Shown here: positions 1 through 64,000 of the stretch, in pieces
Position numbering within the stretch: position 1 is the first letter of the stretch
How the letters are laid out: each line of letters opens with the position of its first letter
Source: Clavibacter sp. A6099
GTDB taxonomy: Bacteria; Actinomycetota; Actinomycetes; Actinomycetales; Microbacteriaceae
NCBI RefSeq assembly: GCF_021919125.1
Contig: NZ_CP083439.1
Span: 2,480,001-2,544,000 of the forward strand
Direction of reading: 5' to 3'
DNA length: 64,000 nucleotides
The notes under the pieces: generated by a model
The model's database searches: none
What the model saw: the letters and a program-made list of their open reading frames with translations, nothing else
Told to the model about the DNA's origin: nothing
Translations under genes and position numbers: made by a program

Positions 1-727
1 GCAGCGTGCTCCAGCCGGCCCTGCCCGCGCCGTCGACCGCGGGACGCGCGAGCCGCGGGAAGAGGCGCACGACCCAGCGCCACATGCCCGCGCCGTCGAT
101 GAGGATGAAGAGGGTCGAGAAGAGCACCAGCAGCACGCCCGTGAGCACGTGGCCGAGCGACGAGGTGACGGACAGCGCGCCGCTGAGGAGCGCGCCCGCA
201 TCCCGCTGCACGGCGTCGACCGCCTGCGCGTAGGCGTCGTTGAGCTGCTGCTCGGACAGCTGGAGCGGCCCGTCGGTGAGGAAGCCGCGGAGGTCGGCGT
301 AGCGGGTGAGGGTCTGCGCGCGGAGGGAGTCGTACTGGCCGATGATCTGCGTCGTCACGAGGTAGACCAGGGCGGCCACCGCGACGATCACGCCGATCTC
401 GGAGATCGCGACGGCCAGCCACTTGGGCACGTGGTGGCGCTGCATCCAGTTCGAGATGGGGACGAGCAGGGCAGCCAGCACGATGGCGAGGAACAGCGGG
501 ATGACCACGTACTCCAGCTGGATCACGAGCCACGCCACGACCCCGAGCACGCCGAGGATGAGGAGCAGCCGCCAGGCCCACGCGCCCGCGATGACCATCC
601 CGGGCGGCACCGCCTCGGCGACGGTGCGTGCGACGGGCTGGACGGTGTCGATGTCGGGCTCGGCGGGCCGCTCGGCCGCGCGGGCGGCCGCCGCGGCGCG
701 CGCACGGGATCGCTGGCCGAAGATCAT
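1..727 (-). CDS. AI-2E family transporter (UPF0118), 3' end cut off by window edge
   Basis: The first 242 residues of a polytopic membrane protein run off the left edge of the window. After a basic Ala/Arg-rich N-terminus come paired hydrophobic spans (about residues 46-63 and 67-90), a third span near 105-122, a long amphipathic region rich in Gln and Asp (about 130-190), and another span with the sequence LLVLFSTLFILIDG. This span pattern with a long soluble loop is typical of the AI-2E exporter / PerM family, whose members export autoinducer-2 or act as cation/proton antiporters. The substrate cannot be inferred here. The ATG at 727 is the only sensible start and lies 6 bases from a -10-like TAGACT. 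The family call is good and the function is uncertain. Confidence 0.8.
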   Translation of the reverse strand, partial: MIFGQRSRARAAAAARAAERPAEPDIDTVQPVARTVAEAVPPGMVIAGAWAWRLLLILGVLGVVAWLVIQLEYVVIPLFLAIVLAALLVPISNWMQRHHVPKWLAVAISEIGVIVAVAALVYLVTTQIIGQYDSLRAQTLTRYADLRGFLTDGPLQLSEQQLNDAYAQAVDAVQRDAGALLSGALSVTSSLGHVLTGVLLVLFSTLFILIDGAGMWRWVVRLFPRLARPAVDGAGRAGWSTL

Positions 728-733
728 GCTGGG

Positions 734-739
734 AGTCTA
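734..739 (-). promoter_or_regulatory. -10-like box TAGACT, leaderless start of AI-2E gene
   Basis: TAGACT on the minus strand is separated by six bases from the ATG at 727, the spacing expected if transcription begins at the start codon. No Shine-Dalgarno sequence is present. No clear -35 is visible. Confidence 0.45.
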
Positions 740-815
740 GGACGGGGCTCCCGTGCGGCCGCTCCCCGCCGGGCCGGTGCCGGCCGGTCCCCGCCGCCCG
801 GTCGGGGGTCGCCGC

Positions 816-821
816 TAGCGT
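816..821 (+). promoter_or_regulatory. -10-like box TAGCGT, leaderless start of ycaQ-like gene
   Basis: TAGCGT lies exactly six bases before the ATG at 828. No ribosome-binding sequence intervenes, so a leaderless transcript is the simplest reading. Confidence 0.45.
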
Positions 822-827
822 CGCACC

Positions 828-2063
828 ATGGCCGACACCGTCTCCCCCGCCCTCGCCCGCCGCGTGGCCCTGGGGGCGCAGGGGCTCGGCCGGCCGCATC
901 CGGGAGCCGCAGGCACGCGGCGCCTCGCTGCGGAGATCCGGCGTCTCGGGCTGCTGCAGATCGACTCCGTCAACGTCTTCGAGCGCAGCCACCACCTGCC
1001 GATGCTCGCCCGGGTCGGGCCCTACGACCGGGCCGCGCTCGACCGGATGCTGTTCGGCGGCGGCGGCGCGTACACCGAGTACTGGGCGCACCAGGCGGCC
1101 GTGCTGCCCGTCGACGACCTGCCGTTGTACCGCTGGCGGATGGAGGCGGAGCGGGCCAGGCGGACGCGCCCCGGCTCGTGGGCATCCGAGCACCTGCCGC
1201 TGATCGCCGAGGTCCGGGCCGAGCTCGCCCGCACCGGTCCGGTGCCCGCGAGCGCGATCGAGCACGAGTCCAACGTCCGCACGGGACCGTGGTGGGGCTG
1301 GTCGGACGTGAAGCGCGCGCTCGAGGCGATGTTCGCGTGGGGCGAGATCGCGAGCGCCGGACGCCGCGGGTTCGAGCGGGTGTACGGGCTCGCGGAGGAC
1401 GTGCTGCCCGCCGACGTCCTCGCGCGCGCGGTGCCCGAGGAGGACGCCGTGCGCGAGCTCGTGCGCCGCGCCGCCGTCGCGCACGGCATCGGCACGGCCG
1501 CCGACCTGGGCGACTACCACCGTCTGTCCCGCGCCGCGACCGACCGCGCGCTCCGCGACCTCGCCGACGCGGACGAGGTCCTGCCCGTCACCGTGCCCGG
1601 CTGGGAGGTGCGCGGGAAGCCGCTGCCCGTGTGGCTGCACCGGGATGCGCGACTGCCCCGGCGGATCCGCGGCGAGGCCCTGCTCTCCCCCTTCGACCCC
1701 GTCGTGTGGTTCCGCGACCGGGCGCTCCGCCTCTTCGACCTGCACTACCGGATCGAGATCTACACGCCGGCGGCGCAGCGCGTGCACGGCTACTACGTGC
1801 TGCCGGTGCTGGTGGACGACGAGATCGTCGCCCGGGTGGACCTCAAGAGCGACCGGCAGGCGGGCGTGCTGCGCGTGCAGGCGTCGTGGATCGAGGGGCG
1901 GCACGATCCCGCGACGGTCGCCGAGCGCATCGCGCCGCTGCTCGAGCGGGCCGCCGCGTGGCAGGGGCTCGACGTCGTCGGTGTCGTCGACCGCGGCACG
2001 CTCGCCGCCTCGCTGCGGGCGCACCTGCCCGCTGCAGCTGCCACCTCGGAGGAGACGCCGTGA
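828..2063 (+). CDS. YcaQ/AlkZ-type DNA glycosylase (winged-helix, HTH_42 family)
   Basis: This 411-residue protein belongs to the HTH_42 superfamily of winged-helix DNA glycosylases, which unhook interstrand crosslinks and excise bulky alkylated bases. The family's catalytic Q-x-D motif is visible as Q44-I-D46 within LLQIDSVNV, directly after the first helices, and is followed by the conserved stretch ending in SHHLPMLARVG. Length and motif match the YcaQ (QxD) branch rather than the AlkZ (QxQ) branch. The start is leaderless-like. The stop codon overlaps the GTG of the next gene by four bases (GTGA), so the two are probably co-translated. A cytosolic DNA-repair role is inferred from the family; the substrate is not shown by sequence. 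Confidence 0.85.
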   Translation: MADTVSPALARRVALGAQGLGRPHPGAAGTRRLAAEIRRLGLLQIDSVNVFERSHHLPMLARVGPYDRAALDRMLFGGGGAYTEYWAHQAAVLPVDDLPLYRWRMEAERARRTRPGSWASEHLPLIAEVRAELARTGPVPASAIEHESNVRTGPWWGWSDVKRALEAMFAWGEIASAGRRGFERVYGLAEDVLPADVLARAVPEEDAVRELVRRAAVAHGIGTAADLGDYHRLSRAATDRALRDLADADEVLPVTVPGWEVRGKPLPVWLHRDARLPRRIRGEALLSPFDPVVWFRDRALRLFDLHYRIEIYTPAAQRVHGYYVLPVLVDDEIVARVDLKSDRQAGVLRVQASWIEGRHDPATVAERIAPLLERAAAWQGLDVVGVVDRGTLAASLRAHLPAAAATSEETP

Positions 2064-2515
2064 CCGACTCGCCCACGACCCATGCGCTCGGCCGGATCGA
2101 CGTCGTCATCCTGGAGGACGCTCCGGCACTCAGCCGCGACGTGCCGCTCGACATCGAGGCGGTGCAGGCGGCCTGGCCGGTCTTCGAGGCGGGCTTCGAC
2201 TCCCTGCGCGGACGACGGATGATGGGGCTCGTGCTCGCCGCGGACCACGTGTACCGCATGGCGTCGGTCCGGCTCGAGCGCGACGGCGAGGCCCCCGCGG
2301 ACCTGGACGAGACGGTCGTCCCCGGCGGCTCCTACCTCCGGCTGAGGCTGCGCGGGAGCGCCCCGGAGATCTACGAGGACATCGGCCCCGCCTTCGACGT
2401 GCTGTTCGGCCTGGCGGACCACGACCCGGATCGACCCCACATCGAGCGGTACCGCCGGGCGGGCGAGATCGACTGCCTCGTGCCGATCCGCTCCACGAGC
2501 CAGCCGGCGGTGTGA
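2060..2515 (+). CDS. GyrI-like / effector-binding domain protein
   Basis: This is a 151-residue stand-alone domain. The C-terminal half reads like the GyrI-like small-molecule-binding fold: a VPGGSYLRLRLRG strand, then a helix containing YEDIGPAFDVLFG, then D-R-P-H-I-E-R-Y and a final strand ending CLVPI. Family members are the ligand-binding halves of MerR/AraC regulators or stand-alone binders such as SbmC, which protects gyrase and can hydrolyse cyclopropanoid genotoxins. The GTG start overlaps the stop of the YcaQ-like glycosylase. Pairing with a crosslink-repair glycosylase hints at a shared role in resistance to DNA-alkylating natural products, but this is inference. Confidence 0.6.
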   Translation: MTDSPTTHALGRIDVVILEDAPALSRDVPLDIEAVQAAWPVFEAGFDSLRGRRMMGLVLAADHVYRMASVRLERDGEAPADLDETVVPGGSYLRLRLRGSAPEIYEDIGPAFDVLFGLADHDPDRPHIERYRRAGEIDCLVPIRSTSQPAV

Positions 2516-2538
2516 GGCGGCGCCGTGAGGCGGCGCCG

Positions 2539-3105
2539 CTAGAACTGGACGCGGGGCGGCTCGGCGATGGACGCGAGGCTGGAGACCTCGTAGAAGTCCC
2601 GCTCGCCGAAGCCGAGCCCACGGACGAAGAGCGTGTTCGGGAACTGCGTGATCTTCGTGTTGAGCTCGCGCACGCCGCCGTTGTAGAAGCGGCGGGACGC
2701 CTGGATCCGGTCCTCGGTGTCCACGAGCTCGCCCTGCAGCTGCAGGAAGGTCTGGCTCGTCTGCAGCTGCGGGTAGGCCTCGGCGACCGCGAAGAGGGAC
2801 TTCATCGCGCCCTGCAGGTGCTCCTCGGCGGTGCTCGCCTCCGCGGGGCTCGCGGCGCTGATCGTCTCGGTGCGCGCGGAGGCCACCTTCTCGAAGACCT
2901 TCTGCTCGTGGTTCGCGTAGCCCTTGACCGACTCGATGATGGTCGGCAGCAGGTCCGCGCGCCTCTTCAGCTGCACCGTGATGTCGCTCCACGCCTCGTC
3001 CACGCGGACGTTGAGGGTGACGAGGGCGTTGTACGTGGCCCAGAGGTAGATGCCGACGAGAACTGCCAGGAGCACGACGACTCCGAGCGCGATCCACAAT
3101 TCCAT
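2539..3105 (-). CDS. LemA family protein
   Basis: A 188-residue protein with one N-terminal transmembrane helix (about residues 3-23) followed by a long alpha-helical domain with the LemA signatures YNALVTLNVRVDEAWSDI, the K-R-R-A-D-L-L-P-T segment and, near the end, a conserved region of the form SRRFYNGGVRELN. Length is normal for the family. LemA proteins are membrane-anchored helical bundles of unknown biochemical function. The ATG at 3105 is chosen over an upstream in-frame codon at 3162 because it begins directly before the membrane helix and lies seven bases from a TAGGAT box. Confidence 0.88.
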   Translation of the reverse strand: MELWIALGVVVLLAVLVGIYLWATYNALVTLNVRVDEAWSDITVQLKRRADLLPTIIESVKGYANHEQKVFEKVASARTETISAASPAEASTAEEHLQGAMKSLFAVAEAYPQLQTSQTFLQLQGELVDTEDRIQASRRFYNGGVRELNTKITQFPNTLFVRGLGFGERDFYEVSSLASIAEPPRVQF

Positions 3106-3112
3106 GCTCAGG

Positions 3113-3118
3113 ATCCTA
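3113..3118 (-). promoter_or_regulatory. -10-like box TAGGAT upstream of lemA
   Basis: TAGGAT on the minus strand is seven bases from the LemA ATG at 3105, consistent with a leaderless transcript. No Shine-Dalgarno sequence is present. Confidence 0.42.
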
Positions 3119-3204
3119 CGCGCGGGCCTGGGGAGGACCCGGGGGATCCGCGGCCCGCGCACCCGTTCTGGGGGCGTCGCCGGGCCCCGCGCCCGGACCC
3201 GGCG

Positions 3205-4623
3205 TCAGCCGCGCTCGCGCAGGGTGTCGCGGAGGAAGCGGTACGAGGAGCGGGGCGTGCGGTCGCCGGTGCGCGGATCCACGTGGACGAGGCCGCGCGG
3301 ATGGGCGCGTCCCGCCTCCCACTCGAACCCGTCGAGGAGGCTGCCCGCGATGACGGCCTCGAGCCGCACGCCCTCCGCCGCTCCCCCGGGCGCGACGGCG
3401 GCGATCGCCTGCACGAGGTGGTCGGAGATCGCGTGGGCCCGGCGCGGATCCCGGCGGGAGCCGTCGCGGTCGTCGACCTGCTCGGGGTGCGCGGCGTCGA
3501 GGCCCGAGAGCACGACGGGCGGCAGGGCGTCGCCGTAGCGCGCGCGGAGGTCGGCGAGGACGGCGGGCACGAGGTCGGGGGCGACGGGGTGGCCGTCGAG
3601 GGAGGCGGGGTGGTCGGTCCAGGGCAGCTCGGCGAACGGGATCGCGGTGGATCCGGTGACGAGTCGCGGCACGGCGGCCACGCGGATCGGGTCGGCGAGC
3701 GCGACGCCGTAGTGGTCGAGCGGCTCGCCGATGACGCGGAGGTCGGCGGGGTCCACGCGCCCGAGCCGCTCGAAGGCCTCGGCGTGCGGCCCGCCGAGGT
3801 CCGGGTAGCGGCCGAGGAGCACGGCGTCGGCGAAGAGGTCCTGGTGCAGGGCGCGCGCCACGGCGGCGGCGGCGCGGTCGTCGTCGTCCGCGGAGGCGGC
3901 CTCGACGACGCGGTGGGCGTTCACGATGCCGACGCGGGCTGCGGAGCGCGAGCCGCGGATCGCCTCGACGGCGAGCCCGTGGGCGAGCAGCTGGTGGTGC
4001 ACGGTGGGGAGCGCGTCGAGGCCGAGGCGGGAGCCGGGCGCGTGCGTGCCCGTGACGTGGCCGGCCATCGTCGTGAGCCCGGGCGTCCGGAGCGTGACCC
4101 AGTCGGGCACGCGGTCGGCGAGCGCCTCCGCGGCGAGGTACGCGAGGTCGCCGAAGCGGAGCGCGGTGTCGCGGTGGAGCCAGCCGCCGCGATCCTGCAG
4201 CTCGACGGGCAGGTCGTGGTCGTGCAGTGCGGCGCGCGGACGGATCCCCGCGGCCAGCAGGGCGTCGACCAGCTCGTCGTAGAACGCGATGCCCTCGCGG
4301 CGGAGGCCCCCGCGCGCCTCGGGTTGGAGCCTCGACCAGGAGAGGGAGAAGGAGAGGACGTCGACGCCGAGCTCGGTCGCGAGCGGGACGTCCTCCCGGT
4401 ACCTCTCCATGTGCCGGGCCCCGCGCTCCGGGTCGCTGCCGTCGGCCACCGCGCCGGGCAGCCGCGAGAACGCGTCCCACACGGACTCGGTGCGGCCGCC
4501 CTCGTGCGCGCGGCCCTCGACCTTGGTCGCGCTCGTGCTCACCCCGATGCGCGGGCCGCCCGCGAGCAGACCCGCCAGCTCGGTCGGCGTCGGGCGGTCG
4601 GGGGCGGCGTCGCGAGGGGTCAC
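3205..4623 (-). CDS. Glycoside hydrolase family 1 homologue lacking both catalytic glutamates
   Basis: The 472-residue product aligns end to end with GH1 beta-glucosidases: an N-terminal segment of the form GVSTSATKVEG (27-37), SVWDAFSRLPGAVADG (47-62), the RYREDV and SFSLSWSRLQP segments (74-101), LQDRGGW (142-148), and the C-terminal SLLDGFEWEAG plus RTPRSS (428-460). The usual acid/base T-x-N-E-P motif is replaced by TLRTPG (177-182). The nucleophile motif T-E-N-G is replaced by VLSGLD (371-376). The substrate-binding H-W-D-L-P has become HDHDLP (134-139). A retaining glucosidase mechanism is therefore impossible as written. It is likely a sugar-binding or regulatory pseudoenzyme. The GTG at 4623 is preferred because GATACT sits seven bases upstream (4631-4636). 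An ATG at 4710 would add 29 residues outside the conserved fold. Confidence 0.75.
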   Translation of the reverse strand: MTPRDAAPDRPTPTELAGLLAGGPRIGVSTSATKVEGRAHEGGRTESVWDAFSRLPGAVADGSDPERGARHMERYREDVPLATELGVDVLSFSLSWSRLQPEARGGLRREGIAFYDELVDALLAAGIRPRAALHDHDLPVELQDRGGWLHRDTALRFGDLAYLAAEALADRVPDWVTLRTPGLTTMAGHVTGTHAPGSRLGLDALPTVHHQLLAHGLAVEAIRGSRSAARVGIVNAHRVVEAASADDDDRAAAAVARALHQDLFADAVLLGRYPDLGGPHAEAFERLGRVDPADLRVIGEPLDHYGVALADPIRVAAVPRLVTGSTAIPFAELPWTDHPASLDGHPVAPDLVPAVLADLRARYGDALPPVVLSGLDAAHPEQVDDRDGSRRDPRRAHAISDHLVQAIAAVAPGGAAEGVRLEAVIAGSLLDGFEWEAGRAHPRGLVHVDPRTGDRTPRSSYRFLRDTLRERG

Positions 4624-4763
4624 GTGAGCCAGTATCGGGCACCGGCGACGCACACCCCGCGCACCGGCGCCGGGCACGCGGCGCACAGGTTCCCGTACCA
4701 CTTCCGTCACGGTCGGTGCGTGCGGTTGACACGCCCGGATGCACCCGCCTGAATGGACGCACG

Positions 4764-7073
4764 GTGCAGCGACTGGCGAGGAACGAGGGTCGTCCGTCCA
4801 CGGGGGGTGGAGCGGGCGGCGTCCGTCGATCCCGGCAGCGGCTCGCCCGCACGGCCTCGGTGCTCCTGCTGCTCGCGGCGCTCACCGCCGGCGGCGCGGT
4901 CGCCGCCTCCGCCGCCACCGACACCCCGACCCCCACGCCGAGCCCGATCCCCTCCGGCGCGCCGGCACCCGCCCCGACGGTGGAGACGCCGCCCTTCTCC
5001 ACCGACGGCGCCATCGCGGTCACCGGCACCCGGCCCGCGGGCGCCGACGTGCAGGTCACCATCGCGAGCGTGCCCGCCGCCGTCACGCTCACCTCGTCCA
5101 CCACCTGGCGCGCGACCGCGACCGGCGTCCCGGACGGGCAGAGCCAGGTGCGCGTCAGCGCGGGAGGGCAGGAGGCCGCCGCCACGGCATCCGTCCTGCG
5201 CGCCCCCGGCGTCAACAGCTTCTCGGTCGTGACCACCGGGCTCGTCAGCGGCACCGGCTACCCGGGCGCCATCGTCGACGCGCGCTCGGGATCCGCCGCC
5301 TGCCGCGCCACCGTCGGCGCCTCGAGCACGTGGGCATGCCTCCTCTCCCCTCCGCCGCCCTCCGGCACCGGCATCCCGGTCACCGCGACGCAGACCACGC
5401 CGTGGAGCTCGGGCACGCCCGCCGTCGGACGCGGCACGGGCAGCTTCGACACGACGGCCCCCGGCGCCGCGGTCATCACGGCCCCTGCGGCGGGAGCGAC
5501 GGTCGAGGCGACGGGGATCACGATCTCCGGCACCTCCGACGAGGACGGCGCCCTGGTGCGCGCCTACCTGTCGGGCTACGGCGACGCCGCCTGCCAGGCG
5601 CAGGTCGCCGGCGGTCGCTGGTCGTGCACCACCGGCACGCTGCCGCCCGGGCCGCTCGGGATCACGGCGACGGTCACGGATCCGCTCGGCAACATCAGCA
5701 CGCTGGCCCCAGAGGTCGACGTCACGGTCGCGACTCCCGCCTCCTCGCCCACCCCGGGCGCGACCACGCCCCCCGCGAGCCCCACTCCCGAGGCGACCAG
5801 CTCGCCCGAGGGCACGCAGGCGGCTCCCGCGCCCGGATCCGGCTCCGGTCCCGGCGGCGAGGACGGCGGCGGCGGCGGGGCGACCGGGACCGCGCCCGGA
5901 CCGGATGGCGCTCCCGGATCCGGATCCGCGCCCTCCGCCGCCGCGCCCGGCACCTGGAACGCGCCCACGCGCTTCGGCACATCGCTCCAGCCGCTGCCCG
6001 CGGCGTTCACCGACGGCCGCGGCCTCCTCCCGCTCCTCCTCGCGCTCGGCGCCGTGCTGCTCGTGACCCTCCCCGCCCTCCTCCTCCGTGGGGCGCTCAT
6101 CGCGCGCTTCGGCGGCCGCCACCGCGCGGCGGAGGACGTGACTCCGCTGCGGATCATCGTGCGCGGCGACGCCGGCGCCCTCACGACCCGGGCCGCGGCC
6201 GCCGCCTTCACCGACTCGACCGCGACGACCGGCCAGCTGCGCATCGTGCCGGGCCGGCTCGACTCCGCCCCCATCCCCGTGCCCGCCCGTCGCGAGCCAG
6301 CGCCGACGCTCCTCGGAGCGCGACCCGTCCGCGAGCCCGGCCGCGCCGGCCGCTGGAGCGCCGCCGCGGCGGCCCTCGCCCTCGCCGCCGCGCTGGCCGC
6401 GCTCTCGCTGCCCGTGGGATCCGACCCCAACGCCGTCCGCCTCTTCCTCGCCGCCCTCGTGGGCCTCGCCGTCGTCAACGGCGTCGGCGTGGTCGCCATC
6501 GCCGCGGTGGCCGGACGCGTCGGCGCCGGCCCCGCCCGCGTGCGCGCCGTGCCCGCCCTGCTCGTCCTGTCGGCGACGGCCGTGCTCGCGTCTCGGGCGT
6601 TCGGGCTGGCCCCGCCCGTCGTCATCGGCCAGGTCCTCGGCCTCGTCGCCGACGACCGCGACGACCGGTCGCGCGCTCGCCTCGCGCTGGTGCAGTCGGG
6701 GTCGCTCGCGACGCTGGGCCTCGTGGCCTGGATCCTCTACGGCTTCGTCCCCGCCGACGGCGCCATGTGGCCGCAGCTGGCGAACGAGCTGCTCAGCGTG
6801 GTCACGCTCGCCTCCCTCAGCTCCGCAGCACTCGCGCTCGCGCCCGTCTCCCTCGTGCTCGGCCGCTCGCTGCTGCTGCGCTCCCTGCCGCTCTGGGCCG
6901 TCGTCAGCGTCGCCGTGCTCACGCTCGCGTTCGCGGCGGTCGCCACGACCGCGAGCGGCGTGCCAGCCGAGGTCTGGATCACCGCCCTCGTCGTCGCCGG
7001 CGCGTTCGCCGCGGTGAGCGTCGCCGTGTGGCTCTGGATCCGCGTGGTCGAGCCCTCGCTCCAGCGCCCGTAG
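4764..7073 (+). CDS. Secreted Ig-like/multi-span membrane protein of unknown function
   Basis: The 769-residue product is a three-part protein. An N-terminal hydrophobic helix (about residues 30-50, A-S-A signal-like end) leads to an extracellular region. That region has Thr/Pro-rich tracts and repeated beta-sandwich segments of the Big/Ig type, such as FDTTAPGAAVITAPAAGATV followed by ISGTSDEDGALV. A Pro/Ser/Gly linker follows (about 335-395). The C-terminal 370 residues hold roughly eight hydrophobic spans starting with LLPLLLALGAVLLVTLPALLL. I do not recognise the membrane half. The GTG start is supported only by reading frame. A perfect TTGACA (4726-4731) with a poor -10 (CTGAAT, 4749-4754) precedes it at a 17-base gap. 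A surface-sensing or adhesin role is possible but unproven. Confidence 0.6.
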   Translation: MQRLARNEGRPSTGGGAGGVRRSRQRLARTASVLLLLAALTAGGAVAASAATDTPTPTPSPIPSGAPAPAPTVETPPFSTDGAIAVTGTRPAGADVQVTIASVPAAVTLTSSTTWRATATGVPDGQSQVRVSAGGQEAAATASVLRAPGVNSFSVVTTGLVSGTGYPGAIVDARSGSAACRATVGASSTWACLLSPPPPSGTGIPVTATQTTPWSSGTPAVGRGTGSFDTTAPGAAVITAPAAGATVEATGITISGTSDEDGALVRAYLSGYGDAACQAQVAGGRWSCTTGTLPPGPLGITATVTDPLGNISTLAPEVDVTVATPASSPTPGATTPPASPTPEATSSPEGTQAAPAPGSGSGPGGEDGGGGGATGTAPGPDGAPGSGSAPSAAAPGTWNAPTRFGTSLQPLPAAFTDGRGLLPLLLALGAVLLVTLPALLLRGALIARFGGRHRAAEDVTPLRIIVRGDAGALTTRAAAAAFTDSTATTGQLRIVPGRLDSAPIPVPARREPAPTLLGARPVREPGRAGRWSAAAAALALAAALAALSLPVGSDPNAVRLFLAALVGLAVVNGVGVVAIAAVAGRVGAGPARVRAVPALLVLSATAVLASRAFGLAPPVVIGQVLGLVADDRDDRSRARLALVQSGSLATLGLVAWILYGFVPADGAMWPQLANELLSVVTLASLSSAALALAPVSLVLGRSLLLRSLPLWAVVSVAVLTLAFAAVATTASGVPAEVWITALVVAGAFAAVSVAVWLWIRVVEPSLQRP

Positions 7074-7205
7074 CACCCGTCCCCCGCCGCTGTCCGGCTC
7101 CCGCGCCGCGTCTGGTGCGGATCGACGGCCGGGGCCACACTGGGTCCGTCGCCGGCTCCGGCGGCCTCGACCCGGCCCGCGCGGCCCCGACGGCAGGAGT
7201 CCTGC

Positions 7206-8648
7206 ATGAGCACATCGAGCACATCCCTCTGGGCGGCGCTCACGCGGCGGAAGCCCGTGGAGACGATCGAGGCGGAACCCGGCGCGGCGATCGAGGAGGG
7301 CGGCCTCACCCGCTCGCTCGGCCTCTGGCAGCTCACGGCGATCGGCGTGGGCGGCATCATCGGCACCGGCATCTTCACGCTCGCGGGCACGGTCGCCAAC
7401 CAGACCGCCGGTCCCGCGGTCCTCATCTCGTTCCTCATCGCCGGCATCGCGAGCGCGGCGGCCGCCCTCTCGTACGCGGAGTTCGCGGGCATGATCCCGA
7501 AGGCCGGATCCGCCTACACCTACGGCTACGCGGCGCTCGGCGAGATCGTCGGCTGGTTCATCGGCTGGGACCTGCTGCTGGAGTACACCGCCATCGTCGG
7601 CGTGGTCGCCATCGGCGTCTCCGGGTACGCCGGCTTCCTCCTCGACCAGTTCGGCGTCGACCTGCCCGCGTGGATGCTCGGCGCCGCCGGCACGGGCGAC
7701 GGCCACGTGGTCGACCTCTTCGCCGTGATCCTCTGCCTCGGCACCGCCTTCGTCCTCACCCGCGGCATGAAGAGCGTCGGCCGCTTCGAGCTCTACCTCG
7801 TGGGCCTCAAGGTGACGCTCGTGCTCGTGATCGTCGTCATCGGCTTCACGCAGATCACCGGCGCCAACTACCAGCCGTACTTCCCGTTCGGCGCGGCCGG
7901 CGTCTTCACGGGCGCCGCCACCGTCTTCTTCGCGGTGTTCGGCTACGACGCGATGAGCACCGCGGCCGAGGAGTCGAAGGACGCGACCAAGCACATGCCG
8001 AAGGCGATCCTGCTGTCGCTCGCGATCGCGATGGTGCTCTACGTGCTCGCGACCATCGTGCTCACGGGCATGCAGAAGTACAGCGACATCAACCCGGAGA
8101 GCGGCTTCGCGACCGCGTTCGAGTCCGTGGGCCTGCCCGCCGTGGCGAACGTGGTGGCGGTCGGCGCGATCGTCAGCGTCGTCACCGTGATGCTCACGTT
8201 CATGCTCGGCGCCAGCCGGGTGTGGTTCTCGATGAGCCGCGACGGCCTGCTGCCGAAGTGGTTCGCCGTCACCGACCGGAAGCGCAACGTGCCGACGCGC
8301 GTGACGTGGATCATCGGCATCGGCTCCGCCCTGTTCGCGGGCTTCCTGCCCATCACCGTGGTGGCGGAGCTGACGAACATCGGGATCCTGCTGGCGTTCG
8401 TGGTGGTGTGCGCGGCCGTGATCGTGCTGCGCTACAAGCGCCCGGAGATCCCGCGGGCGTTCCGGCTGCCGCTCATGCCCGTGGTGCCGATCATCGGCAT
8501 CGGCTTCTCGCTCTGGCTCGTCTCGTCGCTGCCGTGGGAGACGTGGGTGCGGTTCGCGGTGTGGCTCGTCATCGGCCTCGTGATCTACCTCACCTACTCG
8601 CGCCGCAACTCGGTGCTCGCGCCGGACAGCCCGCGCAACCGGCGCTGA
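7206..8648 (+). CDS. APC-superfamily amino-acid permease (YfnA/CAT-like)
   Basis: A 480-residue permease with about 12 membrane spans. The first span carries the APC signature GVGGIIGTGIF (47-57), and the region SYAEFAGMIPKAGSAYTYGY matches the cationic amino-acid transporter subgroup. The segment FFAVFGYDAMSTAAEESKD (about 235-260) is the conserved TM6-TM7 loop of this family. It should import amino acids at the cytoplasmic membrane by proton symport or exchange; the exact substrate is not evident. A good AGGAG (7195-7199) sits six bases before the ATG. The gene ends just before a strong bidirectional hairpin and faces the ferritin-like gene tail to tail. Confidence 0.88.
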   Translation: MSTSSTSLWAALTRRKPVETIEAEPGAAIEEGGLTRSLGLWQLTAIGVGGIIGTGIFTLAGTVANQTAGPAVLISFLIAGIASAAAALSYAEFAGMIPKAGSAYTYGYAALGEIVGWFIGWDLLLEYTAIVGVVAIGVSGYAGFLLDQFGVDLPAWMLGAAGTGDGHVVDLFAVILCLGTAFVLTRGMKSVGRFELYLVGLKVTLVLVIVVIGFTQITGANYQPYFPFGAAGVFTGAATVFFAVFGYDAMSTAAEESKDATKHMPKAILLSLAIAMVLYVLATIVLTGMQKYSDINPESGFATAFESVGLPAVANVVAVGAIVSVVTVMLTFMLGASRVWFSMSRDGLLPKWFAVTDRKRNVPTRVTWIIGIGSALFAGFLPITVVAELTNIGILLAFVVVCAAVIVLRYKRPEIPRAFRLPLMPVVPIIGIGFSLWLVSSLPWETWVRFAVWLVIGLVIYLTYSRRNSVLAPDSPRNRR

Positions 8649-8686
8649 CCGGTCGCTCCCCCACCGGAGTCCCCCGCACTTGCGAC

Positions 8687-8724
8687 AGGGGCGCCGCCCC
8701 CCCCGCGAGGGGGGCGGCGCCCCT
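8687..8724. terminator. Strong bidirectional hairpin between converging genes
   Basis: A perfect 16-bp inverted repeat (8687-8702 with 8709-8724) has a six-base loop and is almost entirely G/C. It sits between the permease stop (8648) and the ferritin-like stop (8744), as expected for a shared terminator. It lacks a T tract. Confidence 0.8.
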
Positions 8725-8743
8725 GCTGCATGTCGCCTGCTGG

Positions 8744-9685
8744 CTAGTTCGCGCCGCTGGTGTTGATGCCGCCGTTGACGCCGTTGGGGTAGAACCCGCC
8801 CTTCGTCACGGCCTTGTTGTTCAGGTACACGATGTTGAGGACCTGACCCGTGGTGCGGCTGAACGCGATGCCGTTCGCGTCGGTCGGCACGAGGTTCGCG
8901 CCGCCCGAGATCGTGATGCCCTGGTCGAGGTCCGTGGACCCGTCGAGGGAGTCGCGGGCGTTCGAGATCGCGTTCGTGGGAGCCGCGAGGCCCTTCGCGA
9001 ACAGCGACGTGCGGATGATGCCCGCGTGGTAGGCCTCGACCGCGAGGATGCCGGCGGCCGCCTCGAGGTAGGTCTTGTTCGTGATGAGCGGGGCCGCGCC
9101 CTTGTAGGCGGTGACTCCGACGTCCTCGAACACGAACGACGCGAGCAGGAAGTTCTCGTCGCTCGCGAACGCGTCGAACTTCTCGCCCGCCTTGATGAGG
9201 CCGGCAGCCTGGGCCGCGGCGGAGAAGGCCGCGTCCAGGTCGATCGCGGGACGCGCGACCTTCGCCGAGCCGAGCGCAGAGCGCAGGAACTTGACGTGGG
9301 CCTTCTCGTCCTGGGCGATCTCGCGGGCGTACTCGCGGATGGCGCGGTCCTTGAACTGCACCTGGCGACCGCCCGTGACGCCGCCGGCCGTGCCGACGCC
9401 GGAGATGTCGTTCGGGACGAGGCCCGCACCCGTGGAGGCGCGCAGGTAGAACTCGGCCTCGAGGTACTCGAGGTTCAGCGCGAAGTTGAGGACGGCGAGG
9501 TCGGTCGCCTGGCCGGAGTCGGCCTCGGCCTGGGCGTCGGCCGCCTGGGCTCCGGTCGCGGGGATGAGGGCCGCGGCGCCGACGCCGAGTCCCGCGACGC
9601 CCGCGGCGCTGAAGAAGCGACGACGGTCCAGCGGCGACTGCGCGCTCCGGTCGATGGCCTGGGTGATGAACTTCTTGTCGAACAT
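8744..9685 (-). CDS. Tat-exported ferritin-like domain protein
   Basis: A 313-residue protein beginning with a twin-arginine signal (D20-R-R-R-F-F, then a hydrophobic stretch ending A-Q-A), so it should be exported folded. The mature part is a Ferritin_2-type four-helix domain. Acidic helix motifs include [18 protein letters not shown] and [15 protein letters not shown], and a later helix holds EAYHAG, which are the usual carboxylate/His metal positions. A Gly/Asn-rich tail follows. Relatives are secreted ferritin-like proteins in actinobacteria of unclear role, perhaps metal or peroxide handling. AAGGGAG lies eight bases before the ATG. Converging with the permease across a 38-bp hairpin, it appears to be a single-gene unit. 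Confidence 0.82.
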
Positions 9686-9870
9686 GGATTGAGCTCCCTT
9701 GATCGGCGCGTCCGTATCCCAGATACCGAGCGCGTGGTGGTTCGAACGCTAAACGGGTGGTTGGCATCCGGATAGGGGCGCGATGCACTGTTTCGCCGGA
9801 TGTCACGAACCCTTCGGAACGCGGCTCTCCGCGGATTGGCCCGGGAGGCGGCGGATCTCGGGGAGCCGGA

Positions 9871-12513
9871 TCAGGTCGGGATGACCTTGAACAGGAACTT
9901 GCGCTTGACCATGAACCAGATCACCGCGAGCACGAGGGTGTGGATAGCTGTCCCCTGCCAGAAATTGGACCTGTCGAGGAACGGCAGGCTGCCCACCAGC
10001 AGCACGAAGAACACGTGGACGATGAACACGTAGAGGCTCGCGGATCCGAGCGGCGTGTAGAACCAGCCGAACGCGCGGTCCACGGGCTTCCACACTCGGG
10101 TGAGGAACGTGTACGCGACCACGAGCATCAGCGCGAGGTCGATGAGGCGGCCGGGCTGGAGGAACGTGCGCTGGTACATGGACTCGTACAGCGACGAGTA
10201 GAGGCCGTCGGGCACGCCGGGGATCGCGACGCCGAACGTGTGCCCGGCCCAGAGGACCGCGAGCCCGCCCGTGTAGGCGACCAGCAGGATCGTCACGAGC
10301 ACGCGGCCGACGCGGCCGGTGAGGGCGCGCGTGATCTGCCTGCGGTAGTAGCCGATCACCATGCCGTTGAGGAACGCGACCTGCCAGGTGAGCAGCGGGA
10401 ACACGTCCTCGAACATGGACGGCAGCACGCGGATGTCGAACTGCGCGTTGAGCACGTACGCGGCCCAGCTGACGATGAGCACGACCCACCACATGCGGCG
10501 GCGGAGCAGCCACACGATCGCGGGGACGAGCAGGGTGAGCACCACGAACAGGCCCATGATGTTGAACACCCACGGACCCATGCGGATCAGCAGCAGGTCG
10601 CGGATCGCGTACCAGGGCGGCGGGTAGTCGAGCAGGCGCGCGCCGTTCGGGTAGAGGTCGTAGACCTGACCCGTCGTGACCTTGCCGTCGGCGCCCGTGC
10701 CGCGGTCGGTGAACGTGGTGATGACGTCGGTGTTCAGGAACGGCACGAACGTGAGCGCGAAGACGATGACGACCACCGCGATCGCCACGATGTACTGCTT
10801 GAAGGCTCGCCGGAGGATCGAGACGAGCGCCTTCGCCTCGCCGAACTTCTTCACCGCCATCGGGTAGACCATGCCGAGCACCAGGCCGGAGAGCAGCACG
10901 AACATCTCGGCGCCCGTGATGGCGCCGATCGCGTTGATGCTGACGAAGGAGTACGGGCTCGCCACCTCGATGTGCGTGACGACCACGACGACGATGATCC
11001 AGCCGCGGAAGAGGTCCAGGCGGCGGTCGCGAGGCGAGTTCTCGTCGGGGTAGCGCCAGCCGGGCTTGAGCCGCCCGATGGGGCCGGAGATCGCGAACAG
11101 CAGCAGGAGCACGACCGCGCAGAGCACGATCCAGCCCATCTGCTCGTCCTCCGGCGATCCCGGGTCGCGGTACTGCGCGGTCGCGACGTTGGCGCGCTCC
11201 TGGTCGAAGACCTGCGTGACGGCGCCGAGGGTGGCGGTCGCCGGATCCAGGTGCGCGAGCAGGGCGGACGCGATGGCAGGAGCCCCCGTGGCCCGCCAGT
11301 CGATGACCGCGCCGTCGGCCTCCGCCTCCGTGCGCTGGACCTCGCGCCACACCACCATGCCGATGCCGGGGTGGGCGGCCCGGATGTCGGCGGAGAGCAC
11401 CTGGTCCCACCACGCGCTCTTGATGTCGATCTCGCTCGCGCCGTCGGTGCGGGCCGGGTCGTAGAGGGCGCCCGTCTCGATGACGGCGGGCTTGCCGGTG
11501 CCCTCGATCCACTCGGCCGCGAAGTCGCGCCCGGCGCCGCCCTGGTCGGCGTACCCGTACTGGCCGGCGAGCTCGCGGGCGAACTTGCCGTCCTCGGGCA
11601 CCACGTTCTTGCCGAACTCCTGCTGCGGGATCACCTCGCTGCCCAGGTAGTCCCGCGTGGGCTGCCCGATCGTGAAGTCCTGCTCCGCGCCGAAGTGCGA
11701 CGCGGACAGCCCGACCCAGTCGACGGCCTCGTCGCCCGGGTAGTAGGGCCGGTAGGCGTCGTCGTCCACGTCGACGCGGCCGTTGCCGTCGGTGTCGAGC
11801 TCCGCGATGGACCGGGTGCCGGACGCGTCCGTGAGCCCGTCGGCGGATCCGAACGGGTAGCCGGCCGCGTACGCGGGCGACCACACGGTGACGGCGCCCG
11901 CGTCGGATGCGTGCACGGCGTCGGCCACCTGGCGGAACGCGGTGACGTACGCGGTGGGCTGCTGGCCCCACGGGGTCCACGAGCCGTTCATCTCGGGGGC
12001 GAACCGCACGAGCGCGCGGGAGTCGTAGCGCTCGCGCAGCGCCTCGAGCCGGCCCATGAGCGCGGTCGCGTCCGCCGCGGTCAGGTCGGCGAGCGGCTTC
12101 GTCGGCTCGAGCGTGAGGAAGAGGAGCGATCCCTGCTGCGCGGCCTGCTGCGCGAACTGGTCGAGGTAGGTGACGTCGTCGGATCCGAGCGGGTAGCGCA
12201 CCGACTGGCCGAGCACCGCCGGGGTCGCGCCGAGGCGGTCGGCGTAGCTCTGCGCATCGTCGGCGGTCCAGTCGATGATGCCGCCGAACCACGGCGCGGC
12301 GGGCGCGCGGGTGAGGTCGACCTCGTCCGCGGGTGCCGCGGGCGCGGCCGCCCGGGGCGATGCAGCCCGCGGCTCGGCAGGCGCCGCAGGCACGGCGAGC
12401 GCCGCCGTCGCCGGGACGACCGCGATGGCGAGCGCCACCATGGCCGCGACCCAGCCGCCGAACCGTCCCCGCGTGCGCCCGCCCCCGCGTGCACGCATCC
12501 CCCCGTCGCGCAT
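9871..12513 (-). CDS. GH26-like hydrolase fused to OpgC-type acyltransferase
   Basis: The 880-residue product joins two enzymes. After a signal/anchor helix (about 21-42) comes a GH26-like domain (about 72-420). RFAPEMNGSW supplies the probable acid/base E174, KPAVIETG supplies a probable nucleophile E346, and a loop at 240-251 has the D-x-D-x-N-G spacing of EF-hand/dockerin calcium sites. A membrane helix (461-477) leads into an OpgC/acyltransferase-3 domain beginning RRLDLFRGWIIVVVVVTHIE (497-516) with about ten spans. GH26 enzymes cleave beta-mannans or related beta-glycans. OpgC adds succinyl groups to periplasmic glucans. The ATG overlaps the stop of the kinase gene (ATGA). It is the last gene of the operon and plausibly trims and acylates the polymer made by the upstream GT2. 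Confidence 0.8.
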   Translation of the reverse strand: MRDGGMRARGGGRTRGRFGGWVAAMVALAIAVVPATAALAVPAAPAEPRAASPRAAAPAAPADEVDLTRAPAAPWFGGIIDWTADDAQSYADRLGATPAVLGQSVRYPLGSDDVTYLDQFAQQAAQQGSLLFLTLEPTKPLADLTAADATALMGRLEALRERYDSRALVRFAPEMNGSWTPWGQQPTAYVTAFRQVADAVHASDAGAVTVWSPAYAAGYPFGSADGLTDASGTRSIAELDTDGNGRVDVDDDAYRPYYPGDEAVDWVGLSASHFGAEQDFTIGQPTRDYLGSEVIPQQEFGKNVVPEDGKFARELAGQYGYADQGGAGRDFAAEWIEGTGKPAVIETGALYDPARTDGASEIDIKSAWWDQVLSADIRAAHPGIGMVVWREVQRTEAEADGAVIDWRATGAPAIASALLAHLDPATATLGAVTQVFDQERANVATAQYRDPGSPEDEQMGWIVLCAVVLLLLFAISGPIGRLKPGWRYPDENSPRDRRLDLFRGWIIVVVVVTHIEVASPYSFVSINAIGAITGAEMFVLLSGLVLGMVYPMAVKKFGEAKALVSILRRAFKQYIVAIAVVVIVFALTFVPFLNTDVITTFTDRGTGADGKVTTGQVYDLYPNGARLLDYPPPWYAIRDLLLIRMGPWVFNIMGLFVVLTLLVPAIVWLLRRRMWWVVLIVSWAAYVLNAQFDIRVLPSMFEDVFPLLTWQVAFLNGMVIGYYRRQITRALTGRVGRVLVTILLVAYTGGLAVLWAGHTFGVAIPGVPDGLYSSLYESMYQRTFLQPGRLIDLALMLVVAYTFLTRVWKPVDRAFGWFYTPLGSASLYVFIVHVFFVLLVGSLPFLDRSNFWQGTAIHTLVLAVIWFMVKRKFLFKVIPT

Positions 12514-12962
12514 CAGCCGCGCAGCCTGACCAGCCGCCAGCGGTTGCTGCCGTCGGTGCGCTCGTAGGTGAGGTCGTCGAGGACCGCCTGGGCGAGCGCC
12601 AGCCCGCGGCCGCTCTCGCTGAGGTCGTCGGGCATGGAGACGCGCGTCAGGTCGACGACGGCGGGCTTCCCGTCGTCCTCGAACAGCGCCACGATGCGGT
12701 CGTGCTGGCAGATCACGGTCATGGTGAACGTCACGGGGTATCCCGCGCGCTCCCCCACCGAGACGCCGTGCTCGACCACGTTGCCCGCGATCTCCACCAC
12801 GGCCGTCTCGAACAGCATCCGCTCCTCGTCGCTCACGTCGGACGCCTGGTCCCAGACCGCGGCGATCACGGCGTGCACCGCCGCGAGGCTCTCGTCCACC
12901 GCGGGCAGCGTGACGTTGGCGCGCACCGGCGGCGCGTGGTGCGTCATGCCCTCATCGGTCAC
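12513..12962 (-). CDS. RsbW-type anti-sigma/serine kinase (HATPase_c)
   Basis: This 149-residue protein is a single GHKL ATPase domain of the RsbW/SpoIIAB class. The N box is ETAVVEIAGNVVEHG, the G1 box is LFEDDGKPA and the G2 box is SGRGLALAQAV. Such kinases phosphorylate a STAS antagonist and bind either it or a partner, classically a sigma factor. The STAS gene lies immediately upstream and overlaps this start by 11 bases, and the stop overlaps the ATG of the GH26-OpgC gene. The GTG at 12962 is used; an ATG five codons later is also possible. No sigma factor gene is adjacent, so the target is unknown and may be a protein of this operon. Confidence 0.85.
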   Translation of the reverse strand: MTDEGMTHHAPPVRANVTLPAVDESLAAVHAVIAAVWDQASDVSDEERMLFETAVVEIAGNVVEHGVSVGERAGYPVTFTMTVICQHDRIVALFEDDGKPAVVDLTRVSMPDDLSESGRGLALAQAVLDDLTYERTDGSNRWRLVRLRG

Positions 12963-13290
12963 GGAACACTCCCTCGGGCGACTCGTGCACCGTCAGCACG
13001 CGGTTGAGGTTCGTGAGCTCCAGGACCGCCTTCACCTGCGCGTTGGGGCGCGCGAGCCGGAGGTCACCTCCTGCCTGACGAGCGCGCTTGAGGCCGGACA
13101 CGAGGGCGCCGAGGCCGGAGGAGTCCATGAAGTCGGTGCTGCCGAGGTCGACGACGACGAATGGCCGTCCGCCGTCGATGACCTCGGTGACGATGGCGGT
13201 GAGCTGGCGCGCGGAGACCATGTTGAGGCGACCGGTCGGCGTGACGACGCTCACGTGCGTGCCCTGCTCGTTGACTGCGATGTCGATCAT
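12952..13290 (-). CDS. STAS-domain anti-sigma factor antagonist (RsbV/SpoIIAA-like)
   Basis: A 112-residue single STAS domain. The phosphorylatable serine motif is present as DFMDSSGLGALVSGLK, preceded by the strand VVVDLGS. Unphosphorylated STAS proteins bind RsbW-type kinases and free the kinase's client. The PP2C phosphatase that would dephosphorylate it is encoded two genes upstream and the kinase directly downstream, so the complete switch is in one operon. The ATG overlaps the stop of the GT2 synthase (ATGA), tying its translation to the synthase. Length and motif are standard. Confidence 0.88.
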   Translation of the reverse strand: MIDIAVNEQGTHVSVVTPTGRLNMVSARQLTAIVTEVIDGGRPFVVVDLGSTDFMDSSGLGALVSGLKRARQAGGDLRLARPNAQVKAVLELTNLNRVLTVHESPEGVFRDR

Positions 13291-15278
13291 GCGTCCTCCT
13301 TGGCCGGCGTGAAGCCCCGGTAGCGGGCCGCACGGATGATGATGCTGAAGATCGCCAGGTCGAATACGACCCAGGCGAGGTTGGTGAACGTGCCGAGCGG
13401 CGTCGCCTGCCCGACCCCGAGGCGCAGCAGTCCGATCGCCGACGCGACGATGAGCGCGCCGATCACGTAGAGCTGCGGCTTCACGAGGTCGTACCGCGGC
13501 TTCCCGCTCGCGGCGCGGACCTTCGGGGTGACCGCGAAGTCGAGGGGCTTGCGGAAGAACACGTTGGCCACGGCCGTGGTGACCGAGGAGATCCACACCG
13601 GGAACAGCGCGAGCGAGTACTGCTGGCCCCGCCAGGTGCGCTTGCCGCGGCCGACCACCGCGAACAGGAGCTGGTTTACGAGCAGGAACGGGATCAGCCG
13701 GATGAAGAAGTCCGTCGAGATCGCCTGCACCGGCAGCACGCCGAAGACGAGGTAGATGATCGGCGCGGCCACGTAGACGATCGCCGTGAAGCCGGAGAAG
13801 TAGCTCCACATCGTCGCGAAGTACATGAGGCGCTGCGGGATGGAGAGCGCCTTCTGCAGCAGCGGGTTCTCGCGGAAGAACACCTGGATCGTGCCCTGCG
13901 CCCAGCGGAGCCGCTGCGTGAGCATGGTCGGCAGGTCCTCCGGCGCCAGCCCGTACGCGAGGACCTCGTCGTGGTACGCCGACTTCCAGCCGAGCCCGTG
14001 CAGGCGCATGCAGGTTGCCATGTCCTCGGTGACGGAGATGGTGGCCAGCGGCATGATCGACTGCGCGTCGTCGTCGCGGTGCACGTCGATGTCGCGGACG
14101 ATCGCGCGCACGGCGTCGAGCGCCCCGAGCGGCGACCAGTCGCGCTGCGCGAGGCGCGTCATGGCGCTCTCGTCGACGAGCGAGACCGCGTCGCGCTCGG
14201 CGGAGTGCCGTCCGGCCAGCGCGGCGATCTCGGCGAGGTCCGCGTTCAACGCGGCCATGTCGTCCTGCACCATGCGGGCGGCGATGGAGTCGACGCGCTT
14301 CTGGAAGCGGTAGGTCACGTCCGCCAGCGCCTGGCCGCGGCGGAGCTCGGCGCGGGCGCGGCGCACGTCGTAGGCGACGTCGTCGAGCGCCTTGCGCAGC
14401 TCCTGCTGGTCGGGCTCGAGCTCCTCGCGGGCCTTGTCGATCACGTCGCCCGCCGTCCGGAGCGCGCGGAACACGGTGATCTCGATGTCCGTCACGTAGC
14501 GCGAGACGCCGAGGAGCATGAGGGCCTCGCGGCGGAGGATCGCGTTGGAGCCGCAGAAGAACGCCGCGTTCCAGCCGTCCTTGCCCTGCTGGATGGGGCC
14601 GTAGAACAGCGGCGCCTGGCTGCCGAGCGGATCCGCGTCCGGCACGTTCACGAACACCTGCGGCGTCTGCACGAGCGCCATGCGCCGGTCGTCGAAGTAG
14701 CCGAGCGTCTTGTCGAGGATCTCGGGTGTGGGCACCTGGTCGGCGTCGAGGATGAGCATGAACTCGCCCTCGGTCGTGAGCAGCGCGTTGTTGAGGTTGC
14801 CGGCCTTGGCGTGGCGGGCGCGACCCGACCAGTCGGCCGAGCGGGTGATCCAGCCGATGCCCTCCGCCTCCGCGAGGTCGCGGAGCTCGGTGCGGTTGCC
14901 GTCGTCGAGCACCCACGTCTTGTGCGGGTAGGTGATGCGCTGGGCGGCGCGCGCCGTCTCCATCACGAGGTCGAGCGGCTCGTTGTACGTCGCGATGAAC
15001 ACGTCGACCGTGAGGCCCGGCTGCGGCGCGGGCGGCTTGGGCCGGTCGCGGGCGCGCCACATCGTGAGCCCGAACAGCAGCGAGTCGATGAGGCTGTACG
15101 TCTCCGCGAGCACGAGCGGGATCGCGATCCAGAGCGCCTCGGTGTTCACCGAGAACAGCAGCCGCCAGATGATGTAGTTCAGGCCGAGGATCGCCGTCAC
15201 CACGGCCAGCAGGCGGATGAACGCGAACCGCAGCGGCGACCTCCCCGTGGTCGGTGCGCGGTGCGTCGAGCGGCTCAC
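13287..15278 (-). CDS. Processive GT2 polysaccharide synthase (cellulose-synthase-like) with large insertion
   Basis: The 663-residue membrane glycosyltransferase has two N-terminal spans, a cytosolic GT-A domain with D-D-G (125-127), D-A-D (178-180), T-E-D (417-419) and QRLRW (455-459), then about six C-terminal spans and VTPKVRAASG (584-592), as in BcsA/CelA-type synthases that polymerise and extrude beta-glycans from UDP- or GDP-sugars. No PilZ domain is present, so c-di-GMP control of the BcsA type is not expected. Between CGSNAILRREAL (242-253) and the T-E-D motif lie about 150 extra residues, mostly charged helix, which ordinary synthases lack. The GTG start overlaps the PP2C stop (GTGA) and the stop overlaps the STAS start. 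The polymer identity is unknown. Confidence 0.85.
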   Translation of the reverse strand: MSRSTHRAPTTGRSPLRFAFIRLLAVVTAILGLNYIIWRLLFSVNTEALWIAIPLVLAETYSLIDSLLFGLTMWRARDRPKPPAPQPGLTVDVFIATYNEPLDLVMETARAAQRITYPHKTWVLDDGNRTELRDLAEAEGIGWITRSADWSGRARHAKAGNLNNALLTTEGEFMLILDADQVPTPEILDKTLGYFDDRRMALVQTPQVFVNVPDADPLGSQAPLFYGPIQQGKDGWNAAFFCGSNAILRREALMLLGVSRYVTDIEITVFRALRTAGDVIDKAREELEPDQQELRKALDDVAYDVRRARAELRRGQALADVTYRFQKRVDSIAARMVQDDMAALNADLAEIAALAGRHSAERDAVSLVDESAMTRLAQRDWSPLGALDAVRAIVRDIDVHRDDDAQSIMPLATISVTEDMATCMRLHGLGWKSAYHDEVLAYGLAPEDLPTMLTQRLRWAQGTIQVFFRENPLLQKALSIPQRLMYFATMWSYFSGFTAIVYVAAPIIYLVFGVLPVQAISTDFFIRLIPFLLVNQLLFAVVGRGKRTWRGQQYSLALFPVWISSVTTAVANVFFRKPLDFAVTPKVRAASGKPRYDLVKPQLYVIGALIVASAIGLLRLGVGQATPLGTFTNLAWVVFDLAIFSIIIRAARYRGFTPAKEDA

Positions 15279-16471
15279 GCGCGGCTCACGGCGAGGACGG
15301 TCACGTCGTCGAGCGGCGTGCCGGCTGAGGCGAGGATGCGGACGCGCTCGACGAGCGCGTGCACGCCGCCTGCCTCGGTGACCAGGCGGCCGATCGACGC
15401 GAACGCGGGCGCGCTGCCGCCGAACATGTCGAAGAGGCCGTCGCTGAAGGTGACGAAGGTGTCGCCGCGCCCGAGCACGACGTGGCGCTCCTCCCAGCGG
15501 TGGTCGACGTCGATGCCGACCGGCAGGTCGCTCGTGTCCAGGTGGGTGACGCGGCCGTCCGGGTGGACGACGATGGTCAGCCCGTGTCCCGCGTCGGCGT
15601 AGCGGAGGAGGCCGGACGCCTGGTCGAGGTGGCCGTGCTGCAGCGTGACGAAGGATCCCGTGCGGTCGAGGTCGGCGTCGAGCGAGCGCGCCGCGTCGGT
15701 GACCATGAGGCCCGTGTCCTCGAGGACGCCCGCGCCGTAGCGGTCGGCGGTGCTCGCGATGCCGCGGAGGACGGCGCGGACGGTGGCCGTGAGGATCGCC
15801 GCGCCCGTGCCCTTGCCCATCACGTCGGCGATCGAGAAGCGGATGCCGGATGCGGTGCGCTCGTAGTCGTAGAAGTCGCCGCCCACGACCTGCGCGGGCA
15901 CGCACACGGCGGCGATGTCGTAGCCGGGGATCTCGACCTCGGCGGCCGGCAGCAGCGCCATCTGGACCGCCTGGGCGCGCTCCATCTCCGCGTTCGCGAT
16001 GAGCTCGCGCTGCGCCCACTCGGCGAGCTCGGCGAAGAGCGCGAGCTGGCCGGCGTCGAGACCGCGCGGCTCGACGTCGTACAGGCAGAAGGTGCCGACG
16101 ACGAGGCCCTCGGGGTCCCGCAGCGGATGACCGGCGTAGAAGCGGATGTGGGGCTCGCCCGCGACGGTGGGCAGGTGCCGGAAGACGGGGTGGTCCCGCG
16201 CGTCCTCGACGACGAGGATCCGCTCCTCGCGCACCGTGGTGTCGCAGAAGACGGTGCTGATCGGCGTCTCCGAGAGCTCGGCGCCGGCGCACGACGCGAA
16301 CCACATGCGGTCGTGGTCCGCGAGGCCGATGGTCGAGAGCGGCACGCCGAACGCCGTGCGAGCCAGGCGCGTGACCCGGTCGAAGCGCTCCTCGGGAGGT
16401 CCGTCGAGCAGTCCCAGGGCCTCCACGGCACGCTGCGACGCGCTCGACCGTGCGTCCTCGATCAGACTCAT
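15275..16471 (-). CDS. GAF-PP2C serine phosphatase (RsbU/SpoIIE-like)
   Basis: The 398-residue protein has an N-terminal GAF sensor domain (about 20-160, including ISTVFCDTTVREERILVVED) joined by a helix to a SpoIIE-type PP2C phosphatase with the metal-binding motifs VVGGDFYDYE, SIADVMGKGTGAAIL and YADAGHG. Such proteins sense a signal through GAF and dephosphorylate a STAS antagonist. It heads a five-gene coupled operon containing its likely STAS substrate and the matching kinase. I prefer the ATG at 16471, which follows a G-rich GAGG-containing stretch, over the ATG at 16504 (11 codons longer). The GAF ligand is not predictable. Confidence 0.85.
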   Translation of the reverse strand: MSLIEDARSSASQRAVEALGLLDGPPEERFDRVTRLARTAFGVPLSTIGLADHDRMWFASCAGAELSETPISTVFCDTTVREERILVVEDARDHPVFRHLPTVAGEPHIRFYAGHPLRDPEGLVVGTFCLYDVEPRGLDAGQLALFAELAEWAQRELIANAEMERAQAVQMALLPAAEVEIPGYDIAAVCVPAQVVGGDFYDYERTASGIRFSIADVMGKGTGAAILTATVRAVLRGIASTADRYGAGVLEDTGLMVTDAARSLDADLDRTGSFVTLQHGHLDQASGLLRYADAGHGLTIVVHPDGRVTHLDTSDLPVGIDVDHRWEERHVVLGRGDTFVTFSDGLFDMFGGSAPAFASIGRLVTEAGGVHALVERVRILASAGTPLDDVTVLAVSRA

Positions 16472-16566
16472 CCCCGCCCCCACCTCGCCGACGTGGACCC
16501 CCATCCACGACCCGATTCCACGGGCGCGCTCAGCTTACGTGCCCGGATCCATAGGGGACGTACTAA

Positions 16567-16576
16567 GTAGCGCTAC
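16567..16576. promoter_or_regulatory. Perfect 10-bp palindrome in the divergent control region
   Basis: GTAGCGCTAC lies between the divergent PP2C operon and the acyltransferase gene. It is preceded by an A/T-rich stretch containing TACTAAGTAG, the least GC-rich sequence nearby. It could be an operator serving both promoters, but a 10-bp palindrome alone is weak evidence. Confidence 0.25.
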
Positions 16577-16650
16577 GCGGATGACATGAGTGGTCGTCCC
16601 AGTGGTGGCGGTGGCGGCTGCTAGCTTCGGGACGAGGATCGGGGGATCGC

Positions 16651-17805
16651 ATGGCATCAGAACGGCGACCGGAGCTGCCCTACCTCGACGGCATGCGGGG
16701 CGCCGCCGCCCTCGCCGTCGTCGCGTTCCACGCGTTCCTCTACACCGGGCTCAGCGGCCAGGCCTGGCGGGACCTGCCGCTCCTCGGCTGGATCACCGGC
16801 TACGGCTACCTCGGCGTGCCCGTCTTCATCGTCCTGTCCGGCTACGTGCTGATGCTCCCCGTCGCCGGCCGCCCCGGGCTCGACCTCCGGCACGGCACGG
16901 CGACCTTCCTCCGGCGCCGGGCCAGGCGGATCCTCCCGCCCTACTTCGCGGCCCTCGCGCTCAGCCTGCTCATGGCGCTCGCGATCCCCGTGATGCGCGA
17001 CGGCGCCGGCACCGAGTGGGAGAGCGCGGCGCCCGCCACCCCCGCGGGCATCGTCTCCCACGTGCTCCTGCTGCAGGACCTCTCCCCCGCCTGGGTCAGC
17101 CAGGTGAACGCGCCGCTGTGGAGCGTCGCCGTGGAGTGGCAGATCTACTTCCTCATGCCGCTGGTGCTGCTGCCGCTCTGGCGTCGGTGGGGCGGGCTGC
17201 CCGTCGTCGCCCTCGCCACGGTCGCGATGACCGGCGCGTCCCTCGCCGGCTTCGCCCCGTGGGCCTGTCCCTGGCTGCTCGGCCTCTTCGCCGCCGGAAT
17301 GCTCGCGGCCGAGCTCACCGTCACCGCGCGCCCGCGCTGGGCGTCCGACCGGCTGCTCCTCGCGGTGGCCGTGGGCGCCGCGGCCGTGCTGCTCCTCGGG
17401 ATCACCGTGCTGCAGGGCAGCGTGTGGGCCGCGGAGCTCGTCGCCGGGGCGGGCTTCGCGTCCCTCCTCGCGTGGGCGGGCGGGCGCACCATGGCCGGAT
17501 CCCGTCCCCGCGCGCTCGGCGCATTCGTCACCCGGCCGGCGCAGCGGCTCGGACTCGTCTCCTACAGCGTGTACCTCGTGCACAGCCCGTTCCTCGCGCT
17601 CGGGAACCTCCTGCTGCTGCCCCTCGGGCTGCCGACCGCCGCGCACGCCGCGGTGATGCTGCTGGTCGTCGCGCCGCTCGCGGTCGCGGCCGGCTTCGGC
17701 TTCTTCCACCTCGTGGAGCGGCACTTCCTCAACACACGGCAGGTGCACGTGACGGAGGCGGCGGTTCCGGATGCGGCGCGCGTCGTGCCCCGGCCCGAGG
17801 CCTGA
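16651..17805 (+). CDS. Acyltransferase family 3 membrane protein
   Basis: A 384-residue protein with about ten spans. The N-terminus YLDGMRGAAALAVVAFHAF carries the catalytic-type histidine of acyltransferase-3 enzymes, and the next helices include GVPVFIVLSGYVL and the R-R-R-A-R-R-I-L-P-P-Y-F segment typical of OafA-type O-acetyltransferases. These move acetyl or other acyl groups onto surface glycans. It diverges from the exopolysaccharide operon, so modification of that polymer is a reasonable inference. A TAGCTT box (16622-16627) and the G-rich GGGGGAT before the ATG provide expression signals. Confidence 0.85.
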   Translation: MASERRPELPYLDGMRGAAALAVVAFHAFLYTGLSGQAWRDLPLLGWITGYGYLGVPVFIVLSGYVLMLPVAGRPGLDLRHGTATFLRRRARRILPPYFAALALSLLMALAIPVMRDGAGTEWESAAPATPAGIVSHVLLLQDLSPAWVSQVNAPLWSVAVEWQIYFLMPLVLLPLWRRWGGLPVVALATVAMTGASLAGFAPWACPWLLGLFAAGMLAAELTVTARPRWASDRLLLAVAVGAAAVLLLGITVLQGSVWAAELVAGAGFASLLAWAGGRTMAGSRPRALGAFVTRPAQRLGLVSYSVYLVHSPFLALGNLLLLPLGLPTAAHAAVMLLVVAPLAVAAGFGFFHLVERHFLNTRQVHVTEAAVPDAARVVPRPEA

Positions 17806-17822
17806 GCAGCTCGCCTCGACGG

Positions 17823-17897
17823 TGCCCCCGCAGGGACTCGAACCCTGACCTGTAGCGATTTTAAGTCGCCCGTCTCTGCCAATTGGACTACGGGGGC
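17823..17897 (-). tRNA. tRNA with UAA anticodon (Leu), short variable region
   Basis: Reading the minus strand, the acceptor stem GCCCCCG pairs with CGGGGGC. The anticodon loop is CTTAAAA, giving anticodon UAA, which reads the leucine codon UUA. The T arm is CAGGG-TTCGAGT-CCCTG. The body is 75 bases, with only about six bases between the anticodon stem and the T stem. Bacterial tRNA-Leu normally has a long class II variable arm and about 85 bases. The CCA end is not encoded (ACC followed by G). The identity rests on the anticodon alone. Confidence 0.8.
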
Positions 17898-17950
17898 GGC
17901 GCGCGATGCGCTCCCGACAGCCTAGGTGCCCGCATGGAGACCCCGGGCAT

Positions 17951-17988
17951 GACGACGGCCCGCAGGCTGCTGCCTGCGGGCCGTCGTC
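17951..17988 (-). terminator. Perfect 16-bp hairpin downstream of ndh
   Basis: The inverted repeat 17951-17966 / 17973-17988 with a six-base loop lies 15 bases past the stop of the NADH dehydrogenase gene on the minus strand, before the tRNA. It lacks a T tract but has a very stable stem. Confidence 0.75.
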
Positions 17989-18003
17989 GGTGGTGCGGGT
18001 GGA

Positions 18004-19491
18004 TCAGGCCGAGGGCTTCTCGTCCGCGTTCTCCGCGCTGGGCGAGGAGCTGTAGCTGCCCGCGAGCGCCGGGGACTTCTCGCCCTCGGCAGGCGCGTCG
18101 GCCTTGTCGTCCGCGGCCTTCTTGGCGGGCGCCTCCTCCTTCTTCACGGGAGCGGCGGGCGCGGCATCCGCGGCCGGACGCGGGCGCGACGCGAACGTCT
18201 CGAACGCGGTGCGCGGGGTCTCGCGCGCCTCGAGCGAGACGATGTCGCGGCCCCAGACCAGGTTGTTCAGCCAGCCGGTGACGACGCGCGCCTTGCGCTC
18301 GAAGGACGGGATCGCGAGGCCGTGGTAGCCGCGGTGCATGACCCAGGCGGGGAAGCCGGTGATGCCGAGCTTGCCGGACTGGAACGCGCCCTGGTACAGG
18401 CCGAGGCCCGCGACGGCACCGAGGTTCTTGTGGAAGTAGTCGGTGATCCCCTCGCCGCGGATGCTCGCGGTGAGGTTCTTCGCCATGAGCTTGCCCTGGC
18501 GGACGGCGTGCTGCGCGTTGGGCACGCAGAAGCCGCCGACGCCGCCGCCCGTGAGGTCGGGGGTGGCCGCCACGTCGCCGGCGCCCCAGGCGTCCGCCAC
18601 GATGCCGTCGTCGCCCTCGACGCGACCGTCGGCGCGCACGCGCAGTCGCCCGCGCTCCTCGATCGGGAGGTCGGTGTTCTTGAGCATGGGGCTGGCCATG
18701 ACGCCGGCGGTCCAGACGATGACGTCGGACTCGAAGGACTCACCGGTCGACAGCTCGACGACGCCGCCGACGGCGGACTTGAGCTGCGTGTCGAGGTGCA
18801 CGAGCGCGCCGCGCTCGGCGAGGTTCTTCAGCACCCAGTGGCTCGTCTCGAGCGACACCTCGGGCATGATGCGGCCCATCGCCTCGATGAGGTGGAAGTG
18901 CGTGTCCTCGAAGTCGATCTCGGGGTACTTCTTCACGAGGTCGGTCGCGATGCTGCGCATCTCGGCGAAGACCTCGATGCCGGCGAAGCCGCCGCCGACC
19001 ACCACGAAGGTGAGGAGGCGCTCGCGCTCGGGGCCGGCGGGCAGGGTCGCCGCGCGGTCGAAGTTGGCGAAGATGCGGTCGCGGATGGCGACGGCCTCCT
19101 CGATCGTCTTCAGGCCGATGGCCTCGTCCGCGACGCCCGGGATCGGGAACGTGCGCGAGACGCTGCCCGCGGTGACGACGATGATGTCGTACGAGAACTC
19201 GTAGGGCTCGCCCACGGGCGGCGTGATGGTCGCGGTCTTCGACGCGTGGTCGATGCCGGTGACCTTCGCCGTGACGACGTTGGTGGTGCGGAGGTGGCGC
19301 CGCTGCGAGACGACCGCGTGGCGGGGCTCGATGGATCCGGAGACCACCTCGGGCAGGAACGGCTGGTACGTCATGTACGGCAGCGGGTCGACCATGGTGA
19401 CCTCGGCCTCGCCGGATCGGAGGTGCGACTCGAGCTTCCATGCCGTGTAGAAACCGGCGTAGCCGCCGCCGACGATCAGGATTTTGGGCAC
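18004..19491 (-). CDS. ndh: Type II NADH dehydrogenase (NDH-2)
   Basis: The 495-residue flavoprotein has two dinucleotide-binding folds: ILIVGGGYAGFYTAW at the N-terminus for FAD and FVVVGGGFAGIEV (162-174) for NADH. The FAD-contact motif AWGAGDVAA and a membrane-associating C-terminal region follow. NDH-2 enzymes pass electrons from NADH to menaquinone without pumping protons and sit on the cytoplasmic face of the membrane. Unusually, about 60 residues of Ala/Lys/Pro/Ser low-complexity tail follow the conserved part. The start is a GTG with GGGAG nine bases upstream. The gene has its own terminator hairpin. Confidence 0.88.
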   Translation of the reverse strand: MPKILIVGGGYAGFYTAWKLESHLRSGEAEVTMVDPLPYMTYQPFLPEVVSGSIEPRHAVVSQRRHLRTTNVVTAKVTGIDHASKTATITPPVGEPYEFSYDIIVVTAGSVSRTFPIPGVADEAIGLKTIEEAVAIRDRIFANFDRAATLPAGPERERLLTFVVVGGGFAGIEVFAEMRSIATDLVKKYPEIDFEDTHFHLIEAMGRIMPEVSLETSHWVLKNLAERGALVHLDTQLKSAVGGVVELSTGESFESDVIVWTAGVMASPMLKNTDLPIEERGRLRVRADGRVEGDDGIVADAWGAGDVAATPDLTGGGVGGFCVPNAQHAVRQGKLMAKNLTASIRGEGITDYFHKNLGAVAGLGLYQGAFQSGKLGITGFPAWVMHRGYHGLAIPSFERKARVVTGWLNNLVWGRDIVSLEARETPRTAFETFASRPRPAADAAPAAPVKKEEAPAKKAADDKADAPAEGEKSPALAGSYSSSPSAENADEKPSA

Positions 19492-19528
19492 GATGGATGA
19501 CTCCCTGCAGGTTGTGGTCGAAATCAGG

Positions 19529-20827
19529 CTACCCCTTCCGGAGCAGCCGCCTGAAATGCCGCGATGCGACGACGGCCATGGCCGCCGCGAGCGCCGCGAA
19601 GACGGAGAGGACGAGGGCGGGGATCCCCACCTCGCGGAGCGTGCCGACGGTCGGCAGCGCGCCGGCAGCGGGGTCGGGGGTGGGGCCGCCGGCGGGCACC
19701 GCGGGCGCGGGGTCCGGAGTGGCGGATGCGGCCGGATCCGGCGTCGCGGCGGGCGCGCGGCGGTACAGGCGCACCCACTCGGCGAGGTCGCCCAGCGGCT
19801 TGCCGCTCGCGGGCGCGACGTCGGCCGTGACGGCGGCGGCCGCGTCGACGAGCCCGCGTCCGTAGATCTCCGGCTGCCCCTTCTGCCGGGCCGTGGCGAG
19901 CACGCGCTCCACCACGTCGTCGGCCTCGAGCTCCGGATGCGCGGCCCGCACGAGCGCGACCACGCCGGACACGAGGGGCGCCGCGCCGCTCGTGCCGCTC
20001 CACTGCACGTACCGACCGCCGGGCTCCACGCCCACGAGCTGCTCGCTGGGAGCGGCCACCGCGATGGTGATGCCCTGCGAGGACGCGTCGAAGCTCGCGG
20101 CTCCCGCGCGGTCGACGCCCGCGACCGCGAGGACGCCGGGGATCGTCGCGGGCGCGCCGACCTCGGTGGTGCCGCTCCCCCGGTTGCCGGCGGCCGCGAC
20201 GACCACGACGTCGTGCTCGTACGCGTAGAGGAAGGCGCGGTCCCAGCTCTCCGGCCAGTCGAGCGAGTTGCGGGTGAGGGACATGTTGATGACGCTCGCG
20301 CCGTTGTCGACGGCCCAGCGGACGGCGTCGGCGATCTGCGCGTCCTCGTCGCGCGCGCCCGGGGTCGGGCCGCCGAGCGCGACAGAGACGCTGAGGACGC
20401 TCGCGCCCGGGGCGACGCCGATGACGCCGGATCCGGTGCCCGTGCCGCGGCCCGCGAGGAGCGACGCGACCATCGTGCCGTGCTCGCTCGAGGCGCCCAC
20501 GGGCTCGGTGCCGTCCGCGGATCCGACTCCCGAGACGTCGGTTCCGCCCACGACCGCGCCGCGCAGGTCGGCGACCGACGCGTCGACGCCCGTGTCGATG
20601 ACTGCGATCTTCACGCCCTCGCCGCGGGTGGTCTGCCACGCCTGCTCGATGCCGTAGTCCGCGAGCCAGTACTCGCGCTCCCGCACCGGATCCGCGTGGG
20701 CGGGCGTCGCGGTGGGCAGCACGGCGACGAGGGCGAGGATCCCCACGGCGGCCGCGCGCGCGACGCGGCGCCCGGACCGGGCCGGCGCCGGCGTGCCTGG
20801 CGCGGGGAAGCCGGACCCTGGGGTCAT
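19529..20827 (-). CDS. Membrane-anchored subtilisin-like protease (mycosin type, S8)
   Basis: The 432-residue protease has a signal peptide (about 22-46, ending A-H-A), then a subtilisin domain with catalytic D78 (AVIDTGVD), H116 (SEHGTMVA), oxyanion N215 (AAGNRG) and S280 (SGTSGAAP). A Pro/Ala linker follows, then a C-terminal membrane helix and basic tail. This order matches mycosins, the membrane-bound extracytoplasmic proteases of type VII secretion loci. No Ecc or Esx gene is in the window. The ATG overlaps the DUF501 stop (ATGA), making it the last gene of the eno-ftsB-DUF501 operon, where actinobacteria often carry ppx. Confidence 0.85.
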   Translation of the reverse strand: MTPGSGFPAPGTPAPARSGRRVARAAAVGILALVAVLPTATPAHADPVREREYWLADYGIEQAWQTTRGEGVKIAVIDTGVDASVADLRGAVVGGTDVSGVGSADGTEPVGASSEHGTMVASLLAGRGTGTGSGVIGVAPGASVLSVSVALGGPTPGARDEDAQIADAVRWAVDNGASVINMSLTRNSLDWPESWDRAFLYAYEHDVVVVAAAGNRGSGTTEVGAPATIPGVLAVAGVDRAGAASFDASSQGITIAVAAPSEQLVGVEPGGRYVQWSGTSGAAPLVSGVVALVRAAHPELEADDVVERVLATARQKGQPEIYGRGLVDAAAAVTADVAPASGKPLGDLAEWVRLYRRAPAATPDPAASATPDPAPAVPAGGPTPDPAAGALPTVGTLREVGIPALVLSVFAALAAAMAVVASRHFRRLLRKG

Positions 20828-21339
20828 GGCGCGTCGTGGTCGGCGCACTCGCAGACGTCCGGCGACCAGGAGGCCCGGGCCAGCGCGATGTCGCCGATGG
20901 GGTTCACGCCGGGACCGGCCGCGAGCGCGTGGCCCGCGAGGGCGTGCAGGCACTTGACGCGCACGGGCATCCCGCCCGCGGAGACGCCCGCGAGCTCGGG
21001 CACCACGAGGATCGACTCGCGGTCGGCGAGGTAGGAGGCGTGGGCGGCCGCGTACGCGTCGCGCAGCGCCTCGTCCTCCGCGAGGTCGTCCTGCAGCTCG
21101 GCCATGACGTGCTCGGCCTCGAGGTGCGAGATGGCGGCGGTGGCCGCGGGGTGGCACAGGTAGTACAGCGTGGGGAACGGCGTGCCGTCGGTGAGGCGCG
21201 GGGCGGTGCTCACGACGGTGGGGTTGCCGCAGACGCAGCGGGCGGCGATGCCGACGACGTCGCGCGCGGGGCGGCCGAGCTGGGCGGTGACGACGCGCAC
21301 GTCGCGCTCGGAGGGCGGGTCGAAGGGGGGACGGGTCAC
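20824..21339 (-). CDS. DUF501 domain protein
   Basis: A 171-residue protein of the actinobacterial DUF501 family. Conserved features are VVGIAARCVCGNPTVVSTAP, then FPTLYYLCHP, and near the C-terminus VRVKCLHALAGHALAAGPG, whose Cys and His residues suggest metal binding. The function is unknown, but it is nearly always next to divIC/ftsB and eno. Here the GTG overlaps the ftsB stop and the stop overlaps the protease start, so all three are translationally coupled. Confidence 0.85.
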   Translation of the reverse strand: MTRPPFDPPSERDVRVVTAQLGRPARDVVGIAARCVCGNPTVVSTAPRLTDGTPFPTLYYLCHPAATAAISHLEAEHVMAELQDDLAEDEALRDAYAAAHASYLADRESILVVPELAGVSAGGMPVRVKCLHALAGHALAAGPGVNPIGDIALARASWSPDVCECADHDAP

Positions 21340-21896
21340 TGGTCGCCTCCCTGGACGGATCCCTGGAGCTGGTCGGGCGGGGTGTCGCTGAGGGCGCTGG
21401 TGAGAGCGGATCCGAGGAGGGCCTGCACCCAGTCCTGCTTCGTCTCCTGCAGGTCGGCGCTGATGGGCGCGCCGTCCGGCGTGGTGGTGGCGGCGTCGCC
21501 TGTCGCGGCGGGCAGCCCGCGGACGAGGTAGCTCGTCTCGCCTGGCATGACGTAGAAGAGGCGATCCCGGACCTGCGCCTTGAGGAAGGCCGGGTCGTCG
21601 TAGCGGGCGCGCTGGTCCTGGAGCTGGGCGATGGTGCCCTTCTGGGCGTCCACCGCGCTCTGCAGGCTGCTGAGCTGCTGCCGCTGCTCGAGGTAGATGC
21701 GGAGACCCGGGGCGAGCACCACCACCGTGAGGACGAGCAGCACGAGCACCATCACCGAGAAGCCGGAGAAGCGCATGCTGCGGAGCCAGTTGCCCGCGGG
21801 GGCGTCGCCGTCGGGCAGCGCCACGGGGACGCGCTCGGTGCGCGGACGCGGAGCGCGTCGGGCGCGGAGGGTGTCGAGGCCGGGGAAGCGGGCCAT
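21336..21896 (-). CDS. ftsB: FtsB/DivIC septum-formation initiator
   Basis: The 186-residue bitopic protein has a cytosolic Arg/Pro-rich N-terminus (about 1-42), one membrane helix near 43-65 (FSVMVLVLLVLTVVVLAPGL), an extracellular coiled coil (about 68-95, rich in Gln/Leu heptads), and the conserved R-Y-D-D-P-A-F-L-K-A-Q-V-R-D-R-L-F-Y-V-M-P-G-E segment of the family. It acts in the divisome with FtsL/FtsQ. The extended N- and C-terminal tails are common in actinobacterial DivIC. AGGAGG lies four bases before the ATG. It sits between eno and DUF501, the standard actinobacterial arrangement. Confidence 0.87.
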   Translation of the reverse strand: MARFPGLDTLRARRAPRPRTERVPVALPDGDAPAGNWLRSMRFSGFSVMVLVLLVLTVVVLAPGLRIYLEQRQQLSSLQSAVDAQKGTIAQLQDQRARYDDPAFLKAQVRDRLFYVMPGETSYLVRGLPAATGDAATTTPDGAPISADLQETKQDWVQALLGSALTSALSDTPPDQLQGSVQGGDQ

Positions 21897-21942
21897 CGGT
21901 CCTCCTTCGTGTGCGGGTCGGGTCGTGAGGGGGTGGAACGGC

Positions 21943-21975
21943 GATCCGCCCGCGCCACGAGGGCGCGGGCGGATC
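21943..21975 (-). terminator. Hairpin between eno and ftsB
   Basis: A 14-bp perfect stem (21943-21956 with 21962-21975) and five-base loop lie eight bases past the enolase stop. It probably attenuates or terminates eno transcription so that ftsB is expressed at a lower level. Confidence 0.65.
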
Positions 21976-21982
21976 GGCCGGG

Positions 21983-23311
<1,329 letters not shown>

Positions 23312-23378
23312 CTAGCCGCGGGGTCATTCCGGGCCGCGGGCGGCGAGGCCCGCGCGCAGGTGTCGCGCAGGTGACGGA

Positions 23379-24686
23379 TCAGCCGCGCGGGCCGCCGTCG
23401 AGCGGTCGCTCCTGGAGCGACGCGGCGTCGCCCGTGTCGGCGTCGACGGAGGCGAACGTGCGGAATCCCTGCTGCTTGAGCGCCTCGAGGAGCGGCGCGA
23501 CGTTCTTCGGGCGCGGCTCCAGGCGCACGCGACGGCCGGATGCGACGAGCTCGGCCTTGAGGCGCGCGAGCACGGCGACCGGGGTGCGCCGGTCGTGCAC
23601 GAGCGCGATGGCGTCGGCGTCCTCCGCCGCGGGCAGGACGGCCAGGTCGACGATGCGCTCGAAGCCGATGGAGAAGCCGGCCGCCGGCACGTCCTGGCCG
23701 AGGAAGCGGCCGATCATGCCGTCGTAGCGGCCGCCGCCGCCGACCGAGCTGCCGGACGCGGGGTGCGCGATCTCGAAGATCGTGCCCGTGTAGTAGCCCA
23801 TGCCGCGCACGAGGGTCGGGTCGAAGCGGAGGGTGACGCCGTCGGGCAGGCCGACGAGCGCGTCCGCCAGGGTCTCGAGGTCGGCGGCCGCGTCGGGGTC
23901 GACGCCCGCGGGGAGGATCCCGGTGATCGCCTCGGTCGTGAGCGGCACGCCGCCGTCGGCGAGCGCGGGCTCGATGCGCTCGAGGATCCCGCCGAGCACG
24001 TCGGCGGCGTCGGCACCGCCCTCGGCGAGCTCCGCGACGACGCCCTGGGCCCCGATCTTGTCGAGCTTGTCGATGCTGATGAGCGCCTGCGCCTGGCGCT
24101 CCGGCGCGAAGCCGCACGCGTCGAGGATCCCGCGGAGGATGCGGCGGTCGTTCACGCGGATGGTGCAGCCCGTGAGCCCGAGGGCGGCGAGCGTGGCGGC
24201 GGTGGCGGAGATCAGCTCGACCTCGGCCAGCTGCCCCGCCTCACCGATGATGTCGATGTCGCACTGCATGAACTGGCGGTAGCGGCCCTTCTGCGGGCGC
24301 TCGGCGCGCCAGACGGGCGCGGCCTGGATCGACCGGAAGACGCCGGGCAGCTCCGCGCGGTGCGAGGCGTAGAAGCGCGCCAGCGGCACCGTGAGGTCGA
24401 AGCGGAGCCCGAGGTCGGAGAGCGCGAGCACGTCGCCGGCGTCGGCCGCGGCGTGCAGGTCGTCGCCCGAGAGGCCGCGCTTCAGCACCGAGTAGGCGAG
24501 CTTCTCGTTGTCGCCGCCGAGGCCCGCGTGCAGCCGGCCGGACTCCTCGACCACGGGGGTCTCGATCTCGTCGAAGCCGTGCGCGCGGTAGGTGCGGCGG
24601 ATGATCGCGAGCGCCTGCTCGCGGCGGGCCTTCTCGGCGGGCAGGAAGTCGCGCATGCCGCGGGGCGGCGTGATCTGCTGGGGCAT
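23379..24686 (-). CDS. hisS: Histidyl-tRNA synthetase
   Basis: The 435-residue class II synthetase charges tRNA-His. Motif 1 is in the P-R-G-M-R-D-F-L region, motif 2 is VFRSIQAAPVWRAERPQKGR and continues through QFMQCD, the HisRS-specific signature is LVRGMGYYTGTIFEI, and motif 3 is AGFSIGFERI. A C-terminal anticodon-binding domain begins near VALVHDRR. The ATG lies six bases from a CAGAAT box, so it can be transcribed leaderless although the TetR gene ends only 12 bases upstream. Confidence 0.95.
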   Translation of the reverse strand: MPQQITPPRGMRDFLPAEKARREQALAIIRRTYRAHGFDEIETPVVEESGRLHAGLGGDNEKLAYSVLKRGLSGDDLHAAADAGDVLALSDLGLRFDLTVPLARFYASHRAELPGVFRSIQAAPVWRAERPQKGRYRQFMQCDIDIIGEAGQLAEVELISATAATLAALGLTGCTIRVNDRRILRGILDACGFAPERQAQALISIDKLDKIGAQGVVAELAEGGADAADVLGGILERIEPALADGGVPLTTEAITGILPAGVDPDAAADLETLADALVGLPDGVTLRFDPTLVRGMGYYTGTIFEIAHPASGSSVGGGGRYDGMIGRFLGQDVPAAGFSIGFERIVDLAVLPAAEDADAIALVHDRRTPVAVLARLKAELVASGRRVRLEPRPKNVAPLLEALKQQGFRTFASVDADTGDAASLQERPLDGGPRG

Positions 24687-24692
24687 CCCCCG

Positions 24693-24698
24693 ATTCTG
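24693..24698 (-). promoter_or_regulatory. -10-like box CAGAAT upstream of hisS
   Basis: CAGAAT on the minus strand is six bases from the hisS ATG, just before the end of the TetR-family gene. The spacing fits leaderless initiation and gives hisS a possible promoter of its own. Confidence 0.4.
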
Positions 24699-25334
24699 TC
24701 AGGCGGCGGGCGGCCGCTCCGGCGCTGCGGGAGGACCCTGCTCCTCGGCCAGGTCGAGCCACGGCTGGATGCGCGGGGTGAACGCGTCGATGAGCGCCTC
24801 GAAGCCGCGCATGGCCCGGTCGCGGTCGCCCGAGATCACGAAGTCGAACTGGAGGCCGTAGGACCCGGCCTGCAGGAGGTCGGCCGTGTCGAGGGCGACG
24901 TCCTCCGGGACGCCGTGCGCCAGCATCCACTCCAGCCCGAACCGGCGCCACGCGGTGACGCTCGCGATGGCGTGCGGCCGGACGACGCCGTCGCGCGTGC
25001 GGAGGAGGGCGGCCTCGAACTCGAGGCGCTGGAAGTCGCGGTTCACGTCGGTGAGGCGCCAGCTCCAGGCCCGGGTGATCCACTCGCGGAGCTCGCCGGG
25101 TCCGATCTCGCGCGGATCGCCCTCCACCATCTCCGCCTGGCGGTGGTCGATGGCGTCCATCGCGGCCTCGAGCAGCCGCTCCTTGGACCCGAAGTGGTAG
25201 ACGAGCACGAAGGTGCTCTCGCCGAGCGCGTCGGCGAGGCCGCGGAAGGTCACCGACTGGAGCGGGTGCGCGCGCAGGTGGTCGAGGATGTGGGCCAGCA
25301 GGTCCTGGCGGCGGTGCGGATCCGGGGCTGCCAC
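24699..25334 (-). CDS. TetR-family transcriptional regulator
   Basis: The 211-residue protein has an N-terminal TetR helix-turn-helix: VTFRGLADALGESTFVLVYHFGSKERLLEAAMD (in two parts, about 28-60), followed by an all-helical ligand domain. The DNA-recognition helix is TFVLVYHF. Targets are not evident; the gene lies upstream of hisS on the same strand and could repress itself. The start is GTG, with TATGGT five bases upstream (25340-25345), so the transcript may be leaderless. Confidence 0.85.
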   Translation of the reverse strand: MAAPDPHRRQDLLAHILDHLRAHPLQSVTFRGLADALGESTFVLVYHFGSKERLLEAAMDAIDHRQAEMVEGDPREIGPGELREWITRAWSWRLTDVNRDFQRLEFEAALLRTRDGVVRPHAIASVTAWRRFGLEWMLAHGVPEDVALDTADLLQAGSYGLQFDFVISGDRDRAMRGFEALIDAFTPRIQPWLDLAEEQGPPAAPERPPAA

Positions 25335-25488
25335 GCCTCACCATAACAACCGTGATGGACATGCGGCGAAGGCCGTTACCGTGTGATCGCCCAGATCTGT
25401 CCGCCGTCTCCTTCGGGTGGAGGCGACGGACGTGGCCGCTCGGGATCGGGTAAATCCCGGGCGATGCCCCCGCGGGCCGGAGCTCGCC

Positions 25489-26247
25489 TCAGGCGGTCCG
25501 GCCCGCGCCGGGGGATGCGTCGTGGGCGTCGATCCCGTCGTCGCCGAGCTCCGCCGTCTGGAGCTCCGCCGTCTGGATCTCCGCCGTCAGCGACCGCAGC
25601 GTCGTCCGCAGCGCGCGCTCCGCGTCGAGCCCCCGCGACCGCGCCGAGACCACGACCGCGAGCAGCAGCCGGCCGAGGTCGTCCTCGTCGTCGACCGGGA
25701 TCGCGGCCGGCGCGCCAGCCTCGAGCAGCCCGACCCGCTCCGCCCGGCCGAGCAGCTTGTCGGCGAGCGCGAGGGACGGCATGCTCATCGGGATCCCGTC
25801 GACGACGCTCGTGCGCGCCGCCTTCTCCTGGTCCTTGGCGGCGCCCCAGACGCGCAGGACCTCCTCGACGGTGTCCGCGCGCTCGTCGCCGAAGACGTGC
25901 GGGTGGCGGCGCACCATCTTCTCCGTCGCGGTGCGGGCGACGTCGGCGAGGTCGAACCCCTCGCCCTCGGTGCGCGCGATGTCGGCGTGGAAGACGACCT
26001 GCAGGAGCACGTCCGCGAGCTCCTCGCGCATGCCGGGCACGTCGTCGGTCTCGATGGCCTCGACCAGCTCGTGGCTCTCCTCGAGGAGGTACGGGACGAG
26101 GCTCCGGTGCGTCATCTCCCGGTTCCAGGCGCAGCCGTCGGGTGCGCGGAGGACGGCCATCGCGGCGGCGAGCTCGGCGACGGCGGCGGATGCGGGCTCG
26201 GATCCCGATGCGGTGGCGGATGCGGACGGGGACGCGGGCTCGCTCAT
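25489..26247 (-). CDS. mazG: MazG nucleoside triphosphate pyrophosphohydrolase
   Basis: The 252-residue protein contains one MazG domain. The motif LLEESHELVEAIETDDVPG runs into MREELADVLLQVVFHADIA, supplying the E-E-x-x-E and E-x-x-D metal ligands. MazG removes non-canonical nucleoside triphosphates to monophosphates in the cytosol. An Ala/Ser-rich N-terminal extension and a C-terminal helical tail with short repeats (IQTAELQTAEL) flank the domain. The ATG at 26247 has GAGGAT six bases upstream. mazG usually lies between mfd and eno in actinobacteria; here nhaA on the other strand separates it from mfd. Confidence 0.88.
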   Translation of the reverse strand: MSEPASPSASATASGSEPASAAVAELAAAMAVLRAPDGCAWNREMTHRSLVPYLLEESHELVEAIETDDVPGMREELADVLLQVVFHADIARTEGEGFDLADVARTATEKMVRRHPHVFGDERADTVEEVLRVWGAAKDQEKAARTSVVDGIPMSMPSLALADKLLGRAERVGLLEAGAPAAIPVDDEDDLGRLLLAVVVSARSRGLDAERALRTTLRSLTAEIQTAELQTAELGDDGIDAHDASPGAGRTA

Positions 26248-26279
26248 CCCGCCATCCTCGCACCGGGCCGCCGGTAGGC

Positions 26280-26325
26280 TGAGGGTCGGTGTGCCGGGAA
26301 GTCTGGTCGGCGGCGGGTGACCGTC
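26280..26325 (+). ncRNA. Candidate structured leader RNA upstream of nhaA
   Basis: The leader contains nested complementary elements: CGGT (26287-26290) with ACCG (26320-26323), enclosing GCCG (26293-26296) with CGGC (26308-26311), around the unpaired core GGAAGTCTGGT. The element ends about 30 bases before the nhaA ATG. Named nhaA-associated RNA motifs exist in bacteria, but I cannot confirm that this one matches. It could be a cis-regulatory RNA sensing ions or pH. Confidence 0.35.
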
Positions 26326-26353
26326 TCCCCCATTCCCGACCCCGGAAGGCCCA

Positions 26354-27595
26354 ATGACCTCCCTCATCCGCTCCGAGCGCGTCGCCGCCGGGCTCCTCCT
26401 CCTCGCCGCCGTCGTCGGCCTCGTCGTCGCGAACACGCCGGCCGGTCCCGGCCTCATCGCGTGGGCCGACGGGCACCTGGCGATGCCTGCGATCGGCGTC
26501 GACCTGTCGCTCCGGCACTGGGTCAGCGACGGCCTGCTCGTCGTCTTCTTCTTCATCGTCGCGGTCGAGCTCAAGCACGAGTTCCTGGCCGGCGGCTTGA
26601 ACAGCGTCTCCGCGGCGCTCGTGCCCGCCATCGCCGCGGTCGGCGGCGTGGTGGTGCCCGCGGGCGTGTACCTCGCGATCACCGCGGGCAGCGGCTTCGA
26701 GCGCGGCTGGCCCGTGCCTACCGCGACCGACATCGCCTTCGCGCTGGGCGTCCTCGCGGTGTTCGGCCGCGGCCTGCCCGCGGCCGTGCGCGTGTTCCTC
26801 CTCGCATTGGCGGTGCTCGACGACCTCATCGCCATCGGGATCATCGCGGTCTTCTTCACGACCGACCTCGCGATCGTGCCGCTCGTCGTCGCCGTGTTCG
26901 GCGTCGTGCTCTTCGCCGTCGTCGGCCGCCTCGGCGTCGGGCGCACGGGCGCCGCGCGGATCGCCGTGGTCGCGCTGCTGGTGCTCATCGCGCTCGTGAC
27001 GTGGTGGGCGACGCTCTCCTCCGGGATCCACGCGACCATCGCGGGCGTCGCCCTCGGCTTCGCGCTCCCCCGCCTCTCCGGCCTCCGCGCGGCGCATGCG
27101 CTGGAGCCGTTCTCGAACGGGATCGTGCTGCCGCTCTTCGCGTTCTCGGCCGCGCTCGTCGCGATCCCCGCGATCGGGCTGGCGGAGCTCGCGCCCGCGT
27201 TCTGGGGCATCGCGCTCGCGCTGCCGCTCGGCAAGCTCGTGGGAATCACCGCGGGCGGGCTGCTCGGCGCGTGGGTCGCGCGCCGCCGCGGATCCGCCGG
27301 CGGCCTCGCCGTGCCCGACCTCGTGACCGTGTCGCTCCTCGGCGGCATCGGGTTCACGGTGTCGCTGCTGATGAGCGAGCTCGCGTTCGCGGGCCTCGAT
27401 GAGGTGCGCGACGAGGGCACGCTCGCGGTGCTGCTGGGATCCGGCGTGTCCATCGTCGCGGCAGCCGTCACGCTGTCGATCCGCAGCCGCCGCGCCCGCC
27501 GCGACGGCACCCCCGCGGACGGGGACGCGGATGGGGACGACGCGACACGGGACGACTTCCCGGCGCACGTCGACGGCGGACCGGCGCGCGTCTAG
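26354..27595 (+). CDS. nhaA: Na+/H+ antiporter NhaA
   Basis: The 413-residue, roughly 12-span antiporter exchanges cytosolic sodium for external protons. The E. coli NhaA active-site aspartates have counterparts in ATDIAFALGVL (D126) and LALAVLDDLIAIG (D156, D157), and VELKHEFLAG with the charged stretch after it matches the family. GGAAGG lies five bases before the ATG. The C-terminal 35 residues are hydrophilic and Asp-rich. The gene is inserted between mazG and mfd on the opposite strand and is preceded by a possible structured leader. Confidence 0.93.
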   Translation: MTSLIRSERVAAGLLLLAAVVGLVVANTPAGPGLIAWADGHLAMPAIGVDLSLRHWVSDGLLVVFFFIVAVELKHEFLAGGLNSVSAALVPAIAAVGGVVVPAGVYLAITAGSGFERGWPVPTATDIAFALGVLAVFGRGLPAAVRVFLLALAVLDDLIAIGIIAVFFTTDLAIVPLVVAVFGVVLFAVVGRLGVGRTGAARIAVVALLVLIALVTWWATLSSGIHATIAGVALGFALPRLSGLRAAHALEPFSNGIVLPLFAFSAALVAIPAIGLAELAPAFWGIALALPLGKLVGITAGGLLGAWVARRRGSAGGLAVPDLVTVSLLGGIGFTVSLLMSELAFAGLDEVRDEGTLAVLLGSGVSIVAAAVTLSIRSRRARRDGTPADGDADGDDATRDDFPAHVDGGPARV

Positions 27596-27617
27596 GCGCA
27601 GCCCGCCCGCCGCCGGG

Positions 27618-30600
27618 TCACGCCTTGGGCGCGGACTCCTTCGCGGCCGGGGCCGGCTCCACCGTGAAGACGGCGTCGAGCAGCTGCCGCACCCAGTCCA
27701 CGAGCTCGGCGTCGGGCAGCGGCTCGCCGTCGCGCTTGGGCAGCGGCACGGTCACGGCGTTGGTCTGCGCGAACAGCCGGCTGCCCGGGTACATGCGCTG
27801 GAGTCGCACCTGCTTGCTGTCGGCGAGGTCGGCCGGCGCGATGCGCAGGTTCGGCCCCATCGCGACGACCTCGCTGAGCCCGGCCCGCTGGGCGACGCGA
27901 CGCAGGCGCGACACCCGCACCAGGTTGTCGACCTCCACGGGCGGCTCGCCGTAGCGGTCGGACAGCTCCTCGATGACCCGGTCGATCTGGTCGTCGGTGG
28001 CCGTGGGCGACGCCGCGGTGGACAGCTTCTGGTACGCCTCCAGGCGAAGCCGCTCGCTGTCGACGTACTCCTCGGGGATGTGCGCGTCGACCGGCAGCTC
28101 GAGCCGCAGCTCGGTCTGGCCCTCCGCGACGTCGCCGCGGAAGGTGGAGACGGCCTCGCCGATCATGCGGAGGTAGAGGTCGAAGCCCACGCCCTGGATG
28201 TGGCCCGACTGCTCGCCGCCCAGCAGGTTGCCCGCGCCGCGGATCTCGAGGTCCTTGAGCGCGACCTGCATGCCGGATCCCAGCTCGTTGTTCGCCGCGA
28301 TGGTGGACAGCCGGTCGTGCGCGGTCTCGGAGAGCGGCTTGTCGGCGTCGTAGAGGAAGTACGCGTAGGCCCGCTCCCGCCCACGGCCGACGCGACCGCG
28401 CAGCTGGTGCAGCTGGCTGAGGCCGTACTTGTCGGCCCGGTCGATGATGAGCGTGTTCGCGTTCGCGATGTCGAGGCCGGTCTCGATGATGGTGGTCGAC
28501 ACGAGCACGTCGAACTTGCGCTCCCAGAAGTCGACGATGACCTGCTCGAGCATCGCCTCGCTCATCTTGCCGTGGGCCACGGCGACGCGCGCCTCGGGCA
28601 CGAGCTCGGCCAGCTCGGACGCGACCCTGTTGATGCTCGACACGCGGTTGTGCACGAAGAACACCTGGCCCTCGCGCAGCAGCTCGCGCCGGATGGCGGC
28701 GGCGATCTGCTTCTCGCTGTTCGGGCCCACGAAGGTGAGGATCGGGTGCCGGTCCTCCGGCGGCGTCGCGAGCGTCGACATCTCGCGGATGCCCGTGACC
28801 GCCATCTCGAGCGTGCGCGGGATAGGCGTGGCCGACATCGCGAGGATGTCGACGTTGGCCTTGAGCTTCTTCAGCGCGTCCTTGTGCTCGACGCCGAACC
28901 GCTGCTCCTCGTCGATGATGACGAGCCCCACGTCCTTGAACGCGATGTTGCCCGTGAGCAGGCGGTGGGTGCCGATGACCACGTCGACCGAGCCGTCCTC
29001 GAGGCCCTTGACGGTCTCGCGCGACTCCTTCTCCGACTGGAAGCGGCTGAGCTGGCGCAGGTGCACGGGGAACCCGGCGAAGCGCTCCGAGAAGGTCTCG
29101 AAGTGCTGCTTCACGAGCAGCGTCGTGGGCACGAGCATCACGACCTGCTTGCCGTCCTGCACGGCCTTGAACGCGGCGCGCACGGCGATCTCGGTCTTGC
29201 CGAAGCCGACGTCGCCGGAGACGAGGCGGTCCATGGGGATGGGGCTCTCCATGTCGCGCTTGACCTCGTCGATGACCGTGAGCTGGTCCGGCGTCTCCAT
29301 GAACGGGAACGCCTCCTCGAGCTCGCGCTGCCACGGGGTGTCCGGCGGGAACGAGTGCCCGCGCGACGCCATGCGCGCGGAGTACAGCTTCACGAGCTCG
29401 ACCGCGATGTCGCGGACGGCCCGGCGCGCCTTGCCCTTCGCGGCGGCCCAGTCGCTGCCGCCCATCTTGCTGAGGGCCGGCTCCTCGCCGCCGACGTAGC
29501 GGCTGAGCAGGTCGAGCTGGTCGGTGGGCACGAAGAGCTTGTCGCCCGGGTAGCCGCGCTTCGAGGGCGCGTACTCGATGACGAGGTACTCGCGGCGGGT
29601 CTTCACGGCGTTGCGGCCGCCCGAGGAGACCTCGCGCTGCGTGAGCTCGACGAACCTCCCGATGCCGTGCGTGGTGTGCACGACGTGGTCGCCGGGCTTG
29701 AGCTGCAGCGGATCCACCACGTTCTTGCGGCGGGTGGCGAGCTTCTTGACCTGACGGCTGTCGTAGCCGGCCGCCCGCCCGTAGAACTCGCTCTCGGTGA
29801 GGAGCGCGAGCTTCACCTCGGGCATCTCGAAGCCCGCGTCGATGGCGGAGCGGAGCAGGTAGGCGATGCCGGGCTCGGGCTCGGCGGGGAACTCCTCGAC
29901 CACGCGCGCCGGGACGCCCGCCTCGCGGAGCACGGTGTCGGCTCGTTCGACCAGTCCGGATCCCTGGGCCACGACGCCCACGCTCCAGCCGTCGGCGAGG
30001 CGCTGGCGCACGTGCTCGATGGCGCCGTCGGCGTTGCCCGCGAAGCTCGGCACGGGATCCGCCTGGATGCGCACGGTCATGACCTCGTCGATGCCGAGGT
30101 CCTCCGGCAGCACGTCGGTGGCCTGGAAGCCGGACAGGGTCCACCAGCGGCGCGGGCCGCGGGCGTCGCGCAGGCGGCCGAGCGAGAGGAAGTCGCCGGA
30201 CGCGAGGTCGATGGGCGCCTGCGCTCCCGCGGTGGCGGCGTTCCACGCGGCGTCGAGGAACTCGCGGTTGGTGTCGGCGAGGCTCTGGGCGCGCGTGGAC
30301 ACCCGCTCGGGCGAGACGACGGCGATGGCCGCGTCCACCGGCAGGTAGTGCGTGACCGGGACGAGCCTGTCGACGAGCGCGGGGGCCAGCGACTCCATGC
30401 CCTCCACCGGGATGCCCTCGGCGATCTTCGCGAGCATCTGCTGGAGGTTCGGGAACTCGTGCTGCATCTCGCGGGCGCGCTGGCGCACGGGCGCGCTCAG
30501 CAGCAGCTCGCGACTCGGCGGCAGCTCCACCGAGGTGATCTCCTCCTCGAGCGAGCGCTGGTCCGCCACCGCGAACGGCCGCATCTGGTCGACCTCGTCG

Positions 30601-31250
30601 CCGAAGAACTCCACGCGCACCGGGTGGTCGGACACGGGCGGGAACACGTCGAGGATGCCGCCGCGCACTGCGAACTCCCCGCGGCGCGTGACCATGTCGA
30701 CGCGCGAGTAGGCGAGGTCGACGAGCCGCACGGCGAGCTCGGAGAGGTCGTGCCCGCGGCTGCCGGTGGCGAGCTGCACGGGCGCGAGCTCCGTGAGGTT
30801 GTCGGCGACGGGCTGGAGGGCCGCGCGCACCGAGGCGACGATGACGAGCGGGCGCACCCGGTCGGCGGGCACCTCGCGCGCACCCTGGCCGAGCGCGGCG
30901 TGCCACTGCTCCATGCGGCGCAGCGCGTGGATCCGCTTGCCCACGATCTCGGCGCTCGGGCTCAGCCGCTCGTGCGGCAGCGTCTCCCATGCCGGGAACT
31001 CGAGGATCTCGGCGTCCGGCAGCACCGCGTCGAGGCTGCGGCGCATGCCCTCGGACTCGCGGCCGGTGGCGGTGACGACGAGCAGGCACCCCGGGATGCC
31101 GCGCTGGATGCGCTGGCGCAGGAGCCCCGCGAGCAGCGGCCCCTGGAGCCCCTCGGTGAGGGAGAAGTCGGCGTCGCGGGAGGCCGATGCGAGGGCGTCG
31201 TCGAACGTGGAGGCGCGCGAGAGCGCCGGGATCAAGCCCTGGAGGATCAC
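27618..31250 (-). CDS. mfd: Transcription-repair coupling factor Mfd
   Basis: The 1210-residue protein has the complete Mfd plan: a UvrB-homology N-terminal region, a CarD-like RNA-polymerase-interaction domain (LKPGDHVVHTTHGIGRFVEL), superfamily 2 helicase motor with Walker A GDVGFGKTE, the D-E-E-Q box IIDEEQRFG and helicase motif VLVSTTIIETGLDI, and a C-terminal TRCF domain. It dislodges stalled RNA polymerase and recruits UvrA. The start is GTG with a TACGAT box six bases upstream. It follows pth by 88 bases in the usual actinobacterial order. Confidence 0.96.
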   Translation of the reverse strand: MILQGLIPALSRASTFDDALASASRDADFSLTEGLQGPLLAGLLRQRIQRGIPGCLLVVTATGRESEGMRRSLDAVLPDAEILEFPAWETLPHERLSPSAEIVGKRIHALRRMEQWHAALGQGAREVPADRVRPLVIVASVRAALQPVADNLTELAPVQLATGSRGHDLSELAVRLVDLAYSRVDMVTRRGEFAVRGGILDVFPPVSDHPVRVEFFGDEVDQMRPFAVADQRSLEEEITSVELPPSRELLLSAPVRQRAREMQHEFPNLQQMLAKIAEGIPVEGMESLAPALVDRLVPVTHYLPVDAAIAVVSPERVSTRAQSLADTNREFLDAAWNAATAGAQAPIDLASGDFLSLGRLRDARGPRRWWTLSGFQATDVLPEDLGIDEVMTVRIQADPVPSFAGNADGAIEHVRQRLADGWSVGVVAQGSGLVERADTVLREAGVPARVVEEFPAEPEPGIAYLLRSAIDAGFEMPEVKLALLTESEFYGRAAGYDSRQVKKLATRRKNVVDPLQLKPGDHVVHTTHGIGRFVELTQREVSSGGRNAVKTRREYLVIEYAPSKRGYPGDKLFVPTDQLDLLSRYVGGEEPALSKMGGSDWAAAKGKARRAVRDIAVELVKLYSARMASRGHSFPPDTPWQRELEEAFPFMETPDQLTVIDEVKRDMESPIPMDRLVSGDVGFGKTEIAVRAAFKAVQDGKQVVMLVPTTLLVKQHFETFSERFAGFPVHLRQLSRFQSEKESRETVKGLEDGSVDVVIGTHRLLTGNIAFKDVGLVIIDEEQRFGVEHKDALKKLKANVDILAMSATPIPRTLEMAVTGIREMSTLATPPEDRHPILTFVGPNSEKQIAAAIRRELLREGQVFFVHNRVSSINRVASELAELVPEARVAVAHGKMSEAMLEQVIVDFWERKFDVLVSTTIIETGLDIANANTLIIDRADKYGLSQLHQLRGRVGRGRERAYAYFLYDADKPLSETAHDRLSTIAANNELGSGMQVALKDLEIRGAGNLLGGEQSGHIQGVGFDLYLRMIGEAVSTFRGDVAEGQTELRLELPVDAHIPEEYVDSERLRLEAYQKLSTAASPTATDDQIDRVIEELSDRYGEPPVEVDNLVRVSRLRRVAQRAGLSEVVAMGPNLRIAPADLADSKQVRLQRMYPGSRLFAQTNAVTVPLPKRDGEPLPDAELVDWVRQLLDAVFTVEPAPAAKESAPKA

Positions 31251-31256
31251 CAGATG

Positions 31257-31262
31257 ATCGTA
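31257..31262 (-). promoter_or_regulatory. -10-like box TACGAT upstream of mfd
   Basis: TACGAT on the minus strand is six bases from the mfd GTG. No Shine-Dalgarno sequence is present. This is one of the best matches to an actinobacterial leaderless promoter in the window. Confidence 0.5.
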
Positions 31263-31338
31263 CGCGCCGCCACCGACGCGCTCGCCGTCGTCCGCCGAGG
31301 GCGGACGCGGGATGCGCAGACCGGGCCGGCCGGGCGGA

Positions 31339-31926
31339 TCAGGACGCGGCGGTGTGGAACCGCAGCTGCGCCGCGATGAGGCCGTCGGAGGCGATCATCT
31401 CGATGGCGTCGGCGGCGTCCTCCAGCACGTTCGGCAGCACCTGCCGCTCCGTGGAGGAGAAGGGCTTGAGCACGAAGTCGGCCGCGTCCTGGCGACCGGG
31501 CGGGCGGCCGATGCCGATGCGGACGCGCGTGAAGTCGCCCGTGCCGGCGGAGGAGATGATGTCGCGGATCCCGTTGTGGCCGCCGTGCCCGCCGCCCTGC
31601 TTGAGCTTCATGGAGTCGAAGGGGATGTCGAGCTCGTCGTGCGCGACCACTAGCTGCGCGGGCTCGAGCGAGAAGTACTTGAGGAGGTTCGCGACCGGGC
31701 CGCCGGACAGGTTCATGAACGAGCTCGGCTTCGCGAGGATGAGCTTCGGCCCGCCGGGGACCGCCCGCCCCTCCGCGACCTGCGCGTTGGCGCGGTGCGA
31801 GCGGAACGTGGCGCGCATCCGGTCGGCGAGGACGTCGAGCGCCATCTGGCCGACGTTGTGCCGCGTGCCCGCGTACTGCGGGCCGGGGTTGCCGAGGCCG
31901 ACCACGAGCAGGGTCCGGTCGTCCAC
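31339..31926 (-). CDS. pth: Peptidyl-tRNA hydrolase
   Basis: The 195-residue enzyme releases tRNA from dropped-off peptidyl-tRNA. The N-terminus LLVVGLGNPGPQYAGTRHNVG carries the catalytic His, and FMNLSGGPV and VAHDELDIPFDSMKLKQGGG with GGHNGIRDI supply the other conserved residues. Length is normal. The start is GTG with GGAGAG five bases upstream. It is co-directional with rplY upstream and mfd downstream. Confidence 0.95.
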   Translation of the reverse strand: MDDRTLLVVGLGNPGPQYAGTRHNVGQMALDVLADRMRATFRSHRANAQVAEGRAVPGGPKLILAKPSSFMNLSGGPVANLLKYFSLEPAQLVVAHDELDIPFDSMKLKQGGGHGGHNGIRDIISSAGTGDFTRVRIGIGRPPGRQDAADFVLKPFSSTERQVLPNVLEDAADAIEMIASDGLIAAQLRFHTAAS

Positions 31927-31970
31927 GTGCGCTCTCCTCGTCCGTCGATCGCATCCGGGGCGGATGCGCG

Positions 31971-32017
31971 GAGCCCGCCGGCCGCTGCCGGTGTCCCGGA
32001 CGGCGGCCGACGGGCTC
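31971..32017 (-). terminator. Long hairpin downstream of rplY
   Basis: Fifteen paired bases (31971-31985 with 32003-32017, one G-U) with further inner pairing lie between the rplY stop and the pth start on the minus strand. A second small hairpin at 32055-32072 precedes it. Together they probably reduce read-through into pth. Confidence 0.5.
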
Positions 32018-32079
32018 CGTGGTGCTGGTGGTGCGGTGCCGCACGTCGCGGCGACGCGGCCCGGGGGCCGCGGCGGATG

Positions 32080-32724
32080 CTACTTGTCGTCGCCCGACTG
32101 GTCGCCGGTGGCGCCGTCGTCGGTGACCGCGACGTCCGCGTCGCCCTCGGCCACGACGTCCTCGTCGACCGCGTCGGTCGTGAGGTCGAGCTGGGGCACG
32201 GAGATCGCGAGCACGAGGGTCTCGGGGTCGGTGACGAGCGTCGCGCCGGCGGGCAGGTCGACCTGGCCGGCCGTGATCTGCGTGCCCTCCTCGAAGCCCT
32301 CGATGGAGACGACGAAGCGCTCCGGGATGTGGGTGGCCTCGACGTCGACCGTGATGGACGTGTACTCGAGGTTGTGGATCGTGCCGGGGTAGGACTCGCC
32401 CTCGACGTGGATCGGGACCTCGACCTCGACGCGCTCGCCCTGGCGGACGACGATGAGGTCGACGTGCTCGATGATCTGGCGCACGGGGTCCTTCTGGACG
32501 TCCTTCACGAGCACCAGCTGGGGCGTGCCCGCGATGTCGAGCGTGATGATCTGGTTGGCCTTGCGGATGATGAGCATGAGCTCGTGACCCGGCAGCGTGA
32601 CGTGCTGCGGGTCGGTGCCGTGGCCGTAGATGACCGCGGGGATCTTGCCGATCGCGCGGATCTTGCGAGCCGCGCCCTTGCCGAACTGCGTGCGCAGCTC
32701 CGCGGAGAGGTTGTTGTCAACCAT
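32080..32724 (-). CDS. rplY: Ribosomal protein L25 / general stress protein Ctc
   Basis: The 214-residue protein has an N-terminal L25 5S-rRNA-binding domain (about 1-90, with GKGAARKIRAIGKIPAVIYG), the C-terminal TL5/Ctc beta domain (about 95-180) and an acidic Asp-rich tail. It binds 5S rRNA in the large ribosomal subunit. The ATG at 32724 has GGAG seven bases upstream; a longer in-frame reading to 32820 would place 32 non-conserved residues ahead of the domain and is rejected. It starts the rplY-pth-mfd run. Confidence 0.92.
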   Translation of the reverse strand: MVDNNLSAELRTQFGKGAARKIRAIGKIPAVIYGHGTDPQHVTLPGHELMLIIRKANQIITLDIAGTPQLVLVKDVQKDPVRQIIEHVDLIVVRQGERVEVEVPIHVEGESYPGTIHNLEYTSITVDVEATHIPERFVVSIEGFEEGTQITAGQVDLPAGATLVTDPETLVLAISVPQLDLTTDAVDEDVVAEGDADVAVTDDGATGDQSGDDK

Positions 32725-32840
32725 GGTGTCGCTCCAATTGCGGCCCGTGAGGGCTCGCGTCGTGTGTCTGTGTCTGCTCGAACGCTTGCGCGTGAGGAAT
32801 GAGGTGCGAGCCCCGTCCACCGCGTCGATAACGGACCGCC

Positions 32841-32858
32841 GCCGCGCTCTCGCGCGGC
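32841..32858 (-). terminator. Short GAGA-loop hairpin downstream of the kinase-oxidoreductase fusion
   Basis: GCCGCGC and GCGCGGC pair around a GAGA tetraloop, 35 bases past the fusion gene stop on the minus strand and upstream of rplY. It is stable but short, with no T tract. Confidence 0.4.
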
Positions 32859-32893
32859 CCCTGCGATCCCTCGCCGAAGTTCAACCCCCGATG

Positions 32894-34894
32894 CTACCGG
32901 ACGGACGGGTCCCCGGTCGACGCATCCAGTTCGTCCAGTGCGGCCGGTGCGGCCGTCGGCGACGGGGATCCCGGCAAGGCCGGCGTGGACTGGCCGACCC
33001 GGAGGCGCAGGCCGTCGTGGACGCCGTCGACGACGTCCTCGAACGCGACCGGCGCGCCGAGCGTGGCCGAGACGTAGACGCTCACCACGGTCGCGAGCGA
33101 CAGGAAGGCGTCGTCGACCGTGACCCCGGCCGGTCGGCCCGAGCGCAGGGCATCGGCGATGTCGTCGTACTGGCGGTAGTGGCCCTCGAGGTACGTGTTG
33201 TCGAGGCGCGGCGACCGCGGCAGGTCGGCGGCGTGGATCTCGAGCTCGGCGTCGTTGCGCACGTCGGCCTGGGCGGGCACGCCCGACTCGGGCGCCGCGT
33301 GGAAGTAGGTGAGGGATCCGGCCTCGATGACGGCGGATCCGCGCGTGCCCTGCACCTGCACGCGGGTGTCGAGGCCCGGGTAGCCCGCGGTGGTCGCCTG
33401 CAGGGTCGCGAGGGCGCCGGAGGCGAAGCGGATCACGGCGACCGCGACGTCCTCGACCTCGATGCCGTCGTGCGCGAGCAGCGCCGTCTGCGCGTACACC
33501 TCGACCGGGCGGCCGAGGTAGGAGACGAGGAGGTCGAGCGTGTGCACGCCCTGGTTCATCAGCGCGCCGCCGCCGTCGAGGTCCCACGTGCCGCGCCAGT
33601 GGCCGGAGTCGTAGAAGCCCTGGCTGCGCCACCACGGCGCGCTGGCGACGGCGGAGGTGAGGCGGCCGAGGCGGCCCGAGCGCACGGCCCGGTCGACGAC
33701 GACGCTCGACGGGTTGAAGCGGTGCTGGCTGATGACGGTCGAGAGGATCCCCCGCCCGGCGGCCTCGCGCGCGAGCTCGGCGATGCGTCGGCCGCGGGCC
33801 AGGTCGACGTCGAGCGGCTTCTCGATGACGACGTGGAGGCCGGCGGCGAGCGCCTCCTCTGCGAGGCCGATGTGCAGGCCGCTTGGCGTGCAGATGACGA
33901 CGAGCTCGGCGGCGTCCGCGCGGATCATGTCGCCCAGGTGCGCGAAGACGCGCGGGCGGTCGGCGTGCAGCTCGTCGACCACCACGTCGGCGAGCTCGGC
34001 GGCGGTGGCGGCCGTGACGTCCACGAGCGCGGCGACGCGGAACTCGGGGTGCTCGGCGAGCACGCGCGCGTGGTGCGTGCCGATGACGCCGCAGCCGACG
34101 ATCGCGACGCGGATGGGCTCGTGGACGGCGGCGGCGGGCGCGCCCTCCGGGCCCGCGGACGGTGCCGCGTCGGCGCGGAGCACGTCGACGCGCGGCACGT
34201 CGGCCTCCGACCGCGCCTCCCTGACGACAGCGGGGACGTCCGCCTCGGGCACCGCGGCGGCGGGCTCGGTCGCGGTGGCCGGCGCGTCGTCGACCCGGCC
34301 GGGCGACGCCGTGCGGCCGCCGGGCAGCAGCTCGCGGACGGCCGCGTCGGCGAGCGCGACGGGATCGTCGGTGATGTCGAGCGTGATGCCCTGCTCGTCG
34401 TCGCCGAGCGGCTCGAGCGTGCGCAGCTGCGACGCGAGCAGGCTCGACGGCATGAAGTGGCCCTCGCGGCCGCCGAGGCGCTCGGCCAGCAGCTCGTGGT
34501 CGCCGGCCAGGTGCACGAAGACGGCGTCGGGCGCGGCGGCACGGAGGACGTCGCGGTAGGAGCGCTTCAGCGCGCTGCACGCGACGACGGGTCCGCCATC
34601 GGGGCGCCCCGCGAGCGCGCGACCGACCTCCTCCAGCCAGGGCCGGCGGTCGTCGTCGTCGAGCGCGTGGCCCTCGGCCATCTTGCGGCGGTTGGCCTCC
34701 GGGTGGAGGTCGTCGCCGTCGATGAAGGGGACGCCGGCATCCTGCGCGAGCAGCTCGCCCACCGTGGACTTCCCGGATCCGGAGACCCCCATCACGATCA
34801 CGGGCGGGAACGGGCGGACGGCGTCGATGCGGATCACTCCCTGCGGTTCGGTGAGGAACTCGTGCGGCGCGACCGTGTGGGTGCGCTCGTCCAT
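32894..34894 (-). CDS. Gluconokinase fused to Gfo/Idh/MocA oxidoreductase
   Basis: The 666-residue product has two domains. Residues 29-190 are a GntK-type gluconate kinase: Walker A GVSGSGKST (36-44), FIDGDDLHPEANRRKM (57-72), VVACSALKRSYRD (103-115) and GHFMPSSLLASQL (145-157). A Pro/Ala/Glu/Val-rich linker (about 193-258) joins a Gfo/Idh/MocA dehydrogenase with Rossmann motif GCGVIG (267-272), the E-K-P motif (358-360), and a C-terminal substrate domain containing GGGALMNQGVHTLDLLVSY. The kinase would make 6-phosphogluconate, the substrate of the divergent gnd product. The oxidoreductase may feed sugar acids or polyols into the same route (inference). The ATG at 34894 is the only ATG before the Walker motif, but TAGGAT overlaps it, so the true start is uncertain. 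Confidence 0.82.
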   Translation of the reverse strand: MDERTHTVAPHEFLTEPQGVIRIDAVRPFPPVIVMGVSGSGKSTVGELLAQDAGVPFIDGDDLHPEANRRKMAEGHALDDDDRRPWLEEVGRALAGRPDGGPVVACSALKRSYRDVLRAAAPDAVFVHLAGDHELLAERLGGREGHFMPSSLLASQLRTLEPLGDDEQGITLDITDDPVALADAAVRELLPGGRTASPGRVDDAPATATEPAAAVPEADVPAVVREARSEADVPRVDVLRADAAPSAGPEGAPAAAVHEPIRVAIVGCGVIGTHHARVLAEHPEFRVAALVDVTAATAAELADVVVDELHADRPRVFAHLGDMIRADAAELVVICTPSGLHIGLAEEALAAGLHVVIEKPLDVDLARGRRIAELAREAAGRGILSTVISQHRFNPSSVVVDRAVRSGRLGRLTSAVASAPWWRSQGFYDSGHWRGTWDLDGGGALMNQGVHTLDLLVSYLGRPVEVYAQTALLAHDGIEVEDVAVAVIRFASGALATLQATTAGYPGLDTRVQVQGTRGSAVIEAGSLTYFHAAPESGVPAQADVRNDAELEIHAADLPRSPRLDNTYLEGHYRQYDDIADALRSGRPAGVTVDDAFLSLATVVSVYVSATLGAPVAFEDVVDGVHDGLRLRVGQSTPALPGSPSPTAAPAALDELDASTGDPSVR

Positions 34895-34942
34895 CCTACG
34901 AGACGCTCCCCGACGCCCCGCTGACGGTCGGGGGCCCGGGCG

Positions 34943-34948
34943 TAGCCT
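34943..34948 (+). promoter_or_regulatory. -10-like box TAGCCT upstream of gnd
   Basis: TAGCCT lies 29 bases before the gnd ATG, leaving room for a short leader that contains a strong AAGGAGG. This contrasts with the leaderless-type genes in the window. Confidence 0.35.
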
Positions 34949-34977
34949 GATGGCGACTGTCGACAAGGAGGCATCAG

Positions 34978-36432
34978 ATGTCAGATGACCAGCAGGCCAC
35001 GGCGAACATCGGGGTGGTGGGGCTCGCGGTGATGGGGTCGAACCTCGCCCGCAACCTCGCCAGCCGCGAGGGCAACACGGTCGCGGTGTACAACCGCACG
35101 ACCCAGAAGACCACCGACCTCGTCGAGGAGCACCCCGAGGCGGGCTTCGTCGCCGCCACCACGATCGAGGAGTTCGCCGCGTCGCTGCAGCGCCCCCGCA
35201 CCGCGATCATCATGGTCAAGGCCGGGCGCGGCACGGACGCCGTCATCGAGCAGCTGACCGAGGCGTTCGAGGAGGGCGACATCATCGTCGACGGCGGCAA
35301 CGCGCTGTTCACCGACACGATCCGCCGCGAGAAGGAGGTCCGCGCGAAGGGCCTCCACTTCGTCGGCGCCGGCATCTCCGGCGGCGAGGAGGGCGCGCTC
35401 AAGGGCCCGAGCATCATGCCGGGGGGCACGGCCGAGGCGTACGAGACGCTCGGCCCCATCCTCGAGTCGATCGCCGCGGTCGCGGAGGGCAAGCCCTGCG
35501 TGACCCACATCGGGACCGACGGCGCCGGCCACTTCGTGAAGATGATCCACAACGGCATCGAGTACGCCGACATGCAGCTCATCGCGGAGTCGTTCGACCT
35601 GCTGCGCCGGGTCGGCGGCCACGAGCCGGACGCCATCGCCGACGTGTTCGAGGAGTGGAACGGGGGCGACCTCGAGTCGTACCTCATCGAGATCACCGCC
35701 GAGGTGCTCCGCCAGAAGGACGCCGCGACCGGGAAGCCGCTCGTCGACGTCATCGTCGACCAGGCCGGATCCAAGGGCACCGGCGTCTGGACCGTGCAGA
35801 ACTCGGTGGGCCTCGGCGTGCCGGTGGGCGGGATCGCGGAGGCCGTGTTCGCGCGCGCCGTGTCGTCGAAGCCCGAGCAGCGGAAGGCCGTGCAGGCCAC
35901 CATCACGAGCCGTCCGGAGATCCAGTCGGGCGGCGACACCTTCGAGGACGACGTCCGCGCCGCGCTCTACGCGAGCAAGGTCGTCGCGTACGCGCAGGGG
36001 TTCGACGCGATCATCGCGGGCGCGAAGGAGTACGGCTGGGACATCGACAAGGGCAAGGTCGCGGAGATCTGGCGCGGCGGCTGCATCATCCGCGCGCAGT
36101 TCCTCAACCGCATCGTCGAGGCGTACGAGAAGGACTCCGGCCTCGCGACCCTCCTCGAGGACCCGTACTTCGCCAAGGCCGTCGCCGACGGCGAGCAGGC
36201 CTGGCGCCGGGTCGTCTCGGTCGCCGCGCTGTCGGGGATCCCGGTGCCCGGCTTCGCGTCGGCGCTGAGCTACTACGACTCGCTCGCCTCCGAGCGCCTG
36301 CCCGCCGCCCTCGTGCAGGGCCAGCGCGACTTCTTCGGCGCGCACACGTACCACCGCACCGACAGGGAGGGCACCTTCCACACGCTGTGGTCCGGCGACC
36401 GCTCCGAGGTCGAGGCGGAGGACACGCACTAG
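34978..36432 (+). CDS. gnd: 6-phosphogluconate dehydrogenase, decarboxylating
   Basis: The 484-residue enzyme oxidises 6-phosphogluconate to ribulose-5-phosphate with NADP(H) formation. The coenzyme fold is IGVVGLAVMGSNLARNLAS, and the active-site motifs are GAGISGGEEGALKGPSIMPGG (in two parts), the K-M-I-H-N-G-I-E-Y signature, and C-terminal YFGAHTYHRTD-like FFGAHTYHRTDREG. Its length (484) fits the long GndA class. AAGGAGG precedes the ATG. It is divergent from the gluconokinase-oxidoreductase fusion, so both halves of a gluconate route flank one control region. A strong hairpin follows the stop. Confidence 0.95.
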   Translation: MSDDQQATANIGVVGLAVMGSNLARNLASREGNTVAVYNRTTQKTTDLVEEHPEAGFVAATTIEEFAASLQRPRTAIIMVKAGRGTDAVIEQLTEAFEEGDIIVDGGNALFTDTIRREKEVRAKGLHFVGAGISGGEEGALKGPSIMPGGTAEAYETLGPILESIAAVAEGKPCVTHIGTDGAGHFVKMIHNGIEYADMQLIAESFDLLRRVGGHEPDAIADVFEEWNGGDLESYLIEITAEVLRQKDAATGKPLVDVIVDQAGSKGTGVWTVQNSVGLGVPVGGIAEAVFARAVSSKPEQRKAVQATITSRPEIQSGGDTFEDDVRAALYASKVVAYAQGFDAIIAGAKEYGWDIDKGKVAEIWRGGCIIRAQFLNRIVEAYEKDSGLATLLEDPYFAKAVADGEQAWRRVVSVAALSGIPVPGFASALSYYDSLASERLPAALVQGQRDFFGAHTYHRTDREGTFHTLWSGDRSEVEAEDTH

Positions 36433-36451
36433 CGTCCACCGACCGTCGCCG

Positions 36452-36484
36452 ACGCCCCGCCGCCCCTCGTGGGCGGCGGGGCGT
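36452..36484 (+). terminator. Terminator of gnd
   Basis: A perfect 14-bp G/C stem (36452-36465 with 36471-36484) and a five-base loop lie 20 bases past the gnd stop. Confidence 0.75.
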
Positions 36485-36488
36485 CTGT

Positions 36489-36494
36489 CACACT
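36489..36494 (+). promoter_or_regulatory. -10-like box CACACT upstream of a small membrane protein gene
   Basis: CACACT is seven bases before the ATG at 36502, directly after the gnd terminator. The same hexamer precedes the lipoprotein gene at 62417 by six bases. Confidence 0.4.
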
Positions 36495-36501
36495 GGGGCG
36501 G

Positions 36502-36876
36502 ATGGACGAGGACGAGCACCCGGAGCTCGCGGGCTACGAGCCGCACCGCCCGCGGAGCCTGCGCAGCAAGCGCACGCTCGTCGTGATGCGGGTGGTCGTC
36601 GTGGTCGGGATCGTCAGCCTGCTGCTCCCCGGGGTCGTCACCATGGTGCGCGTGGGCGCGAGCACGGCCGACATGGCCTGCAAGGACTTCGTCGCGTACG
36701 AGCGGCCCGACTCCCCCTCCTACGAGGTGCGGTTCCAGCTGTTCGGCCCCGGCGGCGTGGGCTACGAGTGCTACACGAGGTACGCCTTCGGCGGCGACGA
36801 GCACATCGTGTCGCTCGGGCTCATCCCCTCCGGCCGCGTCGCGCGCGAGGTCGTCGAGCGGAACTCCCGGGACTGA
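36502..36876 (+). CDS. Small single-pass membrane protein, function unknown
   Basis: The 124-residue product has a charged cytosolic N-terminus, one membrane helix (about 30-50, MRVVVVVGIVSLLLPGVVTMV) and an extracellular domain with two cysteines (ACKDF and YECYTR) that could form a disulfide. I do not recognise the family. The ATG at 36502 is preferred to an in-frame upstream codon at 36469, which lies inside the gnd terminator. It lies between gnd and the convergent prs gene. Confidence 0.6.
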   Translation: MDEDEHPELAGYEPHRPRSLRSKRTLVVMRVVVVVGIVSLLLPGVVTMVRVGASTADMACKDFVAYERPDSPSYEVRFQLFGPGGVGYECYTRYAFGGDEHIVSLGLIPSGRVAREVVERNSRD

Positions 36877-36921
36877 TACCCCGGGCGTCCGAGCCGCCGA
36901 CCCGGACCGCGGCGCTGGGGC

Positions 36922-37899
36922 CTAGGCCGCGCCGTCGAACATGCTCGTGACGGATCCGTCGTCGAACACCTCGTGGATCGCGCGGGCCAGCAGCGGCGCG
37001 ATGGGCAGCACCGTGAGCTTGTCCCAGCGCTTGTCCTCGGGGATCGGCAGCGTGTCGGTGACCACGACCGAGTCGATGTGCGGGCTGTCGAGGATCTGCG
37101 TGGCCGGGTCAGAGAAGACCGCGTGCGTGGCCGCGACGACGACGCCCGTGGCGCCGTTCTTCTTCAGGGCCTCGGCGGCGGAGACGATGGTGCGGCCGGT
37201 GTCGATCAGGTCGTCCACCAGGAGGCACACGCGACCGGCGACGTCGCCGACGATCTCGTGGACGGTGACCTGGTTGTGCACCTTCGGGTCGCGGCGCTTG
37301 TGGATGATGGCGAGCGGGGCGCCGAGCTTGTCGCTCCAGATGTCGGCGACGCGCACGCGGCCCATGTCGGGCGAGACGACCGTGAGGGTCTTGGAGTCGA
37401 GCACGGAGCGCATGTGCTCGAGGAGCACGGGCATGGCGAAGAGGTGGTCGACGGGGCCGTCGAAGAAGCCCTGGATCTGCGCGGCGTGCAGGTCGACCGA
37501 CATGATGCGGTCGGCGCCCGCGGCCTTGAACAGGTCGGCGACGAGGCGGGCGGAGATCGGCTCGCGGCCGCGGCCCTTCTTGTCCTGCCGGGCGTAGGGG
37601 TAGAACGGGGCGACCACGGTGATCCGCTTGGCCGATGCCCGCTTCATCGCGTCGACCATGATGAGCTGCTCCATGAGCCACTCGTTGATGGGCGCGGTGT
37701 GCGACTGGATGACGAACGCGTCGCTGCCCCGGACGCTCTCGTCGTACCGGATGTAGAGCTCGCCGTTGGCGAAGGTCCGCGCGTCGGTGTGCACGAGGGT
37801 CGTCTCGAGCTCCTCGGCGATCTGCTCGGCGAGCTCGGGGTGCGCGCGACCTGTGACGATCACGAGCCGCTTCTCTCCGGCGGTCTTGATTGCGGACAC
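36922..37899 (-). CDS. prs: Ribose-phosphate pyrophosphokinase (PRPP synthetase)
   Basis: The 325-residue enzyme makes PRPP from ribose-5-phosphate and ATP. Visible motifs are FANGELYIRYDESVRG, the ATP-binding region APFYPYARQDKKGRGREPIS (98-117 approximately), the flexible loop KRRDP, and the PRPP-binding LLVDDLIDTGRT. The start is GTG with GGAG four bases upstream. It follows glmU by 14 bases, the conserved glmU-prs pair that shares a need for phosphorylated sugar and uridine precursors. Confidence 0.96.
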   Translation of the reverse strand: MSAIKTAGEKRLVIVTGRAHPELAEQIAEELETTLVHTDARTFANGELYIRYDESVRGSDAFVIQSHTAPINEWLMEQLIMVDAMKRASAKRITVVAPFYPYARQDKKGRGREPISARLVADLFKAAGADRIMSVDLHAAQIQGFFDGPVDHLFAMPVLLEHMRSVLDSKTLTVVSPDMGRVRVADIWSDKLGAPLAIIHKRRDPKVHNQVTVHEIVGDVAGRVCLLVDDLIDTGRTIVSAAEALKKNGATGVVVAATHAVFSDPATQILDSPHIDSVVVTDTLPIPEDKRWDKLTVLPIAPLLARAIHEVFDDGSVTSMFDGAA

Positions 37900-37913
37900 G
37901 GGACTCCGTCTCG

Positions 37914-39458
37914 TCAGTGCTGCTCGGTGTGCTCGGTCCCGGACGGATCGTCCTGGTGCCCCTCGGCCGCCTCGACGGCGGCCCGGGCCTCGGGGGTGCC
38001 CGGTCGCTTCGCCTCGGTCCAGCCGACCATGTTGCGTTGCGGCGCCACCGAGATGCCGAGTGCGCCGGGCGGGACGTCCTTGCGGATGACGGCACCGGCA
38101 CCCGTGTAGGAGCCGGTACCGATCCTAACCGGTGCGACGAGGACGTTCCGCGAGCCGAGGTGCACGTGGTCGCCGACCTCCGTGCGGTGCTTCGTGTGCC
38201 CGTCGTAGTTCGCGAAGACCGCGCCCGCGCCGATGTTGGTGTGCGCGCCGATGGTCGCGTCGCCCACGTAGCTGAGGTGCGGGACCTTGCTGCCGGCACC
38301 GATCTCGACGTTCTTCGTCTCGACGTAGGCGCCGATCTTGCCGTCGTCGCCGAGGCGCGTGCCGGGTCGCAGGAAGGAGAACGGGCCGACCGTCGCGCGG
38401 GCGCCGATGACGGCCAGCTCGGCGTCGGTGCGGCGGACGGTCGCGTCCTCGCCGACCTCGGTGTCGCGCAGGGTGGTGTCCGGGCCGACCGTCGCGCCCG
38501 CGGCGACCGTGGACGCGCCGAGGATCTGCGTGCCCGGGAGGACCGTGACGTCGGCGGCGAGCGTCGCCTTGACGTCGATCCAGGTGGTGCGCGGATCCTG
38601 GATCGTCACGCCCGCGAGCTGCCAGCGGCGGATGATGCGGGCGTTCAGCTCGGTGGCCGCGGCCGTGAGCTGCAAGCGGTCGTTGATGCCGGCGACGAGC
38701 CAGCTGTCGCGGACCGGGAGGCCCTCGATGGCGCCGCCCGCGCGGCGGATCACGTCGGCCGCGTCGGTCAGGTACTTCTCGCGCTGCGCGTTGTCGGTGC
38801 CGATCGCGCCGAGGGTCTGCCGGAGCGCCTCCGCGTCGAACACGTAGACGCCCGCGTTGACCTCGTCGATGCGGAGCTGCTCGCCGGTCGCGTCCTTCTG
38901 CTCGACGATGGCCTCGAACGCGCCGTCCTGGCCGCGGATGATGCGGCCGTTGCCGGTCGGGTCGTCGAGGCGGGCGGTGAGGAGCGTGAGGTCGTTGCGC
39001 GCCTGGCGGTGCGCGGAGACGAGCGAGCGGAGCGTGGCCGCGTCGAGCAGGGGCACGTCGCCCGAGAGCACGACGACCTGGCCGGTGAAGCCGTCGGGCA
39101 GGGCCGTGATGCCCACCTCGACCGCGCGGCCGGTGCCGGGGATCTCGTCCTGGTCGACCACGAGGGCCTCGGGCGACAGCGCGCGCACGACCTCGACGAC
39201 CTGGTCGCGGTCGTGGCGCACGACCGTGACGATGTGGCGCGCGCCGAGCTCCTCCGCGGTCGCGAGCACGTGGCCGACGAGCGGCAGGCCGGCGAGCGGG
39301 TGCAGGACCTTCGGCAGGCGCGAGCGCATGCGGGTGCCCTGGCCGGCGGCGAGGATCACGACCGCGATGGAGGGGCTGCGCGGCTCGCCGTCGACGTCGA
39401 GCTCGCCCGTCACGATGGGGATCTCGCGGGTCGTCGGCGTGATGTCTGAGTCGGTCAT
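37914..39458 (-). CDS. glmU: Bifunctional UDP-GlcNAc pyrophosphorylase / GlcN-1-P acetyltransferase
   Basis: The 514-residue enzyme makes UDP-N-acetylglucosamine for peptidoglycan. The N-terminal uridyltransferase domain has VVILAAGQGTRMRSRLPKVLH and LSGDVPLLDAATL. The C-terminal left-handed beta-helix acetyltransferase contains GPFSFLRPGTRLGDDGKIGA, VETKNVEIGAGSKVPHLSYVG and GAGAVFANYDGHTKHRTEVG. A 25-residue N-terminal extension and an acidic/His tail flank the core. GGGAG precedes the ATG. tRNA-Gln lies just upstream on the same strand, and prs follows by 14 bases. Confidence 0.95.
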   Translation of the reverse strand: MTDSDITPTTREIPIVTGELDVDGEPRSPSIAVVILAAGQGTRMRSRLPKVLHPLAGLPLVGHVLATAEELGARHIVTVVRHDRDQVVEVVRALSPEALVVDQDEIPGTGRAVEVGITALPDGFTGQVVVLSGDVPLLDAATLRSLVSAHRQARNDLTLLTARLDDPTGNGRIIRGQDGAFEAIVEQKDATGEQLRIDEVNAGVYVFDAEALRQTLGAIGTDNAQREKYLTDAADVIRRAGGAIEGLPVRDSWLVAGINDRLQLTAAATELNARIIRRWQLAGVTIQDPRTTWIDVKATLAADVTVLPGTQILGASTVAAGATVGPDTTLRDTEVGEDATVRRTDAELAVIGARATVGPFSFLRPGTRLGDDGKIGAYVETKNVEIGAGSKVPHLSYVGDATIGAHTNIGAGAVFANYDGHTKHRTEVGDHVHLGSRNVLVAPVRIGTGSYTGAGAVIRKDVPPGALGISVAPQRNMVGWTEAKRPGTPEARAAVEAAEGHQDDPSGTEHTEQH

Positions 39459-39509
39459 GGCGATCTCCCTGATCCTCGTGCGTCTGTCCGGCGCGGCCGG
39501 CGGGCGTGG

Positions 39510-39581
39510 CTCCGCCCCCAGGATTCGAACCTGGACCTCACAGCTCCAAAGGCTGAAGTGCTGCCGTTACACCAAGGCGGA
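39510..39581 (-). tRNA. tRNA-Gln (UUG anticodon)
   Basis: Acceptor stem TCCGCCT pairs with GGGCGGA, the D stem is GTGT/GCAC, the anticodon loop is CTTTGGA with anticodon TTG, and the T arm is CCAGG-TTCGAAT-CCTGG. The discriminator is G and CCA is encoded directly after it (39507-39509). The anticodon stem has one mismatch at its base. It lies upstream of glmU in the usual actinobacterial position. Confidence 0.93.
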
Positions 39582-39657
39582 CCGCTCACGGTCCGGCCGT
39601 GCGCAGGACGAGTCTGCCAGAGGTGCCCGGACGCGGAGACCGGGACGCGGCGGGCGC

Positions 39658-40050
39658 TCAGGCCCCGCGCGCGCGGCGCCGGCGGAGGACGCCGCGGATC
39701 CGCAGCACCAGGAGCAGCGCGCCGCCGACCGCGAGCCCCACGGCCCCGCCGACGAGCACGCGCGCATCGAACGCGCTCTGCTGGAAGGGCCACAGCTGGC
39801 TGGCGAGGGCGGCGATCCCGAGCAGGAGCGGCGTCAGCACCGCCGCGACGAGGGCCTCCTGCGACGGCGTCATGGGCTCGGCGCCGCGTCGGCGGTCGCG
39901 GATCGTCGTGCCAACGAGGGCGCCCCACAGCGGCAGCACCAGACCGAGGTTCGCGACCGGGACGAGGACGAGGGCGATGAGGAGGGCCAGCGCGGCCCCG
40001 CCCACGTACCACCACGGCATGACGGAGCGGATGGAGGGGAGGTCGGCCAT
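39658..40050 (-). CDS. Small multi-span membrane protein, function unknown
   Basis: The 130-residue protein has four predicted spans: WWYVGGAALALLIALVLV, LGLVLPLWGALVG, LVAAVLTPLLLGIAALA and VLVGGAVGLAVGGALLLVL. A short charged loop with RDRRRG lies between spans two and three, and the C-terminus is strongly basic. I do not recognise the family. The ATG at 40050 is chosen because a TAGCGT box lies seven bases upstream. It diverges from a MarR regulator that could control it. Confidence 0.65.
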   Translation of the reverse strand: MADLPSIRSVMPWWYVGGAALALLIALVLVPVANLGLVLPLWGALVGTTIRDRRRGAEPMTPSQEALVAAVLTPLLLGIAALASQLWPFQQSAFDARVLVGGAVGLAVGGALLLVLRIRGVLRRRRARGA

Positions 40051-40057
40051 GTCCCTC

Positions 40058-40063
40058 ACGCTA
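40058..40063 (-). promoter_or_regulatory. -10-like box TAGCGT for the small membrane protein
   Basis: TAGCGT on the minus strand is seven bases from the ATG at 40050. The divergent MarR box at 40091-40096 is 28 bases away, so both promoters overlap one short control region. Confidence 0.42.
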
Positions 40064-40090
40064 GCGACGGGACGGGTGGCCCCGGACCGG

Positions 40091-40096
40091 CATGAT
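40091..40096 (+). promoter_or_regulatory. -10-like box CATGAT for the MarR gene
   Basis: CATGAT is six bases before the ATG at 40103; the six intervening bases are all G. Confidence 0.38.
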
Positions 40097-40102
40097 GGGG
40101 GG

Positions 40103-40606
40103 ATGCCCAGCCGCGACGAGGTCGACCGCATCGTCGACGCGTGGCGGCGCGAGCGGCCCGACCTCGATTTCTCCCCGCTCGAGGTCCTGTCCCGGGTCGG
40201 CCGGTTGTCGCGGCTGCTGGAGCGCGCCCGGCGCTCGGCGTTCCAGGAGTCGGAGCTCGAGTCGTGGGAGTTCGACGTGCTGTCGGCGCTCCGGCGGGCG
40301 GGCGATCCCTACCAGCTGAGCCCCAAGGCCCTCCTGCAGCAGACGCTCGTCTCCTCCGGGACCATGACCAACCGGATCGACCGGCTCGTGGCGCGCGGGC
40401 TCGTGGAGCGGCGGACGGATCCGCACGACGGGCGCGGGATCCTCGTCGTCATGTCGGACGCGGGGCGCACGCGGGTCGACACCGCGATCACCCGGCTCGT
40501 CACCGAGGAGGCGGAGCTGCTCGAGACCCTGCCCGCGGCCGACCGCGACGTGCTCGCGGGGCTGCTGCGGCAGCTGATCCTCGACCTCGACGACGACGGG
40601 GCCTGA
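40103..40606 (+). CDS. MarR-family transcriptional regulator
   Basis: The 167-residue protein has the winged helix-turn-helix of MarR regulators: the dimer helix VLSRVGRLSRLLERARR, recognition region LSPKALLQQTLVSSGTMTNRIDRL, and the wing VERRTDPHDGRGILVVMSD. MarR proteins usually repress a divergent or adjacent gene until bound by a small aromatic ligand. The divergent partner is a small membrane protein of unknown function. The start is leaderless-like (box at 40091). Confidence 0.9.
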   Translation: MPSRDEVDRIVDAWRRERPDLDFSPLEVLSRVGRLSRLLERARRSAFQESELESWEFDVLSALRRAGDPYQLSPKALLQQTLVSSGTMTNRIDRLVARGLVERRTDPHDGRGILVVMSDAGRTRVDTAITRLVTEEAELLETLPAADRDVLAGLLRQLILDLDDDGA

Positions 40607-40630
40607 CCCGCTCCACCCCGCCCGCCCGGC

Positions 40631-40987
40631 TCAGGCGTGCGCGACGCAGCGGCGCGCGGCGGGGCGGATCTCGAGCCGGCCCGCGGGGATCGCCTCGCCG
40701 CAGACCTCGCACCGGCCGTAGGTCCCCGCGTCGAGGCGGGCGACCGCCGCGTCGACGTCGGCGAGGCGGACGCGGGCCTCGCGGATCATCGCGTCGGACT
40801 GCGAGCGCTCGAACGCGAGGGTCGCACCCTCGGGGTCGTGCTCGTCGTCGGAGTTCGCGTCCTGGCGTGCCTCGACGATCGCGGCCACGTCGCGGTCGAG
40901 CCCGCGGATGAGCGCGAGCGTGTCAGCTCGCACCGCTGCGAGCGCCGCGCGCGGGTCGGCCGAGGCGGGCGCGGCGTCGTCGGCCAC
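40631..40987 (-). CDS. TraR/DksA-type zinc-finger protein
   Basis: The 118-residue protein has an acidic coiled-coil region (D-A-N-S-D-D-E-H-D-P-E-G, then a helix) and a C-terminal DksA/TraR finger, YGRCEVCGEAIPAGRLEIRP, ending RRCVAHA. The usual fourth cysteine is replaced by His, giving a C3H set. DksA-like proteins bind the RNA polymerase secondary channel, and actinobacterial relatives are mostly uncharacterised. The GTG start is 10 bases past the stop of the LLM oxidoreductase gene, so argO, the oxidoreductase and this gene probably form one transcript. Confidence 0.8.
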   Translation of the reverse strand: MADDAAPASADPRAALAAVRADTLALIRGLDRDVAAIVEARQDANSDDEHDPEGATLAFERSQSDAMIREARVRLADVDAAVARLDAGTYGRCEVCGEAIPAGRLEIRPAARRCVAHA

Positions 40988-40997
40988 GGATCCCGCG

Positions 40998-42011
40998 CTA
41001 CGCGGCGACGAGCGCGTGCGCGTCCGCCATCAGCTCGACCGAGCGGAGGCGCTCGGGCGTCTGCTGCGACGCGTGTCCGACGATTACCTCGTCGACGCCC
41101 GCCTGCTCCGCGAACCGGTTGGCGTAGTCGGAGACCTCGGCGCCGGTGCCGACCGCCGTGTAGGTCATCATGCTGGCGACGTGCGCGCCGACGGGCGCCT
41201 CGAGGAGCCGGTCGAGCTCGTCGTCGGTGAAGGTCTGCGTGGCGGGGATCTGGCCGCTCTGGCGGAGCAGCATCATCAGGCGCGCGCGGCGGACGCCGGC
41301 GAACTGGCGCTCGGCGTCGGCGCGGTCGTCGGCCGCGATGGCGTTGATGCCGGCGATCGCGTAGGGCGCGTCGAGCTGCTCCGACGGGCGGAAGTCGCGG
41401 CGGTAGATCGCGATGGCGTCGAGCAGCATGTCGGGCGCGAAGTGCGAGGCGAAGGCGAACGGCAGGCCGAGTGCCGCGGCCAGCTGGGCGCCGAAGGTCG
41501 AGGATCCGAGGATGTACAGGGGGACGCGCGTGCCGGCGCCGGGCGTCGCGGACACCCCGGGGACCTGGCTCTCGCCGGCGAGGAAGGCCTGCAGCTCGAC
41601 GACGTCCTCCGGGAAGCGGTCGGAGGATCCGGGGTCGCGGCGGAGCGCGCGGAACGTGGCCTGGTCGCTGCCGGGGGCGCGGCCGAGGCCGAGGTCGATG
41701 CGTCCCGGGTGCAGCGTCTCGAGCGTGCCGAACTGCTCCGCGATGGTGAGCGGCGAGTGGTTCGGCAGCATGACGCCGCCGGATCCGAGCCGGATCGTCG
41801 ACGTCTGGCTGGCGACGTGGGCGATGAGCACGCTCGTCGCGCTGGACGCGATCGACGCCATGTTGTGGTGCTCGGCGTACCAGACGCGACGGTAGCCGCT
41901 CCGCTCGGCCTGCTGGGCGAGGGCGACGGAGGCCTGGAAGCTGTCGCGGGCGGTCTCCCCGGGGGCGATGGGGGCGAGGTCGAGGATGGAGAGCGGGACG
42001 GTCATGCTCAT
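40998..42011 (-). CDS. LLM-class flavin-dependent oxidoreductase (luciferase-like)
   Basis: The 337-residue protein is a TIM-barrel monooxygenase-like flavoprotein of the alkanal monooxygenase family. It begins [19 protein letters not shown] and continues with [28 protein letters not shown] and [14 protein letters not shown], all hallmarks of the group often annotated as luciferase-like. Its substrate is unknown. The ATG at 42011 overlaps the stop of argO (ATGA), and an ATG two codons later is also possible. It is co-transcribed with the exporter and the DksA-like gene. Confidence 0.88.
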
Positions 42012-42817
42012 CCCAACAGCGCGGACGCCTCCGGTGTTCCGAGCCCGTCCGGGGCGGGGGCGGCGGGCGCGTCGGCCGTCGTCTCGTCGCGGCGCGCGGC
42101 GTCCGCGCGACGACGGCGCACGACCGACCACACGGCCACGACGCCGGCGAGCGCCGCGCAGATCGCGGTGGCGACAGCGATCCGCGCCGCCTCCCCCAGC
42201 CCGGTCGGCGTCAGCGGAAGCAGGATCTGCACGGCGAGCACGAGCATCACCCCGGCGATCACGGTGTCGAGCACGCGCCAGGCGGCCGGCCGCGCGAGCA
42301 CGGGCGCGAAGACGCGGGCAGCCGTCGCGAGCAGCGTGAACCAGACGCAGCTGGCGACCATCGCGCCGACCCCGAACGCCCAGCGGCCGTCGCCGTGGCC
42401 CGCCGCGACGGATCCGACGAGGAGCACGGTGTCGAGGTACACGTGCGGGTTCAGCCAGGTGAGCGCGAGGCATGCGGCGACCACGGTGCCGAGCGCGCGG
42501 GGCGCGGACCCGGCGACGGCCAGGCCCTGCGGCGCGACGGCCCGCAGCAGCGAGAGCGCCGCGTAGCCGGCGAGGAAGCACGCGCCGAGGATGCGGATGA
42601 CGACGATCGCGAGGGGCGCCGCCTCGATGATCGCGCCGATCCCCGCGACGCCGAGGCCGATGAGGATCACGTCGGAGACCGCGCAGATGAGGACGACGAC
42701 GAGCACGTGCTCGCGCCGCGTGCCCTGCCGCAGGATGAAGGCGTTCTGCGCGCCGATCGCGGCGATGAGCGAGAAGCCGAGGCCGAAGCCGGAGAGCGCG
42801 TGCGCGAGCGGGTGCAT
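42008..42817 (-). CDS. LysE/ArgO-type basic amino-acid exporter
   Basis: The 269-residue, six-span exporter of the LysE superfamily has the N-terminal signature [19 protein letters not shown] and the conserved [15 protein letters not shown] in the fourth span. Such proteins export L-arginine and L-lysine when internal levels rise. A LysR-type regulator of the ArgP/LysG group is divergent, which is the standard pairing. The ATG at 42817 (seven bases from TAGCGT) is preferred to an upstream codon at 42859. The C-terminal tail of about 40 residues is hydrophilic. Confidence 0.9.
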
Positions 42818-42824
42818 GACCTCC

Positions 42825-42830
42825 ACGCTA
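42825..42830 (-). promoter_or_regulatory. -10-like box TAGCGT for argO
   Basis: TAGCGT on the minus strand is seven bases from the exporter ATG. The regulator's own box is about 45 bases away on the other strand, so the ArgP/LysG binding site must lie in or across this interval. Confidence 0.45.
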
Positions 42831-42875
42831 GGCATCGGGCGCGCATCAGGCCAGCTCATGTTCCTGCTGCACCAT

Positions 42876-42881
42876 TAGCAT
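42876..42881 (+). promoter_or_regulatory. -10-like box TAGCAT for the LysR regulator
   Basis: TAGCAT is five bases before the first ATG (42887) and eight before the second (42890) of the regulator gene. Confidence 0.4.
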
Positions 42882-42886
42882 CGCTG

Positions 42887-43786
42887 ATGATGGACATCCG
42901 CACCGAGCACCTGCGCACCCTGGCCGCCGTCATCGACACGGGCACGCTCGACGCGGCCGCGCGCGCGCTGCGGCTCACGCCCTCCGCGGTGAGCCAGCGG
43001 ATCACCGCGCTCGAGCGCAGCGCCGGCCGCGTGCTCCTGCGCCGCACCCGGCCCGCCACCACCACGGAGGCGGGCGACGCCGTGCTGCGGCACGCGCGCC
43101 AGGTGCTCCTGCTCGAGCGCGACCTCGACGGGCTGCTCGGCGTGGGCGACGGGGACGGCGACGCACCGCGGGCGGGGACGGCGGCCGTGCCCGTGGTCGT
43201 GAACGGCGACTCGCTCGCGTCGTGGCTGCTGCCCGCGTTCGCCGCGCTCGCGGCCGAGACGGGCCAGGCGGTCGAGGTGCTGCGCGAGGACGAGCACCAC
43301 TCCCTCGACCTGCTGCGCGACGGATCCGCGATGGCCGCCGTCACGAGCGTGAAGGACCCGGTGCAGGGCTGCACCTCGGAGCGCCTCGGGCGGATGCGGT
43401 ACCGCGCGCTCGCGACGCCCGCCTACGTCGCCGCGCACCTGCCCGACGGGCCCACTCCGAGCGCGCTGGCCGTGGCGCCGCTCGTGATGTTCGACCGCAA
43501 GGACGCCATGCAGGACCGCTGGCTCCGCGGCCGTCGCGCGTCCGCGGGACAGCCGCGGCACTACGTGCCGTCCTCGGCGGAGTTCGTCACGGCGGTCACG
43601 CTCGGCATGGGCTGGGGCATGCTGCCCGACCTGCAGAGCGAGGAGCTCGTCGCGTCGGGCGCGCTCGTGCCGCTGGACGCCGGATCCCACGTGGACGTGG
43701 CGCTGCACTGGCAGCGCTGGAGCGTCGACTCCCCCGTGCTCGCCGACCTCACCCGGCACGTGCGCGCCGCGGCCGCCTCGCTGTGA
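42887..43786 (+). CDS. LysR-family regulator of the ArgP/LysG group
   Basis: The 299-residue regulator has an N-terminal helix-turn-helix (LRTLAAVIDTGTLDAAARAL then TPSAVSQRITALERSAGRVL) and a substrate-binding-like C-terminal domain. Divergence from a LysE/ArgO exporter and ArgP-like segments such as NGDSLASWLLPAF support the ArgP/LysG assignment: it activates exporter expression in response to arginine or lysine. Two adjacent ATG codons (42887, 42890) are possible starts. The stop lies in the loop of a bidirectional hairpin. Confidence 0.88.
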   Translation: MMDIRTEHLRTLAAVIDTGTLDAAARALRLTPSAVSQRITALERSAGRVLLRRTRPATTTEAGDAVLRHARQVLLLERDLDGLLGVGDGDGDAPRAGTAAVPVVVNGDSLASWLLPAFAALAAETGQAVEVLREDEHHSLDLLRDGSAMAAVTSVKDPVQGCTSERLGRMRYRALATPAYVAAHLPDGPTPSALAVAPLVMFDRKDAMQDRWLRGRRASAGQPRHYVPSSAEFVTAVTLGMGWGMLPDLQSEELVASGALVPLDAGSHVDVALHWQRWSVDSPVLADLTRHVRAAAASL

Positions 43787-43796
43787 TAGCGAGGCG
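43774..43796. terminator. Bidirectional hairpin spanning the LysR stop codon
   Basis: A nine-bp perfect stem (43774-43782 with 43788-43796) has a five-base loop that contains most of the regulator's TGA. It separates convergent lysR and metI. Confidence 0.55.
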
Positions 43797-43831
43797 AGCC
43801 GGGCGGCCGCGGCGGGTGGCGCGCGGGACGG

Positions 43832-44491
43832 TCAGCGCCGGAGCGCCGCCCGCGCCATCCGGTTGCCGGCGAGCTGCACCACCTGCACGAGCACGATGAT
43901 GATGAGCACCGCCGCCCACGTGACGACCGGCTCGAACTGCCGGTACCCGTAGACGATCGCGAAGTTCCCGAGGCCGCCGCCGCCGATCGCGCCCGCGACT
44001 GCCGTCATGTCCACGATGCCGACGAATGCGAAGGTGTACCCGAGGATCAGCGGGCCGAGCGCCTCGGGGATCAGCAGCGTGAAGATGATCCGCACCGGGC
44101 TCGCGCCCACGGACCTGGCCGCCTCGATCACGCCCGGCTGCACCGTGAGCAGGTTCTGCTCGACGATGCGGCTGATCGCGAACGACGCCCCGAGCGACAG
44201 CGTGAAGATGACCGCCGGCTGCTGGATGCCGGTGCCCGTGACCAGGCGGGCGAGGGGTTGCGCCGCGACCAGGAAGATCACGAACGGGATGGGGCGGAAG
44301 GTGTTGACGACCAGGTTCAGCACCGCGTATACGGCCCGGTTCGGCAGCAGGCTGCTGGCGCGCGTGAGGTAGAGGCCGAGGCCCATCAAGAGGCCGCCGA
44401 GCCCGCCGAACAGGAGCGTGAGGAGCACCATCACGAGCGTCTCGACCGTCGACTGGCCGAGGAGCGGCAGGAGCGGGTTCAGCGTGTCCAT
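43832..44491 (-). CDS. metI: Methionine ABC transporter permease MetI
   Basis: The 219-residue permease has about five spans and the MetI signatures NTFRPIPFVIFLVAAQPL and EAARSVGASPVRIIFTLLIPEALGP (in two parts; the E-A-A-x3-G coupling motif to the ATPase), then GGGGLGNFAIVYGYRQFE. It forms the channel of the methionine importer with MetN and MetQ. It starts one base past the metN stop and is the last gene of the operon. Confidence 0.93.
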   Translation of the reverse strand: MDTLNPLLPLLGQSTVETLVMVLLTLLFGGLGGLLMGLGLYLTRASSLLPNRAVYAVLNLVVNTFRPIPFVIFLVAAQPLARLVTGTGIQQPAVIFTLSLGASFAISRIVEQNLLTVQPGVIEAARSVGASPVRIIFTLLIPEALGPLILGYTFAFVGIVDMTAVAGAIGGGGLGNFAIVYGYRQFEPVVTWAAVLIIIVLVQVVQLAGNRMARAALRR

Positions 44492-44492
44492 C

Positions 44493-45530
44493 TCAGACCA
44501 CCTCCGTCACGGTGACGCCGGCGCGGTCGGCCGCGAGCACCTCGTCGATGCGCGCGGGGTCGCCCCCGAGCGCGAGGGTCAGGTTGCCGAACGTGCGGCC
44601 CTGGATGTCGGTGATGCCGCCGTGCACGACCTCGAAGGCGATGCCCGCCTCCGCGAGCGCCCGGAACACCTCGGCCTGCGTCGCGCCGCCGTCCGCGAAG
44701 GACAGCGTGACGAGGCGTCCCGGGTGCCGGCGGCGGAGGCGCTGGACCTCGTGCGGCTCGGGCACGCCCGCGACCACGGTCGACACGAAGCGGCGCGCGG
44801 CGTCGCTCGTGGGACGCGAGAACACGTCGAACACGTCGCCCTGCTCGATGACGCGGCCCGAGTCCATGACGGCCACGCGGTCGGCGATGGACTTGATGAC
44901 CTCCATCTCGTGCGTGATGACGACGATGGTGACGCCGAGCTCCTCGTTGACCCGGCGCAGGAGCGAGAGGACCTCGCTCGTGGTCTCGGGATCCAGCGCG
45001 CTCGTGGCCTCGTCGGCCAGGAGGATCGCGGGGCTCGTGGCGAGCGCCCGGGCGATGCCGACGCGCTGCTTCTGGCCGCCGGACAGCTCGTCGGGCCGCG
45101 CGTGCGCCTTGTCGGCGAGGCCGACGAAGTGCAGCAGGTCGCTGATCCGCCGCTGCTGCTGGTCCTTCGGCATGCCCGCGACCGTGAGCGGGTACGCGAC
45201 GTTGCCCCACACCGTCTTCGACGTGAAGAGGTTGAACTGCTGGAACACCATGCCGATGCCGAGGCGCAGCTTCCGCAGCTCGCGCTCGGGGAGGGCCTGG
45301 ATCTCGCGCCCGTCGACCGCGACGGTGCCTGCGGTCGGCCGCTCGAGCGCGTTCACGAGCCGCACGAGCGTGCTCTTGCCCGCGCCGGAGTAGCCGATGA
45401 TGCCGAACACCTCACCGCGGCGGATGTCGAGGTCGACGTCGGCGAGGGCGTGGAGCCCCGCCTCCCCCTTCGCGCGGGGCGGGTACTGCTTGCCGACGCC
45501 GCGGAGGGAGACGTGCGGGGCGTCCGTCAT
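44493..45530 (-). CDS. metN: Methionine ABC transporter ATP-binding protein MetN
   Basis: The 345-residue ATPase has Walker A GYSGAGKST, signature LSGGQKQRVGIARAL, Walker B ILLADEATSALD and the switch His of THEME. A C-terminal NIL/ACT-like domain (about 270-345, LVTLSFADGG through FGNLTLALGG) is the methionine-sensing domain that trans-inhibits uptake. The ATG overlaps the metQ stop (ATGA), and metI follows by one base. Confidence 0.94.
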   Translation of the reverse strand: MTDAPHVSLRGVGKQYPPRAKGEAGLHALADVDLDIRRGEVFGIIGYSGAGKSTLVRLVNALERPTAGTVAVDGREIQALPERELRKLRLGIGMVFQQFNLFTSKTVWGNVAYPLTVAGMPKDQQQRRISDLLHFVGLADKAHARPDELSGGQKQRVGIARALATSPAILLADEATSALDPETTSEVLSLLRRVNEELGVTIVVITHEMEVIKSIADRVAVMDSGRVIEQGDVFDVFSRPTSDAARRFVSTVVAGVPEPHEVQRLRRRHPGRLVTLSFADGGATQAEVFRALAEAGIAFEVVHGGITDIQGRTFGNLTLALGGDPARIDEVLAADRAGVTVTEVV

Positions 45531-46459
45531 CGAGCCGCCTTCTTCTCGGCGACGGCCTTCTCGGTGGTGGTGAGGAGGCTCTGCAGCTCGTCGGCCGGCG
45601 TCTGCAGCGGGATCGCCGTGCCGCCGGAGTTCTCGACGACCGCGTCCACGACGGCCGGGGTGTCCCGGAAGATCTGCGCGAGCTTCAGGTACGTCTCGTT
45701 GTCGGCGTCGGCGGCGCGGGCCGCGAAGACGTTGACGTAGGCGAGCGCCTTCGGGTCGCTGGGGTCGTCCTGCGCGATCGCGGCGTCGGCGGTGAGGCCC
45801 GCGTCGGTGACGAAGTCGTTGTTGATGATGACGGCGTCCGCGTCCGGCAGCGAGGTGGCCGTGAGCGCGGCGTCCACCGTGGTGACGGTGACCTTCGAGG
45901 CGGACTGGTCGATGTCGTCGAGCGTGGAGACGCTGGATCCGCCGCCCTTGAGCGTGAGGAGTCCCTCGCGCTGGAGCAGGAGGAGGCCGCGCGCGAGGTT
46001 CGACTCGTCGTTGGGCAGGATCACGGTGCCGCCCTGCGGGATGTCGGCGACCGACGCGTGCTTCGACGAGTACAGCCCGAGCGGGTAGATCGCCGTGGCG
46101 CCGATGGGCGTGAGGTCCTCGCCCGCGCCCTCGTTGTACTGAGCGAGGTAGACGAGGTGCTGGAACTGGTCGAGGTCGATCTCGCCCTCCGACAGCGCGG
46201 GGTTCACCTGCGGGTACTCGGTGAAGTCGACGATCTGCACGTCGATGCCCTCCTCCTTGGCCGCCTCGACGAACAGGGGCCACTGCGGGTCGCTCGCGCC
46301 CACGACGCCGATCCTCACGGCCTTCCCGCCGCCCGAGAACGCGCCGACGGCGAAGAGGACGGCCGCGACGATCGCGAGGACGACGACGACCGCGCCGATG
46401 ATGAGGCCGAGGCGGTTCCTCCGCTTCGGGGCGTCGATCAGGGGTGCCTGGGTGGTCAT
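45527..46459 (-). CDS. metQ: MetQ/NlpA-family methionine-binding protein, membrane-anchored
   Basis: The 310-residue binding protein has the NlpA family pattern: VRIGVVGASDPQWPLF, IDLDQFQHLVYLAQYN, NDESNLARGLLLLQREGL and VIINNDFVTDAGL. It captures methionine outside the membrane for MetN-MetI. Instead of a lipobox cysteine, the N-terminus has a cytosolic basic stretch and one uncleaved-looking membrane helix (about 17-42) followed by FSGGGK; no Cys is available for lipidation. It should therefore be a signal-anchor protein. It heads the operon behind a long leader. Confidence 0.9.
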   Translation of the reverse strand: MTTQAPLIDAPKRRNRLGLIIGAVVVVLAIVAAVLFAVGAFSGGGKAVRIGVVGASDPQWPLFVEAAKEEGIDVQIVDFTEYPQVNPALSEGEIDLDQFQHLVYLAQYNEGAGEDLTPIGATAIYPLGLYSSKHASVADIPQGGTVILPNDESNLARGLLLLQREGLLTLKGGGSSVSTLDDIDQSASKVTVTTVDAALTATSLPDADAVIINNDFVTDAGLTADAAIAQDDPSDPKALAYVNVFAARAADADNETYLKLAQIFRDTPAVVDAVVENSGGTAIPLQTPADELQSLLTTTEKAVAEKKAAR

Positions 46460-46800
46460 GGTGGTCCTCTCGGTGGTGCGGGGCCGGTGCTGTCCGGTGG
46501 TGGTGCGGGTGCGGTCGTGCGTATGCGGTCGTGCGGGGATGCGGGGCGGCCGGATGGCGCGCGGGTGCGCGCGCCGACGCGGTCGAGCGGACGCGCCTCG
46601 GCACCCGGTCGGATCGCCGGGGAGGCGTGCACGGGACGACGCTCCCGCCTGCGGTGCGGGACGCCGACGACGGCCGGTGGCCGCGTCCCTGCAGCACCTC
46701 GACGGTAGGCGGACGGACGGGGGCGTGTCGAACCCGGCCGTAACACGGGGACACCCCGCATCGCCCGCGGGATGTGGCAGGGTCGGCCACGGAGGTGCCC
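46460..46800. other. 341-base gene-free divergent region between metQ and a membrane protein gene
   Basis: This is the longest gene-free stretch. On the minus strand it holds a promoter-like pair (46702-46731) and a G/C-rich leader of about 235 bases before metQ, including GCGGTCGTGCG twice near 46511-46536. I do not recognise a SAM riboswitch or any known T box. On the plus strand, GGAGG (about 46790-46796) serves the gene at 46801. A proline-rich frame reading toward metQ and ending in ATGA is open but unsupported. Confidence 0.6.
46702..46731 (-). promoter_or_regulatory. Promoter-like -35/-10 pair for the metQ-metN-metI operon
   Basis: On the minus strand TCGACA (46726-46731) and TACCGT (46702-46707) are separated by 18 bases, giving a leader of about 235 bases before metQ. 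Confidence 0.45.
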
Positions 46801-47781
46801 ATGCACGAGGACGACGACGCCGTCTCCGCGCTCCCCGTCGAGGAGCTGCGACGCCGCGTCTACGCGCAGGGGGCCGACGAGGCCGACGAGCGGTGGATCC
46901 GCGCGGCCGCCGAGCTCACCCGCCGCGAGCGCGCGTCCCGGCCCGCCGCGGGCGACGCGGTCCTCGAGGCGGGAGCGAGTGCGGGACCGGGTGCAGACGG
47001 GCGGGCGGATGCGGCGGATGCGGCGGATGCGGCGGATGCGGCGGATGCGGCGGATGCGGCGGATGCGGCGGATGCGGCGGATGCGGCGGTCCCCGCGTCC
47101 GCCGACGCGACGGCGGACGACGGGTCCTCGGACGACGGGTCCTCGGACGACGACGCCGACGCCTCCCCCTCCCCTCCCCGCGGATCCCGACGCGTCCTCG
47201 TCGGGATCGCCGCCGCCGCGCTGGCCGTGGGCCTCGCCGCGGGCGGAGCGGTCGGCGCATCGCTCGGCGCCGGATCCGCCGTGACGGACTCCGCCGACGG
47301 CACCCCGAGCCCCGGCGCGGACGCGCCGCCGGCCGCCGCGGGATCCACCCCGGCCGCCGCCGCGAGCCCCGACGGCCCCGCGCTCCTCGGCCCCGACTCC
47401 ACCTCCGACCAGCGCAGCCGCCCGGTCGGCGCGATCTTCGACGGCCCGCAGGAGGACGGCGACCGCCCGCCCAAGGCCGTCCGCGCCGACGTCGACGCCA
47501 CCACGATCCGCGCCGTGCAGACGAGCGTCGGCCTCTACGCCGGGCTCTCCGTGTCGGGCGACCTGTGCCTGCTGGTGTTCCCGAGCGGCGGCGCGGGCGT
47601 CGTCACGTGCGCGTCGCCCGACCGCATCGCCGCCGACGGCCTCCGCATCGCGTGGACCACCGAGTTCCCGTCGCGCAATCGCGACGGCTCGACGGGCATG
47701 ATCACGGGCGACGTGACGGCGACCTGGTCGGGCGACGACCTCATCACGCTGACGACGCCTGACCGCATCCTCGCGTACTGA
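46801..47781 (+). CDS. Single-pass membrane protein with Ala-Asp-Ala repeat (twin 1), function unknown
   Basis: The 326-residue protein has a cytosolic region beginning with a helix (LPVEELRRRVYAQGADEADERWIRAAAEL), then nine consecutive Ala-Asp-Ala units (69-95), an acidic/Ser stretch, one membrane helix (about 133-156), a Pro/Ala linker, and an extracellular domain with RAVQTSVGLYAGLSVSGDLC and two to three cysteines. The adjacent downstream gene encodes a shorter paralogue with the same plan but no repeat. I do not recognise the family. The ATG at 46801 has GGAGG five bases upstream. A membrane-bound sensor or anti-sigma-like role is conceivable from topology only. Confidence 0.65.
   Translation: MHEDDDAVSALPVEELRRRVYAQGADEADERWIRAAAELTRRERASRPAAGDAVLEAGASAGPGADGRADAADAADAADAADAADAADAADAADAAVPASADATADDGSSDDGSSDDDADASPSPPRGSRRVLVGIAAAALAVGLAAGGAVGASLGAGSAVTDSADGTPSPGADAPPAAAGSTPAAAASPDGPALLGPDSTSDQRSRPVGAIFDGPQEDGDRPPKAVRADVDATTIRAVQTSVGLYAGLSVSGDLCLLVFPSGGAGVVTCASPDRIAADGLRIAWTTEFPSRNRDGSTGMITGDVTATWSGDDLITLTTPDRILAY
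46861..46916 (+). repeat. 56-bp perfect direct repeat, copy 1 (twin membrane genes)
   Basis: The 56 bases encoding the N-terminal helix are identical to 47915-47970 in the paralogous gene, third codon positions included, although flanking sequence differs. The copies are 1054 bases apart. Recent gene conversion or duplication is likely. Confidence 0.85.
47005..47085 (+). repeat. Nine tandem copies of the 9-mer GCGGATGCG
   Basis: Nine perfect copies of GCGGATGCG encode Ala-Asp-Ala units in the cytosolic part of the twin 1 protein. The unit is a multiple of three, so copy-number change would alter protein length without a frameshift. The paralogue at 47843 lacks the array. Confidence 0.9.
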
Positions 47782-47842
47782 GCGGCGCCTCCGGGACCGC
47801 GTCGGACGTGTGGGAGGGTCGTCGCGGGAAGGGGACACCACC

Positions 47843-48679
47843 ATGGACGCACGCGCATCGGGGTCGGACGACGACCTCACCACGCTCCCGCTCGACGCGC
47901 TCCGCGAGCTCGTGTACGCGCAGGGGGCCGACGAGGCCGACGAGCGGTGGATCCGCGCGGCCGCCGAGCTGACGCGCCGCGAGCGCGCGGCCTCCCCCGC
48001 CGCCCGTCCGGCGGAGGCGGACGGACCGGACGCGGAGGGCGACGGGGCCGACGCGGCGGATCCGCCCGCGCGCTCCCGCCGGACGCTCGCGTGGGCCGGC
48101 GGCGCCCTCGTCGTCGGGCTGCTCGCGGGCGCGGGCATCGCCACCGGGCTCGGCGGATCCGCGGCGCCGTCCGCCGACGCGACGGCGACCCCCTCCGCCG
48201 CTGCCACCGACTCCGCCGCTGCGCCGCCGGATCCCGCGAGCGTGCGGTCGCTGCTCGGCACCGACATCAGCCGCACCTCGGCCGCCCTCGCGGTCGACGG
48301 GATCCTCGCCGCTCCGCAGCAGGAGGCCGACCGGCCGCCGCGCTCGCCCGGCGGCGACATCGACCTCACCTCCATCCGCGGGGTGCAGACGAGCGTGGGC
48401 CTCTACGTCGCGCGCACGATCTCCGGCGACGCGTGCCTGCTCGTGTACCCGTGGACGGGATCCGTCCCGGACGACGAGAGCAGCCCCGGCTCCGGCGTCG
48501 CGTCGTGCGCCCCGCCCACGCAGCTCGCCGTCTCGGGCCTGGAGATGACGTGGATCGCGAACGTGCCGGTGCTCAACATGGACGAGACCGTGCGCATGGC
48601 CGGGGGCGGGCTGACCGTCGTCTGGTCCCCCGACGGGAAGCTCACCCTGAGCTCGCCAGACGTCCCCGTCGCGTACTGA
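47843..48679 (+). CDS. Single-pass membrane protein, paralogue of the preceding gene (twin 2)
   Basis: The 278-residue protein shares the layout of the gene 61 bases upstream: an N-terminal helix with YAQGADEADERWIRAAAEL, an acidic stretch, a membrane helix (about 80-105, AWAGGALVVGLLAGAGIATGL), then an extracellular domain with RGVQTSVGLYVARTISGDAC and VASCAPP. It lacks the Ala-Asp-Ala array. The ATG at 47843 follows GGAAGGGG. The tandem arrangement and identical 56-bp segment point to recent duplication. Function unknown. Confidence 0.65.
   Translation: MDARASGSDDDLTTLPLDALRELVYAQGADEADERWIRAAAELTRRERAASPAARPAEADGPDAEGDGADAADPPARSRRTLAWAGGALVVGLLAGAGIATGLGGSAAPSADATATPSAAATDSAAAPPDPASVRSLLGTDISRTSAALAVDGILAAPQQEADRPPRSPGGDIDLTSIRGVQTSVGLYVARTISGDACLLVYPWTGSVPDDESSPGSGVASCAPPTQLAVSGLEMTWIANVPVLNMDETVRMAGGGLTVVWSPDGKLTLSSPDVPVAY
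47915..47970 (+). repeat. 56-bp perfect direct repeat, copy 2 (twin membrane genes)
   Basis: Identical to 46861-46916 in the preceding paralogue; it encodes the same cytosolic helix. Confidence 0.85.
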
Positions 48680-48691
48680 CCGCTCGGCGGA

Positions 48692-50509
<1,818 letters not shown>

Positions 50510-50515
50510 CGCACG

Positions 50516-50521
50516 AGCCTA
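50516..50521 (-). promoter_or_regulatory. -10-like box TAGGCT for the ABC-F gene
   Basis: TAGGCT on the minus strand is six bases from the GTG at 50509, with no ribosome-binding sequence between them. Confidence 0.48.
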
Positions 50522-50659
50522 GGTGACCCCCGGCCGGGGAATTCCCGCGAGCCGCCCGCCGTTGCCACTGATCGTGGCCCGCGCAGGGCCGCGCGCTCGA
50601 CGGGGAGCAGCCCGCCCCGCCGCCCGTGCGCCGGGATCCGCCCACCGCGAGGAGCGCAC

Positions 50660-51952
50660 ATGACGACCAGCCGCACCGAGACCGCATCGATCCCCGTCAC
50701 CGGCTCGACCGCCGCATCCGCCGCGTCCCCCGCCCGCCGCGAGTCCGCCGCCGGCCTCCTCGTCTACGCGCTCACGCTGCTCGTCCTCGTCGCATCCGGC
50801 GCCGCGCCCTCGCCGCTCTACCCCGTGTACCAGGAGGAGTGGACGCTGCCGCCCGTGGTGCTCACGCTCGTGTTCGCCGTCTACGTCGCCGGCCTCCTCG
50901 CGACGCTCCTGACGGCCGGCCGGCTCTCCGACCACATCGGCCGCCGCCCGGTGATCCTCGGCGCCCTCGTCGTGTCCGTCGCCGCCATGCTCGTCTTCGC
51001 CTTCGCGCACGACGGGCTCGCGCTCGTGGTCGCGCGCATCCTCCAGGGCCTCGCGATCGGCCTCGCGACCGGCGCCCTCGGCGCCGGGATGATCGACCAC
51101 CAGCCGTCGCGCCGATCCGGCCTCGCCGCCTTCCTCAACGGCGTCGTGCCGCCCGTGGCGCTCACGGTCGGCGCGCTCGGCAGCGGCTTCCTCGTCGCCT
51201 ACGGCCCCGCGCCCGAGGAGACGGTGTTCCTCGTGCTCGCCGCGCTCATGGTCGCCGCGGGGATCGCCGTCGCGTTCGTGCCCGAGCGCCAGCCGCGTCG
51301 CGCGGGCGCGCTCCGCTCGCTCGTGCCGTCGGTCGCCGTGCCGCGCGCCGCCCGCTCCGTCTTCACCGCGGTCGTCGGCGGGATGATCGCGAGCTGGGCG
51401 CTCGGCGGCATGTTCCTGGCCTTCATCGGATCCGTGCTCGGCACGACGTTCGGCCTGCACAGCGCCGCGCTCACGGGGACCGCGATCGCGCTGTTCACCG
51501 GCACGGGCGCGATCACCGGCATCGTGATCCGCACCCGCGACGCCCGCCGCAGCCTCATCGTCGGCGTGGTCGCGCTCGTGCTCGGCCCGATCGGCCTCGT
51601 CGCCGCGATCTGGACCGCGTCGCTCCCCCTGTTCGCGATCGCCGCGGTGATCGGCGGCGTCGGCTTCGGCGCGGGCTTCCAGGCGGGCCTGCGGCTCGTG
51701 CTCGCGGAGGCGCCGGTCGACCAGCGCGCGAGCCTCCTCTCCTCCGTCTACGTCGCGAGCTACCTCGCGTTCGGCGTGCCGAGCATCGTCGCGGGCGTGT
51801 TCGTCGAGGCGGACGGGCTGCCGATCGTGCTCACCGTCTACGGCGCCTTCGTCGCGGCGAGCGCCCTGGTCGCGCTCGTGCTGCAGCTCACGGGGCGCCG
51901 CACGCGCCGCGCCGAGCGGATCGCCGACGCGCTGGACGCCGCCGCCCGCTGA
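50660..51952 (+). CDS. MFS transporter
   Basis: The 430-residue protein has about 12 spans. The family motif between spans 2 and 3 is GRLSDHIGRRPVILGAL, and LSSVYVASYLAFGVPSIVAG lies in the C-terminal half. It is a typical proton-driven major-facilitator exporter of the drug or metabolite type; the substrate is unknown. AGGAG (50650-50654) sits five bases before the ATG. It diverges from the ABC-F gene across about 150 bases. Confidence 0.87.
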   Translation: MTTSRTETASIPVTGSTAASAASPARRESAAGLLVYALTLLVLVASGAAPSPLYPVYQEEWTLPPVVLTLVFAVYVAGLLATLLTAGRLSDHIGRRPVILGALVVSVAAMLVFAFAHDGLALVVARILQGLAIGLATGALGAGMIDHQPSRRSGLAAFLNGVVPPVALTVGALGSGFLVAYGPAPEETVFLVLAALMVAAGIAVAFVPERQPRRAGALRSLVPSVAVPRAARSVFTAVVGGMIASWALGGMFLAFIGSVLGTTFGLHSAALTGTAIALFTGTGAITGIVIRTRDARRSLIVGVVALVLGPIGLVAAIWTASLPLFAIAAVIGGVGFGAGFQAGLRLVLAEAPVDQRASLLSSVYVASYLAFGVPSIVAGVFVEADGLPIVLTVYGAFVAASALVALVLQLTGRRTRRAERIADALDAAAR

Positions 51953-52074
51953 GGATCGCCGCCCCGCGGGCATCCGGGTAGCATCGTCGTCGCCGTGCGG
52001 CCGAGCTGTCCCGGCGCGCGTCCTACCGGACCGGCATCCCGCCCGGCGCCGGCCCCGAACGGAAGGTCGCCCCC

Positions 52075-52245
52075 ATGGCGTTCATCGTCGTCCTGCTCGT
52101 CCTCTGGCTGATCCTCACGGTCGTCGGCTTCGCCATCAAGGGCCTCATCTGGCTCGGGATCATCGGCATCATCCTGATCCTCGGCACGATCGTGCTCGGC
52201 AGCCTCCGCCGCCGCTACAACGCCGCGAAGACCCCCAGGGCGTAG
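52075..52245 (+). CDS. 56-residue hydrophobic membrane peptide
   Basis: This short gene encodes 56 residues: two hydrophobic stretches (MAFIVVLLVLWLILTVVGF and IWLGIIGIILILGTIVLGSL) joined by AIKGL and ended by RRRYNAAKTPRA. It resembles the small hydrophobic membrane proteins common in actinobacteria; no specific function is known. GGAAGG lies about nine bases before the ATG, and a TAGCAT box (51979-51984) would give a leader of roughly 85 bases. It precedes the DUF2142 gene on the same strand. Confidence 0.65.
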   Translation: MAFIVVLLVLWLILTVVGFAIKGLIWLGIIGIILILGTIVLGSLRRRYNAAKTPRA

Positions 52246-52391
52246 CCGCCGGAGGGGCCCGCGACCGCGGGGGCCGCGGGGACGACGGGCTATCCTCGTC
52301 TCGGACCGCGGGACCGCCACGTGCAGGTCGCCGTCCGCAGGGGGCCCGCCGGCCGCTCCTGTCCGCACGCGCTGCACGTCCCGGAGAGACC

Positions 52392-54113
52392 ATGATGCGA
52401 ACGCCCCCGCACGCCCGCGCCCCGCGCACCGACGGCCGGCCGGGCAGGGCGTCGCTCCTGGTGTTCCTCGCGGCCCTCATCGGGATCGGCGTGCTGAGCG
52501 CGCTGTGGGCGGTCACGACGCCGCTCGGGGCGAGTCCCGACGAGCCCGCCCACATGAACAAGGCGGCCTCCGTCGTGCGCGGCCAGTTCCTCGGCGACGT
52601 GACGGACGACCCGCAGGTGCGCGTCGTCCAGGTGCCCGCTGGCGTCGCGTACTCGGATCCCTCGGCGTGCGCCCGGCACGACGGCGACAGGACCGCCGAC
52701 TGCGCGCCCGGCTTCCCCGCCGGCGACGCGGCCGACCGCATCGTCTCCACCGAGACGAGCGCCGGCCTCTACGACCCCGTCTACTACCTGCTCGTCGGCT
52801 GGCCGACCCTCATCTGGGGCGGCAGCACCACGGCCGTCTTCGGCATGCGCCTCGTGAGTGCGCTCCTCTGCACGCTGCTCGCGGCGGGCGCCATCGCCTA
52901 CCTCGCCCGCCTCCCCCGCCCGGTCCTCCCGGTGCTCGCCACCTTCGCGGCGCTCACGCCCATGACGCACTCGCTGTTCGGATCCGTGAACCCGAACGCC
53001 TTCGAGATCGCGGCGACCGCGGCGTTCGCGGCCGCGTACGTCACGGGCCTCGTGCGCGGCGGGCCCGTGAGCTGGCGCACCGCGGCGTTCCTCGCGGTCA
53101 CCGGCGGGCTGCTCGTGCACGCGCGCGGCCTCTCGCCCATGTGGCTGGGCGTCGTCGTGGTCGCCGGCGCGTCCCTCGTCGGCTGGTCCCGCTTCTGGAC
53201 GTACCTCCGCCGCCCGCAGGTGCTCACCGCGGTGGGCGTCGTGGCGGTGTCGACCGTGCTCGCGATCGTGTGGATCCTGCGCACCGGCTCGCTCGCGGCC
53301 GTCGGCGTCTACGAGCGCGCGGGCACGAGCTTCGCCGAGGGCCTCGTGATCATGCTCGAGCGCACCTTCGACTACGCGCGCGACATGGTCGGGAACTTCG
53401 GCTGGCTCGACACCGCCATCCCGTCGTACGCGGTCTTCCCCTACTTCGTGGGCTGGGGCGTCATCGTCGCCGCGGCCGTCATGATCCCGTCCGCGAAGGG
53501 CGGGCGACGCGCGGTCGTCGTCGCCCTCGTCGGCTTCGTGCTCCTGCCCGCGCTCGTGCAGGCATCGTCGGTGACGAAGTCCGGATTCGTGTGGCAGGGC
53601 CGCTACAACCTGCCGGCGTACCTGTTGCTGATCATCGTCGCGGCCGTCGTCGCCGCGCCCGCGTTCGACCGGGTTCCCGCCCTCGTGCGCCGCCGGATCC
53701 TGGTGCTCGTCGCGGTCGTGCACGCCGCGGCCGGGTTCGTGGGCCTCATGACCTTCCTGCGCCGCAACTCCGTGGGCCTCAGCGCCTCGTGGTCCGACCT
53801 CCTGCTGCGGCCCCGCTGGTCGCCGCCCGTCGCGGGCGTCGAGCCGTGGATCCTCGCGATCGCGGTCGCGTCGGTCGTCGCCGGCGCCGCGCTGCTCCTC
53901 GCGGTGCTGGCCGCGCGCCGCGACGCCCCGGCGGGGGCGACGCTGGACGCCGGGCCCCGCGGGCTCCCGGGCGTCGGGATGCCCACGGCGGCAGGGACCG
54001 GCCGCGGCACCGTGGCCGCATCGGCCGAGGCGCATGCCGACGGGGATCCCGCGTCGACGCCGATCCCGCACGCGTCGGCTGACGCGTCGTCCGACGGATC
54101 GCGCGGCGCATGA
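52392..54113 (+). CDS. DUF2142 multi-span membrane protein (GT-C-like)
   Basis: The 573-residue protein has about 11 membrane spans. The first extracellular loop contains TTPLGASPDEPAHMNKAASV, the DUF2142 hallmark whose acidic D-E-P-x-H pair resembles the catalytic loop of GT-C glycosyltransferases. A later YVLFPYFVGWG-like span and a hydrophilic Ala/Gly tail follow. DUF2142 proteins sit in cell-surface glycan loci. GGAG precedes the ATG, and the stop overlaps the GtrA start (ATGA). With the GtrA and GT2 proteins it suggests lipid-linked-sugar-dependent glycosylation of the envelope. Confidence 0.83.
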   Translation: MMRTPPHARAPRTDGRPGRASLLVFLAALIGIGVLSALWAVTTPLGASPDEPAHMNKAASVVRGQFLGDVTDDPQVRVVQVPAGVAYSDPSACARHDGDRTADCAPGFPAGDAADRIVSTETSAGLYDPVYYLLVGWPTLIWGGSTTAVFGMRLVSALLCTLLAAGAIAYLARLPRPVLPVLATFAALTPMTHSLFGSVNPNAFEIAATAAFAAAYVTGLVRGGPVSWRTAAFLAVTGGLLVHARGLSPMWLGVVVVAGASLVGWSRFWTYLRRPQVLTAVGVVAVSTVLAIVWILRTGSLAAVGVYERAGTSFAEGLVIMLERTFDYARDMVGNFGWLDTAIPSYAVFPYFVGWGVIVAAAVMIPSAKGGRRAVVVALVGFVLLPALVQASSVTKSGFVWQGRYNLPAYLLLIIVAAVVAAPAFDRVPALVRRRILVLVAVVHAAAGFVGLMTFLRRNSVGLSASWSDLLLRPRWSPPVAGVEPWILAIAVASVVAGAALLLAVLAARRDAPAGATLDAGPRGLPGVGMPTAAGTGRGTVAASAEAHADGDPASTPIPHASADASSDGSRGA

Positions 54114-54598
54114 GCACCGGCATCCCCGGCCGCCTCGCGCGCTTCCGCTCCGGCCGCCTCTACGGGCCGTTCGTCTACCTCGCGGTGGGCGGCGTGGCCT
54201 TCGTCGTCGACCTCGGCCTGCTCATCGTCGGCCGCGACCTCCTCGGCTGGCCGCTGGCCGCCGCGAGCGCGACCTCGTTCTGGGCGGGCCTCGTCGTCAG
54301 CTACGTGATGCAGCGCTTCCTGACGTTCCGGGACCAGCGGTCGGACTGGCACAGCCTCTGGAAGTACGGCGTGCTCGTGGCCGTCAACTCGCTCGCCACC
54401 GTGCTGATCATCGAGCTGTTCGACCGCATCGGCCTCGGATACATCGTCGGCAAGTTCGTGTCGACGGCGCTCACGACGCTCTGGAACTACGCGGCCTACA
54501 GGTTCTGGGTGTTCGCGGACCGCTCGGGGGACGCGGGCGCGGCCGGCGACGCCGGAGACGCGGACGACCCGCGCCCCTCGGAGCCCGCCGCCGGCTGA
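54110..54598 (+). CDS. GtrA-family flippase-like protein
   Basis: The 162-residue, four-span GtrA protein has FVYLAVGGVAFVVDLGLL, the middle spans and the conserved ending NYAAYRFWVFAD. GtrA proteins are thought to translocate polyprenyl-phosphate-linked glucose or similar sugars across the membrane. Its ATG overlaps the DUF2142 stop. The C-terminal 27 hydrophilic residues overlap, tail to tail, the 3' end of the convergent DUF2304 gene by 103 bases. Confidence 0.87.
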   Translation: MSTGIPGRLARFRSGRLYGPFVYLAVGGVAFVVDLGLLIVGRDLLGWPLAAASATSFWAGLVVSYVMQRFLTFRDQRSDWHSLWKYGVLVAVNSLATVLIIELFDRIGLGYIVGKFVSTALTTLWNYAAYRFWVFADRSGDAGAAGDAGDADDPRPSEPAAG

Positions 54599-54996
54599 TC
54601 CCGGTCGGCGGGCGTCGCGGCCGTCGCGTCGGTACGGCCGGCGCGCGCCTCCTGCTCGAGGTCGCGCAGGCGCAGGTCCGTCATCGCGCTCTCCTCCGCG
54701 AGGCGGCGCACCTTGTCCTCCAGGTCGGTGAGCTCAGCGCTGAACTGCACGCACACCAGGAAGATCACCACGATGCTCGCGAAGAACGCGAGGTTGAGCG
54801 GCTCCTGCACGCCGAGGAACCGGGCGGCCCCCGAGAGCAGCGGCGGGAAGACGCTGATCACGAGCGCGACGAGCCCCGCGACCAGCCACCACACGGCGTG
54901 GCGCTCCCGGAGGCGGCGACGACGGAGGCGCTCGATCACGACGCCCACGGCGAGCAGCGCCGCGACGAGGGTGAAGACGTAGCTGGTGGGGTTCAC
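54496..54996 (-). CDS. DUF2304 membrane protein
   Basis: The 166-residue protein has three N-terminal spans (about 3-20, 34-52 and 65-85), then a coiled-coil-like segment LTDLEDKVRRLAEESAMTDL and a Ser/Pro/Ala tail. DUF2304 proteins nearly always accompany a polyprenyl-phosphate GT2, whose stop here overlaps this GTG (GTGA). They may modulate that transferase. The gene's last 103 bases overlap the convergent GtrA gene, so the low-complexity tails of both proteins come from the same DNA. Confidence 0.82.
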   Translation of the reverse strand: MNPTSYVFTLVAALLAVGVVIERLRRRRLRERHAVWWLVAGLVALVISVFPPLLSGAARFLGVQEPLNLAFFASIVVIFLVCVQFSAELTDLEDKVRRLAEESAMTDLRLRDLEQEARAGRTDATAATPADRDQPAAGSEGRGSSASPASPAAPASPERSANTQNL

Positions 54997-55727
54997 GCGG
55001 TGACCGCCTTGACGGGTCGGCTGATGGGACGGATGAGGGCGATCACGAGCGCCATGCCGGCGCGCGCCAGGTAGATGGCGGCCTTCGCCGGGTTGTGCGA
55101 GGCGACGCCGCCGGCGCGGGGCCGCATGGACACGGGCACCTGCTCGATGGTGAGGCCGTGGCGCGCCGCGATCACGAGCGACTCGACCGTGTCGCCGAGG
55201 TACTCGGCCGGGTAGTTCTCGGCGAAGAGCGCGACGGCCCGGGGGCCGGATCCGCGGTACCCGGAGGTCGTGTCGGTGAGTGGCGTGCGCGCGATGCGGC
55301 TGAGCGTGAAGCTCAAGAACCTCATCGCCCACTTGCGCGGACCGGAGACCTCGTAGTCGCCCTCGCCGGCGAACCGGGCGCCGATGACGACGTCCTTGCG
55401 CTCGAGGGCGGCGAGCAGCTGCGGCACGCTCTCGGGGTTGTGCTGGCCGTCGGAGTCGATCTGGATGACGTTGTCGAAGCCGTGGCGCTGCGCGTAGCGG
55501 AAACCGGCGCGCATGGCGCCGCCGACGCCGAGGTTGAACGGGAGCTCGAGTACCCGCGCGCCCGCGGCCTGTGCGACCTCGACCGTGCGGTCCTTGGATC
55601 CGTCGCTGACCACCAGGCACGCGATGCCGGGGAGCGTGTCGAGGACCTCCCGCACCACCTGGCCCACCGCCTCCTCCTCGTTGTACGCGGGCATGACGAT
55701 GAGGGTCGTGCTCAGGCTGGCGGGCAT
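54993..55727 (-). CDS. GT2 polyprenyl-phosphate glycosyltransferase (DPM1-like)
   Basis: The 244-residue enzyme has a GT-A fold: VMPAYNEEEAVGQVVREVLD, then VSDGSKDRT, and IQIDSDGQHNPESV with the DxD metal site. There is no C-terminal membrane span, though two hydrophobic helices lie near the end. DPM1-like enzymes transfer mannose or glucose to polyprenyl phosphate. It is coupled to DUF2304 and convergent with GtrA and DUF2142, so the four genes make a plausible donor synthesis, flip and transfer set. The ATG has a TACCCT box six bases upstream. Confidence 0.88.
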   Translation of the reverse strand: MPASLSTTLIVMPAYNEEEAVGQVVREVLDTLPGIACLVVSDGSKDRTVEVAQAAGARVLELPFNLGVGGAMRAGFRYAQRHGFDNVIQIDSDGQHNPESVPQLLAALERKDVVIGARFAGEGDYEVSGPRKWAMRFLSFTLSRIARTPLTDTTSGYRGSGPRAVALFAENYPAEYLGDTVESLVIAARHGLTIEQVPVSMRPRAGGVASHNPAKAAIYLARAGMALVIALIRPISRPVKAVTA

Positions 55728-55733
55728 GCTGAG

Positions 55734-55739
55734 AGGGTA
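55734..55739 (-). promoter_or_regulatory. -10-like box TACCCT for the polyprenyl-phosphate GT2
   Basis: TACCCT on the minus strand is six bases from the ATG at 55727, with no Shine-Dalgarno sequence between them. Confidence 0.45.
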
Positions 55740-55778
55740 GCAAGCCGGCGCCGGGCGCCCGCGCGGGATCGCCGGGTC

Positions 55779-55817
55779 AGCCGAGGGACGCGACCCACTC
55801 GCTCGTGCCGTCGTCGA
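55779..55817. repeat. 39-bp perfect direct repeat, copy 1 (moaE 3'-end remnant)
   Basis: Identical to 56212-56250, which encodes the last residues of MoaE. Here it lies outside moaE and ends a 28-codon open frame (55777-55860) with no other recognisable content. It looks like the scar of a local duplication or insertion. Confidence 0.8.
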
Positions 55818-55843
55818 CGATGCCGACGGCACCCGAGCCGCCC

Positions 55844-56032
55844 TCACTCACCGCGCTCATGACGTCCGTGGCGCACGACGGCCGAGATCGCGAGGCCGCC
55901 AATGACGATGACGATCCCGAAGGCGACCGACCCGATGACACGGACCATCACGGATCGTTCGAACGTGAGGCACTGGATGAGGAGGACGGCGCCCAGTCCG
56001 AGGGCGACGATCCCCGCAATTCTCTTCTTCAC
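55844..56032 (-). CDS. Small two-span membrane protein, function unknown
   Basis: The 62-residue product begins MKKRIAG (GTG start at 56032) and has two hydrophobic stretches (about 5-20 and 32-52) followed by HGRHERGE. Codon use (AGA and ATT near the start) is less GC-rich than neighbouring genes. It lies inside the interval bounded by the two copies of a 39-bp direct repeat, so it may have arrived by local rearrangement. The coding status is uncertain. A longer reading to a GTG at 56059 is possible. Confidence 0.4.
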   Translation of the reverse strand: MKKRIAGIVALGLGAVLLIQCLTFERSVMVRVIGSVAFGIVIVIGGLAISAVVRHGRHERGE

Positions 56033-56209
56033 GAACGCCCCGCTTCCGGTGATGGGCACCGCCGAGCGGGTCGGTCCCGCCGTGGCTGTCGAGCGCGAGG
56101 GTAAGGATGCGCCGCGCGCCCTCGCCTGAACCTAGGACGCGCGCTCCGCCCCTGCCGCCCCTGTCCACCTCCCCGGGTCCTCCGGCGCTCGATGCGGCGG
56201 GTGCCTGGC

Positions 56210-56641
56210 CTAGCCGAGGGACGCGACCCACTCGCTCGTGCCGTCGTCGAAGGCCTGCTGCTTCCAGATCGGGACGCGCTGCTTGACCTCGTCGACCAGC
56301 AGGCCGCACGCGGCGAACGCGTCGGCGCGGTGCGCGGAGGAGACGGCGCAGGTGAGCGCCACGTCGCCGATGCCGAGGCGGCCGATGCGGTGCTCGACGG
56401 CGATCCGCACCTCGGGGTAGCGCGCGGAGACGTCGAGCGCGACCTGCCGGATCGCCTGGCGGGCGGCCGGATGCGCGGAGTAGTCGAGCCAGAGGACGCC
56501 GCGGCCGTCGTCGTGGTCGCGCACGAGGCCCTCGAAGGTCACGACGGCGCCGGCGTCGTCGGCGCGCACGGCGTCGGCGGAGTCCTCGACGCGGATCGCG
56601 CCGCCGGCGATGCGCGCGAAGAGCACGCGGTCGGCGGTCAC
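56210..56641 (-). CDS. moaE: Molybdopterin synthase large subunit MoaE
   Basis: The 143-residue protein converts cyclic pyranopterin monophosphate to molybdopterin with MoaD. Conserved segments are GAVVTFEGLVRDHDDGRGV, IGRLGIGDVALTCAVSSAHRADAF and the C-terminal VPIWKQQAFDDGTSEW with the catalytic lysine. The GTG start overlaps the stop of the MogA/MoaB-like gene (GTGA), and it is the last gene of the moeA-moaC-mog-moaE operon. The 3' end is duplicated as a 39-bp repeat at 55779. No moaD or moaA is in the window. Confidence 0.9.
   Translation of the reverse strand: MTADRVLFARIAGGAIRVEDSADAVRADDAGAVVTFEGLVRDHDDGRGVLWLDYSAHPAARQAIRQVALDVSARYPEVRIAVEHRIGRLGIGDVALTCAVSSAHRADAFAACGLLVDEVKQRVPIWKQQAFDDGTSEWVASLG
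56212..56250. repeat. 39-bp perfect direct repeat, copy 2 (3' end of moaE)
   Basis: This is the MoaE C-terminal coding end, identical to 55779-55817. The 394 bases between the copies hold a small hypothetical membrane protein gene. Confidence 0.8.
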
Positions 56642-57177
56642 GAACGGGCCTCGGCGTCGGGACCGGTGTCGGCGGCCGCGTCCGTCGCGGGGTGCACGGC
56701 GCCGCGGGCCTGCTCGAGCACGTGGTCGAGGATCCGGTCGAGGAGGCCGAGGCCGTCGCGCACGCCGCCCGGCGAGCCCGGCAGGTTCATGACGAACGCG
56801 CCGCCCGCGAGGCCGGCGTGCCCGCGCGTGAGGACGGCCGTGGGCGTGTGGGCCGTGCCGATGCGGCGGGCCTCCTCCATGATCCCGGGGATCTCGAGGT
56901 CGAGCAGCGGCAGGGTCGCCTCGGGCGTGCGGTCGGTGGGGGTGATGCCCGTGCCGCCCGTGGTGAGGATCACGCGCGCGTCGCCCGCGACGGCCTCGGC
57001 GAGCGCCGCGGCGACCCCGGGGCCGTCGGCGCGGACGACCGGCGCGGCCACCTCGAACCCGCGCTCGGCGAGCCAGGCGACGATGACGGGGCCGGTGCGG
57101 TCCTCGTACTCCCCCGCGGCGGCGCGCGTGGAGGCGACGATCACGACGGCGCGGCCGCGCGGATCCGCGGCGCTCAC
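56638..57177 (-). CDS. MogA/MoaB-type molybdopterin adenylyltransferase
   Basis: The 179-residue protein is a molybdopterin-binding (MoCF) domain: VVIVASTRAAAGEYEDRTGP, then VILTTGGTGITPTDRTPEAT and AFVMNLPGSPGGVRDGL. It adenylylates molybdopterin ahead of molybdate insertion by MoeA. GTG overlaps the moaC stop (GTGA) and the stop overlaps the moaE start. The C-terminal 20 residues are Ala/Asp-rich. Confidence 0.88.
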   Translation of the reverse strand: MSAADPRGRAVVIVASTRAAAGEYEDRTGPVIVAWLAERGFEVAAPVVRADGPGVAAALAEAVAGDARVILTTGGTGITPTDRTPEATLPLLDLEIPGIMEEARRIGTAHTPTAVLTRGHAGLAGGAFVMNLPGSPGGVRDGLGLLDRILDHVLEQARGAVHPATDAAADTGPDAEARS

Positions 57178-57671
57178 GATCGCTCCCAGTCGCCGGACTT
57201 GCCGCCCTGCTTCTCGCGCACGAGCACGTCGGTGATGACGGCGCGGGCATCGACGGCCTTGACCATGTCGTAGAGCGTGAGCGCCGCGACCGAGGCGGCG
57301 GTGAGCGCCTCCATCTCGACGCCCGTGACGCCCGTGGTGCTGACCGAGGCGACCACCGTGAGCCGGTCGTCGTCGCCCGTGATGTCGATCTCGATGCGGC
57401 CGAGGGGCAGCGGGTGGCACAGCGGGATGAGGCTGGAGGTCTGCTTCGCCGCCATGATCCCCGCGATGCGCGCCGTGCCGACCGCCTCGCCCTTGGGCAG
57501 GTCGCCCGAGATCACGGCCGCCACCACCTCGGGCCGGGTCACGAGCACGGCCTGCGCGACGGCCCGGCGCTTCGTGACGGCCTTGTCGGTGACGTCGACC
57601 ATGTGCGCGGATCCGTCCTGCCGCAGGTGGGTGAGGGACGTCGCGGCGGCGCCCGTCGCGGCTTCAGTCAT
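57174..57671 (-). CDS. moaC: Cyclic pyranopterin monophosphate synthase MoaC
   Basis: The 165-residue enzyme completes cPMP formation. Motifs HMVDVTDKAVTKRRAVAQ, SSLIPLCHPLPLGRIEIDI, GVEMEALTAASVAALTLYDM and the ending K-Q-G-G-K-S-G are all intact. The ATG overlaps the moeA 3' end by eight bases, and the stop overlaps the next GTG, giving full translational coupling. Confidence 0.95.
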   Translation of the reverse strand: MTEAATGAAATSLTHLRQDGSAHMVDVTDKAVTKRRAVAQAVLVTRPEVVAAVISGDLPKGEAVGTARIAGIMAAKQTSSLIPLCHPLPLGRIEIDITGDDDRLTVVASVSTTGVTGVEMEALTAASVAALTLYDMVKAVDARAVITDVLVREKQGGKSGDWERS

Positions 57672-58959
57672 CGATGCTCCAGACGGTGACGGGGTCGCCG
57701 GCCTCCAGCCGGTCGACACCTGCGGGGACGTGGACGAGGTGGGTGGCGGTCGCGTACGCGTGCAGGAGGTGGGATCCGGGTCCGCCGACCGCGACGACCC
57801 GGCCGTCGGCGTCGATCCGGCCGCGCCGCACCTGGTGCTTGGCGGCGGGCGAGTCGAGCGGCGCGGCGAGCGGCGCCTCGCGGGACGGGCGGTCGGGGCG
57901 CGGGTGACCGGCGATGGCGCGCAGCACCGGCCGGAGGAACAGCTCGAAGGAGACCAACGCGCTCACGGGGTTGCCGGGGAAGGCGACCACGGGGATCCGC
58001 GCGCCGGCGACCTCCGCCGACCCGAGCCCCTGCGGCCCGCCCGGCTGCACCGCGACGGAGACGAACTCGACGCCGCCGCCCTCGAGCACGTCGCGCACGA
58101 CCTCGTAGGCGCCGGCGCTGACGCCGCCCGTCGTGACCAGGAGGTCGATCCCGGCGGCGGCGGCGCGGATGGCGTCGCGCACCCGGTCGGCGTCGTCGGA
58201 CGCGACCCGCAGCGCGCGGACCTCCGCCCCCGCGCCGGAGAGCGCGGCGGCGAGCGCGACCGAGTTGGCGTCGTGGATCTGCCCGGGCGCGAGCTCCTCG
58301 CCGGGCCCGCGCAGCTCGAGGCCGGTGGACAGGAGGAGGACGACGGGTCGGCGGCGCACGGCGACGGTCGCGATGCCGGCCGAGGCGAGCACGCCCCAGT
58401 GCGACGAGAGGAGGCGCGTGCCGGCCGTGACCAGCACGGCACCCGCGGCGAGGTCGCTGCCCTGGGCGCGGACGAAGGCGCCGGGATCCACGGGGGCGGC
58501 GAAGGAGACGGTCGCGTCGGTCGCCTCCTCGTCGACGAAGCGGTCGGGGATCGCGGCCTCGATGGGCACGATGGCGTCGGCGCCGGGCGGGACGGGCGCG
58601 CCGGTCATGCAGGGTGCGGCTGTGCCGGGCGCGAGGGGCTCGGGGGCGACGCCCGCGGGGATCCGCGCGGCGATGCGCAGGACGGTCGGGACCGCGTCGC
58701 TCGCGCCCGCGAGGTCCGCCGCGCGCACCGCGTAGCCGTCCATCTGCGAGTTGCGGAACGGCGGCAGGTCGAGGGGGCTCGTGACGTCGCGGGCGAGCAC
58801 ACGGTCGGCGTACCGGTGCGGATCCGCGCTCACGGCGTCCGCGGCGACGCGCAGCTCCTCGGCGGGCAGGCCCGCGAGCGGGGCGAGCAGCGCGGTCACG
58901 GCCGCGCGGTGCTCGTCGACCGTGCGTCGTCGTCGGTCCGCGGGGCGGTCGGGGGTCAT
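57664..58959 (-). CDS. moeA: Molybdopterin molybdotransferase MoeA
   Basis: The 431-residue enzyme inserts molybdate into adenylated molybdopterin. The four-domain family pattern is visible: SPLDLPPFRNSQMDGYAVRA, GTAAPCMTGAPVPPGADAIV, the MPT-binding stretch LLVTTGGVSAGAYEVVRDVL and the P-x-x-P-G-N-P-V-S motif VVAFPGNPVSALVSFE. It heads moeA-moaC-mog-moaE. The ATG has GATGAT six bases upstream. Confidence 0.94.
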   Translation of the reverse strand: MTPDRPADRRRRTVDEHRAAVTALLAPLAGLPAEELRVAADAVSADPHRYADRVLARDVTSPLDLPPFRNSQMDGYAVRAADLAGASDAVPTVLRIAARIPAGVAPEPLAPGTAAPCMTGAPVPPGADAIVPIEAAIPDRFVDEEATDATVSFAAPVDPGAFVRAQGSDLAAGAVLVTAGTRLLSSHWGVLASAGIATVAVRRRPVVLLLSTGLELRGPGEELAPGQIHDANSVALAAALSGAGAEVRALRVASDDADRVRDAIRAAAAGIDLLVTTGGVSAGAYEVVRDVLEGGGVEFVSVAVQPGGPQGLGSAEVAGARIPVVAFPGNPVSALVSFELFLRPVLRAIAGHPRPDRPSREAPLAAPLDSPAAKHQVRRGRIDADGRVVAVGGPGSHLLHAYATATHLVHVPAGVDRLEAGDPVTVWSIDD

Positions 58960-59090
58960 GGGACCATCATCCCCGACGCGGGTGCGTCCTCTCCGGTCGC
59001 CATCGGATCCCGAGTCGCGGTCGCCCTCCCCGTCATCCGCCCCCGGACACGGGCCTTGCCGTCGCGGTCCGGGCGCGGGACCCTGTGCGC

Positions 59091-59315
59091 ATGGATCCGC
59101 ACGAGCGCCGCGCCGCCCTCCGCCGCCGCACGGCCACCGCGATCGGCGCCGTGCTGCTCGCCGCCGGGATCGCGCTGGGCGTCGCCGGGGTCGTCGTCTA
59201 CACGGGCGGATCCGACCTCGGGCTGCTGCTGCTCGTGGCGGCGCTCATGCTCCTCACGGCGAGTGCGGGCCTCGTCGTCGCGGCCGTGCGATCCGCCGCG
59301 GACCGCCCGCGCTGA
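59091..59315 (+). CDS. Small two-span membrane protein, function unknown
   Basis: The 74-residue protein has a basic N-terminus, two spans (about 16-36 and 42-65) and a short basic tail. No family is recognised. The ATG at 59091 has GACCCT six bases upstream; an in-frame GTG lies two codons earlier. It is divergent from moeA. Confidence 0.55.
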   Translation: MDPHERRAALRRRTATAIGAVLLAAGIALGVAGVVVYTGGSDLGLLLLVAALMLLTASAGLVVAAVRSAADRPR

Positions 59316-59400
59316 CGCGCACCCGCTCCTCCCCGGTACGCGTCGGCGGATCCGTGTCCGCCTCCCGAACGAGCCCCTGCCGCACGCCGCGCAGCCGCCC

Positions 59401-59406
59401 TAGGGT
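59401..59406 (+). promoter_or_regulatory. -10-like box TAGGGT upstream of the PEP-mutase-like gene
   Basis: TAGGGT lies six bases before the ATG at 59413. The intervening CGGAGC could also be read as a weak, badly spaced GGAG. Confidence 0.45.
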
Positions 59407-59412
59407 CGGAGC

Positions 59413-60186
59413 ATGACCATCGCCGCCCGCGGGCAGACCCTCGTCGACCTCCACACCGCACCCGAGCTCCTGAGGGTGGTGAACGTGTGGGACGCCATCA
59501 CGGCCGCCGCCATCGGCGCTCTCCCCGAGACGAAGGCCCTCGCCACCGCGAGCCACTCCATCGCCGCCGCATTCGGCTACGAGGACGGCGAGAGGATCCC
59601 GCTCGACCTCCACCTCGACATGATCGGCCGCATCGTCGCCGCCGTCGAGCAGCCCGTCTCCGCCGACCTCGAGTCGGGCTACGGGGACGCGGGCGAGACC
59701 GTGCGCCGCGCCATCGGCGTCGGCGTCGTCGGCGCGAACCTGGAGGACGGCATGCGCCCCCTCGACGACTCGATCCGTGCCGTCGAGGCGGCCGTCGCAG
59801 CGGCGCAGGCCGAGGGCGTGCCGTTCGCGCTCAACGCCCGCACCGACGCCTACGTGCTGGGCGGCGACCGCGACCGGTCCGAGATCCTCGCCGACGCCGT
59901 CGAGCGCACGCGCGCCTACATGGCCGCGGGCGCCACGAGCGTCTTCGTGCCCGGCCCGCTCACCGAGGACGAGGTGCGCACCCTCGTCGAGGCCGTCGGC
60001 CCGCAGCGCCTCACCGTCATCGGCGTCCCCGGATCCCTCTCCCCCGCGCGCTTCGAGGAGCTCGGCGTCGGCCGCATCTCCTACGGCCCGTGGACCCAGC
60101 GCGTCGCGCTCACCGCCCTGCAGGACACGGCGAAGGACCTCTACGCGGGCGGCGCGCTGCCCGAGGGGACGCGGCCGCTCAACTGA
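59413..60186 (+). CDS. PEP mutase / isocitrate lyase superfamily protein
   Basis: The 257-residue protein is a TIM-barrel of the ICL/PEP-mutase superfamily: LLRVVNVWDAITAAAIG, PVSADLESGYGDAGETV with metal-ligand acids, GVVGANLEDGM and FALNARTDAYVLGG. It lacks the K-K-C-G-H signature of true isocitrate lyase. Close relatives include carboxyvinyl-carboxyphosphonate phosphorylmutase-like and oxaloacetate-hydrolase-like proteins; the substrate is unknown. It probably forms a single-gene unit. Confidence 0.85.
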   Translation: MTIAARGQTLVDLHTAPELLRVVNVWDAITAAAIGALPETKALATASHSIAAAFGYEDGERIPLDLHLDMIGRIVAAVEQPVSADLESGYGDAGETVRRAIGVGVVGANLEDGMRPLDDSIRAVEAAVAAAQAEGVPFALNARTDAYVLGGDRDRSEILADAVERTRAYMAAGATSVFVPGPLTEDEVRTLVEAVGPQRLTVIGVPGSLSPARFEELGVGRISYGPWTQRVALTALQDTAKDLYAGGALPEGTRPLN

Positions 60187-60205
60187 CCGGATCCCGGCGT
60201 CGTCT

Positions 60206-60221
60206 CGGTCGACGTCGACCG
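60206..60221. repeat. Perfect 16-bp palindrome
   Basis: CGGTCGACGTCGACCG lies 20 bases past the PEP-mutase-like gene and about 75 bases before the phosphorylase start. It could be a short terminator stem or an operator. Confidence 0.3.
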
Positions 60222-60295
60222 GGGCGCGGCGGATGCGGTCGAGCCCGCGTCCACCGCGCCCTGGTTGACTGGGCACCCACCCGAAGGAGCACGAC

Positions 60296-61234
60296 GTGAC
60301 CGACACCCCCGCCCCGGCGACCGCCGCACCCGTCCCCCGCGCCGACATCGGCGTCATCGGCGGATCCGGCCTCTACTCCCTGCTCGATCCCGCGACGAGC
60401 GCGTCGCACCGCATCGAGACGCCGTTCGGCCCCACGTCCAGCGAGGTGACGGTCGGCGAGCTGGCCGGGCGGCGCGTCGCGTTCCTCACCCGTCACGGCG
60501 CCGACCACTCGGTCGCGCCGCACCTCATCGACTACCGGGCGAACATCTGGGCCCTGGCGTCGCTCGGCGTCTCCGCCATCGTCTCGTCGTCCGCGGTCGG
60601 CGGCGTCTCCCCGGACTACCCGCCGGGATCGCTCGTGCTCACCGACCAGCTGCTCGACCGCACCTGGGGCCGCCCCGACACCTTCTTCGACGCCGGCGTC
60701 GTGCAGCACCTCTCGGCAGCGGATCCCTTCGACCCCGACCTGCACGCGCTCGCGGCCGCCGCGCTCGTGGAGCTCGAGGGCGGCGACCGGGCGGATCCGG
60801 CCGGGCCGCTGCGCACCTCGGGCACCGTCGTCGTGATCCAGGGCCCGCGCTTCTCCACGCGCGCCGAGTCGCTCTGGTTCCGCCAGGCGGGCGCGCACAT
60901 CGTGAACATGACGCAGTACCCCGAGGTCGTGCTCGCCTCCGAGCTCAACATCGGCACGGTGAACCTGTCGTTCGTCACCGACGCGGACGCGGGGCTCGCG
61001 CCGCTCCCCGGTGAGCAGGGCGACGCGGTCACGGCCGAGCTGGTGTTCGCCCGGCTCCGGGAGGCGCAGCCGCGCATCGTCCGGGCGATCGAGGCGGTCA
61101 TCCGCGCCATCCCCGCCGACTACCGCGGACGGCCGCTGATCGATCCTGATGCCGTGGCGTCCGTGCTCGCGCGGCCGGTCTCCGGCACCGGCCCGACGAC
61201 CGGCAGCGCTGACACGACGGACGGGCGATCGTGA
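60296..61234 (+). CDS. S-methyl-5'-thioadenosine phosphorylase / purine phosphorylase
   Basis: The 312-residue enzyme of the PNP/MTAP family 2 has IGVIGGSGLYSLLD, FLTRHGADHSVAPHLIDYRA, VIQGPRFSTRAES and VNMTQYPEVVLASELNI. It phosphorolyses methylthioadenosine (or a purine nucleoside) in methionine salvage. The GTG start has GAAGGAG upstream. The stop overlaps the GTG of the epimerase gene. An insertion rich in Asp/Gly near 155-170 is slightly longer than usual. Confidence 0.88.
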   Translation: MTDTPAPATAAPVPRADIGVIGGSGLYSLLDPATSASHRIETPFGPTSSEVTVGELAGRRVAFLTRHGADHSVAPHLIDYRANIWALASLGVSAIVSSSAVGGVSPDYPPGSLVLTDQLLDRTWGRPDTFFDAGVVQHLSAADPFDPDLHALAAAALVELEGGDRADPAGPLRTSGTVVVIQGPRFSTRAESLWFRQAGAHIVNMTQYPEVVLASELNIGTVNLSFVTDADAGLAPLPGEQGDAVTAELVFARLREAQPRIVRAIEAVIRAIPADYRGRPLIDPDAVASVLARPVSGTGPTTGSADTTDGRS

Positions 61235-62295
61235 CCGACGGGATCCTCCTCGTCACGGGAGGCGCCGGCTTCATCGGCGGCGCGATCGTGCAGGCCGCGC
61301 TCGAGGAGGGGCGGCGCGTGCGCGTGCTCGACTCGCTGCGCGCCGACGTGCACGGCGGCGACCCGGAGATCGACCCGCGCGTCGAGCTCGTGCGCGGCGA
61401 CGTCACGGACCCGGGCGCCGTCGCCGGCGCGCTCGACGGCGTGGACGTCGTGTGCCACCAGGCCGCGAAGGTCGGCCTCGGCGTCGACTTCCTCGACGCG
61501 CCCGACTACGTCGCCACGAACGACGGCGGCACGGCCGTGCTCCTCGCGGCCATGACCCGCGCGGGCATCGACCGGCTCGTGCTCGCGAGCTCGATGGTCG
61601 TGTACGGCGAGGGCGCGTACGCGGGCGCCGACGGGCCCGTGCGCCCGCCCGCCCGCCGCGTCGCCGACCTCGACGCCGGGATGTTCGACCCCCTGGATCC
61701 CGCGACCGGCGAGCCGCTCGTGCCGCAGCTCATCGGCGAGGACGTGCCGCTGGATCCGCGCAACGTCTACGCCACCACCAAGCTCGCGCAGGAGAACCTC
61801 GCGAGCTCGTGGACCCGCGCCACCGGTGGTCGGGCGGCCGCGCTGCGGTACCACAACGTGTACGGGCCGGGCATGCCGCAGAACACGCCGTACGCGGGCG
61901 TCGCGTCGCTGTTCCGCTCGGCGCTCGCGCGCGGCGAGGCTCCGCGCGTCTTCGAGGACGGGCGGCAGCGCCGCGACTTCGTCCACGTGCGCGACGTCGC
62001 CGGCGCCAACCTCGCCGCGCTGGCGTGGACCGGGACCCGCGAGGCCGGGTCCTTCCGCGCGTTCAACGTCGGCAGCGGCACCGTGCACACCATTGGCGAG
62101 ATGGCGGCTGCGCTCGCGCGGGAGGCCGGCGGATCCGCGCCCGTCACCACGGGCGAGTACCGGCTCGGAGACGTGCGGCACATCACGGCGTCGTCGGAGC
62201 GGCTGCGCACGGAGCTCGGCTGGGAGCCGCGGATGACCTTCGAGGAGGGCATGCGCGAGTTCGCGACGGCGCCGCTGCGCAGCGCGGTGGTCTGA
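61231..62295 (+). CDS. NAD-dependent epimerase/dehydratase (extended SDR)
   Basis: The 354-residue extended SDR has ILLVTGGAGFIGGAIVQAAL (NAD fold), ASSMVVYG, the catalytic YATTK of NVYATTKLAQENLASS, and RYHNVYGPGMPQNTPYAG. It should act on an NDP-sugar, most likely as a 4-epimerase or dehydratase. Overlap with the phosphorylase stop (GTGA) suggests co-translation, though no metabolic link is obvious. Confidence 0.88.
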   Translation: MTDGILLVTGGAGFIGGAIVQAALEEGRRVRVLDSLRADVHGGDPEIDPRVELVRGDVTDPGAVAGALDGVDVVCHQAAKVGLGVDFLDAPDYVATNDGGTAVLLAAMTRAGIDRLVLASSMVVYGEGAYAGADGPVRPPARRVADLDAGMFDPLDPATGEPLVPQLIGEDVPLDPRNVYATTKLAQENLASSWTRATGGRAAALRYHNVYGPGMPQNTPYAGVASLFRSALARGEAPRVFEDGRQRRDFVHVRDVAGANLAALAWTGTREAGSFRAFNVGSGTVHTIGEMAAALAREAGGSAPVTTGEYRLGDVRHITASSERLRTELGWEPRMTFEEGMREFATAPLRSAVV

Positions 62296-62404
62296 GCCGC
62301 GGGAGCCCGGCAGCGGCGGCGGATCCTCCGCGGGTCGTACCCGGGTGCCGCTCGTGCGCCGAGCCCGGCACCTCCGACGGACGAGGCCGGGGCCGTCCGC
62401 TCGC

Positions 62405-62410
62405 CACACT
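62405..62410 (+). promoter_or_regulatory. -10-like box CACACT upstream of a lipoprotein gene
   Basis: CACACT lies six bases before the ATG at 62417; the intervening bases are GGGGGC. Confidence 0.42.
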
Positions 62411-62416
62411 GGGGGC

Positions 62417-62866
62417 ATGACCTCCGCATCGCCTCGCCGCACGGCCGCGCGCTCCGGCATCGCCCTGGCCGTCGGCGCCGCATCGCTCGCCCTCGTCGGC
62501 TGCTCGGGCATCACCGACGACATCGCCGACATCTACTCGATCACCTACGAGGTGACGACCTCCGGCCCGGCCGACAGCGGCCTGGCGGACGTCTCGTACG
62601 CCGAGGCCTCCCACCGCGGGCGCCCGTCGATCGTGAAGGAGGTCGGCCAGGCCTCGCTCGCGCCCGGCGACGACTCGGCGAGCTCCGTGTGGTCGGTCGA
62701 GTCCGTCGTGACCGCCGAGGACTGGGCGTTCGTGCAGGCCGCCCCGGTGGACGGCGAGGCGCTCACCTGCCGGATCCTCGTGGACGGCGTGAAGGAGATC
62801 GCCACATCGACCGCGGCACCGGGTCAGCCCGTGACGTGCCAGGTCCCGACGGCGCCGTTCGACTGA
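62417..62866 (+). CDS. Secreted lipoprotein, MmpS-like
   Basis: The 149-residue protein has a lipoprotein signal peptide ending at the lipobox LVGC (about residue 33). The mature part is a small beta domain with YSITYEVTTSGPADSGLADV, WSVESVV and LTCRILVDGVKEIATST, then a Cys-containing final strand (PVTCQVP). This pattern resembles MmpS accessory lipoproteins of MmpL transporters, but no MmpL gene is in the window. The start is leaderless-like (box at 62405). Confidence 0.65.
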   Translation: MTSASPRRTAARSGIALAVGAASLALVGCSGITDDIADIYSITYEVTTSGPADSGLADVSYAEASHRGRPSIVKEVGQASLAPGDDSASSVWSVESVVTAEDWAFVQAAPVDGEALTCRILVDGVKEIATSTAAPGQPVTCQVPTAPFD

Positions 62867-62942
62867 GCGCACCCGCCGCGCGCGGCCCGCCGCCCGAGCC
62901 GACCGCGCCGTCCGCCCTCGCGGCCGACGCGGCCCGCGGGCA

Positions 62943-63731
62943 TCAGTACTTCGCGGACTGCCCGCCGTCGATCGGCAGCACGGCCGCGTTGACGTACGCC
63001 GCGTCGTCCGAGAGCAGGAACGCGACGACCGACGCGATCTCCTCGGCCTCGCCGTAGCGCTTCGTCGGGTTGCCCTGGATGAACTGCTCGGCCGCTCCGC
63101 GCGGGTCGTCGGCGCTGATCTGCTTCATGGACGCCTCGACCATCGGGGTCCAGATGGCGCCGGGCGCGATGGCGTTGATGCGGATGCCGAACTCCCCGTA
63201 CTCGACGGCCGAGTTGCGGGTGAGGCCGACGACGCCGTGCTTCGCGGCCGCGTAGCCGGACTGGTTGCCGACTCCGCGGATCCCGCCGACGCTCGCGGTG
63301 TTCACGACCATGCCGGAGCCCTGCGCGCGCATGACGGCGAGCACCTTCTCGAGACCGAGGAACACGCCGCGGAGGTTGATGGCGACGACCTTGTCGAACT
63401 CGGCGGCCGTGAAGTCCTCGGTGAGATTCTGGCGGCCCTCGATGCCCGCGTTGTTGAAGAAGCCGTCGATGCGGCCGAATCGCTCGACGGTCTGCTGCAC
63501 GTAGGCGTCGACGTCGGACTCCTGGGACACGTCGGCGATGACGGTCAGGACCTCGGCGTCGGGCGCGGCGGCGCTGACGGCCTCGACGGTCGCGGCGAGG
63601 CCCTGCTCGGAGATGTCGACGAGGGCGAGGCGGGCGCCCTCGGCGGCGAGGCGCACGGCGGCGGCGCGGCCGAGGCCGGATCCTCCGCCGGTGATGAGGA
63701 CGACCTTGTCGGTGAAGCGGGTGGTGGTCAT
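62943..63731 (-). CDS. Short-chain dehydrogenase/reductase
   Basis: The 262-residue classical SDR has the NAD(P) fold VVLITGGGSGLGRAAAVRLA, NNAGIEG, the catalytic Ser region and YAAAKHG (Tyr/Lys). The D at the end of the second strand (LALVDISE) favours NAD. The ending VLPIDGGQSAKY is typical. The substrate is unknown. The ATG at 63731 has AGGAG upstream and lies 54 bases from a perfect 20-bp palindrome, so it may be a regulated catabolic dehydrogenase. Confidence 0.9.
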   Translation of the reverse strand: MTTTRFTDKVVLITGGGSGLGRAAAVRLAAEGARLALVDISEQGLAATVEAVSAAAPDAEVLTVIADVSQESDVDAYVQQTVERFGRIDGFFNNAGIEGRQNLTEDFTAAEFDKVVAINLRGVFLGLEKVLAVMRAQGSGMVVNTASVGGIRGVGNQSGYAAAKHGVVGLTRNSAVEYGEFGIRINAIAPGAIWTPMVEASMKQISADDPRGAAEQFIQGNPTKRYGEAEEIASVVAFLLSDDAAYVNAAVLPIDGGQSAKY

Positions 63732-63784
63732 GGGGTCTCCTGACGAGTGGGGCGGTGGCCCGCGTCTCGTGGGCGGAGCCACTG

Positions 63785-63804
63785 GTCCATGCGATCGCAT
63801 GGAC
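63785..63804. promoter_or_regulatory. Perfect 20-bp palindrome, probable operator
   Basis: GTCCATGCGATCGCATGGAC is a perfect 20-bp palindrome between the SDR gene and the next minus-strand gene, in the position of an operator for a dimeric regulator of the TetR or LacI type. It is far more AT-balanced than the surrounding DNA. Confidence 0.6.
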
Positions 63805-63808
63805 ATGC

Positions 63809-63991
63809 CTACCGTAGGTCGGTTTCCTGGACGCGGGCTCCGCGGGTCGGCCGCAGCTCGGGCTGCCGCCGCTCCATCCGCTTCCGCACCGCGACGAAGA
63901 CGAGGCCGGCCAGGACGATGTGCACGAGCACCAGCGCGATCGCGTCCGGCTCGACGAACGCGACGTCCCAGCCCGACGACGCCCAGTCCAT
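63809..63991 (-). CDS. Small single-span membrane protein, possibly truncated by window edge
   Basis: The 60-residue reading has one membrane helix (about 18-36, AIALVLVHIVLAGLVFVAV) and a basic tail with VRKRMERRQPELRP. The frame stays open to the window end, so the ATG at 63991 may not be the true start. No family is recognised. Its stop is four bases from the 20-bp palindrome. Confidence 0.45.
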   Translation of the reverse strand: MDWASSGWDVAFVEPDAIALVLVHIVLAGLVFVAVRKRMERRQPELRPTRGARVQETDLR

Positions 63992-64000
63992 CCCGCCCAG

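What the first reader, a model, noticed from the sequence alone, without database searches (positions are those of the whole stretch)
9871..16471. Exopolysaccharide operon with a built-in partner-switching signalling module and no sigma factor
Five genes are joined by overlapping start and stop codons: GAF-PP2C phosphatase, GT2 synthase, STAS antagonist, RsbW-type kinase, GH26-OpgC fusion. All three signalling parts have intact motifs and two of them sit between the enzymes. PP2C/STAS/kinase switches usually control a sigma factor, but none is present. Vibrio fischeri SypE-SypA is a known case of such proteins controlling polysaccharide production. By analogy, this switch may act directly on the synthase or the hydrolase. 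The synthase lacks a PilZ domain, so another control is needed.
Basis: partly seen in the sequence, partly recalled or inferred. Interest (0 to 1): 0.78.

Follow-up and report, generated by a model that had tools for sequence, protein, structure and literature searches.

The report
Kinase switch paired with polysaccharide synthase
A cellulose-synthase-like enzyme in many actinobacteria travels with a three-protein on/off switch that normally controls gene-reading factors, which suggests that the switch controls the enzyme itself.

Summary
The five overlapping genes are real. By its nearest named relatives the organism is a Clavibacter. GT2 followed closely by STAS and kinase is not a one-strain oddity: 65 of 80 loci from named genomes and 22 of 22 other GT2-bearing genomes of an even class-wide draw. 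In that draw of 393 genomes the kinase family (122 bits or more; next best 56) occurs in exactly the 23 genomes with the synthase. All 13 genomes searched for loci lacking the adjacent pair still carry it elsewhere. A SigB/F/G-type sigma factor is not needed: 55 of 70 synthase-bearing genomes of the family show none, and 39 of those 55 keep STAS and kinase at the locus. Nine genomes keep only the kinase beside the synthase. The synthase has no PilZ domain and no long C-terminal tail, but a ~150-residue helical insertion beside its active site. Best reading: a partner switch dedicated to the synthase protein, with the kinase the likelier direct partner. Binding is untested; a c-di-GMP route is not excluded.

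The parts
15275..16471 (-). GAF-PP2C (SpoIIE/RsbU-type) phosphatase, 398 aa; an in-frame ATG at 16504 is also possible
   Evidence: Pfam SpoIIE 94.9 bits, GAF 58.1 bits; sequence
13287..15278 (-). GT2 processive synthase, BcsA-like fold, 663 aa; DDG125, DAD178, TED417, QRLRW455, gating-loop motif FAVTPK581; no PilZ, about 11 residues after the last helix
14052..14507 (-). about 150-residue helical insertion (residues 258-409) between the FFCGS and TED motifs, absent from E. coli and Rhodobacter BcsA; candidate docking site
   Evidence: gap in alignment to BcsA chains; present in all 177 aligned relatives, shorter in the six GT2b paralogues; helical in models
12952..13290 (-). single-domain STAS antagonist, 112 aa; D56-S57-S58
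   Evidence: TIGR00377 75.4 bits, over its cut-off; DSS in 114 of 115 aligned loci, one gap
12513..12962 (-). RsbW-type serine kinase, 149 aa; E57, N61, D96, G118-R119-G120
   Evidence: Pfam HATPase_c_2 46.7 bits; residues conserved
9871..12513 (-). fusion of an N-terminal GH26-like domain (about 11224-12306) and a C-terminal OpgC acyltransferase (about 9904-11031)
   Evidence: OpgC_C 173 bits; GH26 by PDB match E=1.4e-5; below the Pfam GH26 cut-off

Best explanation
The operon makes and regulates an extracellular beta-glucan-like polymer. GT2 polymerises and exports it; the GH26-like/OpgC protein trims and acylates it. PP2C, STAS and the kinase form a partner switch whose dedicated target is the synthase protein. 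In the resting state the kinase holds GT2 inactive, most likely through the helical insertion next to the active site, and keeps STAS phosphorylated. When the GAF domain senses its signal, PP2C dephosphorylates STAS; STAS captures the kinase and the synthase is released. In effect GT2 takes the place of the sigma factor. Shown: gene order, motifs, genome-wide co-occurrence, occurrence without SigB/F/G, and retention of the kinase alone beside GT2 in nine genomes. Inferred: the binding, its site, its sign, the chemistry of the polymer and the signal.
For: STAS and kinase close downstream of GT2 in 65 of 80 named-genome loci and 22 of 22 class-draw genomes other than the window's own. Kinase family in 23 of 23 GT2 genomes and, at that score, in 0 of 370 others (Fisher p about 1e-37; genomes not independent). 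Kinase family present in 13 of 13 genomes searched for loci without the adjacent pair. Near GT2 only PP2C, STAS, kinase and a GH-family gene recur; no other neighbour family is in more than 13 of 104 loci. 39 genomes have STAS and kinase at the GT2 locus but no SigB/F/G match. Nine genomes of one genus keep the kinase alone after GT2; in six of the seven printed the two genes share GTGA. They are nested among full-module relatives, and the kinase has dN/dS about 0.28. GT2 lacks PilZ and a BgsA-like tail. The GT2b paralogues, with no kinase hit at the locus, lack about residues 345-382 of the insertion. Insertion distances track kinase and STAS distances beyond the core (partial r 0.20 and 0.28; core control 0.09 and -0.03).
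Against: No binding, phosphorylation or polymer data. In G460, G765 and G605 STAS follows GT2 but no kinase was found at the locus. STAS elsewhere in the kinase-only genomes could not be searched. The covariation does not favour the kinase over STAS, and its core control against the kinase also reached p 0.04. Outside the family draw most GT2 genomes do have a SigB/F/G-like factor: 39 of 41. The insertion has no recognisable fold beyond a helical bundle. The kinase G1 Asp96 is lost in 14 of 112 aligned relatives. In 4 of the 13 genomes the kinase belongs to another linked GT2 copy. The window's genome has a second STAS-kinase-PP2C-PP2C cluster of the same kinase family with no GT2 in the stretch.
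Confidence: 0.55

Rival explanations
1. STAS, not the kinase, is the direct partner: unphosphorylated STAS binds and activates GT2, and the kinase only switches it off, as proposed for SypA and shown for SiaC on a cyclase.
For: Known non-sigma outputs act through the STAS-like protein (passages). STAS is better conserved than the kinase in the rows aligned (45-61% identity to the window against 29-43%). Three genomes have STAS without a kinase hit at the locus, and three of five GT2b loci of the family draw have a weak STAS-like neighbour.
Against: Nine genomes keep the kinase beside GT2 with no STAS hit at the locus. All 13 genomes searched for loci without the pair keep the kinase.
Confidence: 0.25
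2. The switch acts through a diguanylate cyclase elsewhere, and c-di-GMP then activates GT2, as in Sinorhizobium Bgr/BgsA.
For: That pathway controls a related PilZ-less GT2 making mixed-linkage glucan (passages).
Against: A GGDEF/GGEEF motif was found among called neighbours in 1 of 104 loci. GT2 has only about 11 residues after its last helix, against a 139-residue c-di-GMP-binding tail in BgsA. Genome-wide cyclases were not searched.
Confidence: 0.12
3. Classical anti-sigma system: the kinase controls a SigB/F/G factor encoded elsewhere, and the operon is merely one of its neighbours or targets.
For: The window's genome has one such sigma factor, and 39 of 41 GT2 genomes have one.
Against: 55 of 70 GT2 genomes of the family show none, and 39 of those keep STAS and kinase. 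At 122 bits or more the kinase family never occurs without GT2 in the 393-genome draw.
Confidence: 0.05
4. The target is the GH26-like/OpgC protein or another enzyme of the operon.
For: It is the fifth gene of the operon here, and a GH-family gene follows the kinase in 40 of 104 loci.
Against: A GH-family gene is near only 69 of 104 loci and its position varies; an OpgC domain was found in 38 of the first 85 stretches scanned. The GH domain follows a signal-peptide-like start, so it is probably outside the cell (inference).
Confidence: 0.03

Closest known systems
Sinorhizobium meliloti BgrSTUWV partner switch controlling mixed-linkage beta-glucan made by BgsA
   Same: A partner switch upstream of a PilZ-less, BcsA-like GT2; a GH26-like domain here hints at a similar polymer (passages; Baena et al. 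seen only as cited there)
   Different: There the STAS protein acts on a cyclase and c-di-GMP binds a 139-residue tail of BgsA. Here no cyclase is near, the tail is absent, and a helical insertion is present
Vibrio fischeri SypE-SypA
   Same: STAS and kinase/phosphatase control polysaccharide-dependent biofilm, with no sigma target known (passages)
   Different: SypE joins kinase and phosphatase in one protein; the target of SypA is unknown in those papers. Here three separate genes are joined to the synthase gene
Pseudomonas aeruginosa SiaABCD
   Same: Direct control of an enzyme by an unphosphorylated switch protein (passages)
   Different: SiaC is a DUF1987 protein and the enzyme is a diguanylate cyclase
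Bacillus RsbU/RsbV/RsbW-SigB
   Same: The same three protein families and motifs (motif roles recalled)
   Different: No sigma factor at the locus, and in many genomes none of that type
BcsA cellulose synthase
   Same: Fold and catalytic motifs
   Different: No PilZ, 150-residue insertion, 351.6 bits against an equivalog cut-off of 699.1

Membership tests
RsbU-RsbV-RsbW-type partner switch | SpoIIE-type PP2C phosphatase with sensor domain | tested here: met
RsbU-RsbV-RsbW-type partner switch | single-domain STAS with phosphorylatable serine | tested here: met
   (that this serine is the one phosphorylated is recalled)
RsbU-RsbV-RsbW-type partner switch | HATPase_c_2 kinase with catalytic Glu/Asn, G1 Asp and GRG | tested here: met
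RsbU-RsbV-RsbW-type partner switch | phosphorylation of STAS by the kinase and binding swap | not testable with these tools
   needs purified proteins
anti-sigma system of a SigB/F/G factor | cognate sigma factor encoded with the module or always in the same genome | tested here: not met
   none among recurrent neighbours; no match at E 1e-40 in 39 genomes with STAS and kinase at the GT2 locus
Bgr-type switch (cyclase as target) | diguanylate cyclase gene with the module | tested here: not met
   1 of 104 loci has a GGDEF/GGEEF motif among called neighbours
Bgr-type switch (cyclase as target) | a cyclase elsewhere in the genome under STAS control | not tested
BcsA cellulose synthase | D, D, TED, QxxRW catalytic motifs and BcsA fold | tested here: met
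BcsA cellulose synthase | equivalog score and PilZ domain | tested here: not met
   351.6 of 699.1 bits, no PilZ
GH26 | Pfam PF02156 over its cut-off | tested here: inconclusive
   window 13.4 bits, cut-off 20.2; relatives L043 20.4 and L083 54.0; PDB match E=1.4e-5

The most novel reading that the evidence does not exclude
An RsbW-type kinase that binds a cellulose-like synthase instead of a sigma factor: the helical insertion of the synthase plays the part of the sigma factor, so a gene-expression switch has become a protein-level switch for polysaccharide synthesis across the class.
Probability: 0.4. Interest if true: 0.82.

Novelty: new variant of a known kind. Interest (0 to 1): 0.68.

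Why it matters
Processive synthases are best known to be switched by c-di-GMP. A widespread c-di-GMP-independent switch built from anti-sigma parts would show how such modules gain enzymes as targets. It would also give a testable case for the open question of what STAS/kinase switches without a sigma factor act on, as with SypA. The conserved neighbours and an insertion with a short conserved motif make the test direct.
Full report
What is there. Five - strand genes overlap head to tail: GAF-PP2C, GT2, STAS, RsbW-type kinase and a GH26-like/OpgC fusion. The motifs looked for in STAS and kinase are intact. Over 115 loci below 95% identity, STAS Asp56-Ser57-Ser58 is kept in 114, one being a gap; kinase Glu57 is kept in 111 of 111, Asn61 in 111 of 112, Gly118 and Arg119 in 114 of 115 each, Gly120 in 115 of 115, and the G1 Asp96 in 98 of 112. 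That these are the catalytic and phosphorylated residues is recalled from the Bacillus proteins.

The synthase. GT2 has the BcsA fold and its catalytic motifs, but 351.6 bits against an equivalog cut-off of 699.1, and no PilZ. The last predicted helix ends 11 residues before the C-terminus, so the 139-residue c-di-GMP-binding tail known from BgsA is missing (passages). Alignment to BcsA chains breaks cleanly: residues 257 and 410 of GT2 match adjacent residues of E. coli BcsA. The roughly 150 residues between them, just before the TED motif, are predicted helical, with parts of low confidence. Plant cellulose synthases carry their class-specific region at about this place (recalled). The insertion evolves faster than the core but has invariant or near-invariant residues: Asp340, Asp347, Leu348, Arg379, Ser382, Pro383, Ala386, Ala405.

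Conservation of the order. The scan of named genomes found 464 relatives, of which the best 80 were kept. In 65 of these 80, STAS lies within 600 bases and kinase within 1,200 bases downstream of GT2 on the same strand. They include Nocardioides, Aeromicrobium, Arthrobacter, Rhodococcus, Gordonia, Williamsia, Geodermatophilus and Kitasatospora. Some of the 80 come from one genome or from near-identical ones. In an even draw of 393 genomes of the class, 23 including the window's own have GT2. In all 22 others STAS and kinase follow it. PP2C lies directly before GT2 in 19, after the kinase in 2, and was not found in 1. Among called genes near 104 loci, only PP2C, STAS, kinase and a GH-family gene recur; no other family is in more than 13 loci. 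The GH gene is near 69 of 104 and follows the kinase in 40. The gene caller is a simple G+C method and missed PP2C in some Clavibacter loci where the profile search found it; the 104 loci include some genomes twice.

Swappable input. In some Arthrobacter and related loci the GAF domain of the phosphatase is replaced by a response-regulator receiver (Pfam in L034 and L113; by sequence in L102 and L173). GT2, STAS and kinase stay in place, although in these four the kinase has lost its G1 motif.

Co-occurrence. A kinase-family profile (18 rows) searched in the same 393 genomes gives 122 bits or more in exactly the 23 GT2 genomes; the next best hit is 55.9 bits. Fisher p is about 1e-37, but related genomes are not independent: GT2 is in 8 of 123 genera. 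At least nine rows of the profile come from genomes of the draw; the other GT2 genomes were held out. At most ten first-look candidates per genome were scored. Of the 80 named loci, 15 lack the adjacent pair. I submitted 14 of these; L080 is not held, so 13 genomes were searched, and all 13 carry the kinase family (L081, not submitted, is from the same strain as L074). In eight of them, the Arthrobacter agilis group, it sits in a separate PP2C-STAS-kinase cluster; in one (G449) it lies on the other strand beside GT2; in four (G450-G453) it belongs to another linked GT2 copy, in some with further copies. Two more genomes of that call, G454 and G421, have a linked set.

Sigma factors. The window's genome has one SigB/F/G-like factor (227.5 bits, cut-off 234.35) with sigma regions 2, 3 and 4. 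Of 41 GT2 genomes first examined, 39 have such a factor; G203 shows only a primary-type factor and G235 shows none of any kind. In a draw of 398 genomes of the family, 83 have GT2 at E 1e-100 or better; 13 are of the window's genus, and I examined the other 70. Only 15 of the 70 have a SigB/F/G match at E 1e-40, a limit that excludes the primary factors but could also miss a very divergent SigB/F/G. Of the 55 without, 39 have STAS and kinase at the GT2 locus, 35 in the exact order. So the module does not need that kind of sigma factor. A role on the primary sigma factor is not excluded by this, but would not explain why the kinase family is absent from the 370 genomes without GT2.

Exceptions that inform. 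Of the other 16 among the 55, nine genomes of one genus have GT2 followed directly by the kinase, with no STAS hit; three more genomes of that genus keep both. In six of the seven examples printed the two genes share GTGA; in the seventh the GT2 frame ends early. No PP2C is seen in the longer stretches L281 and L334. The nine form one clade nested among relatives with the full module, and their kinase is under purifying selection (median dN/dS 0.28, against 0.56 and 0.36 in two comparison sets with STAS). This points to the kinase as the direct partner of GT2, unless STAS is encoded elsewhere, which I could not search. Five genomes carry only a divergent GT2b paralogue with no kinase hit at the locus; three of them have a weak STAS-like neighbour. 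GT2b lacks about residues 345-382 of the insertion: one evolutionary contrast that fits a docking role for that part. Against the kinase reading, G765 and G605, and G460 among the genomes with sigma factor, have STAS but no kinase at the locus.

Covariation. After correcting for core distances, insertion distances correlate with kinase (r 0.20) and STAS (r 0.28) distances over 114 loci, against 0.09 (p 0.04) and -0.03 for a core control. The effect is modest and does not single out the kinase.

Polymer. The GH-like domain matches GH26 Endoglucanase H in the PDB (E=1.4e-5); that this is a lichenase is recalled. With a BcsA-like synthase and an OpgC acyltransferase this suggests an acylated beta-glucan; inference only. 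Passages of one paper on Clavibacter EPS clusters name Wzy-type genes and do not mention this operon.

Known relatives. The Sinorhizobium Bgr switch controls mixed-linkage glucan through a cyclase (passages; the primary paper seen only as a reference). SypE-SypA controls biofilm polysaccharide with an unknown target (passages). SiaC controls a cyclase directly (passages). A review mentions an Anabaena protein that joins STAS to a glycosyltransferase (passage). A switch with the synthase itself as partner would be a new variant of this kind.

Verdict. Dedicated coupling of the switch to the synthase is strongly supported by comparison (my estimate 0.85). Direct action on the protein is likely but unproven, with the kinase favoured over STAS as contact.

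Noticed in passing
L036:6530-10015 (G000:C1, about 2.997-3.000 Mb): The same genome has a second STAS-kinase-PP2C-PP2C cluster of the same kinase family (140.5 bits) with no synthase hit in the 14-kb stretch; its target is unknown.
   Followed up: partly
L281, L334 and seven related loci (unnamed genus g165): GT2 followed directly by the kinase with STAS (and, where seen, PP2C) missing at the locus: a natural reduced form of the system.
   Followed up: partly
L182, L329-L333: A divergent GT2b paralogue with a shortened insertion; L331-L333 have a weak STAS-like neighbour in which the DSSG motif reads TASG, TAAG or TPSG.
   Followed up: partly
L034, L102, L113, L173 (Arthrobacter and relatives): The phosphatase's GAF sensor is swapped for a response-regulator receiver domain; the kinases of these loci have lost the G1 Asp.
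   Followed up: partly
L301, L306, L307, L310, L327 (unnamed genus g203): A STAS-PP2C-kinase set lies before GT2, and STAS, with or without a kinase hit, follows it, as if the module were doubled.
   Followed up: no
window 16651-17805 (+): An Acyl_transf_3 acyltransferase gene is divergent from the operon start; it could modify the same polymer.
   Followed up: no
window 8744-9685 (-): A ferritin-like (Ferritin_2) protein gene lies directly downstream on the same strand.
   Followed up: no
L145:4436-6142: The only SigB/F/G-like sigma gene of the genome faces an ANTAR-domain gene; none of the HATPase_c_2 hits lies next to it.
   Followed up: partly
G235 (1.8 Mb genome): Carries GT2-STAS-kinase, yet no sigma region 3 was found at all, not even of the primary factor; probably an assembly or search gap.
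   Followed up: no
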